From Macrocystis pyrifera (Eukaryota; Sar; Phaeophyceae; Laminariales; Laminariaceae), in assembly GCA_031763025.1 (NCBI GenBank), contig JASSKH010000012.1, positions 4,559,397 to 4,623,396 of the forward strand: a DNA stretch of 64,000 nucleotides, in the 5' to 3' direction. The notes beneath the pieces were generated by a model. The model was not told the DNA's origin. It saw only the letters and a program-made list of their open reading frames with translations, and ran no database searches. Every line of letters begins with the position of its first letter. Position 1 is the first letter of the stretch. Below, piece after piece: positions 1 through 64,000 of the stretch. The position numbers and the translations under genes were made by a program.

Positions 1-790
1 AGGGAGCCGGAGCGGGCGGGAGGAATGGATTAGGAAGGGCCGTTGTGGGCAGGTGGTGGGTGGGTGTCGGGGAGAGTGGATGCGGTGGCGATGGGGAGGG
101 GTTGGGAGAGGGGGGAAGAGACTCTGTTCTTGAGGTGGTCTGGCCATGGCGCGCTAAAGGTAACAACGAGATTTTGTAAACATTTGGAAGAGGCCGTCTG
201 GTAGTGTTTTTTTTTTTTATCGTGCGTCTCGCCGCCACGCCGACATTGATTTGAGCCGACCGCGTGAAGGGAGGTCGAGAGGACGGTCCGGTCCGCCTTG
301 GCCACCACCACCGCGTCCGCCACCGCCGCCACCGCTCTTTGGTACGTATCGGTCGGTGTTGTGTCTGGCGGCTAATCAGGGCTGTTTTAGAACTACAGTG
401 GCCGCACCCACGGGTTGAGGGGGAACAAACTACTTGGAGTTTGAGTGGGCTTTTTTTGCGGTTTTTTTGTCTGCAGTGTCTTAAGACCCACTCTGACCGA
501 AAATATAGTACCCGTTTGGTCTCTTGGTATTTTTGAACGTCAAGCGTAGCTTCTGTTAGCGGTCGGAATGGTAAAATGGTTTGAGGTTACGAGCACGAGG
601 CAGTCGGCGGGTATGTTGCCCGCGTTTATTTCCTTTTCTGTGGGGCTGCTGTGACCTCTGTCACGTGTGTTGATGCCCTCCCGCACGCGGCTGGAGAGGG
701 AGGGCGGGGGGGGGGCGTTGGCTGCTTTAGGTGGGTGTTGGGTGGGAAGGTGTGGGTGGGTGGGAGGGAGCGTGCGTGGGCGAGGGATGG

Positions 791-822
791 TGGGGCGGGT
801 GGGTGGGTGGGTGGGTGGCAGG
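791..822 (+). repeat. GGGT tandem run, G-quadruplex candidate
   Basis: At least five G3-G4 runs separated by single T or C. It lies in a 120-bp G-rich stretch (700-825). Confidence 0.7.
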
Positions 823-1834
823 ATGGGGCTTTTCTGTTGGTATCTCCTCCCCCTTCGTCGCATACAAGCCCCTACTGCTGCTGCGCGGTGGTCTCTCTCG
901 CTCTTTCTTTCTGTTGCTGTGGTCTCTTGTCTTTATCTGTCTCCCTGTTCTCTCTTCTTGCCTGTTCCTCCTCCTTCTTGGCGCCTAGCCGGATCGTTGC
1001 GTTTCCATTGCTGTGTCGAACGCGTGGAGAAACGCTTTTTTAATCGACCGCCGTACTACTCAGTGGGGGGCTAATTAGTGCGCGGGGTGTCAACCTGAAG
1101 TTCTTGCGCTTTTTTTTGTTCATCACAGGGACGAACGAAGGCGAGTCTTTTAGGGGAGGGGAAGGGAGCGGAGAGGAGAGGAGAGGGGGGGGGGGGGGGG
1201 GGGGGGGCTGAGGAGAGGGCTTAGGCCGTTTACTACTACCCCCACGTTTTGATGGCATACCACTTGGAAGTAGTGTCGGGTCAGTTTTGCAGTAGCAGGA
1301 GCGGCAAGGGTTCTTGCGGGCCGTGATTTTTTCCATGAAATTTCACACAAGAGTGTCGCGAAAGTCGAGACACACCTGTTCGTCCGGCCGTCGTGAGTCG
1401 TTTTTATTTTTCTTCCCTCAGGAGCCTCTCACGTAGTAGGTCCGGGGATTTGTTTTTTTTCTGCGAGACTACACACCATGTGTTCCTTCTTGTCCTGGGA
1501 TCTTTGCCTGGCGTCTCTTTTTTCGGTCCTGCGACGCACCCACAGTGTCGCTTTTCCCGACGGCGGCTTGTTTTTGATCGCGGTATGACAGGTGTCTCAG
1601 GCCGTTGATGATCGCGCACCACACAAGCACTTTTTTTGTGTATTTGGTGGCTATTTTTTTTTTCCCGCTCTTGTATTTCTCCCAATGACAGGGGGCAGTA
1701 GAGCTTGCGCGATTATTTGTAGCCGATGGGTCTTCGCGCGAAGTGAAGACTCTTGCACCGCGTTTTGTGCGTTGCTGAAATGTCTTGGAAGGGACGCAGT
1801 AGAGGGGGGAGAAGGTGGGGCGGAGGGAGGGAGA

Positions 1835-1868
<34 letters not shown>

Positions 1869-1905
1869 GGGGGGGGGGGGGGGGGGGGCACAGTGTTGGG
1901 GGGCC

Positions 1906-1945
<40 letters not shown>
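1835..1945 (+). repeat. Extreme poly-G tract
   Basis: About 110 bp of nearly pure G, broken only by short islands (TT near 1867; CACAGTGTT; CCCC). A related 22-G run lies at 1187-1208. Lengths in such runs are often assembly-sensitive. Confidence 0.85.
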
Positions 1946-1952
<7 letters not shown>

Positions 1953-2642
1953 ACCTTACATGATCTGTTTTATTATTGTTGTCGGTTTCACGGCCGGGTT
2001 TGAAGGAATGAGAAGTTTGTACATCAATCACCTCCTTTTCACGACGAGACTTACTTGTTTTTTTTTTTGTTTTGTTTTGTTTTTTTCTTGTTATCTACTT
2101 TTCGTTTTTTTTCGAGAGTTGCAGGCCATCCATGAACCGCGAGAGTAGTTTCGTCCCCGTTGCCGGCAGGCAGTAGCAGGAGCAGCTGCTGCTTGATGAG
2201 ATATTATCCAGCTCTATCTAGCTAGCTGTCTGCGGACGAAATTCAACGTTCAAGGGTCATCGTGATGTGCCGATAGCGCCGCCGTGGTGTCAGCGAAGCA
2301 TCGTGGCTAGAATTGTGTTACGAGTACGTACGTATCATATATACCTGGTAGCCCATACCGGCTCGGGCGGGGACCCCCCTCCCCGGGGGGACGGCGCCAA
2401 ACGGAGTACAGTATTTTTTTTACGTAATATAGTGCGTTGTCGATGGGAGCGGGGGGTGCTTTTGATTCGTCTTTCTCAGCATCGATCGGTAATATTTTTT
2501 ATATTTTAATATTTTTTACGAGGTGACCTGGCTGGCTCGCCCTACTTTTCACGTGGCTTCAGAATCTGTTCCCTTGCCTTCTGTTTCTTGCTGGAAGAAA
2601 AAAATATCACCAGACCAATAATGATGCCTTTTTTATTTGATC

Positions 2643-2643
<1 letters not shown>

Positions 2644-2681
<38 letters not shown>
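2644..2681 (+). repeat. Poly-T tract of 38
   Basis: Uninterrupted T run; could be the poly-A tail of a minus-strand retro-inserted sequence, but no element was identified beside it. Confidence 0.8.
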
Positions 2682-2875
2682 CAGGATCGAGCCTACATAT
2701 TCGTAGAGCTCTCTTGCTATATACATAGGATACAATGATACGTATCTTGCATATGTACGATATTTTTGTACTTGTATGTGTCTTCATCTGTTGACAATTG
2801 GCAGTGTCTCTGACCTGAGACGATTTTTTCGGCTTGTTTTGGTTGTCGCACGACGCGCAAGTAATCGTATTCCGA

Positions 2876-2976
2876 GAGACCACAGTAAATAAGACCTACG
2901 GTACACACAAAAACCTATATATTTCCCTGTTTTTACTAACAAAATTTGGTCCTATTTACTACGGTCCACCGTAGTA
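2876..2976. mobile_element. MITE family A (TTACGGGGGTCC type), diverged copy
   Basis: Inverted ends around GTAAATAAGACC ... GGTCCTATTTAC and the shared core AAAAACCTATATATTTCC ... TTTTTACTAACAA place it with copies at 18755 and 24679. The outermost bases have decayed. Confidence 0.6.
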
Positions 2977-3291
2977 ATAGTTTTGCTAGTGTGCCAGACG
3001 ATTTTCACGCGATTTCCTGCCTATCCGGTATTCCTACTTGTAAAACCTTTTTGCTCCATGGCTGCAACGATTATTGTTGCACCTAGGTAGACAACAGTTT
3101 TTTTCGGTGAGGAAAGTGACCAGTATATATTGATGCCAGGTTTACAGGTATACCAGTATTTACACTGGAACATGCCTGGTATACACCAGGTGGGCATCAG
3201 TTTTTTTGTCGTGAGGGAGGTAACCAGTATATATAGGTACCAGGTTACAGACACCAGTACATACAGCAGTATTTAAACTGGAACATATACA

Positions 3292-3370
3292 CCATTCTGG
3301 TCGGGAATATAAGGATATTTTGTACATTAGTGTAAATACCAAGCGTTCCTTATATTTACGCCCAGAGTGG
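3292..3370. mobile_element. Short foldback (family B), copy 1
   Basis: CTGGTCGGGAATATAAGG pairs with CCTTATATTTACGCCCAGAG in inverted orientation around a ~35-bp centre. Related to 3477-3551 and 18917-18993. Confidence 0.6.
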
Positions 3371-3476
3371 TAGGCACCAGATTTTTTTTGTGAGGGAAGT
3401 GACCACTATATATGTAGATACCAGGTTACGGGTACCGGTATATATATCGGTATTTACACTGGAACATAATATACAC

Positions 3477-3551
3477 TGTCTGGGCGTAAATATAAGGACC
3501 GCTTGGTCTTCATATTGATGTATAAACGGTCCTTATATTTACGCCCAGAAT
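3477..3551. mobile_element. Short foldback (family B), copy 2
   Basis: TCTGGGCGTAAATATAAGGA and its near-perfect inverse TCCTTATATTTACGCCCAGA flank a ~30-bp loop. Confidence 0.65.
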
Positions 3552-5450
3552 AGTGCACTTTTTTTCCCAATTTCCAAGTGAATGCCCCCCCCCCCCAAAA
3601 AAAAAAGCATCTTGCAGTAATACGGTGTAACATAATTATCAGAACCGAATATATGATTGATGTGTACACATACATCAGGATATACATACACGGGTTTTGG
3701 TTCCACCGTGGGATGTTCTGATTTTTTTGGACACGGGCAACCATCCCACCGTCTTCCCCCCCCATGAGGATGGCAAGGACCTCCCCAATCCCGTCTTTCA
3801 CAATGTGGGCGTAGAACAACCACTCACTACTTGTGGACGGAGGCATCGAACGGTGACCGCCCCTCCCCCCGCGGGGCCCCCCCCCAAACAGAACTACAGG
3901 GGGGTCAACAACCTCTCAATTCGGCTGAGGGGAAAGGTAGGAAGGCTTTATTATGCTCATCATGCGTGCGTGCCACGATGGTCACATTTGATGCCGAGGA
4001 CACGGGTTCGAAAATCTCTTCGAGCGTTTCTTTTATAGGAGAAGCGCTCGCTTGCGTGTGCGTTCCTGAACACATGATCTCCCTGGTTCCCCAGGTATTG
4101 AAACGAAGCGAGTAGGTCAGTCAGCCTACGCCCGTGTATGGTACCGACGCCCCAAAGATCCCGCCGTCCAGAGGGGGAGGGGCGGGGGGGCGGTGTTAGA
4201 AGGATTACCCTGGGCTGGGTAATCGATCGATTTTTTACCCCTACAGCTCTCAGTAGGTAATATACCATCACACACGCGGAGCACTTTTCGGACAAAATAT
4301 TTTCTCACCGACCGGACTCCCTAACCCCCACAGTGCTGCATTGCAGTACATCAACCTAAATACTCTATCTCCAAATGTCTTGTCTCCAGAATGGGGGTGG
4401 TGCACGTAGTTCTAACGGGGTCAAGGACCCAACCGCGCTGGAACACTAATCAAAAGTGGCGTTTAACACTATAAATTCTTCGTGATCTACACACCGCTTA
4501 GGGATTGTTTATCGAGTCTTGCACTTTTTTTAGGTGGCTTTCCTGAAAAAAAAATAATACATGGGAATTACTGATGACTTATTACTAGCATAGATAAGAG
4601 CTCATCACGTGAGAAGAGCCTCGGAAAATGTTACCCCTTAAGCCCCAGCACGCGCCCCAAGCAAGGAGTGTACTACATTGTGAAACGCCTCCACACAACG
4701 AAGTGGAAGATTGAACGAAGGAAATCTCGGGGTTGTGGAGAGGTACTCAATGGTTGGCATGTGTGTGTGGAAATAAGGGACATGCGGGAAGAGGGCCATA
4801 CTTCGATCCCGCGTACTACCGGCTTTATATGGCCTCATGCCGGGTGTAGAAGTCCGTGCGTGAGGAAAAAGACAAGAATCTGAAGCTGCACAATTCAAGG
4901 AGTGGGTGTCTATACTGGGGAAATAATTAAAAAAATATATATCCGGAGGTTGCACGAGAGAAGCTTGTCACGAGTGAGAATCTCCAGTCTTCTACTTGTG
5001 TCGTCTAACTGGTTGGTGTCTATCTGTCACTTGTGTTGACGCAGCAGGGTGATCATCTCACTCGGGTGCCTCAGCGATGCTGGCTTTGGGTTGAGCTTGT
5101 CGGTTACCCGGTCCGTCCCAATAATAGATGTTTGCTAAATACCAAAAGAGGGTAAAAAAAAACCCAAGAGGCGGGGGAAGGAGAAGAAGGAAGGAGAGCT
5201 ACAATCTAGAGTCGGTGCACTAACTTTTCATCCCATCTTCCCGAAAACTCCTGTTCCGCGAGGTACATCAACGGATAGCTTGCACAATCTATTGCGCCCG
5301 GCAGTTAGTAGCCATCGATGGACACGTTTCAACATTTCGAGGCGGAAAACGTGTTTCGATGGATGCATTTAAATCGCGCAATCTACAGCGGCCGGCAATA
5401 GCCTCCCTCCCTCCGTCGCTGTAGTCGCTTTCTTTTTACCATATCTACCA
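3552..5450. other. No gene recognised
   Basis: Contains C/G runs, the 65-bp dispersed repeat at 4868 and, near 5300-5400, a small inverted pair around ACACGTTT / AAACGTGT with related flanks (GCACAATCTATTGCGCCCGG and GCGCAATCTACAGCGGCCGG). No coding signal. Confidence 0.45.
4868..4935 (+). repeat. Dispersed 65-bp repeat, copy 1
   Basis: AGACAAGAATCTGAAGCTGC through GTCTATACTGGGGAAATA matches 46800-46865 with few changes. Confidence 0.55.
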
Positions 5451-5456
5451 ATCCTA

Positions 5457-5857
5457 TTACGGCGGACCATAGTAAATTGTAGAGTAGGGCAAGGGTTGCC
5501 CTGCTGTTCCCTAGGTGCTACCATATAATAAAAGGTTGGACGGAGGTATGGAAATTCTCTCGCGACGTAGATACTTGTTACGTAGAATATTACTTGCTTG
5601 AAGATGCTGCTGTTGCCGCTATTTCGAAGCAAAAACCAGAACATAATATCACAGTCGCATCGCGTAGATTGCGATGACCTCGACGTGTCGCGAACACACA
5701 CATACCAAACAAAACGCCACAGTAAAGTCCAAGATGACAAAAGGCATACAAGTAGACTTTTCATAGTAAATAGGACCAGATATTGTTAGTAAAAATATGT
5801 AAATATATTCCGTGTAGGTTTTTATGTTTACCATCGGTCCTATTAACTTCCTCCGTA
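5457..5857. mobile_element. MITE family A, copy split by a nested insertion
   Basis: The left end TTACGGCGGACCATAGTAAA (5457-5476) is separated from the rest of the element (5762-5857, ending in TCCTCCGTAA) by an inserted segment. The remaining part contains GTAAATAGGACC and its inverse GGTCCTATTAAC. Confidence 0.6.
5478..5761. mobile_element. 284-bp insertion inside the MITE, 10-bp direct flanks
   Basis: CATAGTAAAT occurs at 5468-5477 and again at 5762-5771, bracketing the insert. A 10-bp duplication fits Mutator-like elements (9-11 bp), but no inverted termini were seen. No coding capacity. Confidence 0.5.
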
Positions 5858-5884
5858 AATGGACACATTATCAATATTTTTAAA

Positions 5885-6005
5885 AGGTTATAAGCCTCGA
5901 CAGGCATCATTATGAGAACCTACGAGCCTACACTACGCATCGTTTTAGCAGGTTATAAGCCTCGACATACGTCAATTCTAAGAAGCTATGAGTCTCTACA
6001 GATGT
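5885..6005 (+). repeat. Two-unit repeat GGTTATAAGCCTCGACA
   Basis: GGTTATAAGCCTCGACA occurs at 5886 and 5950, each followed by a related ~45-bp text with CTA(C/T)GAG. Confidence 0.5.
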
Positions 6006-6009
6006 GATC

Positions 6010-7220
6010 CCAACAAGATGTGGGCCACGATATACAACATTCCAACATCATGAGGTGCCTTTATCAACCGACGGTGTGGCAAGGGCGACTAATCTTTTTT
6101 TCAGGGGCTGAGCTGTAGCTGCAAAATGCAACGCCGATAAATACATACCCTGGTATTAGATATTGCAATATTGATCACAGTCACTCCTGGACCCTTACGA
6201 GACGTGTGACGGACGCACAACTTTTTTCATTCTGCTGACAAGAATCCCCTGGTGGAAAGACTGGGGAATGCCTAGTTGTATAACCCTTTGAATAGCTACC
6301 AGGTGCGTTCGAATCATTTCCTGTGCAAAAGGAGCTTTCACAGCAATTGTTGCCTGTCAAAAAAGGTGCTCCGTGGAACGGAGGTGTGCGCCACTGACGG
6401 GCAAATTGCGATCCTGGTCCACTCGGCTAGTAACAATCCACGTAGCGTGCGACAGCGATCTTTCAGAATAAGGTGCAACAAAAGTCACCCTGAGGGTATG
6501 CTCGTTGTGTTCCGCCTTTTGCCCTGCACTAGCTTCTGGCTGAACCCACGCTGCAGTTGCTGTGGTTCCCACTCAGGCATCGGAACGCCGCAAGGGCAAC
6601 TTTCACTGGTGCACCCATCGAGGTTGACGAACTGTACCGTAATGGATACCAACGCCGCTGCACCCCACCGCCGGGTCGAGGGTTGGTAGCACACGGTGCG
6701 CGAGAGCGCCTCTAATAGGCTCGAGGCCAGCTTGCTCATAAAGTTTACCCACAGCTCTGTATTAACCTGAATACGGAGACAAACAACAAACAAATGCACG
6801 GACATGGGGCACGTCGAACCTCATCCAGCTTCAGGCGTACCTGCTGAGCCTGTTTCCGCGAAACATAATATCGCAACTTCAAGACAGGCCGCGCTCCAGC
6901 TCCGAACTTTTCAAGAGGTCAGAAGTTTTACCGTCCACCAAAACAGCAAGGTTGACAACATATCGACTAAAACCCACATCGACGAGCACCACAAAAGCAG
7001 ACTACGTACACTGATGCCCCACATCTGTTGGAAAAGCACCGCTTGGTCCTACGAGAACATTCAGCACGAGGGGCACTCGAAAGTCCAAGCGCGCGGTTTA
7101 TTGTGTACCACACCAGCATGTTCGACAGACAAACCGCCACCACGCCTTCCCAAAACACGTTTCCCGGACACTGGTTGTCGATTCGACGCCTCCCAATAAC
7201 CGACGTCCATGCACGTCCAT
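6010..7220. other. Possible decayed coding sequence, not identified
   Basis: Both strands have moderate open frames; the minus strand reads VNTELWVNFMSKLASSLLEA and VQFVNLDGCTSESCPCGVPM, which looks protein-like, and RRRIDNQCPGNVFWEGVVAV follows near 7.1 kb. No family recognised. It may be the 5' part of the repeat at 7221. Confidence 0.25.
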
Positions 7221-7850
7221 GCATCACTGTCAGCGCTAAGCCCTTCCTCTGCAGAGACGACCAGACACGTTTTGCTCGAACCGAACGCCTTCTAAAATTA
7301 CAGTACATCAATCACTCTCAAACAATTCCAGTCACCATGACACTGCCAACAGCCAACCCCAAGGCAACTCAGGACCCAAACGTATCGAGAGGCCGTGGGC
7401 GCTGGTTCCTGGCACTTCCCGAGGTCGCCATCGGTACACTGGAGGTTAAAACGCAGCATGGACTTTCGTCGGGAGCGGATCACGGCTCCTGCGGTCCACG
7501 AAGGACTACTTGCACCCCAAATTTACTGCGGTACAATTTTCAAACAAACGGTCGAAGGTCTCCAGAACTAAGTTCGACCTAACGCAGCGCAAGTTCAGCT
7601 GTCGCAATGGGCACCACGCAACGACGGAGACTATCGCGTACCGGATACGGCTGACTGCACACAGTAGAGTCCGGCAATCCATCCAACACAAGAGGAGCCG
7701 CAAACCAGAGCGAAAATTCGATTGGATTTGAATTAATTTCGGCTAAAGCCGATTAATCGAATTTATGACATATATCGACTCATTTGAACTTCAAATCAAA
7801 CCGAACAAAAGATAATCGGGCGAGCAAACCAAACCCAAACCACCCCCCCC
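7221..7850 (+). repeat. Long dispersed repeat, copy 1
   Basis: From GCATCACTGTCAGCGC to the AACCAAACCCAAACCACC stretch it aligns with 9101-9730 at a constant spacing of 1880 bp, about 85-90 percent identical by eye. Fragments look formerly coding on the minus strand (IRSRRKSMLRFNLQCTDGDL) but no family is recognised. The LINE end at 7.85-8.43 kb follows it. Confidence 0.65.
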
Positions 7851-8428
7851 CTCCGGCCGAAAGGATAGGAAGAAGGGAAAGGCTAGCGCTAAGAAACAAG
7901 GTGGAATCGGAAAAACACTTCGAGATATACGGGGGATTGAGGGAAGGAATAGGAATGAAAACGTATTTTCACGGCCCAATGGACTTCGCGAAAACGCTGA
8001 AACTGCGCTTTCGTGTAGGGGACCTGGACCTGCCAGAAAGAAGAAAGAGGTACACCAGTAGCCGGGAAGAGGAGGAAGCTGGCGCACAGATGTGCCCGTG
8101 TGGCAAAGCAATAGAGAGTAGAACTCACATTGTAGGAGAATGTGAAATATACAAGGAGGAACGGGATGTGTTGGAAGAGATGAAGAACATAGACGAATGT
8201 GACATGGAGGAGTTTGTTACAATGAATAGCAGCGAGAAAACGATCGCTATCCTAGGAGATAGATGGTGGCCACAGGAGGCCAAACAGGAAGGGGATAAGA
8301 TTAGCAAAAAGTTTCTATGTAATTCATGGAAACAACGTAATGAGCGCCCAATTGTTGGAGGTGTCTCTATTAGGAGTAGGAACGGTGCTCCGTCTCGAAA
8401 GGGATGCGTGGTCAATGGTCAAATGTAA
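7784..8428 (+). CDS. C-terminal end of a second LINE ORF2
   Basis: Open to a stop at 8428. LKLRFRVGDLDLPERRKRYT, then AQMCPCGKAIESRTHIVGEC, carries the CxCx(9-11)HxxxxC zinc-knuckle-like motif found near the C-terminus of many LINE ORF2 proteins, followed by an acidic helix region and DRWWPQEAKQ. The first ~25 codons come from the flanking repeat, so the LINE part starts near 7850. Its last ~170 bp recur at 14371-14540 (reversed) and 19683-19790. Confidence 0.6.
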   Translation: MNFKSNRTKDNRASKPNPNHPPPPAERIGRRERLALRNKVESEKHFEIYGGLREGIGMKTYFHGPMDFAKTLKLRFRVGDLDLPERRKRYTSSREEEEAGAQMCPCGKAIESRTHIVGECEIYKEERDVLEEMKNIDECDMEEFVTMNSSEKTIAILGDRWWPQEAKQEGDKISKKFLCNSWKQRNERPIVGGVSIRSRNGAPSRKGCVVNGQM

Positions 8429-8555
8429 GGCAAGCAACAAATGAGTACGCCCACCCCCCCCCCACCCCTCCGGCCCCGCCTTTGGGTTGGTGTCGGTTGG
8501 CAACGACACTGTAAAACATGCCGCTCACTACGTGAGCTAGACATCCAGGGTACCG

Positions 8556-8582
8556 TTTTTTTTTTTTTTTTTTTTTTTTTTT
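8556..8582 (+). repeat. Poly-T tract of 27
   Basis: Uninterrupted T run between the LINE end and the LINE tail-type repeat; could be a reversed A tail. Confidence 0.8.
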
Positions 8583-8754
8583 GGCGGTCGCCCACAGCTG
8601 GTCGTCTAGTTAGATCATTTGTGTGAGGTAAAGAACCTTTACTCTGCACAAGGGAATTGATCGTATCATGTAGTGTTCAAGGTAAGACACCCATGAGGCA
8701 GTTACATAGCACTCCCATTGCTGTATCTGGAAGTGGCTACACCGGAAATTAAAC

Positions 8755-8985
8755 TAACTCATTGAAGCTGTCATCCATACGCAAGTCCGCCTCACAAGAG
8801 GTTCTTAGTAGGATGCAGCTCACCCTTCATGCGACTCGCCGGACACCTCACGGCGCTTCGCGCTTGGTGCAAGCAATGTCTGCCTGGTCGGTGAAAACCC
8901 GACATGCTCCGTCCCGGCATTGTAGGGATGCGAGGGTCTATGGTCATACGACTACGGCCATGCATGAGATCGAGTACATCTCTCC
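8755..8985 (+). repeat. LINE tail-type repeat, copy at 8.8 kb
   Basis: Shares GAAGCTGTCATCC, GCAAGTCCGC, CAGCTCACCCTTCATGCG, CGTCCCGGCATTGTAGGG and GGTCATACGACTACGGCC with copies at 12735-12945 and 19808-20040. Confidence 0.65.
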
Positions 8986-9100
8986 TATCGAGTACACCCC
9001 CCCCCCCCCCCCCCCTCCCCTCTGCTGGAGAATGGGTCAATACACATATATAGCCGGCGAAGGGCGTTTTAAATAAAGCCCAACAACAAATGAGGTACCT

Positions 9101-9730
9101 GCATCGCTGTCAGCGCTAGGCCCGTCCTCTGCAGAGACAACCAGACGCGTCTTGCTCCAACCGAACACCTTTTATAATTACAGTACATCAATCACTCTCA
9201 AACAATTCCAGACACCATGACACTACCAACAACCAGCCCCAAGGCAACCCGCGACCCGAAAATATCAAGAGGCCGTGGGCGCTGGTTCCTGGCACTTCCC
9301 CGAGGTCGCCATCGGTACATCGGAGGTTAAAACGCAGAATGGACTTTCGTCGCGAGCGGATCACGGTTGCTGTGGTCCACGAAGGACTACCTGCACCCCC
9401 AATATACTGCGGTACAATTTGCACACAAACGGCCGAAGGCCTCCAGACTAGCTTCGACTAAACGCAGGGCAAAATCAACGGTGTCGCAATGGGCACCACG
9501 CAACGACGGAGACAAACGCGTACCGGACACGGCTGACTGTAGACAGTCCAACAAAAGCGGAGCTGCAAACCGGAGCGAAAAGTCGATTGGATTCAAGTCC
9601 ATTTCGGCTAAAAGACGACTAATCGAATTTATGACACAAATTGGCTCGTTTGAACTTAAAATCAAACCGAAAGAATATCGGGTCAGCAAACCAAACCAAC
9701 GTCCAAACCACACCACCGCCCCCTTCCCAC
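9101..9730 (+). repeat. Long dispersed repeat, copy 2
   Basis: Homologous to 7221-7850. Its last ~100 bp are the start of the unit that was tandemly duplicated at 9635-10286. Confidence 0.65.
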
Positions 9731-10286
9731 CTGCTGGGGAATGGGTCAATACATATATATATATACATAGCCGGTAAACGGCATTTCAAATCAATCGCAA
9801 ACAAAATTGCAAGCATTGCGCGATTCCTGTGTTGATGGAATCGTGCGAAAATTCGGCTGCGATATCACAGCGCCCCCCAAGAGGAAGGCCGGCTATCCAC
9901 GCGACCTTACTGGCGCCCAAGACGCGTCCAGACTGATGCTCGACTCTCTCGGTTTTCTGTCACAAATTGGCTCGTTTGAACTTAAAATCAAACCGAAAGA
10001 ATATCGGGTCAGCAAACCAAACCAACGTCCAAACCACACCACCGCCCCCTTCCCACCTGCTGGGGAATGGGTCAATACATATATATATATACATAGCCGG
10101 TAAACGGCATTTCAAATCAATCGCAAACAAAATTGCAACCATTGCGCGATTCCTGTGTTGATGGAATCGTGCGAAAATTCGGCTGCGATATCACAGCGCC
10201 CCCCAAGAGGAAGGCCGGCTATCCACGCGACCTTACTGGCTCCCAAGACGCGTCCAGACTGATGCTCGACTCTCTCGGTTTTCCAA
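9635..10286 (+). repeat. Recent tandem duplication, 2 x 326 bp
   Basis: CACAAATTGGCTCGTTTGAA begins both units (9635 and 9961); each ends near CTCTCTCGGTTTTC. Only about two differences were seen (AAGCATTG/AACCATTG and GGCGCCC/GGCTCCC), so it is recent. The right-hand unit covers the 3' end and donor of GT23-like exon 6, so the left unit carries a second copy of that exon end. Confidence 0.85.
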
Positions 10287-10404
10287 GGCCTTCTCTCAGC
10301 ATGACCACAAGCCTTCCGACGTTGGAGGTGAAGGTGCCCACGAAAACGTCAGCCGCCGCCAGCTGCTCGATATCCGCAAACGTGTACACGAACGCCCCGT
10401 ACCC
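10237..10404 (-). CDS. GT23-like gene, exon 6 (GTFTSNVGRL motif)
   Basis: The acceptor TTCATTCCTCCAG precedes GYGAFVYTFADIEQLAAADV, then FVGTFTSNVGRLVVMLREGL, then SSISLDASWEP. This is the C-terminal motif of GT23-like fucosyltransferases (a VGTFSSQVGRL-type loop). The exon is 168 nt, phase 0, and ends at GTAAGG. The last roughly 47 nt of the exon and its donor are copied in the 326-bp tandem duplication immediately downstream (second donor near 9911-9906), with one residue change, DASWEP to DASWAP. Confidence 0.7.
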
Positions 10405-13400
10405 CTGGAGGAATGAACGCAGGAGCAAGGGGCACCGGGGAGGGAATGCCCAGGCGGAGTAAGTTTGCACTCAAGTGCGCCGAGCATACGCGGAACAGTG
10501 CGCGCGTACGCAAAAATATTTCGGCGATTGATAGGTTTGCGGATCAGGTGGGGGTTAGCCGGCTCCAAAGCAAACATGAGGCCTCGATCTGTGGGACACA
10601 AGTTTCCGCCCGGCAGCACGCGAAAGCTCTGTCCTCACGCCGAGTGGTACAACGGCCGCGAGGCAACGGTTTGATCCACGATACACTATTGTGCGACTCC
10701 AACTTACTCGCCGAAGCTCCGCGCGGCCTATAGGTAGAACATGGCGTCATCGTGGTCAGGATTTTTGAGAGCGTTGTATATGTGTAGCACACCTCGGTCA
10801 GACAGATCAGATAGATCATGATCTAGATCATCTTGTTCCTCACACCTGCCGCTGTGAGAGGTTGTGCAGGGTCTGCGTACTACAAGTGTAGCCCAGGAAA
10901 CATGCGCTAGACCATGCGGATCACATGGGCCCCACCCGGCTACATAAGCTACTTTATATCGTACAAGGCGGGAGTATGTCTGCCCCGAAGTATCTAGATC
11001 ATGAACTGTCTGTGGGAATCGATTATCTCTCCGACGTGACGAGTATACTGTCAAACAAAGATGTCATGGTGTCAAACAAAGATGTCAGGAGGGATGTCAA
11101 GCAAGGCAGAACAGGCGCTGTCGAGGGTTTAGGGTCGGTCGTTCCGCGCACTAAAACCTGGTAGTATTTTGGCGTCGGTCAAAGGCATACGTCCAGGCAA
11201 AAAAGTTGATGTCTGTCAAGGGGGTGAATGTGCTGTCTCCTGACTCCTGGCATCTTTGTCGGCGTCTCGACAACTTTGTTGACGTCAAACCGTCCCCTCG
11301 TACGTAGGCGCGCTGTATCTGGTACCTGGTTACACGAGGTACGTATTTCGGCTTCGATTTTTCTTCGAACAAAGGCGTGCTGAGCACATACCCGGTGTCA
11401 CTCTGTCCCTATATATAAGGACCAGTTGTACACTGTTGTTCGGTATAAATGTTTATAATACTTTGGGACAAGAGTGGTACTCGATGCCGTGAGCGCTGTT
11501 GAGCTCTAACAACGAGACCATACACCATGATAGTAACAGCAAACAGGGGCCGGTAAAGCACACCATACGAGTAGAACCTTTCTTCACTGTTCACCGCGCT
11601 CGATAGTTTTCCCCACTCCGCACCTCCGCAGGGTGCCCTTATGCGTACATAGCCGTGTGCACAAAATATGCAGGGCATTGACGGGTGGAAGGAATTACGT
11701 GATGATAGCTCAGGGGTATTCGAAACGGAAAAAAAAAAAAAACACGACACGCCACTTTCGAGTCCCAAGGCCGGGTGGGAGGTACGTATACTAAAATTAG
11801 ATGTACATATGACGACAAAAAAAAAAAAAAAGTCATTTTTTTTTTATTCGGCCAGATATCCCACAATTCTGCTATGCTTCTCATTCTGACCTCGGGAAGG
11901 AGCGTACAATACCAGGTAGAAACGTTTTCTCTCCTTTTTCTTTTTTTTTTTTTTTCGTGCTTACTGTAGTTAAGCTAGAGTGAACAAATTAATGAGCAAT
12001 GCCACGGTATATAAGGGCGGTGGCTTACTATTTTCTGAGCTCCTCGCACGGAGAGTTTCACCATTGCCTCAGAAGGCAAAGCAGTGTAACCCCTACCGCG
12101 GGATGGGCCTTTTGTTTTGTCACTTTAGAAGAAGATTTCGTCTTTGCCGCCATTAGCACCTGGGTCCTGGTTTGTGTAGTCATTCCTGTATTGTTGACCC
12201 CGCCGGGTACTCCGTCGGCGATGAACACGACGTTCTCGCTGCGGACGCTTGGAAAGTACAGGTGGGCGATGTCGCGGACCTCGTCTACTATCGTGGCGTT
12301 GTCCGAAGCAACCAATATGCCTTTGATGTCTACGGGTGGCGGGTTGTCCTCCTCCTCGAGATAGTCCACCGCTGCCGCCAAGTAGTCCTGAGGGGGAAAG
12401 AGCAAACGGACGTGTTCGATGGCGAGAGGTTGTTGACTCCTCTTCTTAGCAAAACATATGAGGTAAATAGGAACTTTCGGAAGTGTGCGTATCGTCGCTC
12501 GGAGTGTAGCCTCCAGCCAGAGATAGGTACACCAGGTACTACTTGCTGTCGTAGCTCTCAAGGGCACGCAGCGGCACCTCCAGTGTACCCTCTATCGCGT
12601 TTACGAAATTGCGCACGTATAGCCGTGTGCCGTATCACCTAGTGTGTATATGGTTAGGTACCCACCAGACAAGACACATAGTACACCCAATTGCCGTCTC
12701 TGGAAGTGCCCACCAAAAAATCAATCAAGTCCTTCGAAGCTGTCATCCACTGCAAGTCCGCCCAGCTTCCAAGCGGTTCTTTAGTGGGATGCACGTATCA
12801 CCTTTCATGCGACTCGCCTGACCCCTCACGTTGGTGCAAGAAATTCCTGCCTTGTAGTCGGTGAAAAACCGACGTGCTCCGTCCCGGCGTTGTAGGGATG
12901 CGAGGGTCTAGCATGGTCATACGACTACGGCGTTTGCACGACACGAGTACGCCCCCCCCCTCCCGTAACGCCATCCCAAGGGCGCTTCAGGGCCAAATCA
13001 AGTACTCGGCAGACGGGTGCTGCTATGGTGTGTAGCATTTTTCGGGCCAGCATGATTCTGACTGGTCGGGCTCCTAAACCCAGCATCGTTGGAATACTGG
13101 TACTTTTACCACAATATTCGTCGAATACCTACAGTATATAGGCTATATGAGATCGTTCAACGGCTTCCACGCTTTTTTTTTTTTTTTCCTTTTATCGAAA
13201 TCACTTTTTTTTGGGTGAGGCGTAAGAGCTCCCCTTAAGGTCAAGCGAGGAAGGAGCCTCAAACGATTTACGTGCTACCAGGAGTTTCGGTTCGGTTGTT
13301 CCTGTCACCTCCCCGTTCGGGTGGAAATTGTCGCGCTCACTTGGTCAAGTGGCTATACGTAAGAGGTCTAAACTTTTTTTCAATCCTCCGGCGGATTGGT

Positions 13401-16400
13401 AAAAACAGAGCTTAACCCCTTTAGAACTGCAATCAGTCCCGTTTTGGGCACAAAGCACTCCAATTCCAAGTAGTTTGTCCCCAAAACGGGACTGACTGCG
13501 GTCCTAAAGGGTTAAGCTCACCACACTTCCACGTTCAGATTTCGTTTCGTTTGTCCATTTAGCCTATAATAGCTCCCGTCGCAACATCAGAGCAGAGGCT
13601 GCAATTGCGACAACAGAGGTCCAAAAATTCAAACGTACATAGGCGGCTGTCTTTTGCTCTCCGTCATACTTCACGACGACCTGCAGTGCTGAAATAATCT
13701 TCGTCAAGGATCGGACCACGCACGTTGCGCTCGGCTTCTATCTCATGCACCCTGCACGTGCCACAGCCAAACCACCTTGACGTGGACGTGGGAGGTGCGT
13801 TGCAGACCTTGTGCCAGGCACAAAAACGCGCGTCGACACACTTCGCACCGCCGTCCACACCTTTACGCTGAACGATTTTCCCTCTCCAGTGGTAATTTTG
13901 TCTCCGCGTCGGACGTGTATCCCTAAGAACGGTGACCCTTGGAATATTTGCTCCACATATGCCGCCACAAAGTCCAAGTCCTTTCGGAGCCAAGGCGAAA
14001 CGTAACTCCACAAATAGTCGGCCATAACCTGCGCATGCCGTGGAAACACAGGGAAAAACAGGTGCGCGTAGAATAAAGCCACAGATGAACGCCCTTACCG
14101 ACCGACCTAACTGGAGCTGGGCGTGGGTCGCCCCGCCGTGCATGCGATACGCCTAACCAGGTGGCCGGGGCCCTCCTCCTGCACAACGCGGGCGTAAAAC
14201 AACCATTGTTAGTGGAGACATGGATCGATGTCAGCAACACCCCGCAAGGCGTCGACGGCAATCTCTCGAATTCGGTACGCCCAAAAGGTGTGAAATAGTG
14301 TTCATCGTCACCACACGTAGTTTTTTACGTTCGCATTGTGCAAGGGTGCAAGGGGGGGGGGGTGGGGGGCACTCATTTGTTGCTTGCCGTAGTCATTTGA
14401 CCATCGACCACGCATCTCTTTCGAGACGGAGCACCGTTCCTACTCCTAATAGAGGCACCTCCAACAATTGGGCGCTCATTTCGTTGTTTCCATATATCAC
14501 ATACAACCTTTTTGCTAATCTTATCCCCTTCATGTTTCGGGGGGGGGGGGGGGGGGGGGGGGGGAATCTCGGCCACCCGTGTAGCGGTCGCTCAGCCCCA
14601 GTCCCCAAAACAGTCCCCCATCAAGGCACGCATCAATGGCATTTCAGCGCGACATGATTCGGATACAATCGACGCAAGTGTATCCCTCGTATGTGGGCAT
14701 TAGCTACATACTTGGGTCTGTTTTAGTGGCCGGGAAATCCATAATGCACGTTTGGAGTTCAAGCGCGACCGGTCCAGCACCAGGACGATGGCTTGTTCTG
14801 CACCCATAACCCTCCCTGTCTGGTCACCCGCATGACTTAGAACAGCCAATTTGGATCCACGCCCCGTGATAGCCCGCCAAAGACTCAGAGCACGCCGCTG
14901 AAGGATCAGCGTACCATCCCGTCGACGGCGTGGCAGCTTGTTCACTTATGACAGTTTCATTCTTTCGTGTGCGTGTGAGACATTATGCATGGGATGTTCA
15001 GGGATTTCGACAAAGCGAGGCGATTAAAGCATCAGCCACTGCTTGGTGGGGGGATGTTGATGATAGACGAAGCGTGCGGTGTCCCGAGAGTCTACACAAC
15101 AAGCCGCACGGCAGGGGCGCAGCGTTATCCTACACATGCGTGTTGCATGCGATCTCACAGCACTCTTAGACGGCTGGGAAGGCCAAGCGTATAATTTACC
15201 GGTCGCCATCTCCGGGTCCCAAAAGGGACATGAAAGGTTTGGCACCCAGGTACGTACGTATAACAACCTAAAAAGCGACAAGCGCGGTCTGGTCCGGGCA
15301 GAGGGACCCAGATATAGCGACCTAAAAATCAGAAAGTGCGGTCTACTTCAGGTATTGGGACCCAGATAAAGAGACCAAAAAAGCGGCAGGTGCGGTTAAC
15401 TTCAGGTAGTGGGCCCGAGGTGTAGCGACCTAAACAGCAGCAAGTGCGGTCCACTTGAGGTACTCGGACCGAGGTATATCGACCTAAAAAGTGGCGAGTT
15501 TGGTCTACTCCAGGTGGTGGGAACCAGGTATAGAGTCCTAAAAAGCGACGAGTGCAGTCTACCTCAGGTACTGGGACCCAGGTACGTATAACAACCTAAA
15601 AAGCGGCAAGTGAAGTCCACACCTGTACAGAGAGGTCTACAAATACAATAATTTCGATTTTGTTGATTTTGTCGTCCCTCGTGCGTCGTGTGGTGTGGCC
15701 ATCTATCATCCCATGCTCCACGCATCAACACTCCGCTTCTGTCTTCAGCCGTGCCCCCTGCCCCTTTCTGATACGGCATGGAGGGTTTGCAAAGCCATTG
15801 CCGGAGTGGCTCACACCTAAACACAACTAAAACGATACGGGAAGGGAATTCACATTCCTTGGTCTGAAGTAATGAATCTTCAGGAATTGCTCTAAATCTC
15901 CTGCTTGTATTTCGGTTATAGGCTCGCGCCTTATTGTGATACCAACGTTGAGCACAGGCTTCTAAATGCCACTTATCCAGGAAATTATACCGGCGTTCCT
16001 CGCTGAGGACAAGTGCCTAAAAAAAGCTGTAAATTATTGATCTAAAAAACGAAAAATAGCATGAAACTCTCAACTCCCAAAATTCCCGACACAATGCCGC
16101 GCACCATGCAACACCAGCTTCTGTCGCGCTTCAGGCGCATGCCTACACTTTATTTACTCCAGCATCTCGGGTTGCTCCGTGCAGCCGATTACGCTGTAAT
16201 CGTCATTCGCACTACTCCGGGCGGGACTGGTAAGCACCGTTGAGGAATACCGTTAAAAAGATCGTTGAGTTCGCACAGGAGGGATGCGATCGTTTTTTCC
16301 AGCGCTCATTTTTTTCTCGCCAAGAAGACGACGGTGAAAAGGGTGCCACTAATCAAAGTCGAACATGCGTGTATTCGGAAGGTTCTCTTCTCTCTCGACC

Positions 16401-19400
16401 AGAGCTTTTTCCGAAAACGCCTCTTTGGCTCGGTGTCAGCAACAAAAGTCCCCTGTTCTGGACAAAATCGAGCGCTGAAAACGATCGCGCACCCTCCACG
16501 CGAAGTCAACGCTCTTTACGGCAGCCAAGAAAACCAAACAAACGATCCTTGCACTGCAGCTCGCCAAGAGCGGTGTTCGCCTTGTTCCCCCTCAGACAGC
16601 TACTACTGTACGTGCTCCTAGCATTTCTCACTGGAAGGGGGGAAGCACGGCTATCGGTTCTCCGCACTCACCGCGAAGGCGCCCAGGAGGTCGATGTCGA
16701 GCGCCTGGAGAGATTGAAGGATGTCATCGCGCGAGTCTCGGACGGTGTCCATGGTCAACCTGGCGGCCTCTTTCCGGTCTTCAACCGAAACTGTTGACGC
16801 AATCATGTAGTTTTTCCAGTTCTGCGGCCGAAATGCGTGCGGTGTGTTCTTAGTTTTTTAACAACAAAAGGGAGTAAGACTCCGTGCATAGGTTTTCCTT
16901 TTTCTGTTTTTCTTGTTGTGGGGCCGGTTGGTTTATTTTGTTTTCCGGGGGGATGTGTATCAGCGATCAATGTTGAAGCTCGCGCTGCCTGCACATTGTT
17001 GAGGATGGCAAACAAATGCAGCAAACGTACGAAACGTACGAAACGGAGGATCCAGCGAAGGTTGACGCAATCACGGAGTTTGCCCACTTCTGCGGCCGGA
17101 GCGCGGTTCGTTTCGACGATCCAAGGACCCTGTAAATGGTCTCATATGCAACTACTGTGCTGAGGAAGACACTCAAAGAACGCGAGACGAAGATGCACGG
17201 GAAACTATTTTTTGTAATAGAACATTCGGGAGTCGGTATTTTTTACTAAAGTGAGCAGTGTGGAATGTGCCCCTTTTCAACTAGGATGTCTATCTTACAC
17301 TCGATTTCCTGCTTCTTTGTGTTACGGGGGTCCACAGCAATCACGGGTGGGCATATGTAGTAAGAATCAGAACCCACGACGGGCCCAAAATTCAGGTATA
17401 TTCCTATAATTGCACACCATTTGTTTTCTGGGTACAAGGTAAGTATAGTCGGGAGCCGTTCTACACGAACGCTAGCGTGTAACGTTTCTCTTCTCAAGGT
17501 TTCCAGCCTTGACTCTATCCTGGTATTATTAGTGCCCTGTACGGTGTACGCACAATCCGGCCTCACAATTGTGGAACTCCCAGCAAAGAAAGTCCGTGGA
17601 CACAGTGAGTTTTAGCTCTCTCGCGGCAAATGCCAAGTGTCCCCGAAAGCAAAAAACCCGAACAACGTTTTGGTGGCCTGACCTTTTTAGTTCTGAATCG
17701 GCACAGATGGGGCATGCTGCTGAACAGGCACGCCCACCCGTTTGGCACGAGACCCTCGCTCTCGCGGGAGCAGTCGATGACTTCGAACTGGGTGTCGTCG
17801 CACACGAGGGCGAGGTCGCTCCACCCTTTCACCACGAGGGCGTACACCCAATCGTGCAGCAGATCTGGGTGAAACATTTCAAGATTGGCACACACATACA
17901 CACATCGGCAAAGGATTCCACAGAAAGACGAGAGAGGGGATGGCGGCTTCTTCGGAACATATCGTCGATGGATTCGAAACACAGACGAGAAAGGGGATGG
18001 TGTGAAATACATGGGCTCAGTGCTAGCAAGTTCAGTTCGGGTGGGTAATTGGTTAGCTTGTTACCAGTAGTGCAGTGAACACGCACCTTAGCTTGCGCAA
18101 GTAACGCTGTATCAGTCACGTCTTGTTTATCTACACGCGGGGGAGCGTTGACCCATTTGTAAGCAACACGCAAAAGACAACACACGGGCGGTAAGACGAC
18201 ACACCTCCCAGGATAATCTCCGGGGCCGATTCTCACCGCAGCAAGCGAGGGCACATGCAGCAAAACGGGAGCTTTGGAAAAGAACACGCATGTGTCGAGA
18301 ACATCAGGCTGAAACTCCGCCCAAGGAATAGTGTAATCTTATTTCCCGTGTTACACGGTATCCGGTCGGAACCCGGATAGCCCGCTGTTCCAGCTTCAAC
18401 AAAAAAAAAAAAACAAAAATGTGCTAGCTGTGAGTTCTCAAGATCGGTCGATACTCAATTTTGCAAAGCTTTGTGATACATCAGTCTCTACACGGGCGAC
18501 TACAGCATGAAGACGACCGGCACCTCATGGCGGCCGAGATGCCCGAGCACGTCCCCCGACGTCCTCATCGTTGAGACCCACCGTGGCCGATACTCAAAAT
18601 TTTGCTAGCCACGTGATACGTCGGTCGCGCGTTTTCCCACGTTCCTCGTGAAAGGAGAGAGTGTTACAGTAGAAGGCTCAGCTGCGGTAAGCGATCGGCT
18701 CACCGTTCATCAGCAGCCCAACATACTACAAATACATAACTTTAACAGCTACTATTACGGGGGTCCATAGTTAATAGGACCTATGGTATATATATAAAAA
18801 TCTATATATTTACCTATATTTACTAACAATATTTGGTCCTAGTTACTATGGTCCCCCGTAATATTTAATATGCGCACCCAATTTTGAGTCCGATATACGC
18901 TTCCAGGTAAGTACTACTCTGGTCGGAAATATAAGGAACGCTTGATATTCATATTAATGTCGAAATGCTCCTTACATTTCCGCCAAGAGCGGTAAGCATT
19001 TTACGATAACATCATCCGTACCCATGAGTAAAACGCCTTACAGGCACAGGGTACACATCGTGTCACCCCGAAGGTGACCTTTACGACGCTACAAAAGTTG
19101 GCATCACTGGAAAACGTGAAAAATTTACAGGTGCTCATGGAGTGAGTGCTCCTCCCCCCCCATCGTACGTAATTGTTTGTTTTTTTTCGTCAAGAGTTTT
19201 GGGTCATGCTCGGTAATTTTTATGTTTTGGGACAATTTGGGCGTTTTTTTAGAGAATGCTCTCGAGGGCGGGAAATCGAAGAGGGTGGTCAAAATACGAC
19301 GAGGTCGCGTTCTATACCGCTCGAGATTATCCCGGATCAAGTGCCAATGGCGTCGAGGACGAACGTGTATGTCACATGAATTTTTATATATACTTTTATC

Positions 19401-20509
19401 TTGTGTTCAAGGAGCAATATGGCAATTTTCATACCGACTGGTTTGTTTTTCGCCGTTCGTGCCCCTGGGGGAGGCTTCTACCGCCAATCCCCAAAAACAT
19501 GATAATAGGGCATGCACCAAAATCGCATGTACAAACGTAGTGCACTCTACGAACGTATGGGACACAGGAAAGGTATGCGAGTACCTGTCAATAGTCCATG
19601 GGATTGGTTTGCGTATCGGGCATGGCTTTCACTTTGCCTCAACGTCGATTTTTGGGTGAGGTTCGTACAGAGTCCCCCCCCTCTCATTGTTGGAGGTGTC
19701 TCTGTTAATAATAGGAGTAGGAACGGTGCTCCGTCTCGAAAGGGATGCGTGGTCAATTGTCAAATGACTACGGCAAGCAACAAATGAGTGCGCCCCCTCC
19801 CCCCCTTCACCCCTCACACTCGTTGAAGCTGTAATCCGTATGCAAGTCCGCTTCGCAAGCGGTCCTCAGTAGGATGCAGCTCACCCTTCATGCGCCTCGC
19901 CGAGCACCTCAAGCTTCGCTTCGCGCTTGGTGCAAGCAATGTATGCCTGGTCGGCGAAAACCCGACGTGCTCCGTCCCGGCATTGTAGGGATGCGAAGGT
20001 CTATGGTCATACGACTACGGCCATGCATGATAATGATGGCATCATACCCCCCCCTAAAGCGAGGAGCATCGTAATTTTTAAGGCGCTATGCTATACCTGG
20101 TACGGAACAGTACACCCCTTCCGGAACACGCCTTCTCATTCGGCTCACTGTTTATGTTGCTCCCGAAGCCGTTGTGTCTCCACACGTAGCTCCCTCTCCC
20201 GGCGTCACACCCCAGCCTGTCCGCGCGGTACTCCTCCAGCCACCGCGGCGAGAACGTTTCGTCTTCGAATTCCAATTTTTCGGTGACATGCACAGCTTCG
20301 GCTCCAAGTCTTCCCCCCCCGAACACGACGCTACTCGCGAGCACTCGGAGAAGTAGTACGAGTGGCCACACCCTCTTCGCCGGCCGATCAGGACGACGAC
20401 GCAGGTTATGTGCGAGGTGGGTGGTCTGACGTCTTGCCGGCCCCACCGGCAAGGACGATGCCATAATGGCGTGCCGCTGGCGCGTGCACGTAATTACGCC
20501 TGCCGACAT
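10237..20509 (-). CDS. Split gene for a GT23-like (alpha-1,6-fucosyltransferase-type) glycosyltransferase
   Basis: Six exons read leftward: 20509-20149, 17864-17683, 16848-16672, 14028-13861, 12387-12160 and 10404-10237. Splice phases agree at every junction (phase 1 after exon 1, phase 0 after the others), giving about 428 residues so far. The N-terminus has a basic stretch and one hydrophobic segment, as in type II Golgi enzymes. Family-type motifs follow in order: HNGFGSNIN, FLGIHVRRGDK (GDP-sugar-binding HxRR type), GILVASDN and DVFVGTFTSNVGRL, matching the layout of FUT8-like GT23 enzymes. The expected role is transfer of fucose from GDP-fucose in the secretory pathway; the exact acceptor is inferred only. 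Introns of 0.8-2.6 kb are crowded with LINE ends, MITEs and minisatellites. The last exon ends at a good donor (GTAAGG) and the final exon was not found, so the C-terminus is missing or lost in the repeats below 10.2 kb. Confidence 0.72.
10440..12150. other. GT23-like intron 5, no other gene seen
   Basis: Contains GTCAAACAAAGATGTCA direct repeats near 11050 and A/T runs near 11730 and 11820. No other feature. Confidence 0.45.
12160..12387 (-). CDS. GT23-like gene, exon 5 (VASDN nucleotide-binding region)
   Basis: The acceptor TTTCCCCCTCAG is excellent. The exon reads DYLAAAVDYLEEED, then IKGILVASDNATIVDEVRDI, then YFPSVRSENVVFIADG. The hydrophobic strand followed by ASDN matches the VATDD-type loop of this fold. 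Length is 228 nt (76 codons), phase 0 to phase 0. The donor (GTGCTA) is weak, so the 3' edge could shift slightly. Confidence 0.68.
12735..12945 (+). repeat. LINE tail-type repeat, copy at 12.8 kb
   Basis: A more diverged copy of the 8755-8985 unit with small indels (GGTGAAAAACCGACGTGCTC, GCATGGTCATACGACTACGG). It lies in intron 4 of the GT23-like gene. Confidence 0.62.
13412..13515 (+). mobile_element. piggyBac-like MITE with TTAA target sites
   Basis: TTAA at 13412-13415 and 13512-13515 flank a 96-bp element whose ends are inverted: CCCCTTTAGAACTGCAATC on the left and, read in reverse, CCCTTTAGGACCGCAGTC on the right, continuing through AGTCCCGTTTTGGG. TTAA targets and a CCCTTTA start are typical of piggyBac. 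It lies in intron 4 of the GT23-like gene. Confidence 0.7.
13861..14028 (-). CDS. GT23-like gene, exon 4 with the HVRRGDK motif
   Basis: After a good acceptor (GGCATGCGCAG) the exon reads VMADYLWSYVSPWLRKDL, then SPFLGIHVRRGDKITTGEGK, ending SFSVK in phase 0 at GTGTGG. HVRRGDK corresponds to motif I of alpha-1,6- and O-fucosyltransferases, whose arginine contacts GDP-fucose (family knowledge). At 168 nt, exactly 56 codons, it joins in frame to exon 5. Confidence 0.72.
14371..14540 (-). repeat. LINE 3'-end fragment
   Basis: In reverse it matches 8290-8430 (GGGATAAGATTAGCAAAAAG through GTGGTCAATGGTCAAATG). It sits in intron 3 of the GT23-like gene and is flanked by poly-G tracts at both sides (14354-14363 and 14539-14564). 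Confidence 0.7.
15235..15625 (+). repeat. 54-bp minisatellite, about seven units
   Basis: GGGACCCAG-type starts recur every 54 bp (for example 15303 and 15357), with CGACCTAAAAAGCGNCAAGTG and GCGGTCTACTTCAGGTA in each unit. Because 54 is a multiple of three, some frames stay open (GPRYIDLKSGEFGLLQVV), but no start context or splice sites support coding. It lies in intron 3 of the GT23-like gene. Confidence 0.75.
16672..16848 (-). CDS. GT23-like gene, exon 3 (start uncertain)
   Basis: Reads FRPQNWKNYMIASTVSVEDR, then RKEAARLTMDTVRDSRDDIL, ending LLGAFA at a strong GTGAGT donor in phase 0. The assumed acceptor (CTAAG at 16849-16850) has a poor pyrimidine tract. A related segment at about 17057-17165 reads YRVLGSSKRTALRPQKWANS and ends IAST, overlapping the first part of this exon. 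The true exon may therefore have been split or partly duplicated. The 3' end is better supported than the 5' end. Confidence 0.5.
16793..17105. repeat. Duplicated exon-3-like segment of the GT23-like gene
   Basis: GTTGACGCAATCATG (16795) and GTTGACGCAATCACG (17058) start two related ~45-bp stretches, both containing TTCTGCGGCCG. On the minus strand they read RPQNWKNYMIAST and RPQKWANSVIAST. The segment between carries no clear coding sequence. Confidence 0.5.
17683..17864 (-). CDS. GT23-like gene, exon 2
   Basis: The acceptor TGTTTCACCCAG precedes the exon, which reads LLHDWVYALVVKGWSD, then LALVCDDTQFEVIDC, then NGWACLFSSMPHLCRF. In FUT8-like proteins this segment follows the FGS motif and contains the Trp/Phe/Cys pattern seen here. 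It ends in phase 0 after RTKK at GTCAGG. The 182-nt length fits phase 1 in and phase 0 out. Confidence 0.68.
18755..18861. mobile_element. MITE family A, copy at 18.8 kb
   Basis: Terminal inverted repeats TTACGGGGGTCCATAGTTAA / (reverse) TTACGGGGGACCATAGTAAC; length 107 bp; flanking TA on both sides. TA target and short TIRs suggest a Tc1/mariner-type MITE. It lies in intron 1 of the GT23-like gene. Confidence 0.78.
18917..18993. mobile_element. Short foldback (family B), copy 3
   Basis: CTCTGGTCGGAAATATAAGG and TCCTTACATTTCCGCCAAGA form inverted arms. It lies just beside the family A MITE at 18755, as family B copies 1-2 lie near the copy at 2876. Confidence 0.58.
19683..20040 (+). repeat. 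LINE 3' end with tail repeat
   Basis: The 5' part (TTGTTGGAGGTGTCTCTGTT...) matches the LINE C-terminal region at 8352-8430. After a C-rich stretch it continues into the about 230-bp tail unit (GTTGAAGCTGTAATCCG... to ACTACGGCCATGCATGA) also seen at 8755 and 12735. This copy links coding end and 3' tail of one family. It is located in intron 1 of the GT23-like gene. Confidence 0.65.
20149..20509 (-). CDS. GT23-like gene, exon 1 (membrane anchor and FGSNIN motif)
   Basis: Starts at the ATG at 20509 (a second in-frame ATG lies at 20464). About 45 residues in comes a hydrophobic run beginning VWPLVLLLRVLASSVV, a likely signal anchor after an Arg-rich cytosolic tail. The exon then reads GSYVWRHNGFGSNIN, a family-type motif near the start of the catalytic domain. 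It ends in phase 1 at a GTGAGC donor. The acceptor AG of exon 2 restores the frame as GSNIN then NLLHDWVYALVV, which strongly supports this junction. Confidence 0.7.
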
Positions 20510-21354
20510 GAGTAGGTTAAAGTTTGTTGGGGTTTATATGAGACGGAAGGAAGGTGCTTATTTGTTGTGTTGTCAACGTCGCATACGAAAAATGTATACC
20601 CGGTACGTTTGAGAGGCGCAACAAGTTTCGGGGACAGACGTCTTGGATAAGAAATGGTCAGTTTTTGCAGTATACCGGATAACTTGAGTACTATCCGTAC
20701 TCTACCAGGTAAAACAAAAAGATGGAAACATAAAATTTTCTTCTAAACATATATTGAAGAAGAGAAAAGGCTCGCCGGAAAGTAATAGAAGAGGGCGTTG
20801 TTGAAGTGGGAGCTCTGAGAGGCCAGGAATGTATGTGCCAACCGAGCCCGCTGAGGAAGAACGACGAACATAAGGAAGGAAGTCTATGCACGAGGCTTAA
20901 CCTCCAGTACAGCTGCAGCAGACTGACGTCGCATTTGTTTGTGATGCGTTCCGTACTATTCGCCTAAACATCGGTCTGCTTCGCAGCTCACGAGCCAGAA
21001 CGAGTACATAAAATATGATACCTAGCATGAAAGATTACCTTCCAGAGCTACCGGTCAATAATACCCAAGGAAAAAAAAATAGGGCCTCGTACGAGCATGA
21101 TACGTATGTGTACTGCCGCTGTACCCTTAGTCCGAAACAGGAAATGAAAAGCACCACAACCAAAACCAAGACAAGAACGTCCCTAAACATACCATAGTAC
21201 CAGCAGAGTTGGGCACCGCGACCGATCTCCGGTTATTAACCGGAATCCGAGATCTGGTTTTCGTAACCGACACCGGACATTTCGAAACCCGTTATTCGGT
21301 TATTGTAAGATAACCGACCGGATACTACCGGATCGGTTATTTCCGGTCGGTTAT

Positions 21355-21545
21355 TGCGTCGCCTATCCCCTAGCCCATATAACGTCTCAGCATCTGTATT
21401 AAAGCCCCTATATGTGACAGCACTCCAGTACAGGGTACACCCGACTAGTTCCGATCGGTTATGGCGCCCCCTATCCCCTACCCCATAAAACGCCTCTGTA
21501 GCTAGATGGAAACCCCCTATGTCTGACAGCACACCAGCACCGGTC
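21355..21545 (+). repeat. Two-unit direct repeat, about 98 bp each
   Basis: Both units contain CGGTTAT, CCCTATCCCCTA, CCCATA, a GCGTC-like segment and CAGCAC. They lie near 21355-21450 and 21455-21545, diverged but clearly related. Confidence 0.5.
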
Positions 21546-22224
21546 ACGGATGCAGCAGCAGGTATCGCATCATCACCTATCACAGCGGCGCACAGCCGAA
21601 CAACAGGCGAAGGACAATGGTCACCAGCGCCGAACCCGTTGAGCTTCTTGATGGGAAGAGTGGCAGTGCCGATTGCGGGAATTTAGGCGAAATCATCTCA
21701 GGCGAGCGGCCACCAGGCCCGGCTGACGCTGACGACATGCAAGTCGTCGGCAGGACTCGTCTCGGCGACCCTACCCCAGCCTCACCAACGATGGCTAGCA
21801 GTAGCTTGGTTTCTTGTACAAGCAGTTCGGCTGGCTCCGCCATCGAGCAAGGACAAAGCTCCATGCCAGAGCTACGTCTGCGTATTAAACCTTGAGTGTT
21901 TTTGGAAGCCCCTGTCTACTTTGTCCCGGGTTCAAGAAGCAGGGTTCGCTCGTCGTCCTACATAGGCGCCGCTTCATTCGTTTTTTCGTGGTTGGTGTCC
22001 CGCCTGCTCTGTTTAGCTGTGCGGTAATGATTCACGCCCAGTGACAAAACGCCATATCTTGTGTTGTCGCTAACCCTTACCCGTACGTGATGTCTGTCGT
22101 GCGTCATGCGTCATGGAATGACTGTAAAAGTTGTAGGATGATTTGCCGGACGACGCGCGCTCGCAAATCACGTGCTTTGCTCTATGGGGGTGCTTAGGTG
22201 ATGCAAAACATATATTTTCGCAAG

Positions 22225-22612
22225 GATATGTCTTGGATGTCGCACCTCACGAACCTAAAACTTAGGCAAGGCATTGACGGCCGTACCTGTCGTACCTAAT
22301 ACTGTAGGTAAGGTATCGGGATCCGCACCTAGCATACCTAGAACTTAGGTACGGTATGGAGGTCGTCCCCAGGCGAGTACTTAAAGCCGGGTAAGTATTG
22401 GAGTGACGTACCTATCGTACCGAAAACTTAGGTATGGTATCGATGTCCGTACTTAGCGTACGTACCTGATACTCAAAGGTATTGGGCTCCGTACGCAACA
22501 TACCTAAAAATTACTGTAGGTAAGATATTGAGGTCGTCCCCAGGCTAGGACCTAACCCCGAGTATTTTGGTCGACGATTATACACGATACCCGGGTAAGT
22601 ATTAGAGCGGCG
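22225..22612 (+). repeat. Minisatellite with CGTACCTA / TAGGTAAGG motif, left part
   Basis: About six imperfect units of roughly 55-65 bp alternate CGTACCTA with ACTTAGGTAAGGTAT, each forming a small palindrome around the TAGGT core. The array stops at GCGTACCT exactly where U2 begins and resumes after the SINE poly-A. Confidence 0.7.
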
Positions 22613-22614
22613 TA

Positions 22615-22788
22615 CCTTCTCGGCCTTTTGGCTAAGATCGTGTGTAGTATCTGTTCTAATCAGTGTGAAAACTGATTGACGCTCATCGAGTGTCATTTTC
22701 ACACCTGTTTTTGAAATTGCCGGGTTTGGCACTGCTTGCAGTGTTCCGGCTGGATTTCCTCGGTATTTCACTACCGCCTTGTGAGGTC
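22615..22788 (+). ncRNA. U2 spliceosomal snRNA sequence
   Basis: The 5' region reads CTTCTCGGCCTTTTGGCTAA and continues through GTAGTATCTGTTCT, the nearly invariant U2 block; GTAGTA (22644-22649) is the branch-point-pairing sequence. Stem IIa pairs AATCAGT with ACTGATT, IIb is a 7-bp hairpin with an ATC loop (22678-22694), an Sm-like site TGTTTTTGA lies at 22706-22714, stem III pairs GCCGG/CCGGC with an inner perfect CACTGC/GCAGTG helix, and stem IV contains GGTATTTCACTACC. All helices are intact despite primary-sequence divergence, so the copy is recent or functional. It starts abruptly inside a minisatellite unit with no visible snRNA promoter and is followed at once by a SINE, so it may be a retro-inserted copy rather than the locus that feeds the spliceosome. 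Confidence 0.88.
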
Positions 22789-23140
22789 CGTCCCCTCGGG
22801 GACAACAAAATGAATCCCCGGTGGCTTGGTCGGTGGTCCGCGAGCCTGTCAAGATCAATTTCGTGAGTTCGAGTCTCACCGAGTGCATGGGACTTTTTAT
22901 TGCATAAAAAATTGATAAGCGGAAAGTGCGAAAGCGTGAGTTGGCTACATTCGATGAAAATCGACGAGCAGTGGGAATGCTGAACCCTATGCGCGATAAA
23001 AACTAAAGGCACGTACCGGGGGGGAGAAGGGACGACACCTGTGACCACGGCTTGTCCAGAAGATCGTCGAGGGTAAAACCTCATACGAGTGGGCTGGAAA
23101 GCAAAAGTGATGATTAAAAAAAAAAAAAAAAAAAAAAAAA
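22789..23140 (+). repeat. tRNA-derived SINE, copy 1 (fused behind U2)
   Basis: Begins with a small hairpin (22790-22803), then a tRNA-like head: an A-box-like GGTGGCTTGGTCGGTGG (22820-22836) and a B box in a perfect T-arm GTGAG-TTCGAGT-CTCAC (22863-22879). A unique body of about 230 bp follows, ending in a 26-nt poly-A tail (23115-23140). Copy 2 at 46.45 kb shares head, body and A-rich end at about 85 percent by eye. The parent tRNA is not certain. Pol III internal promoter boxes plus an A tail identify it as a SINE that would depend on a LINE for movement. Confidence 0.8.
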
Positions 23141-23260
23141 CTTATCGTACGTAGAACTCAGGTAAGGTATCGTGGTCCGTACCTGACGTACCTGAGACTT
23201 ACGTAAGGCGTCGAAGCCAGTATCCAACGTACCTAAGCGTCGGGTACGGGTACATACCCG
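23141..23260 (+). repeat. Minisatellite, right part, continuing after the U2-SINE insertion
   Basis: CTTATCGTACGTAGAACTCA and the following GGTAAGGTATCG continue the repeat unit broken at 22612. This shows that the roughly 528-bp block between them was inserted. Confidence 0.65.
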
Positions 23261-24678
23261 GGTATTTTACCCGGCGGTTTACTTAATAACCCCACACACC
23301 CTTGCATTTTTGTGTAACAACCGACCGGAAACGTCTCGGTTCGGTCTCGGTTATTTCCCGCCCAAATAACAGGTTAACCGAGGCAATCTCCGGTCGGTTA
23401 TCTGACCGAGCCCACAAGAGGCTTCAGCACCCAGCACTGAGTACGAGATAGAGTGGCGGGAGTTGCAACCTAACCTTCCTGAGGGTTAGGCACCCTCTAC
23501 TTGCCTATTGCCTTTCTTCTTCAAGGGCTCGTACGTGCGTATGGATGTATTGATACATGCGACAAGTACAGCTACCTGTTGTAACAAGCAGCGTTGGGCC
23601 GAGGCGAGTACGACCTTTTTTTCCAAATTCACATTCCGTGTGGCTATGTGCAGTACGTACGTAGGTCGAGTGTAACACGTTATCGTGTCTCATATACCTG
23701 GTATACATGAACAACACGAAACGATTCCGTCACAGCTCTTTACGCCTTGGGCACTACCTACCACCGTATTCTGACGCCCCTCGGGCACGTGTGGTAAATA
23801 GCCCATACCGAGTAGGGCGGAGGCTGTGGCTTCGTTAGTCTATGCAGATTACCTCATCTCTCCTCTACGAACCCATCTGATTTGATCTAGAGGTTCAGGG
23901 CCACCAAATGGAAAGGCAGGTACTTCCACACACACGAGATTCCGTAGGATTCATGAGCTTAGTGCTGTACTAGAGGCTACCGAAAAAGATTGCCTGCGTA
24001 AGGGACCGTCGCGCCGTCAGCTTGTGTGGTGTGACGACTGCTGTGCCAAAGCCTTTTTTCTACGTGCTTTGGGATGAGGCAGTACCCACCACTACACCCG
24101 ACTTGAACTCGTGCAACTACTCGGCGTACTTGAGCTTGATCTTTGATTTTGAATTCTTGTGTCCCTCGCTGCGACGACACCTGAAACTACCAGGACTACC
24201 AACCCTAGTCATGGCAGTGTTGTGTTATACCTTTGGTGCCCTCCTTGGCGACCTCGATTGCCGCTGGAGTCCTCCACAAATAGCGGTATGTCCTTATGTT
24301 CCGACAGGGATATGGTTCCAGCTAGGTCTAATCTTCCAAGACGAGCGAATTGAGCCGTAAGTCGGACTGGGAAATAGCGAGGTATTAAGCCGGCCGCAGG
24401 CCGAAATTTTTGGAGTAAATCGTGCGAATTCCATTCGTCTTAATCCATTTTTCGCGTCTTAGCGCGTCTTAGATTCGTCTTAGCGCGTCTTAGATTCGTC
24501 TTGGCAGTACTGAAACAAGGATTGTATCGACAAACAATGTTACTTGAACAAGGGACGGATACAGCAATGCAGCAACCACACAACAATGTAAAGCGGCGGA
24601 ACGACAATGTTACAGTTGATGAGTGCGATTATTACGTATGATGGGGGTGAACCGCAGTATTATTGCGTACTCGTGGTA

Positions 24679-24786
24679 TTACGGGGGTCCATATTAGTTA
24701 ATAGGACCTATGGTGTACATAAAAACCTATATATTTTCCTATTTTTACTAACAATATTTGGTCCTATTAACTATGGACCCCCGTAA
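24679..24786. mobile_element. MITE family A, copy at 24.7 kb
   Basis: TTACGGGGGTCCATATTAGT at the left and the inverse of it at the right (ends ACCCCCGTAA), 108 bp, flanked by TA. It is very close to the 18.8-kb copy, so probably young. Confidence 0.78.
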
Positions 24787-25102
24787 TAGCTCCTTGTTTT
24801 GTTGGCGTTTGACGAGACACCTACATCAGTACATAATTGATACGAGGTAGTACCTGGTATATTTGAATGTGTACTTCTTGTACATTCGTTCATACGTACC
24901 CATATATTACGTGGAAGCTCCGAAGTCGCATTGCGAATAAAAGGCGTACCAGGTACCTGGTTTTATTGTTGTGTCGTTTTTTTATGAGTGAGTACGAATA
25001 GCATACTGAATAGCATACCGTCGGTAGCCGTGGGAACCAACACACTGAAGTATTTGTATTTGCGTATCACTGATCAATAGTGTATTATTAATAATACCAA
25101 CC

Positions 25103-25750
25103 AACCTACAAAACCGCCCACGGAAAACAGCAAGAGAGAGAGAGAGCTGCAGGTGCCCTAAACTATACGTTGCTACCTGGTACTACTGATGTACCACGGA
25201 CAAAAATACTATTTTAGAGGTATTTGCACATACCACTAAAAAAATAACAAAGCTACGTACTACAGGTATGAAGTACCGCCCGCCGCGTATTTGTTTGGTT
25301 GGCACCAACGAAACCTAAACTGCCCACGGAACACAGAACGAGAGCAGCAGTAGTTGTCCTATATTTGGCGTCCCAAAGAACGCGTTATGTTACCTGGTAC
25401 TGATGATGTACCACGGTGCAGCAATAAACAGCAAAGGAAAAGAATAAGCGAAAACAGGAGTACGAGTAGTCGCCCTGAACTGATATACATGCCGATCAAA
25501 CGTCTGTGCCATATATTTGTTCTCCCCGAATCCGGAAAATAAATAATAAATTCGCTCATACGTTTACCTATATAGCACATACGTATGTTCTCCCCGAATC
25601 CGGAAAATAAATAATTATAGACCATTATCTATCAGTCGAACTCTTTAGTTTGGTTGGCTTTGGGTTTATTACGACGAACTTTTAACGACCAACAAAACCG
25701 CGAACGCGAAACATAACAGAGGAAACAGCAGTAGTAATAATCGTGAGGTA
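25103..25750 (+). repeat. Internal repeated modules in the 24.4-26.2 kb element
   Basis: Modules near 25103, 25315 and 25690 share AAACNGCCCACGGAA-like text, CAGAGNNAACAGCAG, and CTACCTGGTACT..GATGTACCACGG. A 30-bp segment starting TGTTCTCCCCGAATCC is directly repeated at 25518 and 25587. Confidence 0.5.
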
Positions 25751-26188
25751 GCATGTCAATATAAATTGGTGTGGGCCTTCACCAAACCTAACTGCCCAGT
25801 GGTAGTAGGTGGGGAGAGAGGAGAGATCATCTGTCGTCGTGTTTTGTTTTTAATAATAAAGCCATCCTCGAAAATCCGGGCAACCGGGTGCGATGTCCCG
25901 GTGACAGGGAAAAACGCACGGAGGCCGTTCGAAAGAAGCAAGTTGGAGTATAGTCGATTCAACTGTCCTCGCTGTGTTTGCCACCTATTTCCACAGCTCG
26001 CTGTGGTCGTGTCGACCCCCTAAGACCCCTCGACCGGCGCCTGGTGCGTTCTAAGACGACTCTAAGACGTGCCAAGACGAACCAAAATGTGCCAAGACGA
26101 ATCTAAGACTTGCCAAGACGCGATATAGCGAGTAAGACGTGCCTCTTTCTTAGAAACGGATTAAGACGTATTTTAAGACACGTCTTTT

Positions 26189-26420
26189 CCAAAATTCAAA
26201 TTAGGACTCTGGAGAAACGGGAAATTGTTCCTGAAAGCTCGCAAAAAACCACGGGGAGCATTTTGAGGAGTCTATCGGTGTTTCTGGCTTTCCCGCCAAG
26301 TAAAACGCGTATATTCGGCCTAAAGAAACACCGATAGACTCCTCAAAATGCTCCCCGTAGTTTTTTGCGAGCTTTCAGGAACAATTTCCCGTTTCTCCAG
26401 AGTCCTAATTTGAATTTTGG
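26189..26420. repeat. Large near-perfect palindrome (2 x 96 bp, 40-bp loop)
   Basis: Left arm 26189-26284 (CCAAAATTCAAATTAGGACT ... ATCGGTGTTTC) and right arm 26325-26420 are reverse complements with a single mismatch. A transcript would fold into a long hairpin; on the minus strand the mismatch would be a G-U pair. It may be a foldback transposon or a small-RNA precursor. A diverged single-arm copy lies at 26566-26690. Confidence 0.85.
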
Positions 26421-26565
26421 AGTTGCCAATCACTTTTCTCTGGAGGGTCAGAAATAAGGCTGTTGGTCAGAACTGGGGCCAGAAATAGTGGATCTTCGAG
26501 GATTTTTGATGAAAAATCACGATGTCCTCAGAACTGGAAATATGGACGAACAGTCCTACGACGAC

Positions 26566-26690
26566 TCTGGAGAAACGGAAAAGTGCTCGAGAAAGCTCTC
26601 GGAAAACTAAGGGGGGCATCCTGAGGAGTCTACCGGTGTTTTTGACAGTCCCGTTGAGTAAATCGCGGTTTTTTTTTTTCGGCAAAAAAA
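26566..26690 (+). repeat. Diverged single-arm copy of the palindrome
   Basis: GACTCTGGAGAAACGGAAAA through GAGGAGTCTACCGGTGTTTT matches the left arm, and the loop region (GTCCCGTTGAGTAAATCGCG) matches the palindrome's loop. The palindrome's left half is therefore the ancestral unit. Confidence 0.6.
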
Positions 26691-27883
26691 GCCAGTTTTG
26701 AGACCCCTTCAAAAATTTCCCATAATAGTTGGTCTTAGAAGATTGGGCCTAGTTCCAGCGGACAAACAAAAAAGCTTCAAACGGGAAACAGGGGTTCGTG
26801 GAAACCCCTAAATTCGTGTGGTGAGATCGAGATTTTTTTTTTTTTTTTTTCGAGATTGGACTAAGGCCAGATCTTATGCAATTTTTTTTGAGGTGATTAT
26901 ATGGCTGTTTACGGAGGCTTCGGGGTATCTAGTCCCGTTTCTGATCAGATTTTATCAAAATCACGTCTTATGGGGCCTGTTTGGTGGAAAAAATGTTCCT
27001 CCGAGACTTTATCACTCATGAAAGTCCAGGAAGTGATTTTTTTTTTGACAGCCTTTTCTGATCAACTCTGAAAGTGATAAAATTTGCTTTTGCACAAGAC
27101 CTCGGAGGCATTGTACAATTTTGTGTAGGTTACAGACAGGGCTCATGATGGGTCACGACGCTACATGCTTGGTTACTCTTGTACACAGCTGGGCTCCAGC
27201 ACTTGTGCATCGGCCACTACGGAGAGAGAGGGCATCAATACCTTGGCCACCATCGCGTCCCTTGCTGCCGCCCAACTGCAGCTGCTCTAGGCAAAACAAC
27301 TTTGGATACGAATAGGACGAGACTACAGCAGTATCAAAACAATCTACGTAACGTTCTTCTTTTCTGACTACGACGGCCGCAAGCAGCTCATGCTCCGCGA
27401 GAGCGAGAGCTCCTTGCTGGTCCAGCGACCCTTACGCAGCTCCCCAGGAGGTTCCACGTTTCGTTCCTTCCTTGGAGGAGCTGGTGGTGAAGGTTGATCG
27501 CCCAACCCGGCGTGAACGACTCGTTCGTGTCGTGGTCCACGTACGTAGAGTTCAAGGAAACTTCAAGATCTCGGTTCTGTTCTTTTTTTTTTTTGTTCTC
27601 CCATGAAATAAAACCAAAAACACCATAAGACGGCACATGGCGCACCGATCTGGTGTGGCTTTTTGCCGCAGGGAAATCCGACTTCCTGCCTTTTTCAATC
27701 ACTCAAAAAATATTGCATAAGATCTGGCCTAAAATGGGAATCATTCCCATTGGATTGTACTTGGGTTCTGCCGGGATTTTCCTCCATGCCTGCTGCGGTG
27801 TGAGGACTCGGCACGTCGTTAATCGGTACATTATTGTCTACAGGAGGTTGGTGTGTAGGATTCGTTACTGGCTGCCCCCCTCC

Positions 27884-28330
27884 TATTTTTCGCAGTGGTC
27901 CCCCTCGACTTTTGTCATCGACGATGTGTCGTATTCCTGCGCGGAGCAGTGTATGATGGCTGAAAAGGCTCGCCTTTTTCAGGACCACGACGCAGCGGAG
28001 CGGATTTTGGCCTCGCCAGACCCACGCGAGCACAAACGCCTCGGTCGAGTCTTGCATAAATTCCTCTGCGCTATCTGGGACCGCGTTCGGGAAGACGCCG
28101 TCCTTGCTGGTACTTTTGCCATATTCACGCAGAACCCGGCCATGAAGCAGCACCTATTGAGCACTTGCATCCATTTTCTGGTTGAAGCCAGCCCTTTTGA
28201 CCTCGTGTGGGGCATCGGTCTCCAGGCAGACGACCCCGAGGCTCAAGACCCCACTCGGTGGCGTGGGAAAAAACTTGCTCGGGAAAGCTCTCTCCGGTGT
28301 TCGCGACACCCTCCGCTCTATTGAGGCCGG
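27884..28330 (+). CDS. NADAR (YbiA-like) domain at the front of the Ty3/gypsy element
   Basis: Reads YFSQWSPSTFVIDDVSYSCA, then EQCMMAEKARLFQD, then LVEASPFDLVWGIGLQADDP, ending DPTRWRGK. These match the NADAR fold: the F-S-N/Q-W-type start, the AExxMMAxKARLF helix, the FxQNP motif (FTQNPAMKQHLL) and the EASPxDxxWGIGL loop. NADAR proteins bind ADP-ribose-type ligands, and several remove ADP-ribose from guanine bases (family knowledge). It lies in the same direction as, and directly before, the protease region, so it appears to be part of the element rather than a host gene. It belongs to a broken element and is described only as a fossil domain. Confidence 0.75.
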
Positions 28331-28629
28331 GTTGGCACACCCCGCCTCCTCTAATCAATTTTGCACTCCGACCACGACTGACAGAATCCATGAGATTTCA
28401 CCAGCACCGCCCCGCCTTTTAGCCGTGGCCCGCGCTTCCCCAGGTCCTCCCTTGGAGTTTTCGACCGATTTTTCTGACTCGTCGGCTGGTCACAGCCCCG
28501 AGGTGTTGGCTGCCGCCCTTAGTGTCGACCCCTCCCTCGCGCTGCCGAACACGGCCCCTGCCTCGTCGGGGGCGCCAGTACCCTCGATGACGCCACTTTT
28601 ACAACACAAATCGCGATCCACAGCGGAGC

Positions 28630-28770
28630 TGGCGTTCTCGCACCTTTTGGTTGCGTCGCGCTTCTTGACACTGGCTCCCCACAGATTTTCATCCGACGAG
28701 ATGTTTGGGATCGCATGCACTCGGTTTGTGCTTCATCCATCGCGTGTGAGCAGAAATGCGCCCCTCGTTC
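28630..28770 (+). CDS. Aspartic protease region of the Ty3/gypsy element
   Basis: VALLDTGSPQIFIRRDVW contains the retropepsin signature LDTGS followed by a hydrophobic strand, as in Ty3/gypsy proteases. A region reading LLGRDSWMRF further on fits the second half of the fold. It is part of a broken element. Confidence 0.65.
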
Positions 28771-29395
28771 TTGGGGAGGTTTGGGTGAATCGGCCCTCCT
28801 GAAGACTTCGACTCCTGTACGCCCGAGCGTCCAATTTTTTTGGAGAAAATGAGCCTACGTGCTCCCTCGCAGTGTGGCCTGCGTGGTTCCCCCCTCAGTG
28901 ATGCAGCGTGCAGTACTGCTGGGACGTGACAGCTGGATGCGTTTCAATAGCCGCTCCTACCGCTCTCTGCTACATCGGTTGTCTGACCAACGCCTTTTTG
29001 GCGAGCTGGAGTTAGTTCACCACGTCCCGACAGACATGTCCGTGTACACCATCGACCCCGCCGCTTCGGGTGGAGGCTTCCATCTACGCTACGAGGGCGC
29101 AGCAGGCATCACCCTGTCCGACGATTCTCAACTGCTTGCTGTTAACTTGGTTCGAAGCGATGGCTCCCCGGCTCCCACTGGACACTACTTGGTCGACTTG
29201 ATGCCCCAGCCGACCTACCCTCGGTCGAGGAGCACTTCGTCTCCTCCGAACGACAGGATCTTCCCCTCGTTGGAGTGGCGGCTCTCGAGCCGGGGGATAT
29301 CCTCGGCGTCGCCCACGCCCCACTGCTGAGCGTCCCGCTGGACGTTTTAGCAGCAGGACAACCGAACCCACAGCCCTCCCTCCGGACTATCTGAG

Positions 29396-30480
29396 GTGTC
29401 TCCGGTCCCTACAGTTCCAGCTTACGCCCTAGCAGCTCCAGCCTCGCCCTCGCCTGCACTGCTTGAACGTTTGAGCCCAGAGCAACGCGCTTCGTTCCTG
29501 CGCGTCTCGGCACGCTTGCTGTTACATCTGCAGGAGGTGGCTTTTGCCCTTCACGGCACGGACTGGACACCTGAGGCCATCGAACAGCTGGGGGATGTTC
29601 TCTGCGAATTTCCTGACGTTTTCTCGAAGTCCAAGTCTTATTTTGGTTCCTGCTCGTTGATGCCTCTCGTGATTTCGGTCCCGGAAGGAAGCGCTCCTGT
29701 CACGTCCAAGCCGCACCACATCAATCCCATCCTGGCCAAAGCAGTGGAGACCACCTTGAATCAGTACCTGGCGGCAGGCCTGGTCCAGCACTCGACCTCT
29801 CCGTGCTCGAGCCCGCTGGTGGTCATCCCGAAGAAGTCTGCAGGCGTTCGGATCACCGTGAACTACAAGAAACTCAACCAGATCAGCAACCTCAGTCAGC
29901 TGCCTATTCCTCGCGTGGACCAAGTCCTCGACTCCCTGGGGTAGGGACGGGTGTTTTCCCTCTTTGATTTGGTCATCTCGTTCCACCAGATTACCGTGCA
30001 CAAGGACAAGGTCCCTCTCACGGCGTTTTGCATTCCCACGGGCCTCTACGAGTGGCTCGTCATGCCCCAAGGCAGCAGTGCTTCGCCCGGCTGATTCGTC
30101 AAAGTGATTAACGAAGTCATTAAAGGCCTGGCACAGGTGGCGGCCTACCTCGATGACGTGATTGTTTTCGACTCTGATCCGGCGGCTCACGTCAAGACGA
30201 CACGAACCTCTTCGAACACCTGCACAAACACAGCCTCAAGCTCTCCCCCGCGAAGACTCGCCTCGGCGCCATGGGCGCCAATTTTCTGGGCCACTCCAAA
30301 CCGCCCGCGGGTATAAGCCCTAATGCGGAAAATTTTTCGGCTTTGATAAGAATGCCCATACCCAAGAAAGCAGGTCCACGCCCTGATCGGCGGCGTGGGA
30401 TATTATCGTAAATTTCTACCTGACCTGTCTAAACGGATACGTCCTCTCACCGCCCTTGGAGGTCAAGTACGTCTTTACGC
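29396..30480 (+). CDS. Reverse transcriptase region of the Ty3/gypsy element
   Basis: Contains the N-terminal block YLAAGLVQHSTSPCSSPLVV, then IPKKSAGVRITVNYKKLN (fingers), LPIPRVDQVLDSLG, FHQITVHKDKVPLTAF, and the catalytic YLDDVIVF. These are blocks 1-5 of a Ty3/gypsy RT in the right order. It is broken and not expected to be active. Confidence 0.8.
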
Positions 30481-30499
30481 CGGCTATGGAAGTTATCGT

Positions 30500-30870
30500 C
30501 CGCCAGATCCTCGCCGAGCTTGCTGCCCCACCGACTGTGGTCTTCCCTGACTGGAACGCCGTAGCCGACGGCTCCCGCCCTTTCTACTTGTATAGCGACG
30601 CCTGCATCGACGGTTTTGGTGCCGCGGTCGAACAATAACGACCGGACGGCTCGGTACGGTTCATTGCTTATATCAGCCGCGCTAACCTCGGTTACGAGAG
30701 GTACTGGACACCGTTGGACCTGGACGCTGGTAGCATTGTCTGGGCCATCAAACGACTCCGAGGTTACCTGTGGGGCACGGATTTTCGAATATTTTCGGAC
30801 CACAAAGCACTTGAGAGCATCGGCAAAGTAGGGGACCACAACGCGCGCGTCCAGCGCTGACTCGAGTTCC
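30500..30870 (+). CDS. RNase H region of the Ty3/gypsy element
   Basis: YLYSDACIDGFGAAVEQ carries the first catalytic Asp, and a later segment contains WTPLDLDAGSIVWAIKRLRG and RIFSDHKALESI with the TDHKAL-type motif. This is the standard arrangement after RT. It is part of the fossil element. Confidence 0.75.
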
Positions 30871-32189
30871 TCACCGCGTTCGACTACACCCTCGAGTACC
30901 GCAAGGACATCGCCAACGGAAATGCTGGTTTTCTGTCCCGTTTGCCGGATCCCGCCACAGAACACAACCGCAGTGGGTCTAGCTGCATCAACCACGTCGA
31001 GGACGGCGATATCTTCCTCATCCGAGCCTGCGGGCTTCGCACTCGCTCTTCGCCGACCCCTGGTGTCGGTTTGCGTGGGCTGGTGCCCCGCAGTGAAAGT
31101 GCTGTCTTGGGTGGGCTGCCATTCACCTCTTCGAATTTTCGCGATTTTCACGCACACGGGCCACGTATGAGGATTGACGACCTCTCTGCTCCTTCGGGGA
31201 GATTCGTCGTTCGTGTATCTGCTCCCGTCGCCACCGTCGATCGCCGTCCTGGCTTGAGGGTTTTCCCCCCCCACCGCCAACTCCGCTTTCGATTCGGTTT
31301 TAGTCGTACCCTCCGGAGGCGACCAGGGCTCTGCAGAAGCCCCCGCTGCAGCGACGATTGTCGCCCAGCGCGCTCCTCTCCCGACGAGCTCTCTACAGGG
31401 AGAATATTCCGCCGTGATATCTGATCCGGCCGCGTCTCCCCCTTTACCGCCTGGCAACCCGGCGCCTCCGAATATCTTGCTGCCTTCAGGCCGCTTCCCC
31501 ACTCGGACGCGCCGACGAACAGCCGTTGCCGCTGGCACCGCGCCACCTGCTGTTGGTTATGGCTTCGGGACAGCCGGGGTCCGTAGACCCCCCGCCCGGC
31601 GTGCTGTCACCCCGCCGCGAGCCCCACGGCCGCGACCGACCGACCCCCCGTCGATACGGCCCCGACTCCTGGCGCCTCGTCGATCCCGAGGGTACCCATT
31701 CCGTCTGACCGCGACCGCGCCGAGTCCGTGGGGACTCCTCTTTTACGGCTTCCTCTTCAGACTGACGCACCGCCCGTCACCACGACCGTTTTGAACGATC
31801 TCGGCGCAGCTGCTGAATTTCAGTTCGGTGATTCCGCAGCGCGCTATTCTCACACCTCTGGGCTCGGGAACAACAGGTCGAGCCCGCGTGCAACGCCGCC
31901 ATGCGCTACATAGCCCTTGGCCGGCTGGGAGCTTTGCCCGCCGACTTTAGTCGTGTTTTCCTTCCCATAGCGCCCTTCCTTTTCGGAAGTTCAGGAGCTG
32001 GCTATCAAAGACCGCTTGCATACCACCGACGCGGGCATTATTCTACTTGTCCGACAGCCGTCCCCCCCCCCTGCGTTGGACACGCAACGCCCGGTGGGTC
32101 GTACAGCCTGTTTATTGAACGGCGAGCCTATTCGCTTTTATGTGCCGCTGCTGGTCCGCCCCTGGGTCATGCAGGCTTCTTATTCCACG

Positions 32190-33165
32190 GCTTCCTGCCA
32201 CCTAGGAACCGCGCGCACCCTACGTATGCTCAAATGTTTCTACTGGTGGATCGGTATGAGCATCTGCACCCGGTGGTGGTTACGCAACTGCTTGAAGGGC
32301 CAAGCACGAAAAACGTCGCGGCAGACGGTCCGGTGCCCCAACATCACGTTGCCCTTGCCAGAAGGGCCCGGCATCGCCGTCAGCATCGAATATTTCGGCC
32401 CTCTCCCGGTGAAGCCTCGAAGTAATACCTACATCTTGCTTTTCACTGATCGTTTCAGCCGCCGAGTCGACATGTACGCCGTCACAGTGGCAGAGTTCAC
32501 CGCTCAGGGCACGGCTAACATCCTTATCAACCGGCATACTCCCCTCTGGGGGTGCCCGCGCAGAATCCTCTCGGACAACGGCCTCCAGTTCTGCTCCAAG
32601 CTCTTGCACGCCGTTTACCAGCTTCTCGAGGTTCGAAAAATTGCCACCAGCTCTTACCACCCAAACTGCAACGGTGGGATGGAACGTGTAAACCACACGA
32701 TGGTCCAGACGCTGGCAATGGTCGTCAACGAGCTCCAAAACAACAGGGATGAACAGTTCCCTCACGGTGAATTTGCGTACAACAGTTCTGTCGGCGCCGC
32801 CACTGGTTTGGCTCCCAACGAGGTACATATGGGTCGGCTGCCACGCCTCCCTCTCTCGATTTTCGAGCGTGTTGGAGTCGCCGGTCACCAGAGCTTGGCC
32901 CCCGACCACCTCGCCTACTGCGACTTGGCGACGGACCGCCAACAGCGCGCGTACGATATCATTCGTGAACACCACGCCCTCACTGTTGCTCGTGTGATCC
33001 GCCGCAACTCCGCCCTCTCCGACGCCCTGCGTCCGGTCCCCAAATTCGACGTTGGCGGTTGGGTGTGGGTGTACAATACAGCGGCCACCATCCGCCAGGG
33101 CGCGAAACCCGATACGGATGCCAGGATCCTCAAGGTCAATCTCTCACTCAACTGGACGGGCCCCT
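32190..33165 (+). CDS. Integrase region of the Ty3/gypsy element
   Basis: A zinc-finger-like region (LGTARTLRMLKCFYWW) precedes the catalytic core: ISIEYFGPLPV-type DYF start, LLFTDRFSRRVDMYAVTVAE, ILSDNGLQFCSKL (second Asp), SSYHPNCNGGMERVNHTM (catalytic Glu) and EFAYNSSVGAATGLAPNEV. The order and spacing are those of gypsy integrases. It belongs to a broken element. Confidence 0.85.
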
Positions 33166-33661
33166 AAAAAGTCCTCGCAGTTGGCCCCTGCTCCTCAGCA
33201 GACACCCCGGACGGATCTCCTGCCGGAGCAAAGCTCCTGCATTTGGATCTTCTTTCCGATATTCCTGGCGCTGAGGCTCGCCGGCGCGTATCAGTTCAAC
33301 GCTGCAAGCCTTGCGCCAACCCCTACGACTGTGGCGACATGCCGAAGTATTTGGCGGCAGGGTTGACGCAATCCGTGCTCAACAACTTGTCCAAGAAACC
33401 CCCCCCCGTCTCGCGTCACCGACGACGACGTTTTGATCCCTCTTCAACGACTCGAAGAGGAAAAGACTACCGGACACCAATCGGTTAGAGGTCGAGGTGG
33501 CGTCATCGCGGTGATGTACGAGACGCACTGGACAGGAATATCCCGTCCATCCTGGGAACGAGAAATAGACCTTCAGCTTTCTCGCCACGCAAGTTTGCGC
33601 TACTGGGCCGGCACCCCGAGCCAACACCGCTAAACCAACCGCCTGTACCACCGAATGAGAA

Positions 33662-34066
33662 TTGGCACGGCACAACGGGAGCTTTCTCGGAGTAACGGCG
33701 AGCGGTTTCTGGCACCCGGCTATGGCTGCATATCGTACGCCGATTGGCTCCGCCGATGCACGCCGATCGGCTCCGCCGATACAGCAAACTGAATTTCCTA
33801 ACGGGGCCCACTTTTGGTACAAGAGCGACGACGGTCTGTGGTGGCTCGGGAAAATCAGCGCAACCACGCCAACGGATGGAGTATATTTGATTCGATTTTT
33901 GGACGACCCGGGACCGATCAAGCTTCCTCTTTCTCCGGCGCGCTACACGATTTCGACGAGAGCTGTACGGGGTTCTTGGTGTCTGCAAATTCACTTCGCT
34001 GGCGCGTTTACACGGGGGGTCCAGCGTAACGTAGATGAATCTCGAGGCACCGCCGTGGATTGCTGA
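33662..34066 (+). CDS. C-terminal SH3/Tudor-like region of the Ty3/gypsy element
   Basis: FWYKSDDGLWWLGKISATTP, then VYLIRFLDDPGPIKLPL, resembles a small barrel domain (Tudor/SH3/chromo class) as found at the end of some Ty3/gypsy polyproteins, where it helps target integration (family knowledge). An aromatic cluster (FWY, WW) suggests peptide or chromatin binding. It ends at a stop near 34066. Confidence 0.5.
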   Translation: MARHNGSFLGVTASGFWHPAMAAYRTPIGSADARRSAPPIQQTEFPNGAHFWYKSDDGLWWLGKISATTPTDGVYLIRFLDDPGPIKLPLSPARYTISTRAVRGSWCLQIHFAGAFTRGVQRNVDESRGTAVDC

Positions 34067-34413
34067 TTTTCGCTTCTCGACTGTACTCGATAATATTTTT
34101 TTCTTTTTTGTCGTTTTCCTGGACTTTGGGGGGTGGGTTTTTCTGCTCGGTGTGCTTCTGGTTTGTTTTCTTTTTTTGGGGCTGGGTTGGGGATGGTTTT
34201 TTTGCGTATTTTGTCCTGCCTACCCCCCCCCCGCTCAGTGTCGGGGCTGGTCTTGGTAATCGGGCCACTCATTTGTGACCCAGGACGCGTTTTCAGAGTT
34301 GTGGGTTGGGTTTAGATGGTTCTTGTCGTCTTCCGTGTTGAGTTTTCTTCTCGTTTTTGGTAATCACTTTCCGCTTTTCCATGCATCTTCCTCGCGTCCC
34401 CCCCCGTGCTGGT

Positions 34414-34497
34414 GGCATGGCGATGGCTTTCATTGACGATTTCTTCCTGCCCCTTGGCATGGCGATGGCTTTCATTGACGATTTCTTCCTGCCCCTT
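34414..34497 (+). repeat. Two perfect 42-bp tandem units
   Basis: GGCATGGCGATGGCTTTCAT starts both units (34414 and 34456). The unit is 42 bp (14 codons), just past the Ty3/gypsy coding region and possibly within its 3' end. Confidence 0.75.
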
Positions 34498-34554
34498 AAG
34501 GCTAGGTCTTCCCTTCATTTTATCCTACGTACTTTACCGGATTCGTAGCCTTGC

Positions 34555-34660
34555 CATTCAGAGGTGTGAGATTGGGTTTTGAGGAGCCGCATCTTCGACT
34601 CATGTTCTAGTTCGTGGAATCGGGGTTTCAATTATTTTCCCTTAATTCTGCATATACGGC
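34555..34660 (+). repeat. Dispersed repeat, copy 1
   Basis: GAGGAGCCGCATCTTCGA and TAGTTCGTGGAA match 60385-60420; further similar text (CTAGTGTT, CCTGGCATNAGNCACTG) continues with gaps. Confidence 0.5.
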
Positions 34661-35870
34661 TCATCAGAGTGGGCTAGTGTTATGATACTGCCTTGAACGA
34701 GGCTTAAATCCTGGTAATTACCTGGCATCAGGCACTGGGATCGTATTTTTAATACTTGGAAGGCGTATCTTAGGTGGAAAACCAGGGGTCTTCCAGAGGG
34801 GCACGAATTTGGTCTCAGTCTCCGCGAGCACGAAAGGAATATAGCTGCTCTTATTCTATCTCTAAGCAAGCATCACACGTGAGTACCAACGAGTACCGAC
34901 TTAATAGGCAAACCTGTCCAGCGGTACAAAGTGTCCGGCCGGCATGATCTTAACATTAGGCTGATCTAAGAACCTCCTCAATTGCCCCTCAGAACTCCAG
35001 TTAGGTGCTCTAAACGGCTTACACGCAGGAAGGGTATTATTGCGAGAGCACGGGAGGACCAGGGAAAGGAGACTGTTACAGCACTAAGCCAATCAACAGC
35101 AGTGAATTGGATGAGATCTACGTCGTGTGAGCTGAGAGATCACATTGAGTAATTGGATGAGTTTTATAGGCAAAATAGTGGGAAAGTACTAAAGAAAGAC
35201 TAGAGAAGGTAGCTGGTTTCTTCCAAAAACAGTAAATTGGGAGGAGCGTTGGATCAACTGCTGCCAAGGGCGGACAAGCTATTGTAGGGTCCCAGAGGAG
35301 TAGCAGGAGAGAGGAGGACAGAGGAGCGAGGAGGATCACACACCACATCGGTTCATACCACTTCTTCCTTCTCTCTCAGCCAGCACACGAGACAGTTAAT
35401 AAAAAACACAAAAATGAATCCTTGACACAACGAACCAGCAATGAGTTCAGTGGCAAGCATCTTCAGGAGTACCAATCTCCCAATCCCTATTATTCGCAAG
35501 TGCTGCTATTAAGAATAATTGCTGATGGTGATCAAAATGGGAATGACTACAACAGCAGTATTCTTTTTTTTTCTTTTGCGCCGACACTCTATAACTAATG
35601 ATGATGTTTTCACATCACACATAGCTCATCACTTCCCTGAAATCCTGCCTGTGGTCATAAAAACAGGCTGTAGCAAAAACGCATCTGGATCGGAGAAAAT
35701 AAACAAGAAGAGTACGAAATAGTGCGCACGGCAGCACCATATACACACTACTACCAGTCCGTAACGGAAACGGTACTGCCAAAAAGCCCTCACAGAGGTG
35801 TATCATCCCGTACCACTTGCGACTAAACAACACCTGGAACATATCCACAGTGTTATTCATGAGTACACTC

Positions 35871-35985
35871 GAAAAAAAAGAAGGAAAAAGAAAAAGAAAA
35901 AAAAGAAGAGAAAAAAAGAAGAAGAAAGAAAGGAAAATGAAAAGAAAAAACATCAAAATAAAAGAACATAAGAAAAACGAAGCAA
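35871..35985 (+). repeat. Homopurine (GA)-rich tract
   Basis: About 80 bp contains only A and G, then continues A-rich. Lys/Arg-rich reading is a composition effect. Such tracts can form triplex DNA. Confidence 0.75.
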
Positions 35986-36614
35986 ACCTGCGCTCAAGGC
36001 TCAAGGCGCAGGCCGAGTCCCGAGGACAACAAAAGTTTGCTGGTTGCTGGTGGTGCAATCAGTCGTGGTATGATATGTCCAGCTGATGATGGTCTAACTT
36101 AAGGACGCCACAAGAAGACCAGACGAAAGGTAAGAATACAAAAATATGGTAGAGCAGAGAGAAACATTTAACAACAAACAAAACGAGCAGCCCTCCTATG
36201 TTCAGTTGGTGGGTCAAGGACGACACAACCGGCACAGAGGACAGAGATAGACGGTTATGGCGTACATCTCTGCCGCACAACGGACTGGGGGAGACCTAAT
36301 CGCCGGGTGCCTCTTCCCCGTTGCCACGGCAGAAGGGGGTCGGGGTCGTCTCTCCCTCTCTGCAGTCCGTATGACGGTGAACCTGCAAAGCGATCTGCGG
36401 ATGGCAGAGCCGCCGAACCATTTCACGATGTGAGCCTTTTGAGTGGGAGGACGGATGCTAGCGAGCTGCCACTGCCTCCAAAGTTCGAAAAGGATTTTGC
36501 GGCGTGTGCAGGAAAGGACTGAGTCAATGTTAAAGAAGTTTGGGTGGGACAACTCTGCCCCTGACCAGTGGTGAACTACAAATAGAATCTAAAAGAGGCG
36601 CAACGAAGTATGGG

Positions 36615-37065
36615 CGGGACCACAGGCCGGCGCAGGAGGCCTCATCCAATCCAATACTTACATTAAATGATCCACGGTAGAGAGACAGAAGACAACAGTA
36701 AAATGGCGATCCAATCGATGGGCTCAAGATTTGGCACATATAATGGAACCATCGATGATATCGACATGTCTCGGAATTTGTATCGTAACGAGGTCAGTTC
36801 TTCTTTTCGCTCCCGACACCTCGGGAGTAGAGTTGGAGTCGCAACATTTCTTGAGACCAACCCACCCACCCGGCAGTAGGATTAGTATTATGCTTGTATA
36901 CCCCGATCATTTACAGGTACCAACCCCGCGCAGAGTACGTGATACGTTAGTCTACTCAGCGCGGAGGGAAACACCAGACGAGACCTCCTGCCGGGCGCAG
37001 GAGGCCTCATCCAATCCAATACTTACATTTAAATGATCCACGGTAGAGAGACAGAATACAACAGG
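36615..37065 (+). repeat. Direct repeats of about 80 bp, 377 bp apart
   Basis: GCGCAGGAGGCCTCATCCAA and the following text to GAGAGACAGAA occur at 36617-36695 and 36993-37070, nearly identical. The enclosed 300 bp shows no gene. Confidence 0.6.
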
Positions 37066-37515
37066 AAAAATGTCAACACAGTCGGAAAAAAGGAGGGGGA
37101 AATAGCAAAGGGTCACACAAATGAATAAATATCACAATAGTTATTAAGGTGGCGCAGCCGGCACAGAATGGCAGGGTACGGCGGTGGGGGGGGGGTGGGT
37201 ACCCTCGACTTGGCAGGGAACATGGCATCACAACAAACAAAACCCAACGAAAACAAATAAAACAGGGACTGTGAGTGTAAACACAGCAGCATTGGACGGT
37301 ACCTGATAGTCTCTACTAACAGGCGTCTCGACGATTAATAGGAAGGCGGCCAGAGCGCCAAGTTTCGGCGGGTGCCTTCACTTTCTTAACGGGCCTAGTT
37401 CCTGTTCCTACGCCTCCTTTAACGTGGCATTCCTTCCTCCCCTCCCTGGCCTTGGGCCCAACGGCGTCTCGATTGAATTGCTGCGAACTTTGTACCTCAA
37501 GCGCTCGTCGGTTTG

Positions 37516-38247
37516 CTACATTCTCAAGCTCTGCCGCTTCTTCAACACGCCTGAACCACTTGTTGCCCGATTCCTTCGCTGTAAGCTTCCATTGTTTCTC
37601 TTCGATGGGCAAGTTAACAACGATAGGTCGCGTTCAAGAAAACTCATGCCGTCCTGCTCTTTCCCTCTCAGGTAACCTTTACCCCCCTCCAGTTCCCCAA
37701 AAATCACTTGTTTGGGTAATCTCTCGTTACTCATACGAGCCACGAACCCCGCGAAAAGTATCCTCCGCTTTCGCACCGTCGTCTCGATGACCTCACAGCC
37801 AGGCTTGAATTTGTGTATGAAAGCGTATGGTAGCCGTCGCGAGGTTATGTCTTCCATTCGATGCAGCGGAAGAGTAATCGGCGGTAGGTACCTGCAGTAT
37901 GGTGAGATGGGCCGCGGTGGGACTGCACGTGAGACACATCTGTATAGCATGGTCTCCATTATCTCGGCGTTGAGCATCCGTACTTGTAGCCGGAACGCTG
38001 CGGTGGGCTGATCGTACAGTGGCAAACTACTCCGTCTGAAACGTGAATTGGCCAGCAGCACGCATCGGTTGATTCCAGCAGCAAGGTCGGCGTTCTCGCA
38101 CACAGTTGCCCCAAGGAACACGAACTTGGTGGTTTGTTTGTGCACCTGGCCGGCTGCCAGAGTAACGACAGTGGCCCTGTCCATACGTTTCTTGGCTTCC
38201 AAAATCGTCGATCCGAACGAACCACACACTGCAACGATAACTGCCAT
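37516..38247 (-). CDS. LINE RT thumb and C-terminal region
   Basis: Open for 243 codons. It contains [20 protein letters not shown], typical of the RTE thumb region, and later [20 protein letters not shown] and [20 protein letters not shown], the LINE C-terminal tail. The upstream RT palm is in other frames, so this is a fragment of one ancestral protein. Confidence 0.7.
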
Positions 38248-39305
38248 CGTCTTCGCAAGGCTGTTCCTCGATCTGGAAACGATGCTCGCATCGTCTGCAC
38301 ACAGTGTTCCCTACATCGGTTGCAGCTCCGCCACAGTCGCCTGGGGTACATCTCGCCGTCCCCCCCCCCCTATCATCCTTCACCTTGGTGCATACCATAT
38401 CCTTCACAACATCTGCATTGGCGCTAAACCGCTCCACTGCTACACGCAGTACGGCAGTAAAGAACATGTTGAACAACAAAGGTGCGCGCACGCATCCTTG
38501 CCGTAGGCCCTGCCCCACGCCGAACCAGTCTGAATATTCACCACCGTCGGTCCGGACGCGCGCACGCATTCCATCGTGGAAGTGGCGAATAGCCGCGAGC
38601 ATTTTTGGTGGTACGCTGAACCGAGCGAGCACGGCCCACAAGGGAGTCCGGTTGACTGAATCGTATGCCTAGGCGAGGTCGACGAAACACATGTACAAAG
38701 GGGCGCTCTCCTTTCGTGCCAACTGGTGAAGTCGTCAAACCACCAATATCACATCAATCGTCGACCGTTGAGGTCTGAAGCCGCACTGGTCCTCTGGTAA
38801 GATATTTTCCGTTCACAGTAATTGCTGAGGCGATTGGCGATTACCTTGAGCAGAACCTTGCCAGCGTGTGCCGCGAGCGAGATCCTCGATAGTTACCGCA
38901 CTTGGTCCGGTCCTTCTTCTTGTGCAGCACTATGATCGTAGCATCTTTCTACTCCTGGGGTACGCCCTCGTCCTGCCCTATGGCGATTACAATGGCGTGG
39001 AACTGTTTTAGTATACGGCAGACACCATCGCGATCTCCATCTAAGGCGAGTTTGAGCAGTTCAGCGGAAAGCTCATCGGGTCTAACAGCCTCTCGGTTTG
39101 ACAGGCTCTTGATAGTTTTCTCCACCTCAAAAGTGGAAGGCAAATCATCGAGAGGTGTTGCACGGAGGCCATACCTTGAACTCTTCGACGATGCTCGGGT
39201 CGAGCGCTGGCAAGTTAGTGTTGAGCCCAAACCTGAACCACTGTACGCATCGATCGCGAATGAGTCCCATGTCACGAAGCAAAGCTCCCTCTACGTCCTT
39301 ATGTA

Positions 39306-40073
39306 TTAAGAGTTGCACGATTTCTTCCCCTCGAAGTCCATCCCCTTGAAGTACTTGTAGAAACCAGATTGATTGCCCTCTTTGATGAGCACCTCAAGTT
39401 GACTGACGAATTTCTCAAAGAATCTCGACACAGTCTCGATCCTCACGCGCTTTAGTCGTTCCCCAGCTGCTCTCAGGGACTTCATGAGGTTGCTGATGCT
39501 TGGGCCCGCTCGCAACACCTCTCTCGTGGCTTCCCTCTGTTGCCACGCCGCAAGCATTTCCGCCTTCGTTTCCTCGCTAGTACGCCACCCCGCCCGACCT
39601 TGACTGCGTTTTGCACGTGGCGCGATGTTAGCGGCAGTCGACATCATCGCTTCAGCGAACACCATCGCCATACCACTCACATACGTGCCAGGAAGTAGGG
39701 GTGTGAATCTCTCGGTGAAGGCTCTCCGCAGTTGGGGGCTTTCCATCCGCTGTTGGAGGTCGATTGCCCGCCTGCCCTTCATTTCTCGCTTGCGGCGGTT
39801 AGGGGAAACGTGTCCAAGCAGCCGGATGTCTGCTGTGACCAGGTTGTGATCTGATTCAGGTTCACTGTAGGAGGTCGACGCACAGTGACGTTTCGTACGA
39901 ATCGTCTGTCTGGTTGCCGCGGGAGAGGATAAAACCCGGGCGTTAACGACCTTTCCCACGATTTGGACTTTTGAAGGTGTAATAGATTCCACGTTTGGGT
40001 GCGCTGAAAAACGTAATGACAAGAGCAAATTAGTTTTCTGCTGAGATTGCCAGCAGACGCCGCCCGTTGTCAT
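39306..40073 (-). CDS. LINE endonuclease-RT linker region
   Basis: Open for 255 codons. EPESDHNLVTADIRLLGHVS is the end of the AP endonuclease (the SDH motif with catalytic Asp/His). The rest is the Arg/Glu/Ala-rich linker before RT, ending FYKYFKGMDFEGKKS. It supports an intact-order but degraded RTE-like element. Confidence 0.7.
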   Translation of the reverse strand: MTTGGVCWQSQQKTNLLLSLRFSAHPNVESITPSKVQIVGKVVNARVLSSPAATRQTIRTKRHCASTSYSEPESDHNLVTADIRLLGHVSPNRRKREMKGRRAIDLQQRMESPQLRRAFTERFTPLLPGTYVSGMAMVFAEAMMSTAANIAPRAKRSQGRAGWRTSEETKAEMLAAWQQREATREVLRAGPSISNLMKSLRAAGERLKRVRIETVSRFFEKFVSQLEVLIKEGNQSGFYKYFKGMDFEGKKSCNS

Positions 40074-41299
40074 TCAGCGTACCCCGCCCGTATGCACCCA
40101 GCACCTTGTCATCGACGCAACCTTTCCCCCTTGCGCCAGTGCGAGCGATAGCATCCATCATGACCACAAGGTTTTCTCCTCTAGGCATTTCAGAAACAGT
40201 GCTGACTAGTGTGGCTCAAAAACGTCTTGTCACGGACTAATTTGTGATTATCAGTCGGAGCTCACGCAACCACGAAGGAAATCCCATTCAATATCCCGTT
40301 CAACCTTCAAGTTTAGTCGCACCATCATTAGTCGAGCACTGATGTACCCCACAGCCAGTCCGCCCGTCTCGACACCCTGCAAGATCGACTCCTTGATGAC
40401 TAGCCCTACTCCGTGTTGACCCTTGGCCTCCGTACCACCCCTTCCAGCTCCACGTGCAGTACACAGTGAAACCCACTGATGTGAACCCATCCTGCCCATC
40501 CCGTCTCGTCTACTGCAACTCAACAATATCACACTGGCTTTGCCTGCAGACCTCCATGATCTCCTCGGCATGGCCAAGACCATAATTGCCGTTGTCGACC
40601 AGAGTGCTGACGTTGAATGTGCCCACGGTCAACTCGCCCTCTCTAGTCTTCAATCTAGCGGGGCCCTTTGTACCGCTCGATTAACGCGCCGCGTTTTTCG
40701 CCCCCTTTTTCTCCGTTTTAGAGCAGCTTCTAACCATCTAACATTTCGCCTGCTTTGGTTCTTGCCTTCCTCCTGACTTGTCGGGTGCAGCACTCCCGAC
40801 CCGCTACATCCGCCTCCATCCTGTCCTGTTGGTTGCTTACTCACGTGGAATCTCCTCTCATTTCTACTCTCCATACTGCGGAGTCCACGCTTTCCGCGAC
40901 GGAGCCCCATCGTTGCCACAGGCCTGAAAGGCCGCGGGGAATCTACTAATCCACGACTATTGGGGTGCAATCCCTGTCAGCGATACTACGTCAGCGCACC
41001 TCGAGCAAGGAAGTACACAGACGAGGTCAGCGCCCCGCGTATACCAGGTACCGGTACCAGACACCAGGTACCGGTACCCTCGTTTGGCTGGATCGAGAAG
41101 GCGAAGAAAGAGATGTATGTTCCTATGATACTGAGTACCTTTCGAGGTACGATAAAATATGTGTATTGTATGAACGGGAGAAGTTGACCTATCGGATCAA
41201 CATGGGTTGTTGTACCCGTATAGTGCTTAAGTGCACCTGGGACCAGTTCTGCTGGAGCAGTTGACTCGCGCTCGAGAGGACGCAGCGAGGCAGGGTCGT

Positions 41300-43500
41300 C
41301 AAGACAGGCCCAAAGTGTGGTAAATGTTGGTTTAACTTTTTAAACGGTACAACGTCGACGACGGCATCCTTGCCGAGTTCCAACGGTGGCCGGACGGTCG
41401 CCGTGTCCGGTGGGCGATGCAGTCGCTCGCGTCGGACCACGTTTGCCTGCTTTGCGAACGTAGGGCATCTGACCCTCCCCTCTTGCCTGCCAGTGAAGTC
41501 ACCCAATGGGGTACTCGACTGGAGCTATTGGGCTGGATAATCGACACTGAGGCTGTTACTGTGATGCTACCGACGCAGAAGCAAGCAAGTTGCGCGAGAT
41601 TATCGTGGCGTGACCTCGGGCTTCATCTTCCGCGAAGCAGATGCCGAAGCTCGTCGGTTTCCTGATGCACGTAACTTTCGCCGTCCGTCCGGGGTCGTTC
41701 GTCGTGCAGGGCAGGTTGGCCTCGGTGGGGATGCCGGGCATCGCCGCCGGCGCTGCCTTTGCGTGCCGTACTGCCAACCCCGGGCGATGTGTCACCCTCG
41801 GGCTTGAGTGCCACGGGGACCTCGAGTTTTGGCGTTGGTTCGTTGCTGAGGGACTTGACGTTCGGGGGGGTACCTTGGCGGCTCCGATGTACCGCTTGAT
41901 TGAGTGCCCAGCCCGACGTACTCTGTTTTCGGATGCGCCCGAAACGACTGTCGGGGGCTTCTGGGTGGAAACTGGGGTGTACTGGCGCTACGAACCCGGT
42001 TTTTCCTTGCTGCGGCTCGAGCGAGGTCGTCACAGGCGAGAACGATATTTCTATCAATGCCCTCGAACGCTTAGGGATGGGGGTTTCGGCGTGGGTCCTT
42101 GGGTCTCCGTGCGCAGAGCGCCCGTCGGCGACGAGCGACTGCGTTTAGTCGCGAGGGGGCAACGGAGCCGCCGTGGAGTGGCTGCGGTGGTGTCGTGGGG
42201 GTAAGGAGCCGCGGTCACGTGCACTGATGCGCCTCCTCGGGGCGTTGCAATTATCATCTGGTTGGTTTTGTGACGCGAAACACGTGCGGAGACTTTTCAA
42301 TGTCGCTGCTGACGGTATCTCACGCCGGGATTGCGACGTTTTTCTCCGTAACTTGCATTCCGTTCGTCCTGACGACCCATGTCAGGCTCAGGACTTGGGG
42401 GGCGTCGGGAACTCTCTCTGTGCTTCGTTGTTGGCCTCGAGCTTGTGCGCGACGAATTTGCGGTCTCGTCTTACAGACTTATCTGGGGCATTCTGGTGCC
42501 TGGGTGGTCGTCCGGGCACGTTGTGGAGTGCGGGTTTTTCTCCAGCACGGCAGTCAAGATATGGTCAACGTGTGGTGCTTGTTTGAGTACGTAGCGTACG
42601 CGTTCGCTAACAAGAAACCGCGGTCGGCGACCATCGAGAGTCCTTTGTCGGCAAACAAATTCTTTCACCGTAATTTGCGCGATTTCGAGCTCGACACAAC
42701 TCATTCCGTTATCGATAGCGCCCTCATAGGCGCTGCTCGTTCGCACACTGATGCGAGAAACCAAGCAAACGTGCGCCGGCCCATTTCATGGATAATGTTG
42801 CTTGATGGCGGGGCTCTGATCCCCTCGTGGCGTGCCGGGCGTCGGGTTCTGTGCCTTGCTCTGTGTGCATCGTTTTTTTTTCCTGACCCTCGCGTCAGAA
42901 CTGTTTGCGCAAAATAGGCCGCTAGTCCACGAGTCGTATTTCTTGCGGCGGGCTATGTAGCGTTCTTTCGCAGTGGTTCCCGGCTGACCGAAGCGCTGTG
43001 GTCAACCGCGGACCGCGTTGAGATCTGCTTTCGCGGGTCTAGGGGTGATCAGATGCGAAAGGGGGCCGTTCTTACGCGCGTGCGGAAAGGTTCTCCGAGG
43101 CCCGTGGGCGCCGGGGGGGCGCCGTCAATCTTATGATCGAGTCGATGCATTGTTATCTGTTCCTTCCCTCGTCGGACCCCCTGGTTGCGTTAGGCACTGA
43201 TAACGGCAGATGATCCACGTGGACGCAGCACCAAGTGACGGTTGTCCTGCGAGCAGTGGTTGCGTTGGCGGGCGTGCGGGCGGAGGATTACGCCCTGCAT
43301 TCCCTGAGGACTCGAGGCGGAACTCACTTGTCGACCGGGTGGGCTACACCAGAGGTCTTGCAGCGTGAGGTTCGGTGGGCGTCCGACGCGTACAAGGCGT
43401 ACGCACGTAGTCACGGGGACGACGCCGGTTGGGTGGCAAGCGTAATGGCCCAAGAGGGCACGAGAAACGGGATCCAGCCCGGGCAGGGTACGGAGTAGGG
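41300..43500 (+). mobile_element. DIRS-like tyrosine-recombinase retrotransposon, broken
   Basis: Parts in order: the end of an RT (LELLGWIIDTEAVTVMLPTQ, about 41.5 kb), an RNase H-like region (41.65-42.35 kb; RRLFNVAADGISRRDCD matches the end of DIRS-type RNase H) and a tyrosine recombinase (42.5-43.5 kb) with the HSLRTRGGTH and RWASDAYKAYARS motifs (catalytic HxxR and Tyr). RT-RNase H plus tyrosine recombinase in place of an integrase defines DIRS elements. It is a fossil with several breaks. Split or inverted terminal repeats were not found. Confidence 0.7.
43235..43498 (+). CDS. Tyrosine recombinase C-terminal part of the DIRS-like element
   Basis: HSLRTRGGTHLSTGWATPEV, then LQREVRWASDAYKAYARSHG, shows the H-x-x-R box, the conserved W/H region and the nucleophilic Tyr of tyrosine recombinases. 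It lies after regions reading NKFFHRNLRDFELD and SWIMLLDGGALI. It is part of the broken element. Confidence 0.7.
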   Translation: MTVVLRAVVALAGVRAEDYALHSLRTRGGTHLSTGWATPEVLQREVRWASDAYKAYARSHGDDAGWVASVMAQEGTRNGIQPGQGTE

Positions 43501-43984
43501 GCAAGTAAGTAGCCTCTCCGAGCTGGGTAGGAAGCGCTAACACTTGACCGTATGTAGCTGCGGATACGCGTGCCAGGTAGAAGAAAGGAGACATTGGATA
43601 GTACCACAATAAGTGCGCGGCGGGGTTGGTAACGTAGGCGTCCGCAAAATTGAGCCAACCCTATGTTGGAGGCTGGCGTCGAGAGATCGACATCGCCAGT
43701 TGGGATGGAGTTTGACTCATGTTTTAGGATGCCCGCAGGGGGTTGATACTGGAGCAGCCCCGGGTCTGCCTCTCTCTCCACCCCCCCCCTGCTTCGAACG
43801 GGGGATGCGCCTTAATATGGTACAACTTCGAAAGCAAAATGCAAAAGCCCTGATGCCCACTTAACACATTGAAATAGAGTTGAGCTTTGATGCCCACTTT
43901 TTTTTTTTGTTCGCAGAATAAATAAAAAAACGCCGGGCTGCTGCATTTGCTACACCTTCTGTCCTAGGTTTGTCCAATCCAACG

Positions 43985-44790
43985 CTTAGATCGGCCCTTC
44001 CAAGCACTCTTCTTCGCGAGGACCCGCACGACGAAGCCGACGATACACATTGATCCCGGCACATATCGGCGTATTCAGCGACGACCACTACGCACACATC
44101 CATCTAATCTACAGACGACCGCAAAACATACACCAGTCGAGCGATACGACTAAGCACCACCCTGCGTCGTCATTTTGGCCTCCTCCCCCTTGACGAGCCT
44201 CCCTCCATCTATTATTATAGTTCTGGCCTCTGAAACACTCAACTCAGCAGAACGGCGTTTCTATCCCCTCTTGGCACATACGTTTCTACCTCTTGGTAGC
44301 ACTTGCAGCCGCTTACAAGCACGTACCCGAACGCATAGCTACTTCAGGAAACTTGGATATCTTACGAACCAATACGTTTGTACAGTAGTGCAACGCTTAG
44401 ATCGGCCCTTCCAAGCACTCCTCTTCACCAGGACCTGTACGACGATCTCGACGCATAGCGGAGTATTAAGTGACGACGACCACACGCACGTCCATGTAGT
44501 CTATAGACGACGGTAAAGCATACACCAGTCGAACTATACGACGGAGCACCACGCAAGCGTCGTCACTGGTTTCCTCCGCCTTGACTAGCCCCCCTCCAGT
44601 TATTATTGTTTTTAGCCTCTGAAGCACTCAACTCAGCACAACAGCGTATCTATCCCCTTTAATCACATACTAGCACTAGGTTTCTACTTCCTGGTAGCAC
44701 ATGCAGCAGCTTACAAACGTGCACACGAATGCATAGCTACGACAAGAAACTTGGATATCTTACAGATCGGTGCAGAGGGACGTCGACACC
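43985..44790 (+). repeat. Tandem duplication with 411-bp period
   Basis: CTTAGATCGGCCCTTCCAAG begins units at 43985 and 44396, and both end with AACTTGGATATCTTAC. They are about 85 percent similar by eye, so older than the 9.6-kb duplication. A partial third unit (GATCGGTGCAGAGG...) follows to about 44900. No coding function recognised. Confidence 0.7.
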
Positions 44791-45362
44791 ACACATTTCA
44801 CCGTCCATATACCCACCGCAGACGACTGCGAAACACCAGCCTGCGTCAACGACCTTTAAGTGATTGCTGCTACGAAGTTTACCGTATAACACGGAAGAAC
44901 GCAAATCCCCCTGAGGCGTTCTACGCTGAGGCGTTCTACGACAGAGGTTCACCCTATATTTTCTAAGGCTCCTCACTTAAGGAGCTCCACACACTGACTT
45001 CAGCAAAACTCAAATTGCCCGATGAATAATCCCATGACCCAAGTACGAGAAAACGTCATTTTTCGAAACAAGATTGACATTCCGACGATTTTCGGTTTAA
45101 GGAGCCCCGTCGTTCAGAAAACATTTTAGCGGAAATACGCTACCTCTTTCGTAGAACGCGTCCCCTTAGATAATGCACCGACCCACATAAGCACACCCGG
45201 CGATATATAGTTTACTTCGTATTTTTTTAGCGTCATCACCGGTGGTACGATAGATAACCCGTCTCCTACGTATGTACGCCTGGAAACAATGTCAAACTCC
45301 ACAACTATTACACCACCTGGTGAATAGATACCATTCACAATTCACAATCAACCCGCACCGGT

Positions 45363-45665
45363 ATGGGCAGCAGCATGGGGGCAACTGCTGCGCCGCCTCG
45401 CAGCAGTGGGCCGAACGAGTCTGCGGCTTCGACCCCACCTGTAGCTGCTGCTGCCGCACCTTGGGCGACGATCATGTGGTTTTTTTCTGGGACCAGCTCG
45501 CTCACCGGCACTGGCACAAACGTTATCACGTCTCCTACGTCCGCTGTGTTCCAAGCCCCGACTATTGCCACCGGTACCGGTACCGGTACCGGTACCGGTA
45601 CCGGTACCGGCGAAGCACCCGCAGCGCTTGCAGCAACGCCCAGCGCGCCAGCCAAAAGGGTCTGA
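45363..45665 (+). CDS. Ala/Thr/Gly-rich open frame with hexamer repeat, unknown
   Basis: Open from ATG for 100 codons: SSGPNESAASTPPVAAAAAP, an MWFFSGTSSLTGTGTN stretch, then (TG)7 encoded by an ACCGGT repeat. A related open stretch, GKLELKPSDFPIPEFWWRSA, starts about 45.8 kb. Composition suggests a Gag-like or structural relic, but nothing is recognised and the frame may be chance. Confidence 0.25.
   Translation: MGSSMGATAAPPRSSGPNESAASTPPVAAAAAPWATIMWFFSGTSSLTGTGTNVITSPTSAVFQAPTIATGTGTGTGTGTGTGEAPAALAATPSAPAKRV
45570..45611 (+). repeat. ACCGGT hexamer microsatellite
   Basis: Seven perfect tandem copies of a self-complementary hexamer, open as Thr-Gly on both strands. Confidence 0.9.
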
Positions 45666-46084
45666 GGCCCCGTCGGCAGCAGCCGAATCGCTAGCCACTG
45701 CGGCGAGACCATGCTGCCCGGTGAGGGCCACGAGTGGCAGGACAACAACGGGGAAGCCCTCTTCTCGGAGCCCCCAAAGGACAGGGCAAGATGGCATATG
45801 GAAAGCTGGAGTTGAAACCGTCCGACTTCCCAATTCCGGAGTTTTGGTGGCGGTCCGCGCCGCAAGAGATACCTTACAGAGTTCAAACTGAAGGCGATTG
45901 GTTACGCCCAATCTGTAGTTGAGGGTAGAAGGGGGTACTGTTGGCTTGACTTATGCCACCAGGGCGCTGGGAATTTTGGATAAGGCAACGCCGGCATCGT
46001 GGATCAAGGACCGGTCTACGTATGAGAAGGAGATGCAAGCGGCCACGGCGGCGTCCGGGACCAAAGCCTCTCATGTGCTATTAA

Positions 46085-46420
46085 TAGCACACATCTTGCT
46101 AATACACCCCCTGCATTCTGGCCGGGGTCTGTTCTTACTCACTCCATAGCAACCATTGATATACCGTTATCACACCCTCTCATTACCACACCCCCTGAAT
46201 CTGGCCGGGGTCTGTTTGTCTCTCCCTATCAACCAATACTACCGTTAGCACACCACACCCCCTATTGTAGCTGCGGGGCTCTCGTGCATGGTGTTTATCA
46301 CCGGGGATGCGTTATACAGCACACCCCGCCACAATAGCGCACCCGGTGATAACATTCTTGGATGTGAACATGTTATTACCGGGGTGTGCTTTCTTCCGTG
46401 TTGTACGGTATGCCTGCTCC
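46085..46420 (+). repeat. CACACCCCCTG / GGCCGGGGTCTG repeats before SINE copy 2
   Basis: CCCCCTGCATTCTGGCCGGG (46108) and CCCCCTGAATCTGGCCGGGG (46190) begin related ~88-bp units, and two further CACACCCC segments occur near 46250 and 46320. The last ones form an inverted pair around GGTGATAACATTC. Confidence 0.5.
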
Positions 46421-46439
46421 CAGAACATGTCTATATCTC

Positions 46440-46790
46440 CTTCTAGGACATATTGTACAGTATCACCGGTGGCTTGGTAGGTGGTCCGCGTGCCTATCAA
46501 TATCGCTTTCGCGGGTTCAAGTCTGACCGAGTGCATGCTCGTTTTGACTTTTTTCTTGCATAAAAGTTGAAAAGCGGAAAGCGCGAGAGCTTAGTTAGCT
46601 ACATTCGATGAAAATCGACGAGCAGTGGGAATGCTGAACCCTATGCGCGACAAAAAATAAAGGCACGTACCTGGGGGGGAGAAGGGACGGCACCTGCGAC
46701 CACGGCTTGTCCGGAAGATCGCTGAGGGTAAAACCTCCCGCGAGTTAGACTGGAAAGTAAAAGTGATGATTAAAAAAACGAAAGAAAAAA
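46440..46790 (+). repeat. tRNA-derived SINE, copy 2
   Basis: Same family as the 22.8-kb copy. The head CCGGTGGCTTGGTAGGTGG starts near 46465, a B-box-like GGGTTCAAGTCTGAC lies at 46512-46526, and a matching body and an A-rich but interrupted tail run to about 46790. It lacks an obvious U2 portion. Upstream, CGGTAT and a CCTTCTAGGACA hairpin lie at nearly the same spacing as in the U2/SINE copy, so a decayed remnant is possible. It is inserted directly in front of a dispersed repeat shared with 4.87 kb. Confidence 0.75.
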
Positions 46791-46797
46791 GTGTATG

Positions 46798-46868
46798 ATG
46801 AAGACAAAATCTGAAGCTGCAGAATTCAAGGAGTGGGCGTGTCTATACTCGGGAAATAGTCAAACATA
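46798..46868 (+). repeat. Dispersed 65-bp repeat, copy 2
   Basis: AGACAAAATCTGAAGCTGCA through GTCTATACTCGGGAAATA; SINE copy 2 ends directly upstream of it. Confidence 0.55.
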
Positions 46869-46869
46869 T

Positions 46870-48560
46870 CTTTTCGAAGCTGCAGGTACAAAACTAGTGT
46901 ATGTCCTCCACATTAAACCGACTCATCACGTCGACCTCATCACGTCAACCACCATGCTTCTCTGGCTGCCGGCTTGGTATATTTATGCACCCTGTTCCAC
47001 AGATATAGATACTCTTCGTAGCACCATTAGGTATTGCATACTCTACCGGTCCGATGCGCTTGTTTTGTCGTAGGACCACTATTAACAGCGCATAATCCAT
47101 GCTCGTGGTTTATGGCCAGCATACGTATTTACTCACCCGTAGCCCCCAAGTTTTATACCATCTACTCGCTTACCTCGCCTCAGACGTTCGAGGTGGTACA
47201 TCACGGGAAGTTTTGGCTCTACTGGACAGAAATTGCGCTCAGCCAAGGCCAGCGACACCGTGGATGTAACCTCCAGGCCTGCGAGGAGTGCGTTTCGCAC
47301 GGCGGCCCGGGCGCCGAATGTTGAGCGGTTGACCAGGACCAAAGCCAGGCGCCCCGGGGACTCCGTATATACCGAGCGTGAGAGGAGCGGGACCGGGTGT
47401 ACGGCCCGTCGCCGACCGTGGCGATGGGCGAGCTGTGATCGGCGCTCCTGCTTTGAGAACTGCAGGGGTACCCGGGAAGCGAATCGTGGTGGACTCTGGG
47501 CGTTGGGTTCGATATAGCGGAGGGAAGTCGAGGTTGCACCGAAAGGTGCAGCGTGAGGGGAGGACTGTGTTAACGCAGAGGTTGCAGGGTTCGACGTGGA
47601 GACTAGAGCCGAGGGATACCGCGAGCAACAGCGGGTAGCGCATGAAGAGAAGATGGCCCGCCGAGGGCAAAAACCGCGGATGCTTAGGCGAGGAAGGATC
47701 ACGCGAGGAGGAAGTCGTATCCCGGTCGGCGAACAAGAACGGGGCACGGTACCTCTCCTTCGTCGTCGTCTGTACTGATTCTCGTTTTTCGTTTCTTGTT
47801 CCGGATCTGTCGACAGGCATGCCGAACTTTCACGATAGTGTGCTACTGGCATCCAGCAGCAGAAAGGCGGCAAGCGTTGCAAGGTGGGAGTGGAACGTCG
47901 GGACGGCATGTCGGCAGACGATATGTGGCGGGTCACGTAGTGGCGCGGTACCCCTCCCTTCTTTGGACTGCAATGCGCGCTATACCCAGAAGATGAGGAC
48001 AGGGGACATCGAGGCGGCCGTGGAAAGCACTTCCCATGCCGATGTCATGGGACGGCGATGGCTGATGCTTTTTGGAGAGAGTGCGGGAGCGGGTTAAGGA
48101 TGTCGTTGAAAATGGAGACGTTATCGACTAGAGGAAGGCAAGCGAGTGGCTGCGGCCAGCGCGAGATGAAGACGGCAAAGTAGGCCTACAGATTTGGTAT
48201 GCCAGGGTCTTGGTGTGGCAGTTATTCGGGCAGGTTGCTACGACGCCCGATCGCGATGCAAGAGTGGTGAGCGGGAAAGGAGTGCTTGATCCCGGCGGAG
48301 ATGGTCGCGGGGCTTATGTCCTCCTCAGTCCGATAGGCGTTCAATACCAGCTTGTGGTTGACTTGTGCCTACACGGTCACGGCAAAAAAACGGCAGGGCG
48401 GGAGGCGTCCAGTTCGAATTCGGTCGAGGATAAGGAGTATCCTGCGAATAATCTGCTTCGGGGATTGTCCAACAGGGAGGGAATGAGATGAGAAATTTAA
48501 TTGTAGTGCGCGCCGCAGCAGGGGTTGTTGGGCATGACACTCTGACGCTGGAAACACTAA
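46870..48560. other. Unassigned, possibly remains of a YR element
   Basis: GC-rich open stretches (RYSGGKSRLHRKVQREG, then RRMKRRWPAEGKNRGC) lie before the recombinase relic. No domain recognised. Confidence 0.3.
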
Positions 48561-48564
48561 ACAT

Positions 48565-49042
48565 GTGGCAGGGGAGAGGGGTAAGGACACGCACGCGGAG
48601 GAGCTGACGGGAGATATTACGCTTGGCACAACAACCAGCAGTCGGCCTTACCAGGGATATCTGGCCGCGATAAAATATTGCTATATTGTGTACGCTGGCT
48701 GGGATTTTCCCACTTCGCATGGTATGATCGCAGCCGTAAGTGAAGGGGTCGACCCAGCGCACGGAATCAGACCGGAGAAAACGGTCTTTAGGTTGTCATT
48801 GATATGATTCAGATTGTCGCAAGGGCAACGAGCGGTGACTACCATACATCATGTGGCTGGGTCTCGCGTTGTCGTATTCTCTGTTGTGTAGGGCGTCAGA
48901 GGTGTGGGTAGACGCGAACGGGAAAGCTCCCCCTATATTTTTCCTGACACGAATCTGTCTAGCCTTTAAACAGGGAGAAATGCACGTCGTGTTCGAGAAC
49001 CGATCGAGTGCGAACGCAGTGCAGGCACTCGTTTTGATATAA
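48565..49042 (+). mobile_element. Second tyrosine-recombinase relic
   Basis: GYLAAIKYCYIVYAGWDFPT and MWLGLALSYSLLCRASEVWV (the R of the catalytic box in CRASEVW) resemble the N-terminal and core regions of YR-transposon recombinases. The C-terminal HxxR...Y part was not found. It is a broken fossil, possibly Crypton- or Ngaro-like; the flanks at 47.2-48.5 kb may be its remains. Confidence 0.45.
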
Positions 49043-50069
49043 GTAGTCGAACAGGAAACAGCGGGGTGCACGATTATTTGATCAAGGGTAGCGGACGAGA
49101 CGGAAGTCGAGGGGGGAGGCAGCGGGAGCTTTCGACGCGCTACTGAAGCTATTCAGCATACATCCCCAGCTTCATGGGGATGACCGGTTAACCGCCAGGC
49201 TCACGCCGCTGGGGTGGAGGATGTTAACACGGACGAAATTGGTAGCAGATTTGACGTCAATGGTTGGGAGAAGTGGCAAAAATCCAGCGAAGTACGCATT
49301 GCACCCGAGAAAAAGTGGGGGGTGCAGACCAGCTGGGGGCGCAAGGGATCCCGAAGCTGCAAATCCAACGCGCAGGCAGATCGAGATCGCGAGCGTATAC
49401 GAGTAAACAGAGAAACAGAGAACGGCAGGGGAAGGTGCAACATCGGTGCCCGCCGCCCTCGTGGAGGAGAGGTAGATTGTTCAGGCAGCCCATTATTTGT
49501 GAGCGTTACATAACTGCGCACGAGAAGGTTCGAGGCATAAAGTTCGCGTTTAGCCTGATACTTTTGTAATTTTTCTTGGGGGGGGGGGGTTTCGTATGTG
49601 CAAACATGACTCTCTCGTTTTATTGCTATCTCCGGTGGGGTGCTTCGGCTCACGATCAGCTCCTCGAATACCGCCTTCTCCAGCAGGCAGGAGGTCCCCT
49701 CCCATTATGCGTGCACTAAAACCGCGAACATGATCCTCCGTCTGCGGTCGGTCGCCTCGATACTCTCTCGGGACCTGCCTCGATGAGTGCGGCAGCGTAG
49801 AACACCTTGTGGGTGTCGTCGGACTTACGCTCCCGCCGAGCGGTGCAATGGAGGAACAGGGACGGGGGTGGGGTTTGCGCAGCTCGGGGCCCTTTTTCAC
49901 GGGTTGTATATAATGAAGTACGTATCACACTTCTGTGCAACAGCAGGGCCTCAACTACCTTGGCTCTCATCATTCGCAGATCAACGTCACAAGAACTGGA
50001 CACACATTTTTTGGGTAAAAAAGTAATTGGGTGTATTTTTTGTGCGGGTTCGATTTTGCAGTGGTAACA

Positions 50070-50190
50070 AGGGTCCGAAGCTGCAAGCGCGCGTCCGGGT
50101 GGTACGACGGTCTCAAGCTATACCACCGCAGCAAGCATGACGACGCCCGCCGCACACTCTGCATGATCTCGTCACTGAAGCCGTCATCTC
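50070..50190 (-). CDS. Possible orphan exon, unknown product
   Basis: After an acceptor-like GTGGTCTAAG the minus strand reads DDGFSDEIMQSVRRASSCLL, then RWYSLRPSYHPDARLQLRTL. The composition looks protein-like and is open for more than 40 codons. No domain is recognised and no clear donor is present, so this is only a candidate. Confidence 0.2.
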
Positions 50191-52029
50191 CTTAGACCAC
50201 CCGGTCCGCCGAGTACATGAACTCGATTGTCCGCCCGTTGTTACGGTTCTCGCATTTACAAACAATATTCTTGGAACGGGAAGCACAGATCAGAGGAGTT
50301 GTTGCACGACAGAGCCAAAATGTCGAGGGACAAATACCAGGAGGAGAAAAGAGAAGAGAAGAGAAGGGAAACCCGCTTTCTTCAATCTTCGTCGGCAGTG
50401 GTGGTTATGTCGCTTGTCGCGATCCCCGGAGGAGATGGGACAGGCGGCAATGCAAACGCCACAAGCAACAGCCTCGCGCAACCAAGGCAACAAAACAGAG
50501 CAAAATTCAGATTCTAGGCACCCGCAGTAGTTTTCAATGACATACATAGATCCCACCTGCCAGTCCACCCGGAGCGTTGCCACCCTGTATGCCGCCGCTA
50601 AATTCCTAAGATTTGCTTCGGAGGTTTCCCTACTGTTGCCTTCCTCTTTCCAGTTTTCTACAATGACATTCATGACGGATGGGTGGCGCTATCTGCTAAC
50701 GTATGCTTCCACGGCGTGCCACCTACGCTGGATACGATGGACAGCGTTTTGCACACCTCCAACGCACCGTCCACGACGCATAGAAATACTAAAGGAATAT
50801 GATGCTACAGGTACTGTAGTCCGTTCGCCATAAACACTTCTTAACCCAGAATTGAACCTTGCTATGTATAGGAACAACTGTGCTCGGGACCTCTATCGTA
50901 ACTCCGAGATGTCATCAAGAACTAGACTACTCTCGCGTGAATCAGCTGCACGCTGAAGGAATGGTACGTGTCGAAACTCTTGTCTATGTGAAAAGAGATG
51001 CGGAAGTGGCACCGAGTGTTTGCGAAGCGTACTTGAGATGGCGAAGAAAATAGATCGCTTGGAAAAGATGCTTTTGTGGTCAAAAATGCGGAAAGAAAGT
51101 GTGACCAGTGCGGGCAAACCACTGCCTGACCATCTCGGGAAGGCGCCCGCACTACGGATAGATGTGCTCTATGGGCTGTTGCACTGGCCGACAATCCGTC
51201 CAACTGCAACATTCCCTGGTGCATATGGTCGCAAGCTAGCTGCCCTACAATACTATCAACGTGTCCCGATAGAGGTAAGTCGGTCATGCGAAAGACCGGA
51301 CCGCGAGTAATAACAAGCTCGTAATCTCGCCGCTTGCATTTATCCAATACCCACAATAACCCACAATGAGACACTTCGTACACTCGTGCGTGGTGACTGC
51401 ACATCAAGTGGACACGTATGGATCCAAACGGCCACAACTGCACACGCGTAAAGCATCCACTACGGAGGAGATATGCCTACTCCTGTGTCGAAAGAACAGG
51501 ATTCAATCTCAGAAGCAGAGGTCTAATCATCCCTACATAAATGGCACGATTGACACTAAGTAGTTCGCTCGTGGGGTGTTTAACCGTGCAACACGACATC
51601 TAATGTGTTGGTCACCTTCTCAAGAAAGCGTGCAAGCGATAGAATTTCCCCGGAATAGTTTCGAGATGACCTGGATCGCAACGGAGTGTCTCCACCGCAA
51701 CCACAACCACAACACATTTCTCCATATCCGACAGCACGTATATATTATGTGATTCACAGCCAACGAGCATTCTCTTTCTTAGTGTCGATACCGCCGTCGA
51801 TAGTTACCTTGTAGGCTGCAAGCAGTATGCAAACCCCTGGGCGTGTTTGACGTTAGCCTGTTCTGAAACGCACAACGGCCAGGATCCTGCCGATATACAA
51901 CTGGAATATATAGAATATATATGTAAGTATGTATCTGGTGTACATTTTCATCACTTTCACGTTCCTCCTCAGCTCCCAGGAACTTTTACACTCAACGGGC
52001 CTTTGAACACGCCGTGGTCACAGGTGTAT

Positions 52030-52051
52030 CCCCCCCCCCCCCCCCCCCCCC
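52030..52051 (+). repeat. Poly-C tract
   Basis: 22 C residues in a row. Open frames across it read polyproline and are not taken as genes. Confidence 0.85.
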
Positions 52052-52257
52052 TTCGGTATTCTCCTCCACTGTTTTCAAGCATATCATCGATTACGGGTCT
52101 GCGGGCCAGCAGAGGGGGCGGTTGGGCTGCTGAGCTGCGTGTCATTCTATGGCTTGATCAAATAAGCCACACGATTATTCAAGATACGCAAGATTTATCT
52201 CGGAAGTTCGCCGCCTGGAGTGTTGCTGAAGACGAATCACGCAGCTGGGACACACAC

Positions 52258-53358
52258 GTCATCACCGGGGAAGCCAATCAGCGTAGTCCCCTCCTCAACT
52301 TCGCCGACGGTGCAGTTGTCGCCGGTCTATGCGGAAACCAACGACAGGCGTTGTGGCAGGCCGACGAGCGATTGTTGGTGAAACGATTTGGTTAGGGTTA
52401 CATCCAGGTGAATCCGAGAGTGACATCGTGTGAACACAAAGCAAGCGACCAAAATATCGTAAAACCTTCTCCCGTGCGCGCTGAAAGCTAATGTGTGTAC
52501 GAACCTTCTTCCGTACGCGCGAGAAGCTACTGTAATACGCACACAAAGAATGTACCTGGTCTATATGGCATCATACGTGCCAGGTTTATGACAAGTACAC
52601 CCATGAAGCGCAGACAACCATAGACGGGGATTGACTTAGGCAGCCCCCGTCAATGCAAATTGAGGATGCTTGATGGGCAACAACGTGCCTTTACAACAGG
52701 GCAATATTACACGCGACACGATGCACCCCGTCGTACTACGAACGGACCCCAACCTACCCCAAATTCGGTACTGGTATCGACGAAGTTGTCCTCGAAGCGC
52801 ACCAAGTCCGGCTCCTCAAAGGTGAGCGAGCTATAGCCGGACTCGAATACCTCGCCACTTGCACAAGGTACGGGAGGTACGAGTATAGGGAAGGTCACGC
52901 GCATCACAGGTAAGATTTCATCGTAACGCATGCTGGCTGGCAGCGACGTGCTGGAGAAAATGATTGTTTCGTCAGCCGTCCACAGGTTAGCCCACGCTGG
53001 AGCACGAAAGTGGGGCTATTCACCGTTGGACACATCCAAAATGTAATCATGCACTGCTGTTGAAAGGAAGATCGTCTGATGATGGCTATCCAAGTCATCT
53101 AACGATGACCAGTCTCAGAACGATGACCGATGCCAGTCTTTGGAGGCTAGCGCGGAGCTGGTGTTAGGCAGCTCCAACCGAGCTGATGGTGGTGCACACG
53201 TGTGGTAAGACGGTGGTGTCTTGGTTGTAAATGGTGCTCTCGGGATCAAGATACGGCACATAAATAAACCGACAAGCGTCGAGGTGCGGCCGGTGAACAT
53301 AAAGTGACTCTCGGGGGGTCCGCAAGCACTCCAGTTCCTTGAACATGCGAGCAACTTT
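52258..53358 (-). CDS. Unrecognised coding segments, possible 3' part of the repeat-protein gene or a separate gene
   Basis: Four minus-strand segments look protein-coding. Segment 53358-53200 (159 nt) includes RMFKELECLRTPRESLYVHR and YVPYLDPESTIYNQDTTV. Segment about 53056-52911 includes VHDYILDVSNGE, an in-frame TAG, then AWANLWTADETIIFSSTS. Segment about 52857-52758 includes SSLTFEEPDLVRFEDNFVDT. Segment 52326-52258 (69 nt) reads TGDNCTVGEVEEGTTLIGFP. Acceptors are good (GCAGCTAG, TTTCAACAG, TTCCGCATAG) and phases are mostly 0, unlike the phase-2 exons to the right. FEDN hints at the same repeat type. Function is unknown. The TAG could mean a pseudogene, a sequencing difference or a 27-nt in-frame intron. 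Confidence 0.35.
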
Positions 53359-53972
53359 CTAGCTGCAACTGCTCGCTTCAGCACGGTACTACAAAAAGAA
53401 ACTCAATCTGATGTGTACAAGTAGGAGGTACCATGGGGGGTGGAGCCGATGAAAACAGCCGACCCTTTCACCGCTTGTCTTTGTGTCAGGTTCCAGTGCG
53501 GTGGAAGGCAGGGGCTCTTACTGCTCGTGGAGCCCTCTATATGCGTGGATGTGCTGATAATGCTATATCTGCTGCTGCTGGGCTCTGTGTGGTTGTGTAT
53601 GTGTTCTAATGCTGCCGCGATACTGGTCTGTGGTGCTGTTGGTGTTGCGTACGTATGTGTGCTCGTACTGTTTGGCATGGCGTTTGTTTTGGGTAGGGGC
53701 TGGCTGGTGACGGAAATCGTGCTACTGTAGACCCGGGATAGAGAGTTGTGACGTATCCCGGGTTCCTCAAAAAGTTGCCTTAAATATCCGCTTCAGAGCT
53801 CTGCATCAGATCTCCGTGCCAGATGTCCGCGTCAGATCCCCGGTCCGGAATTCAATAGTTGTAAATATTTTGTGGCGAAGGAAAACCTAAGACATATTTT
53901 TAGGAATGAAATAACAACAGTTGAGGTCCGCGAGGTGGAAAGAGAGTGAGCAACAAAAGGAGCTGCGAAAGT

Positions 53973-54003
53973 ATAATAATAACAATAATAACAATAATAA
54001 TAA
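53973..54003 (+). repeat. AAT/AAC trinucleotide microsatellite
   Basis: ATAATAATAACAATAATAAC-type run of about 31 bp. Confidence 0.8.
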
Positions 54004-54297
54004 AGTAGTCCCGTTCCAGTGGGCTGTGCTCAACTTTTTTGCTGGTTTTGCTCGCTGCAACTAAACCATACCGCTAGTCAAATACTAGCACACTCATTTG
54101 CAGCACATTCGTTCGTCAAGCGGTCACTTACGTAACGCCCAGTTTCATTTTTAAGACACACGCACAAATAAGGTACCATCTAGGCTTCACTGCGGAACTT
54201 CAACGCAGCAGGCTGCCTCCTACATAGCGATACCTCTTCCTCTAGCGCGTCTGCCCTGAAGAGCCAAATACTGCTACTTTTGAAGTGAAAAACTCAC

Positions 54298-54381
54298 GTA
54301 TTGAAATCCCTTTTAACCAGAAGAGCAAAGGCGCCACCAGACTCGGCAGTATTCCCGCTGAACGTCACCGCCTTCTGGAAC
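54298..54381 (-). CDS. Repeat-protein gene, exon at 54.3 kb
   Basis: The acceptor GGCATGATAG precedes FQKAVTFSGNTAESGGAFAL, then LVKRDFN, ending at GTGAGT. It is 84 nt, phase 2. It has the best match to the Pmp repeat: FSGN followed eight residues later by GGAF. Confidence 0.65.
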
Positions 54382-57300
54382 CTATCATGCCGGAGAAAAA
54401 CGACTTAACAGTAGGCCAATTAGTGGTCTCGGGCAGGGATGTTACGTGCTTGCAAAGTTCGATTGAATGCCGAGGCGAAGGCCAAATGCGTGACCACGCG
54501 GCGCAAATTGCGCTAAACACATATGCCAACAACGTCCTACTGTTGTTTACGCGTGCACGACATTTGCTGCCAATTATGGCTTGTAGAAGTTATGCGTCTA
54601 CGTGTTCTTGAACAAGGCGATCGGGGGGGGGTGTGTGTGTGAGAGTGAATCGAATTCACACGCTTCACCAAGAAGTGCTTAATTCACACGGCTTGGACAT
54701 TTGCACCACTCCCTGCGATACCATGATTCCACATGCAGAGACAAAAACAACACATGATACGGCAGTGGACGCGTCAACCCGGTCTCCGACAGACAATTAA
54801 AACGGTTTACGCTCCCAACCCAACTTCCGGCGAGCGGTCAACGCAACTGCTCCGCCTGCAATCAGCGGTCTTCTGTCCTTGCATCGTAAATAACGTTTTT
54901 TGTAATCAACTGTAGCACCGTGCTGTTATAGCGGTCGCAACACGCTTAAGGTCAGGCACATCTCACTCGCGGCGCTCCTCAGCTGAAAAACTGACCAAAA
55001 TATCTGGATGCAATGTATAGTTAAGCCAGCACTCCTTCGATCACCAGCCCGTGGGCATAGGTTTTCGTTTGTGCTCGAAAATGTTTTTTTTTCGGTGAGC
55101 GATTGAGCTCCTCCAGCGAGGTACCAAATTAGGGGCTATCCCGATCGTGGCAAGTGTCTGTAGTTAACCAAAAGTCGTCGCTATCCAATGTATGCTTCAC
55201 AGCACTCACGTGACGTCTCCACCCTCAACAGCGAGTCCACCGCCGTCTAGGCTCGCATCGTTGTTGTTGAACTGCACATCGCCATGGAACCTATTAGAAA
55301 AAACAACTCAAGGCATAATTGACGTGTCACGCGTGAAGGGGAATACCAACTAATTTGCGGGAAAAAATACACCAATCAAGGTGAGGTATACTTGTCCCGG
55401 GGGTCGGATAAATGCTCGTGGGATCCTTGTGCGGCATGGATGGGTATGTTGCCGAGCATTAGAGCCCCGGGGTGACGTTCATGTGGATCCCAACTGCGGT
55501 TACCGGCAGTGCCCCGCTTCGCAGTGCTCCGTGCCTTCGCGTCCGAATTAAAGCTTTTCTGCAAGACCGCACCGTGCCCGTAGACGACGGCAACATAAAC
55601 ATCGAGACACTGTTACCTTGACAGTGGATAGGCCCAAGGCAGGAAATATGCGTGTTGTGTACCACAAAAACGCGGCATTCACGTCCATTGAAACGGGCTG
55701 CACTCACGTCAATGATCCCAGTTCGATAAAGACAGCGCCACCGTTGCGACGGGCGATGATGTCACTGAAGCGCGCCTCCCGGTCGAAGCTACGGGTGAGG
55801 TACAGCGGAGGTGCGGGGCCCGCTGTCAGGTCATGAAATGGAACTTTACGTGGTATTAGCCAAGTGAACGGGCGCATTGCTGGGCATATCCCATTACCAA
55901 CACACTAAAGCGCCGTACCACACACTACGTTCGAACCGCTATGAATAGGCGATGACATCGGGTGTGGGGCAGCGCTGGCATTTGTCCAAGCTGTAGAAGA
56001 CGCTCGAATGGTTCTTTCATCCGAGCCATTGCTGCGATTTACTATACAAGGAAGTGTATCGCACCGAAGGCGGAGGCAGACAAATGACCCCCCTCCTCTA
56101 CCTACACCATGGTTGAATGGTATATCAATAATACAGGCTACGCTTGTGACGTTGTTTCCTTCATATCGGCAACTTGTGGGGCGGGCAACGTATACAAGGA
56201 CCTCGGCTCACGTCGTGACTCCGGCGTTGTACAGCGACGTGCCTTCGGAGCTCCTGCAGTTGGTGTTGCTGAACGTCGCACTACCTCGGAAGCTGCACGC
56301 CATATGTGTATGTTCCAGATTGTTTTGAAGCAGACGACGGGGCTTCAATTTAGAAGATTCATACACGAGTCCGCGCGGTGAACACACCGCCCCCATCGCG
56401 GGAGCGAGATGGCCGCGTGTTTCACACATATGTTCTCAATCGATCTGCTGCTGGTGGAAGTTATGGATGTATCGCCGGACGCAAAAAGTCGGTCTCTACC
56501 TGATACCATATACCGGATGGTCAAGATTGATGCTGCGATGGATGGTTCAAAGAGCGTGCTTCAATGGCAAGTGTTCTCACAGGCGCCTCGAAAACAGCGA
56601 TCGAGCAAGGTTTACTATCTCTGACGTAGCTGGAGAGGGAACATTTGTCTGGCAAATGACCGAAACTAAACGTGGTCTTCCTTCCAGAGAGCATGGATGC
56701 ACCTTAATTCTGCAATTCTAATATAGCGGCAACGAGGCAAACGGCGCTAGCATCTTTGCACTCTGCAGGTAGTGTGGAGACCTCTGTCATTTCGTATTCC
56801 GCGTCGTCTGCAGCGAAGCAGTGCTAGCATGGCGGGAACGTGAGGACAAAAAAACCTGACAAATCAGGTCAAAACACATAGGTTATCAAATTTATTACGA
56901 AGCACGAAATAGCATAGTTTTGCAACCTCGTGGACTAACGGAATATATGGAGTGCATGAACTACGACTTGTTTCAAAGAAGCATTTTGTTTTAGGCGGTA
57001 AACTACTTTGCACCTCATTTCGGAGTTGGAGTCGTTGGTGACGTCGCAACGTTTGGCGCCTTCCAACTGAGCTCCATTATCCTCGAAATCCACGCTCGCA
57101 TCGAACCTGACGTTAGATCTGCTGGCAAGGGGTGGCACTGCTTGGGAGTGTCCAGGGATGGCGTATGCGCTGTACAGCAACCTCATGTACAAGATCAAAA
57201 ACGACGGAAACAAACATCCGTTGACACTGACCTCACAATTCCACCGTCGTAGTTGTCGATACCGACACCATCGTTTCCTTTGATCGTCAAATCACCGCCG

Positions 57301-60300
57301 AACCTGCCCAACCGAAGACGAGATCACAGGCAAGGCTGGAAAGAGAAAATCGAGTTCAGGCAGATCGGTCCTATCTAAAACTAGCCTGGCGCATGGTTCA
57401 GCAGCGAAGGCCAACTGGGTCTTCCACCTGGCGCTGTCGATACACAAAACCGAATGGCATTGACTGGGTAAAACCAGGTGTACGGGGGCAACTGTGGACA
57501 TGCTCTACTCGAAGGTCGCGCGCAAGTCGTAGCGCAACGAAATATCTATGCGTGTTTATCTGGCACGTACGTAAGGATGCGAGCACATCCTCTATGGACG
57601 CGTCGAGGGCTTCGCGCCTGGCGATCACTATACAACCGTTTCATGCCACCGACTACCGCGGAGTTATCGCACCGTCGTACCCTTTCTGACTTTAGGGTGC
57701 CAGTGTATATCGGGATCGCGTTGATGTTGTTCTCGATGAGCACTGTCTTCTTGAACCTGCCGCACGTAGGTGCACGTACATTGTCACGCGGTGGTTGAAC
57801 ATTGGTCGCTGACATCGTGAACGCCTTGCAAGTGAGCCTTCGCTACCAGAGCCACAGGGCATGATGAGCAGATCCACCTTTTTTAGTGGCATCTTCACGG
57901 AATAGAGCAGGTGTCCATGGCATGCACGGAAGAAACGGCTTTCATACGCGAAAGTGTGTCCTTCACTTTATAATGTGTTTATTCTGGTGCCACCCAACGG
58001 CAATCCTCAGAGGGGCACGGTAACACATACGATAGCACTCTCTGCCGGCTTGTCTGCCGAACGAGATGTATGAGTGGAATCACGACATCTCTGGACCCCC
58101 CTCCCCCCCGGATAGTTTGGGCGTATGTGTGACAGCGCCGTTGCGCCAGGGCATGGTACGATGAAGCGGAGTAGGAACTGCCCGAACCTGCCCCGAGCGG
58201 AGGGCCTATTTCGGAGAGCACAAATCGGGCTGTTGGAAGCTCTTTGAAGTAAATAGGGGTAAATCATGAAGCGTTTCCGGTAGAGACAGCCTTCGTTTGG
58301 AAGTGGAAACTCATGAATGGACCACCCTCATGCCTGATGTTTATATACTACACACAACCCCAACGAAGGACGTGTGAAATCAAACCTTCCGTCAACCTGT
58401 CAAACGATATGTCGACCAGTTACGTGTCCACCAGTCGTGCATACATATATAGTGTACATCGCTCTCGGTGCCTCGTAAATCAACCGCGTTGCGTGTTCTA
58501 ACACTGGAGTGCTGGAAAGCAGAGCGATTCTGGTCATTCTGGTAATTGGAGAAACTAGCTTGGCACCATACTCCAATCTCTCTGTCAACAACGTCAAGAC
58601 AGCGAGGTGAGACCAGCCTCGTGAGGGGTTCGGGAGTTACGCTTTTTTTCAATATCCATACGACCACGGCAACTTGCGTAGCAAAGCACTACTCAACCGC
58701 CTCTACTACTGCTGCTAACATGTCAGAGCTACAGAAGATCAATCGGACCTTGTCGATGAGTCACTCTCAACAATCTGGCAACGCCGTTCGCAAGCAACGC
58801 GTAATCTCACCAACGTCCAAGACCCGCAAAAAGTTCGACTGCACTACGAACAGAACCGACTGGGCACGAAGCAGGTTACGGCACGATTGGTGATCTAATG
58901 AAAATACTCACTCCATGCTCCCAACGTTCTTGACGATTCTGCCCACGTTTTCGATCTCCCGGATTGTGACGTCCCCGTTGAAAGTAATGCTGGAGCCTTC
59001 GTTTGTCTCCAGCAGCGTCCCCGAAGCCCTGTCTCGAAACGACTCCTACGCCGGCATCACGCCACAACACAACACAACAGGACGTCGGTCGGCAGAAAGG
59101 AACGGTAAGCCTGTGCCCTTTAGCTGACATTATTTGAGGAATACCGCAGTGCACGAGGGCGTACTGTAGGACGACTCCAACTGTGGTTGAACGCGATGAA
59201 TTCCCTTGGCACGGCTTTGTGACGTACATTTTCGCCATACAATATGTACATCTTAATACCTATAACAGTTCTCACCGTGGATTGCCATTGGAATGTTGGA
59301 GGCATCACCTTTCGCCAAATGAGGCACGCTTTAGCCTCGAGTGGGGCATGGTGCTAATCGCAACGATTCAGCGACCGTCATACAAACACTGAACAATCAC
59401 CCTTAAGACAAGCTATCTGTGCTAACCCACAGCTCATCGTCCGGGGTACGACTAAAAACACGATAGGTCAAGACTGGTGAATACACCGCGGCTCACATCG
59501 TTTGGCCCAAATAGGATTTCGGGCATGTCGAACACGAAAGCGGCCCCAGGATTGACTTCGAAGGCCACGTTGATAAACCTGAGGACACGACGAACCGAAA
59601 ATCGTTTGCTTGCATCGTGATTTGGTTGTTCCAAAATAGCACACACGGGAATACCCGAGCACCTCGGGTTTTCGCTTGATGCGTATTTGGGAGTGTTTGG
59701 GGACCGAGAGCTTGGCGTTAGTTGGACGTTTGAAAGGAGGGGTGGATTTCGTCATGTAGTTGGGAGGCTTCATGTTTTTGCATCAGCAAGTTCTTGGATG
59801 TCGCACATTCACATTTCATCACAACAACCTTCGTTTTCTTTTGCTTCGTCTCTTTGTGATTGACACTCACGCCGCACATTGTGGGGTGGCGACGAAATAA
59901 TCATTGCTGCAAAAGGGCGTTGACCGAGAGAGACGGACTGCATACAAAGCGTGGAGCGGGTGTAGTAAGCAAATCAAAATAGAGGTATTGTAGGGGACAA
60001 TCTCTCTTGTTCATGGATATATCAGACATTTCGGGGTCAGTTGAATTATTAACAATTCGCTACAGCGACTATCTACTGTTGTAGACTATATACAGCAGCA
60101 ACTACTATTATTGTCATTCCGTTTTTGCTTCAGATAATGTACATCAGTGCATAATGTACTCCAATGTAGAACCAATGTTCGTATACCTTTTCTTCAGTAC
60201 GTAGTATGAAAGCTCCATATTTTGGTATTAATGGTAGCTGGATCTCTCTATATATAGGGTTAGGTTATATATATATCCCGAGTGACCTTACCAGTGCCTT

Positions 60301-63300
60301 CCCCGTTCTACAGTAGCATTCTCGCGGATCCGGGAGGTTTCGTACGAGCTTCGCAGAGTAGAGGTGTGGGAGTAGGGGTGGAGGAGCCGCATCTTCGATT
60401 TACTTTCTGGTTCGTGGAAGCGTTGTTTTCCAGAACCCTCGATGAAGTGAACTAGTGTTGCGGTTGTCGCCGTGGAAGCCTGCAAATGCTCAGGTTTCAG
60501 GATTTAGAACTTCAGGAAATCGACGCCGTACTACTCGGATGACCTTTGGCAGTGCACGAACCAAGAGGCGAGTGTCCCGTCCTTCGAGTGACTTCATCGC
60601 GCTTGAATCACCCTGGCATTAGACACTGCAATACTGCTGTTCAAACGAACCACGAGTGGGTGACAACGCGGGACCTGTTTGATAGGCCAACCTGAAGGGA
60701 GATAACGCGTACGTGTGTTTCAAGCACTCCCACTCTACTACGTATTCTTACTGCTGCTGTACTTGAGCGAACATGAACGTTACCATGAAAGAGCTTAGAA
60801 TAGCCTGTTCGTGATAGGTAAGTCGCTACAGCAATAGCCAGTAGCCTACCGAGTCGCTTATCGGTATCATAGCCACAGTCGTGTACGATACTACTGAAGC
60901 GTAAACGCGACACACCATCTATACAAGAGTGGGGTGTGGCGTATCGGTAGTCTGGTGGCCGAGTGCGTCGATATTAGTTCCTGTCCGGAACTCGGTACAT
61001 TGCACCACGAAGGAACTTTGCTGTTGGCCGGCCAGCAGCAAACTTTGCTGTTGGCCGGCCAGCAGAAAAACCAACCGGCACAACCCGTAGAGCGTGCACC
61101 CAGCCAGAAGCTGATAGACGACGATGGCGTACCCACCGTCTCACTCTCTCTTCTTAATATATTACTCTTTTTTGGCCAGAGAGTGTCGTTTTCGACATCA
61201 GCAAGTTTCTTCTGCGCTGGAGTTCGCAATCGGCCTCGCCTATTAATGGCAGCAACCCGAGTTTATCTTTCGACTATCGTTACAACTATGGGGCCGTCAT
61301 TTTCGACCTTTTTTGGTCCTAAGTTTCCAGATTTTCCAGATTTTATTTTCGTGCAATTTGTTTTTCTTCCACATTTTCCAGTTTTTTTTTTCCAGCCAGA
61401 AGCTACTAGACGATGTGCCGTACCCACCGTCTCACTCTCTCTCTCTTCTTCTCATTTCTCTTTCTCGGCCAGAGAGTGCCGTTTTCGACATCAACAAATT
61501 TCTTCTGCGCTGGAGTTCGCAATCGGCCTTGCCTAGCAGCAGTCCAAGTTTATCTTTCGGCTATCATCACAACTATGGGACTGTCATTTTCGAACTTTTT
61601 TCGTCTTAAATTTCCAGATTTTCCTGATTTTGTTTTCGTGCAATTTGTTTTTCTTCCATATCTTCCAGTTTTTTTTTTTTTTCCTGCCAGAAGCTGATAC
61701 ACGATGTATTGTACCCACCCCGTCTCACTCTCTCTCTTCTTCTCATTTCTCTTTCTCGGTCAGAGAGTGCCGTTTTCGACATCAACAAATTTCTTCTGCG
61801 CTGGAGTTCGCAATCGGCCTTGCCTAGCAGCAGTCCAAGTTTACATTTCGACTATCATCACAACTATGGGGCTGTCATTTTCGAACTTTTTTGGTCTTAA
61901 ATTTCCAAATTTTCCTGATTTTGTTTTCGTGCAATTTGTTTTTCTTCTATATTTTCCAGTTTTTTTTTTTTTTCCAGCCAGAAGCTAATAGACGATGTGC
62001 TCTACCCACCGTCTCACTCTCTATTCTTCTCATTTCTCTTTCTCGGCCAGAGAGTGCCGCTTTCGACATCAACACATCTCTTCTGCGCTGGAGTTCGCAA
62101 TCGGCCTTGCCTAGCAGCAATCCAAGTTTATCTTTCGACTATCATCACAACTATGGGGCCGTCATTCTCGAACTTTTTTGGGCATAAATTTCCAGATTTT
62201 CCAGATTTTGTTTTCGTGCATTTTGTTTTTTTTTCCACATTTTCCAGTTTTCTTTTTTTCCAGCCAGAAGCTGATAGACGATTACGTACCCACCGTCTCA
62301 CACTATTTTCTTCTCATTTCCACTCTCTTTTCTTCTCATTTCTCTTTCTCGGCCAGAGATTGCCGTTTTCAACATGGACAAATTTCTTATGTGCTGGAGT
62401 TTGCAATCGGCCTTGCCTAGCAGAAGTCCAAGTTTATGTTTCGACTATCATCACAACTATGGGGCCGTCATTTTCGAACTTTTTTGGTCCTAAACTTCCA
62501 TTTTTTTCCTGATTTTGTTTCGCGCAAATTGTTTTTTCTTCGACATTTTCCGGTTTGTCTTCCCCAAATATTCAAAAAAAAAATCCAGACATTTTGCCCT
62601 TCGTGAAGTGCAACCCTTTTCATGGGGCACACTAATGCCAAGTGGTGTGGAACACTTTTTTTCAGTAAGGGTAAAAAAAACACAATTTTTGACGAAACGT
62701 CTTCTTCGTATCTTGATACAAAATTCACAAATCGAGAAAGTCTGGAAATAATAATACAATAGTAGCTCTCCAATTAAACAAGCCTGCTACATGCGTCGCC
62801 AACGTGTACTCGTACGAAAACAGTACAAACATACGCCAGCTATTATAATGCACTCCGTAGTCATCATGCTTTGAGTCGAAGATTGCGGAAGATTCGTTGA
62901 AAGCACCATGCACAACTAATATTAAATATTCACAACTGCAGAAGTTGATGGGGGGTGTGTGTGGTGTGTAAGTGACACTAAATAAATAATACGTACCCAG
63001 CCTGCCCTGGATACTATTATTATGACCACAGCCTGTCGAGGACAATCCGTTCTGTAACTGATAAGTGAGCATCCTCTTTGCTACTACTGTTGTTGCCTGG
63101 AGCCTACCGTAAGCTGCGCTTAACTGTACGTCGTATGTATACTCGAATACCTCTAGACCGTGTTTTTTTGCAGATGCCATGCTGTCATTCGACGACTCTT
63201 GATACCAACACTGATACTTGGAAAATATGGGGACTATTTGACTTACCTCAGATACAGCTATTAATATAAATAGCTACATGTAGCTGGGGACGTATAACGA

Positions 63301-63719
63301 TCGCAGTACACTGCAGTTAATTAGTGTTGCTGTTGCTGGTTTCACATTATACTCACCGCCGTACTCTATTGCAGTGTGAGTATCCGAGGTCCCAACAATG
63401 AACTCTGAAGTGGAAGTTTATCTTGCCCCGAGGAAATAATACGACGCACATTTACAAAAGGGTCGGACTGTCTGTACTGTGGTGATGCCATTCAGAGTAT
63501 GCAACACACATCTTCATTCACTCGTCTCCTTACTGGACCGTGTTGTCACTTTCGATGGTGAGAGTTCCGCCTTCGACAACAATCCTCTCCACTTCACGCG
63601 CGTTCGTGGCTCGGTCCAGTTTCGGGCACTTGATAACCCCCACGTTCAAGGCAATGGTCGTGTCGTCGGTCAAGGGCGAAGACACGTTCAAGTAGTTGTC
63701 GAGGGCGTCGCAGGTCGCC
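54298..63719 (-). CDS. Split gene for an FxxN/GGA-repeat (Pmp-like, parallel beta-helix type) protein
   Basis: At least ten small exons on the minus strand are separated by introns of 0.1-4 kb. Each exon length is a multiple of three (66-186 nt) and nearly all begin and end in phase 2, so any can be added or lost without breaking frame. Many exons begin AG|GTTC, giving x-Phe, and carry FxxN and/or GGA-like motifs: FSGNTAESGGAF, FNNNDASLDGGG, FEDNGA, FEVNPGAAFVF, RRNGGAVFIE. These are the hallmarks of chlamydial Pmp-type and other right-handed beta-helix repeats, suggesting a secreted or surface protein. The start codon, signal peptide and terminal exons were not found. The 290-bp tandem array and other repeats lie in its largest intron. 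Confidence 0.6.
55210..55290 (-). CDS. Repeat-protein gene, exon at 55.2 kb
   Basis: The acceptor CTAATAG is followed by FHGDVQFNNNDASLDGGGLA, then VEGGDV, ending at GTGAGT. It is 81 nt, phase 2. FNNN plus GGGLAVEGG is a clear FxxN/GG rung. Confidence 0.63.
55708..55788 (-). CDS. Repeat-protein gene, exon at 55.7 kb
   Basis: The acceptor ACCTCACCCGTAG precedes FDREARFSDIIARRNGGAVF, then IELGSL, ending at GTGAGT. It is 81 nt, phase 2. NGGAVFIE is a textbook GGA-type rung. Confidence 0.62.
56212..56292 (-). CDS. Repeat-protein gene, exon at 56.2 kb
   Basis: The acceptor TGGCGTGCAG is followed by FRGSATFSNTNCRSSEGTSL, then YNAGVT, and a GTGAGC donor. It is 81 nt, phase 2. It has the same length and layout as the 55.7 and 55.2 kb exons, consistent with exon duplication. 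Confidence 0.6.
57014..57106 (-). CDS. Repeat-protein gene, exon at 57.1 kb
   Basis: The acceptor TCTAACGTCAG precedes FDASVDFEDNGAQLEGAKRC, then DVTNDSNSEM, with a GTGCAA donor. It is 93 nt, phase 2. FEDN fits the FxxN motif and the exon adds an unusual Cys- and Asn/Ser-rich tail. Confidence 0.56.
57232..57303 (-). CDS. Repeat-protein gene, exon at 57.3 kb
   Basis: The acceptor GGTTGGGCAG is followed by FGGDLTIKGNDGVGIDNYDG and then GIV, with a GTCAGT donor. Length is 72 nt, phase 2 at both ends. It is a Gly/Asn-rich rung with alternating hydrophobic residues. Confidence 0.58.
57691..57756 (-). CDS. Repeat-protein gene, exon at 57.7 kb
   Basis: The acceptor CGTGCGGCAG precedes FKKTVLIENNINAIPIYTGT, 66 nt, with a GTCAGA donor keeping phase 2. 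It is one beta-helix-like rung (VLIENN in place of FxxN). Confidence 0.52.
58912..59028 (-). CDS. Repeat-protein gene, exon at 59.0 kb
   Basis: The acceptor CGAGACAG leads to ASGTLLETNEGSSITFNGDV, then TIREIENVGRIVKNVGSM, ending at a perfect GTGAGT donor. It is 117 nt, phase 2 both ends. ITFNGDVTI is a beta-strand-rich rung with an F-N-G core. Confidence 0.6.
59462..59578 (-). CDS. Repeat-protein gene, exon at 59.5 kb
   Basis: The acceptor CCTCAG precedes FINVAFEVNPGAAFVFDMPE, with an FxxN motif (FEVN) and a GAAF motif. Ending at 59462 (GTGTTT donor) keeps 117 nt and phase 2. A stronger GTGAGC donor at 59496 would shorten it and break the phase pattern. The start is firm and the end is uncertain. 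Confidence 0.5.
60355..60470 (+). repeat. Dispersed repeat, copy 2
   Basis: AGAGGTGTGGGAGTAGG, GAGGAGCCGCATCTTCGA and TGGTTCGTGGAA match the 34.56-kb copy. Confidence 0.5.
61097..62510 (+). repeat. Tandem array, about five 290-bp units
   Basis: GCCAGAAGCTGATAGACGA-type starts lie at about 61097, 61397, 61687, 61977 and 62265. Each unit has a long CT-rich tract ending in CGGCCAG (a strong 3' splice-site look), a ~120-bp GC-balanced block, and a T-rich end. The block stays open to a TAA in every unit on the + strand (SAVFDINKFLLRWSSQSALP, then NYGAVIFELFWS). Confidence 0.8.
63534..63719 (-). CDS. Repeat-protein gene, exon at 63.6 kb
   Basis: The acceptor CTGCTACCCTAG is followed by ATCDALDNYLNVSSPLTDD, then VIKCPKLDRATNAREVER, ending IVVEGGTLTIESDNTV at a GTAAGG donor. 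It is 186 nt, phase 2 to phase 2. The last strand resembles a beta-helix rung (VVEGGTLTI) but the first half does not, so this may be an upstream, non-repeat part of the protein. Confidence 0.55.
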
Positions 63720-64000
63720 CTAGGGTAGCAGGAGAAGAACGTTGCGGTACGTATATAAGTATGTATGGAGTTATCCCTGGTACTTTGAAGTACGCCAACC
63801 AGAGTATTAATATAATATTAACGGTTGTTGTAGCAAAGGAGCCATATCAAGTGGTGCCGAAAAAAAGTCGCCGATGATTTCATGCCGTTCCTTCGTGCTG
63901 TGTGCGCACTAGGCACCATATGCAAGTCTTATATGTTGCATGCACGTATGTGTTGCGCTACTCTCTGCCGTCCTGTTGCGTTCCCCCAACCGCCGGAAAG

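Follow-up and report, generated by a model that had tools for sequence, protein, structure and literature searches.

A stretch of 64,000 nucleotides from Macrocystis pyrifera (hereafter the window) almost certainly holds a member of a NADAR-carrying Ty3/gypsy retrotransposon family, with the order NADAR, linker, protease in Pol; the member in the window is a dead copy truncated at its 5' end. LTR retrotransposons seldom carry accessory enzymes. The element agrees with the NADAR-carrying Gypsy lineage reported from Ectocarpus. An initial sequence-only reading did not say whether the combination had been described; the accessible part of a 2025 paper reports NADAR with Ty3/gypsy in a brown alga (Ectocarpus Gypsy-12_Ec32 and relatives; PMC12477816). 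The window copy is therefore a further example of a combination already in print. What is added here is the identity of 10 of 12 ligand or catalytic positions, a chromodomain-like stretch and a second, Tudor-like barrel in the tail (weakly scored), and the dead state of the window copy. Taken jointly, the identity of the element and the mechanism proposed below for its NADAR stand at even chances.

The open reading frame (ORF) at 27629-28321 on the forward strand matched the NADAR profile PF08719 (E=1.2e-36; 126.9 bits, cut-off 35.1) over residues 83-214. The signature motifs picked out in the sequence-only reading lie in this ORF, AEQCMMAEK at 27941-27967 together with FTQNP and EASPFDLVWGIGL. 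Profile and structure-sequence matches placed reverse transcriptase, RNase H and integrase downstream on the same strand, behind a protease recognised solely from LDTGS and from relatives that align collinearly; this is the Ty3/gypsy (Metaviridae) order. The order proposed from the sequence was thus correct, and the gap between NADAR and LDTGS, put at about 300 bp, is about 375 bp when measured from the domain end. The protease stretch occupies 28523-28849 (LDTGS codons at 28664-28678). It is followed by the stop-terminated N-terminal part of the reverse transcriptase at 29351-29941 (Ty3 reverse transcriptase 4ol8, E=6.1e-10) and its catalytic stretch at 30095-30313 (YLDDV at 30146-30160; weak PF00078 match, E=0.14), RNase H at 30639-30857 (PF17917, E=7.7e-16), and the zinc-binding and core domains of integrase at 31971-33164 (PF17921, 2.3e-07; PF00665 (rve), 7e-06, below cut-off; Ty3 Gag-Pol 7q5b, E=1.3e-18), all on the forward strand. 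Among twenty other window ORFs, the one match above cut-off was reverse transcriptase. Pfam searches of the window's own pieces gave no above-cut-off protease, Tudor or chromodomain match, and a search for tRNA genes in the window found none.

There are public ORFs in which NADAR, linker and protease share a single frame, collinear with the window. One such ORF, P0008, contains a NADAR (4.4e-41) and a hint of a Ty3 peptidase (E=0.29) and aligns with 27953-28840; P0324 is collinear with 27953-29212 and P0249 with 28275-29803. The Pfam NADAR label is found in 31 of 120 relatives of the linker-protease stretch (among the matches listed). References restricted to NADAR are matched across 30 residues or more by 29 of these 120, and 19 of the 29 also have a [DE]TG[SAT] motif; a further 88 begin too near to show whether NADAR precedes. 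The other three are P0263, with the NADAR tail in frame, P0310, with a NADAR stretch partly out of frame, and P0336. The same set was examined for copies without a NADAR in this position, and the only exception with other sequence upstream was P0336, a rearranged copy since it carries there, in antisense, part of the 3' end of the element itself. These alignments indicate that the NADAR is a genuine part of the element, fused ahead of the protease, and this conclusion is well supported.

NADAR active site and candidate roles

The best solved relative of the window NADAR is 8bau (E=6.3e-08), matched by alignment to the NADAR of Phytophthora nicotianae, an enzyme that removes ADP-ribose from guanine in DNA and whose residue roles were taken from the available part of PMC11543638. 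Of its 12 ligand or catalytic residues, ten recur unchanged in the window (E43, K50, K75, G78, R79, W89, R93, E125, D130 and W133), and the remaining two contact positions differ (Y84 to F and D86 to C). The window has the residues that define the YbiA subfamily in the accessible text of PMC11125620 and PMC11543638, namely the catalytic Glu and Lys (equivalents of E43 and K50) and, in the last strand, a Glu rather than Asp or His. Other element sequences have often lost residues, with E125 retained in 35 of 42 and D130 in 33 of 42.

In its likeliest role the domain would free the element's own RNA or cDNA of ADP-ribose inside the particle. Translated as part of Pol, the NADAR would enter the virus-like particle with genomic RNA and nascent single-stranded cDNA and would strip ADP-ribose off guanine there, so that the template could still be read. 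The two reader-like domains of the tail may steer integration. In this scheme we infer the packaging, the substrate, the host modification and the targeting of integration. The mechanism by itself is possible, at somewhat less than even chances. A fuller version, a retrotransposon lineage equipped with a nucleic-acid repair enzyme of its own, in which Pol-borne NADAR would de-ADP-ribosylate guanines of packaged RNA and cDNA against a host ADP-ribosyltransferase defence so far undescribed in these hosts while a chromodomain and Tudor-like tandem would read a combined histone mark, is unlikely as a whole.

The NADAR could instead be a part of the element that acts on other substrates, either small NAD- or ADP-ribose-derived molecules or RNA processing intermediates. 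In the accessible parts of the literature, riboflavin intermediates are what Escherichia coli YbiA works on, and different targets are possible for isolated NADARs (PMC11543638), RNA-virus NADARs share polyproteins with the polymerase, with both macromolecular and soluble substrates discussed (PMC9503650), and Dinatale et al. propose processing of the RNA intermediate (PMC12477816). However, the residues with a demonstrated part in guanine-ADP-ribose hydrolysis (equivalents of E43, K50 and E125) are present in the window, and the natural NADARs reported in those portions of PMC11543638 and PMC11125620 that were available keep this activity, and we regard the alternative as somewhat unlikely.

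Conservation bears on whether the domain is catalytic in the element at all. Identity across the 31 Pfam-labelled ORFs was 0.571 for NADAR, 0.562 for the protease stretch and 0.487 for the linker; another set, including some wrongly assigned ORFs, gave 0.549, 0.635 and 0.495, respectively. Nine active-site columns picked by the authors (8 usable) had a mean of 0.86 against 0.74 for all columns, a value reached by 152 of 20000 random sets. For all 12 contact sites (11 usable) the mean was 0.789 and 3149 of 20000 random sets were as high, and for the usable two of three mutated sites 3953 of 20000 were as high. Selection on catalysis is not proven, since the excess of active-site conservation varies with the sites chosen. 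A non-catalytic NADAR, a module that would bind RNA or a ligand or would act within Pol as a spacer for folding or packaging, would agree with the 12 contact sites being kept not significantly better than other columns, but NADAR is conserved as well as the protease stretch and the window has the identical residue at 10 of the 12 contact positions, making this quite unlikely.

The C-terminal tail of Pol

The C-terminal end of integrase was assigned by position to 33267-33407 (+), where residues 3-49 of P0233 align with 72% identity. A chromodomain-like stretch follows at 33451-33609 (+), identified by alignment of P0127 (73% identity), which itself aligns with positions 2-51 of the 53 in Pfam Chromo (E=0.005, below the Pfam cut-off). 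The corresponding window piece, 33367-33630, gave no Chromo match, and DUF7289 alone was returned (E=0.0044, below cut-off). Farther downstream, an ORF at 33659-34063 has 272 relatives, and its predicted model contains a block of pLDDT 70-86 at residues 41-90. The barrel, a second reader-like domain, was placed at 33797-33952 (+) from this model and Foldseek; the remainder of the tail to the stop (33953-34063, +) is conserved in two alignments of relatives. Among the 120 tail relatives listed, 20 have at least 30 residues of the chromodomain-like stretch in one ORF with the Tudor-like domain. Seven that extend 110 residues or more upstream but show no chromodomain match were considered as counter-examples and rejected, as all seven match window positions 33400-33790 in varying frame.

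Foldseek ranked the Tudor domains of PHF1, PHF19 and PHF1 first to third for the window ORF model (E 0.019-0.062; probability 0.87-0.99). The list for the P0213 model was headed by the PHF19 Tudor and included RSV and MMTV integrase chains at rank 6 and ranks 11-14 (E 0.032-0.053). The presence of these chains, with no match below E=0.001 in either list, is compatible with an SH3-like barrel such as that at the C-terminus of retroviral integrases, in place of a histone-reading Tudor. This assignment is unlikely, given that PHF1 and PHF19 lead for the window model and PHF19 for P0213, that PHF19 and PHF1 are also the best PDB sequences for the tail profile (E from 0.18), and that the integrase's own end sits upstream (P0233). 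Comparison of 50 tail members with curated profiles gave Tudor_2 for 2 (best 0.017), Agenet for 7 (best 0.079) and SH3_VIII-1_N for 13 (best 0.023). Collectively, the models and alignments suggest, with weak scores, a chromodomain-like stretch behind the integrase and then a second, Tudor-like barrel.

State of the copy and ancestry of its NADAR

The sequence-only reading had set the extent of the feature at 27100..34320. Its end fits, in that rearranged P0336 matches 34186-34308 in antisense (58.5%, E=5e-08), a forward-strand region representing the 3' non-coding part of the element and possibly an LTR. Its start does not: alignment of relatives begins only at about 27860-27875, and the YbiA-type NADAR, whose domain start is missing, covers 27866-28290 (+) from the truncation point. 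Upstream of the truncation (~27866), where a Gag ahead of Pol would lie, N-terminal extensions of six relatives gave chance-level matches, save for several residues directly at the break. Frame 2 encodes the NADAR and the protease, and frame 3 the linker between them; P0250 and P0276 align in frame 3 over this part and in frame 2 before and after it. The copy is thus frameshifted. The frame 3 segment, comprising the NADAR C-terminal tail and linker, lies at 28224-28580 (+) and gave a weak PF08719 tail match (E=0.052). A repeat search and BLAST of the tail against the window found no LTR pair, nor is a pair expected in a copy without its 5' end. The copy is therefore dead: truncated within NADAR, frameshifted, and with no LTR pair found. 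Domestication of the element into a host gene would suit the open NADAR frame between truncation point and frameshift, but is highly improbable and was rejected in view of the missing NADAR start, the frameshift near the domain end and the stops that interrupt the remainder.

The NADAR sequences were placed in a tree of 109 rows. All 27 labelled element rows fell in one 45-row clade (support 100/94); the element label came from motifs written after the sequences were seen and was not blind. Element flanks were matched by 11 of the 18 unlabelled rows of this clade and by 0 of 60 rows outside it. Chrysoparadoxa and other rows share a 57-row clade with the element clade (98/92), and no NADAR donor is claimed because the branching order within it is not settled. 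A near-identical host NADAR gene was also sought among the matching rows: none of those placed in the tree beyond the element clade exceeds 54% identity to the window NADAR, and 14 short fragments (58-80% identical) were left out of the tree. In viral contigs, 11 stretches matched a pattern and 0 encode a relative; in genome contigs, 1 of 71 pattern-matched stretches encodes one, a Streptomyces NADAR (48%) used as outgroup. Chance adjacency, in which a single insertion would have landed next to a host NADAR gene or captured it, draws on the window NADAR starting exactly at the truncation point, but is scarcely credible and was rejected, being contradicted by the one-frame NADAR-linker-protease ORFs, the well supported clade and the Ectocarpus fusion published in the part of PMC12477816 available.

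Related systems and significance

The closest parallels are drawn by description from the accessible text of Dinatale et al. 2025 (PMC12477816). The Gypsy-12_Ec32 lineage of Ectocarpus sp. 7 is, like the window element, Ty3/gypsy with NADAR, and has a putative C-terminal chromodomain on integrase; that text mentions no Tudor domain for it, unlike the Tudor-like barrel of the window. Gypsy-10_Ec32 has a C-terminal Tudor-type reader on Pol, comparable to the Tudor-like barrel of the window element, but is described as the Tudor lineage, with no NADAR stated for it there. Tx1 LINE ORF1 proteins of Crassostrea gigas are also retrotransposon proteins with an apparent YbiA-type NADAR, but the element is non-LTR and the NADAR is divergent and located in ORF1, not Pol. 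The Phytophthora nicotianae NADAR, likewise YbiA type and from a stramenopile, differs in that the accessible portion of PMC11543638 reports no element for it, in scoring 35.7 bits in phmmer and in falling far outside the element clade. The element NADAR may work like that of the DarT1-NADAR toxin-antitoxin system, in which ADP-ribose is removed from guanine, although the latter belongs to the BC4488 subfamily, has an aspartate in place of the catalytic glutamate and is partnered by a toxin gene (same source, in part).

A Tudor-like barrel behind the chromodomain-like stretch would give a two-reader integrase tail, for which the literature found, as far as its text was accessible, holds no description in the NADAR-bearing lineage. 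A NADAR kept as well as the element's own protease would suggest that nucleic-acid ADP-ribosylation is a pressure on reverse transcription in the hosts, and the element NADAR is an enzyme with which such pressure may be tested.

Domains and state of the element

The sequence-only reading had placed a NADAR domain in front of a Ty3/gypsy retrotransposon, and the profile searches bore this out. The ORF at 27629-28321(+) matches NADAR (PF08719, E=1.2e-36) and is followed on the same strand by an LDTGS motif (28664-28678), an RT piece matching Ty3 RT (6.1e-10), RNase H (7.7e-16) and an integrase that resembles Ty3 Gag-Pol (1.3e-18). The feature is almost certainly a Ty3/gypsy copy carrying NADAR. 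Homology to relatives ends at ~27866, just within NADAR; the frame shifts near the NADAR end and again ahead of the protease, and the remainder is interrupted by stops. Neither repeat search nor BLAST of the element's tail against the window found an LTR pair. A working Pol cannot come from this copy.

Several other features lie in the window. The window copy and P0002, a public relative with a truncated NADAR, lose NADAR homology at nearly the same place, a few codons apart at most, and their upstream sequences differ; the N-terminal segment that precedes the NADAR of P0002 matches 44917-44988(-) (62.5%, E=4e-04). Just upstream of the remnant, 26866-27727 is bounded by ~30 bp inverted repeats (94-97% complementary) with TAA at both outer sides, an arrangement that resembles a small, non-autonomous DNA transposon with a 3-bp duplication of its target, presumably Harbinger-like. 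An inverted repeat of 98 bp (99% complementary, 38 bp spacer) occupies 26188-26421, part of which recurs as a 79%-identical direct copy at 26563-26667. Shortly past the element end a 42-bp unit is perfectly duplicated in tandem (34413-34496), and direct repeats ~365 bp apart lie at 36629-37069. A reverse transcriptase at 38030-38668(-) (PF00078, E=5.3e-07, just above the cut-off) marks a putative second retroelement remnant, which we take from its sequence to be non-LTR.

The NADAR-protease fusion in relatives

In the 299-residue public ORF P0008, aligned to 27953-28840, NADAR (4.4e-41), linker and protease share one frame; two further relatives, P0324 and P0249, align to 27953-29212 and 28275-29803. 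Judged from sequence, the NADAR-linker-protease fusion is real. Residues 112-299 of P0008, which start within the NADAR tail and include a fast-evolving linker that retrieves only its own family, matched 128 proteins, 120 of them listed. Family copies without NADAR, which the earlier reading had named as the mark of chance adjacency, were sought among these 120. Pfam NADAR is a precomputed annotation of 31. In a comparison with NADAR-only references, 29 of the 120 match along 30 or more residues, and 19 of the 29 have the [DE]TG[SAT] motif as well; 88 have <40 residues upstream and are uninformative on NADAR presence. The three left over are P0263, which retains the NADAR tail, P0310, which retains a NADAR stretch partly in a different frame, and P0336, a rearranged copy in which a fragment of the element's 3' end, in antisense, stands where NADAR would be.

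NADAR is conserved about as well as the protease stretch and better than the linker, both in the 31 Pfam-labelled ORFs (0.571, 0.562 and 0.487, respectively) and in the 29 NADAR-matching ORFs (0.567, 0.553 and 0.480).

Phylogeny and active site

The NADAR set (n=123) comprised 120 listed of 135 matches, the window, a Streptomyces locus and 8bau, the Phytophthora NADAR structure; 109 sequences with at least 105 residues entered the tree and 14 shorter ones were left out. The sequence-only reading had asked whether element-borne domains group together. Labelled by flanking motifs, they do: all 27 labelled rows, window included, fall in a single 45-row clade (100/94). By BLAST, 11 of its 18 unlabelled rows match element flanks and 7 do not, compared with 0/60 rows outside; of two rows adjoining the clade, one has a weak flank match (E=0.008) and the other none. 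Because unlabelled rows sit among labelled ones, the element label requires 12 changes by strict count. The clade belongs to a 57-row group (98/92) that also takes in P0036, a NADAR protein from Chrysoparadoxa australica (182 residues, 49% identity), and others. The tree does not resolve the sister of the element clade; few columns and unsettled bootstrap restrict its reach.

8bau is also the closest solved structure (E=6.3e-08). The window is identical to the Phytophthora enzyme at E43, K50, K75, G78, R79, W89, R93, E125, D130 and W133, and differs at Y84 (F) and D86 (C). Whether active-site columns are retained better than the remaining columns in element copies varies with the sites chosen: 152/20000 random sets were equally conserved for nine chosen sites (eight usable), and 3149/20000 for all twelve (eleven usable).

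The published case and a possible role

NADAR in Ty3/gypsy is already in print, in Gypsy-12_Ec32 of Ectocarpus sp. 7 (Dinatale et al. 2025, PMC12477816); the window element is therefore a further example of a known combination. The text of that paper as seen also cites Gypsy-12_Ec32 for a putative C-terminal chromodomain, suggests horizontal acquisition of NADAR because matches were almost exclusively bacterial, and suggests processing of the RNA intermediate as its role. Relative to that text, the additions here are the Chrysoparadoxa relative and a weakly scored Tudor-like barrel (33797-33952). The titles and abstract openings listed, outside preprints and most subscription journals, yielded no second report of NADAR/YbiA in retrotransposons. 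Judged from the Ectocarpus case, the host would be a brown alga or close kin.

Ty3-type Pol is packaged in the company of RNA and single-stranded cDNA, and NADAR, being part of Pol, would be packaged with them. There it may clear ADP-ribosylated guanines; characterised NADARs take ADP-ribose off guanine in DNA (PMC11543638, PMC11125620). This mechanism is tentative, at somewhat under an even chance. Removal of ADP-ribose from guanines would be the simplest use for the retained active site.
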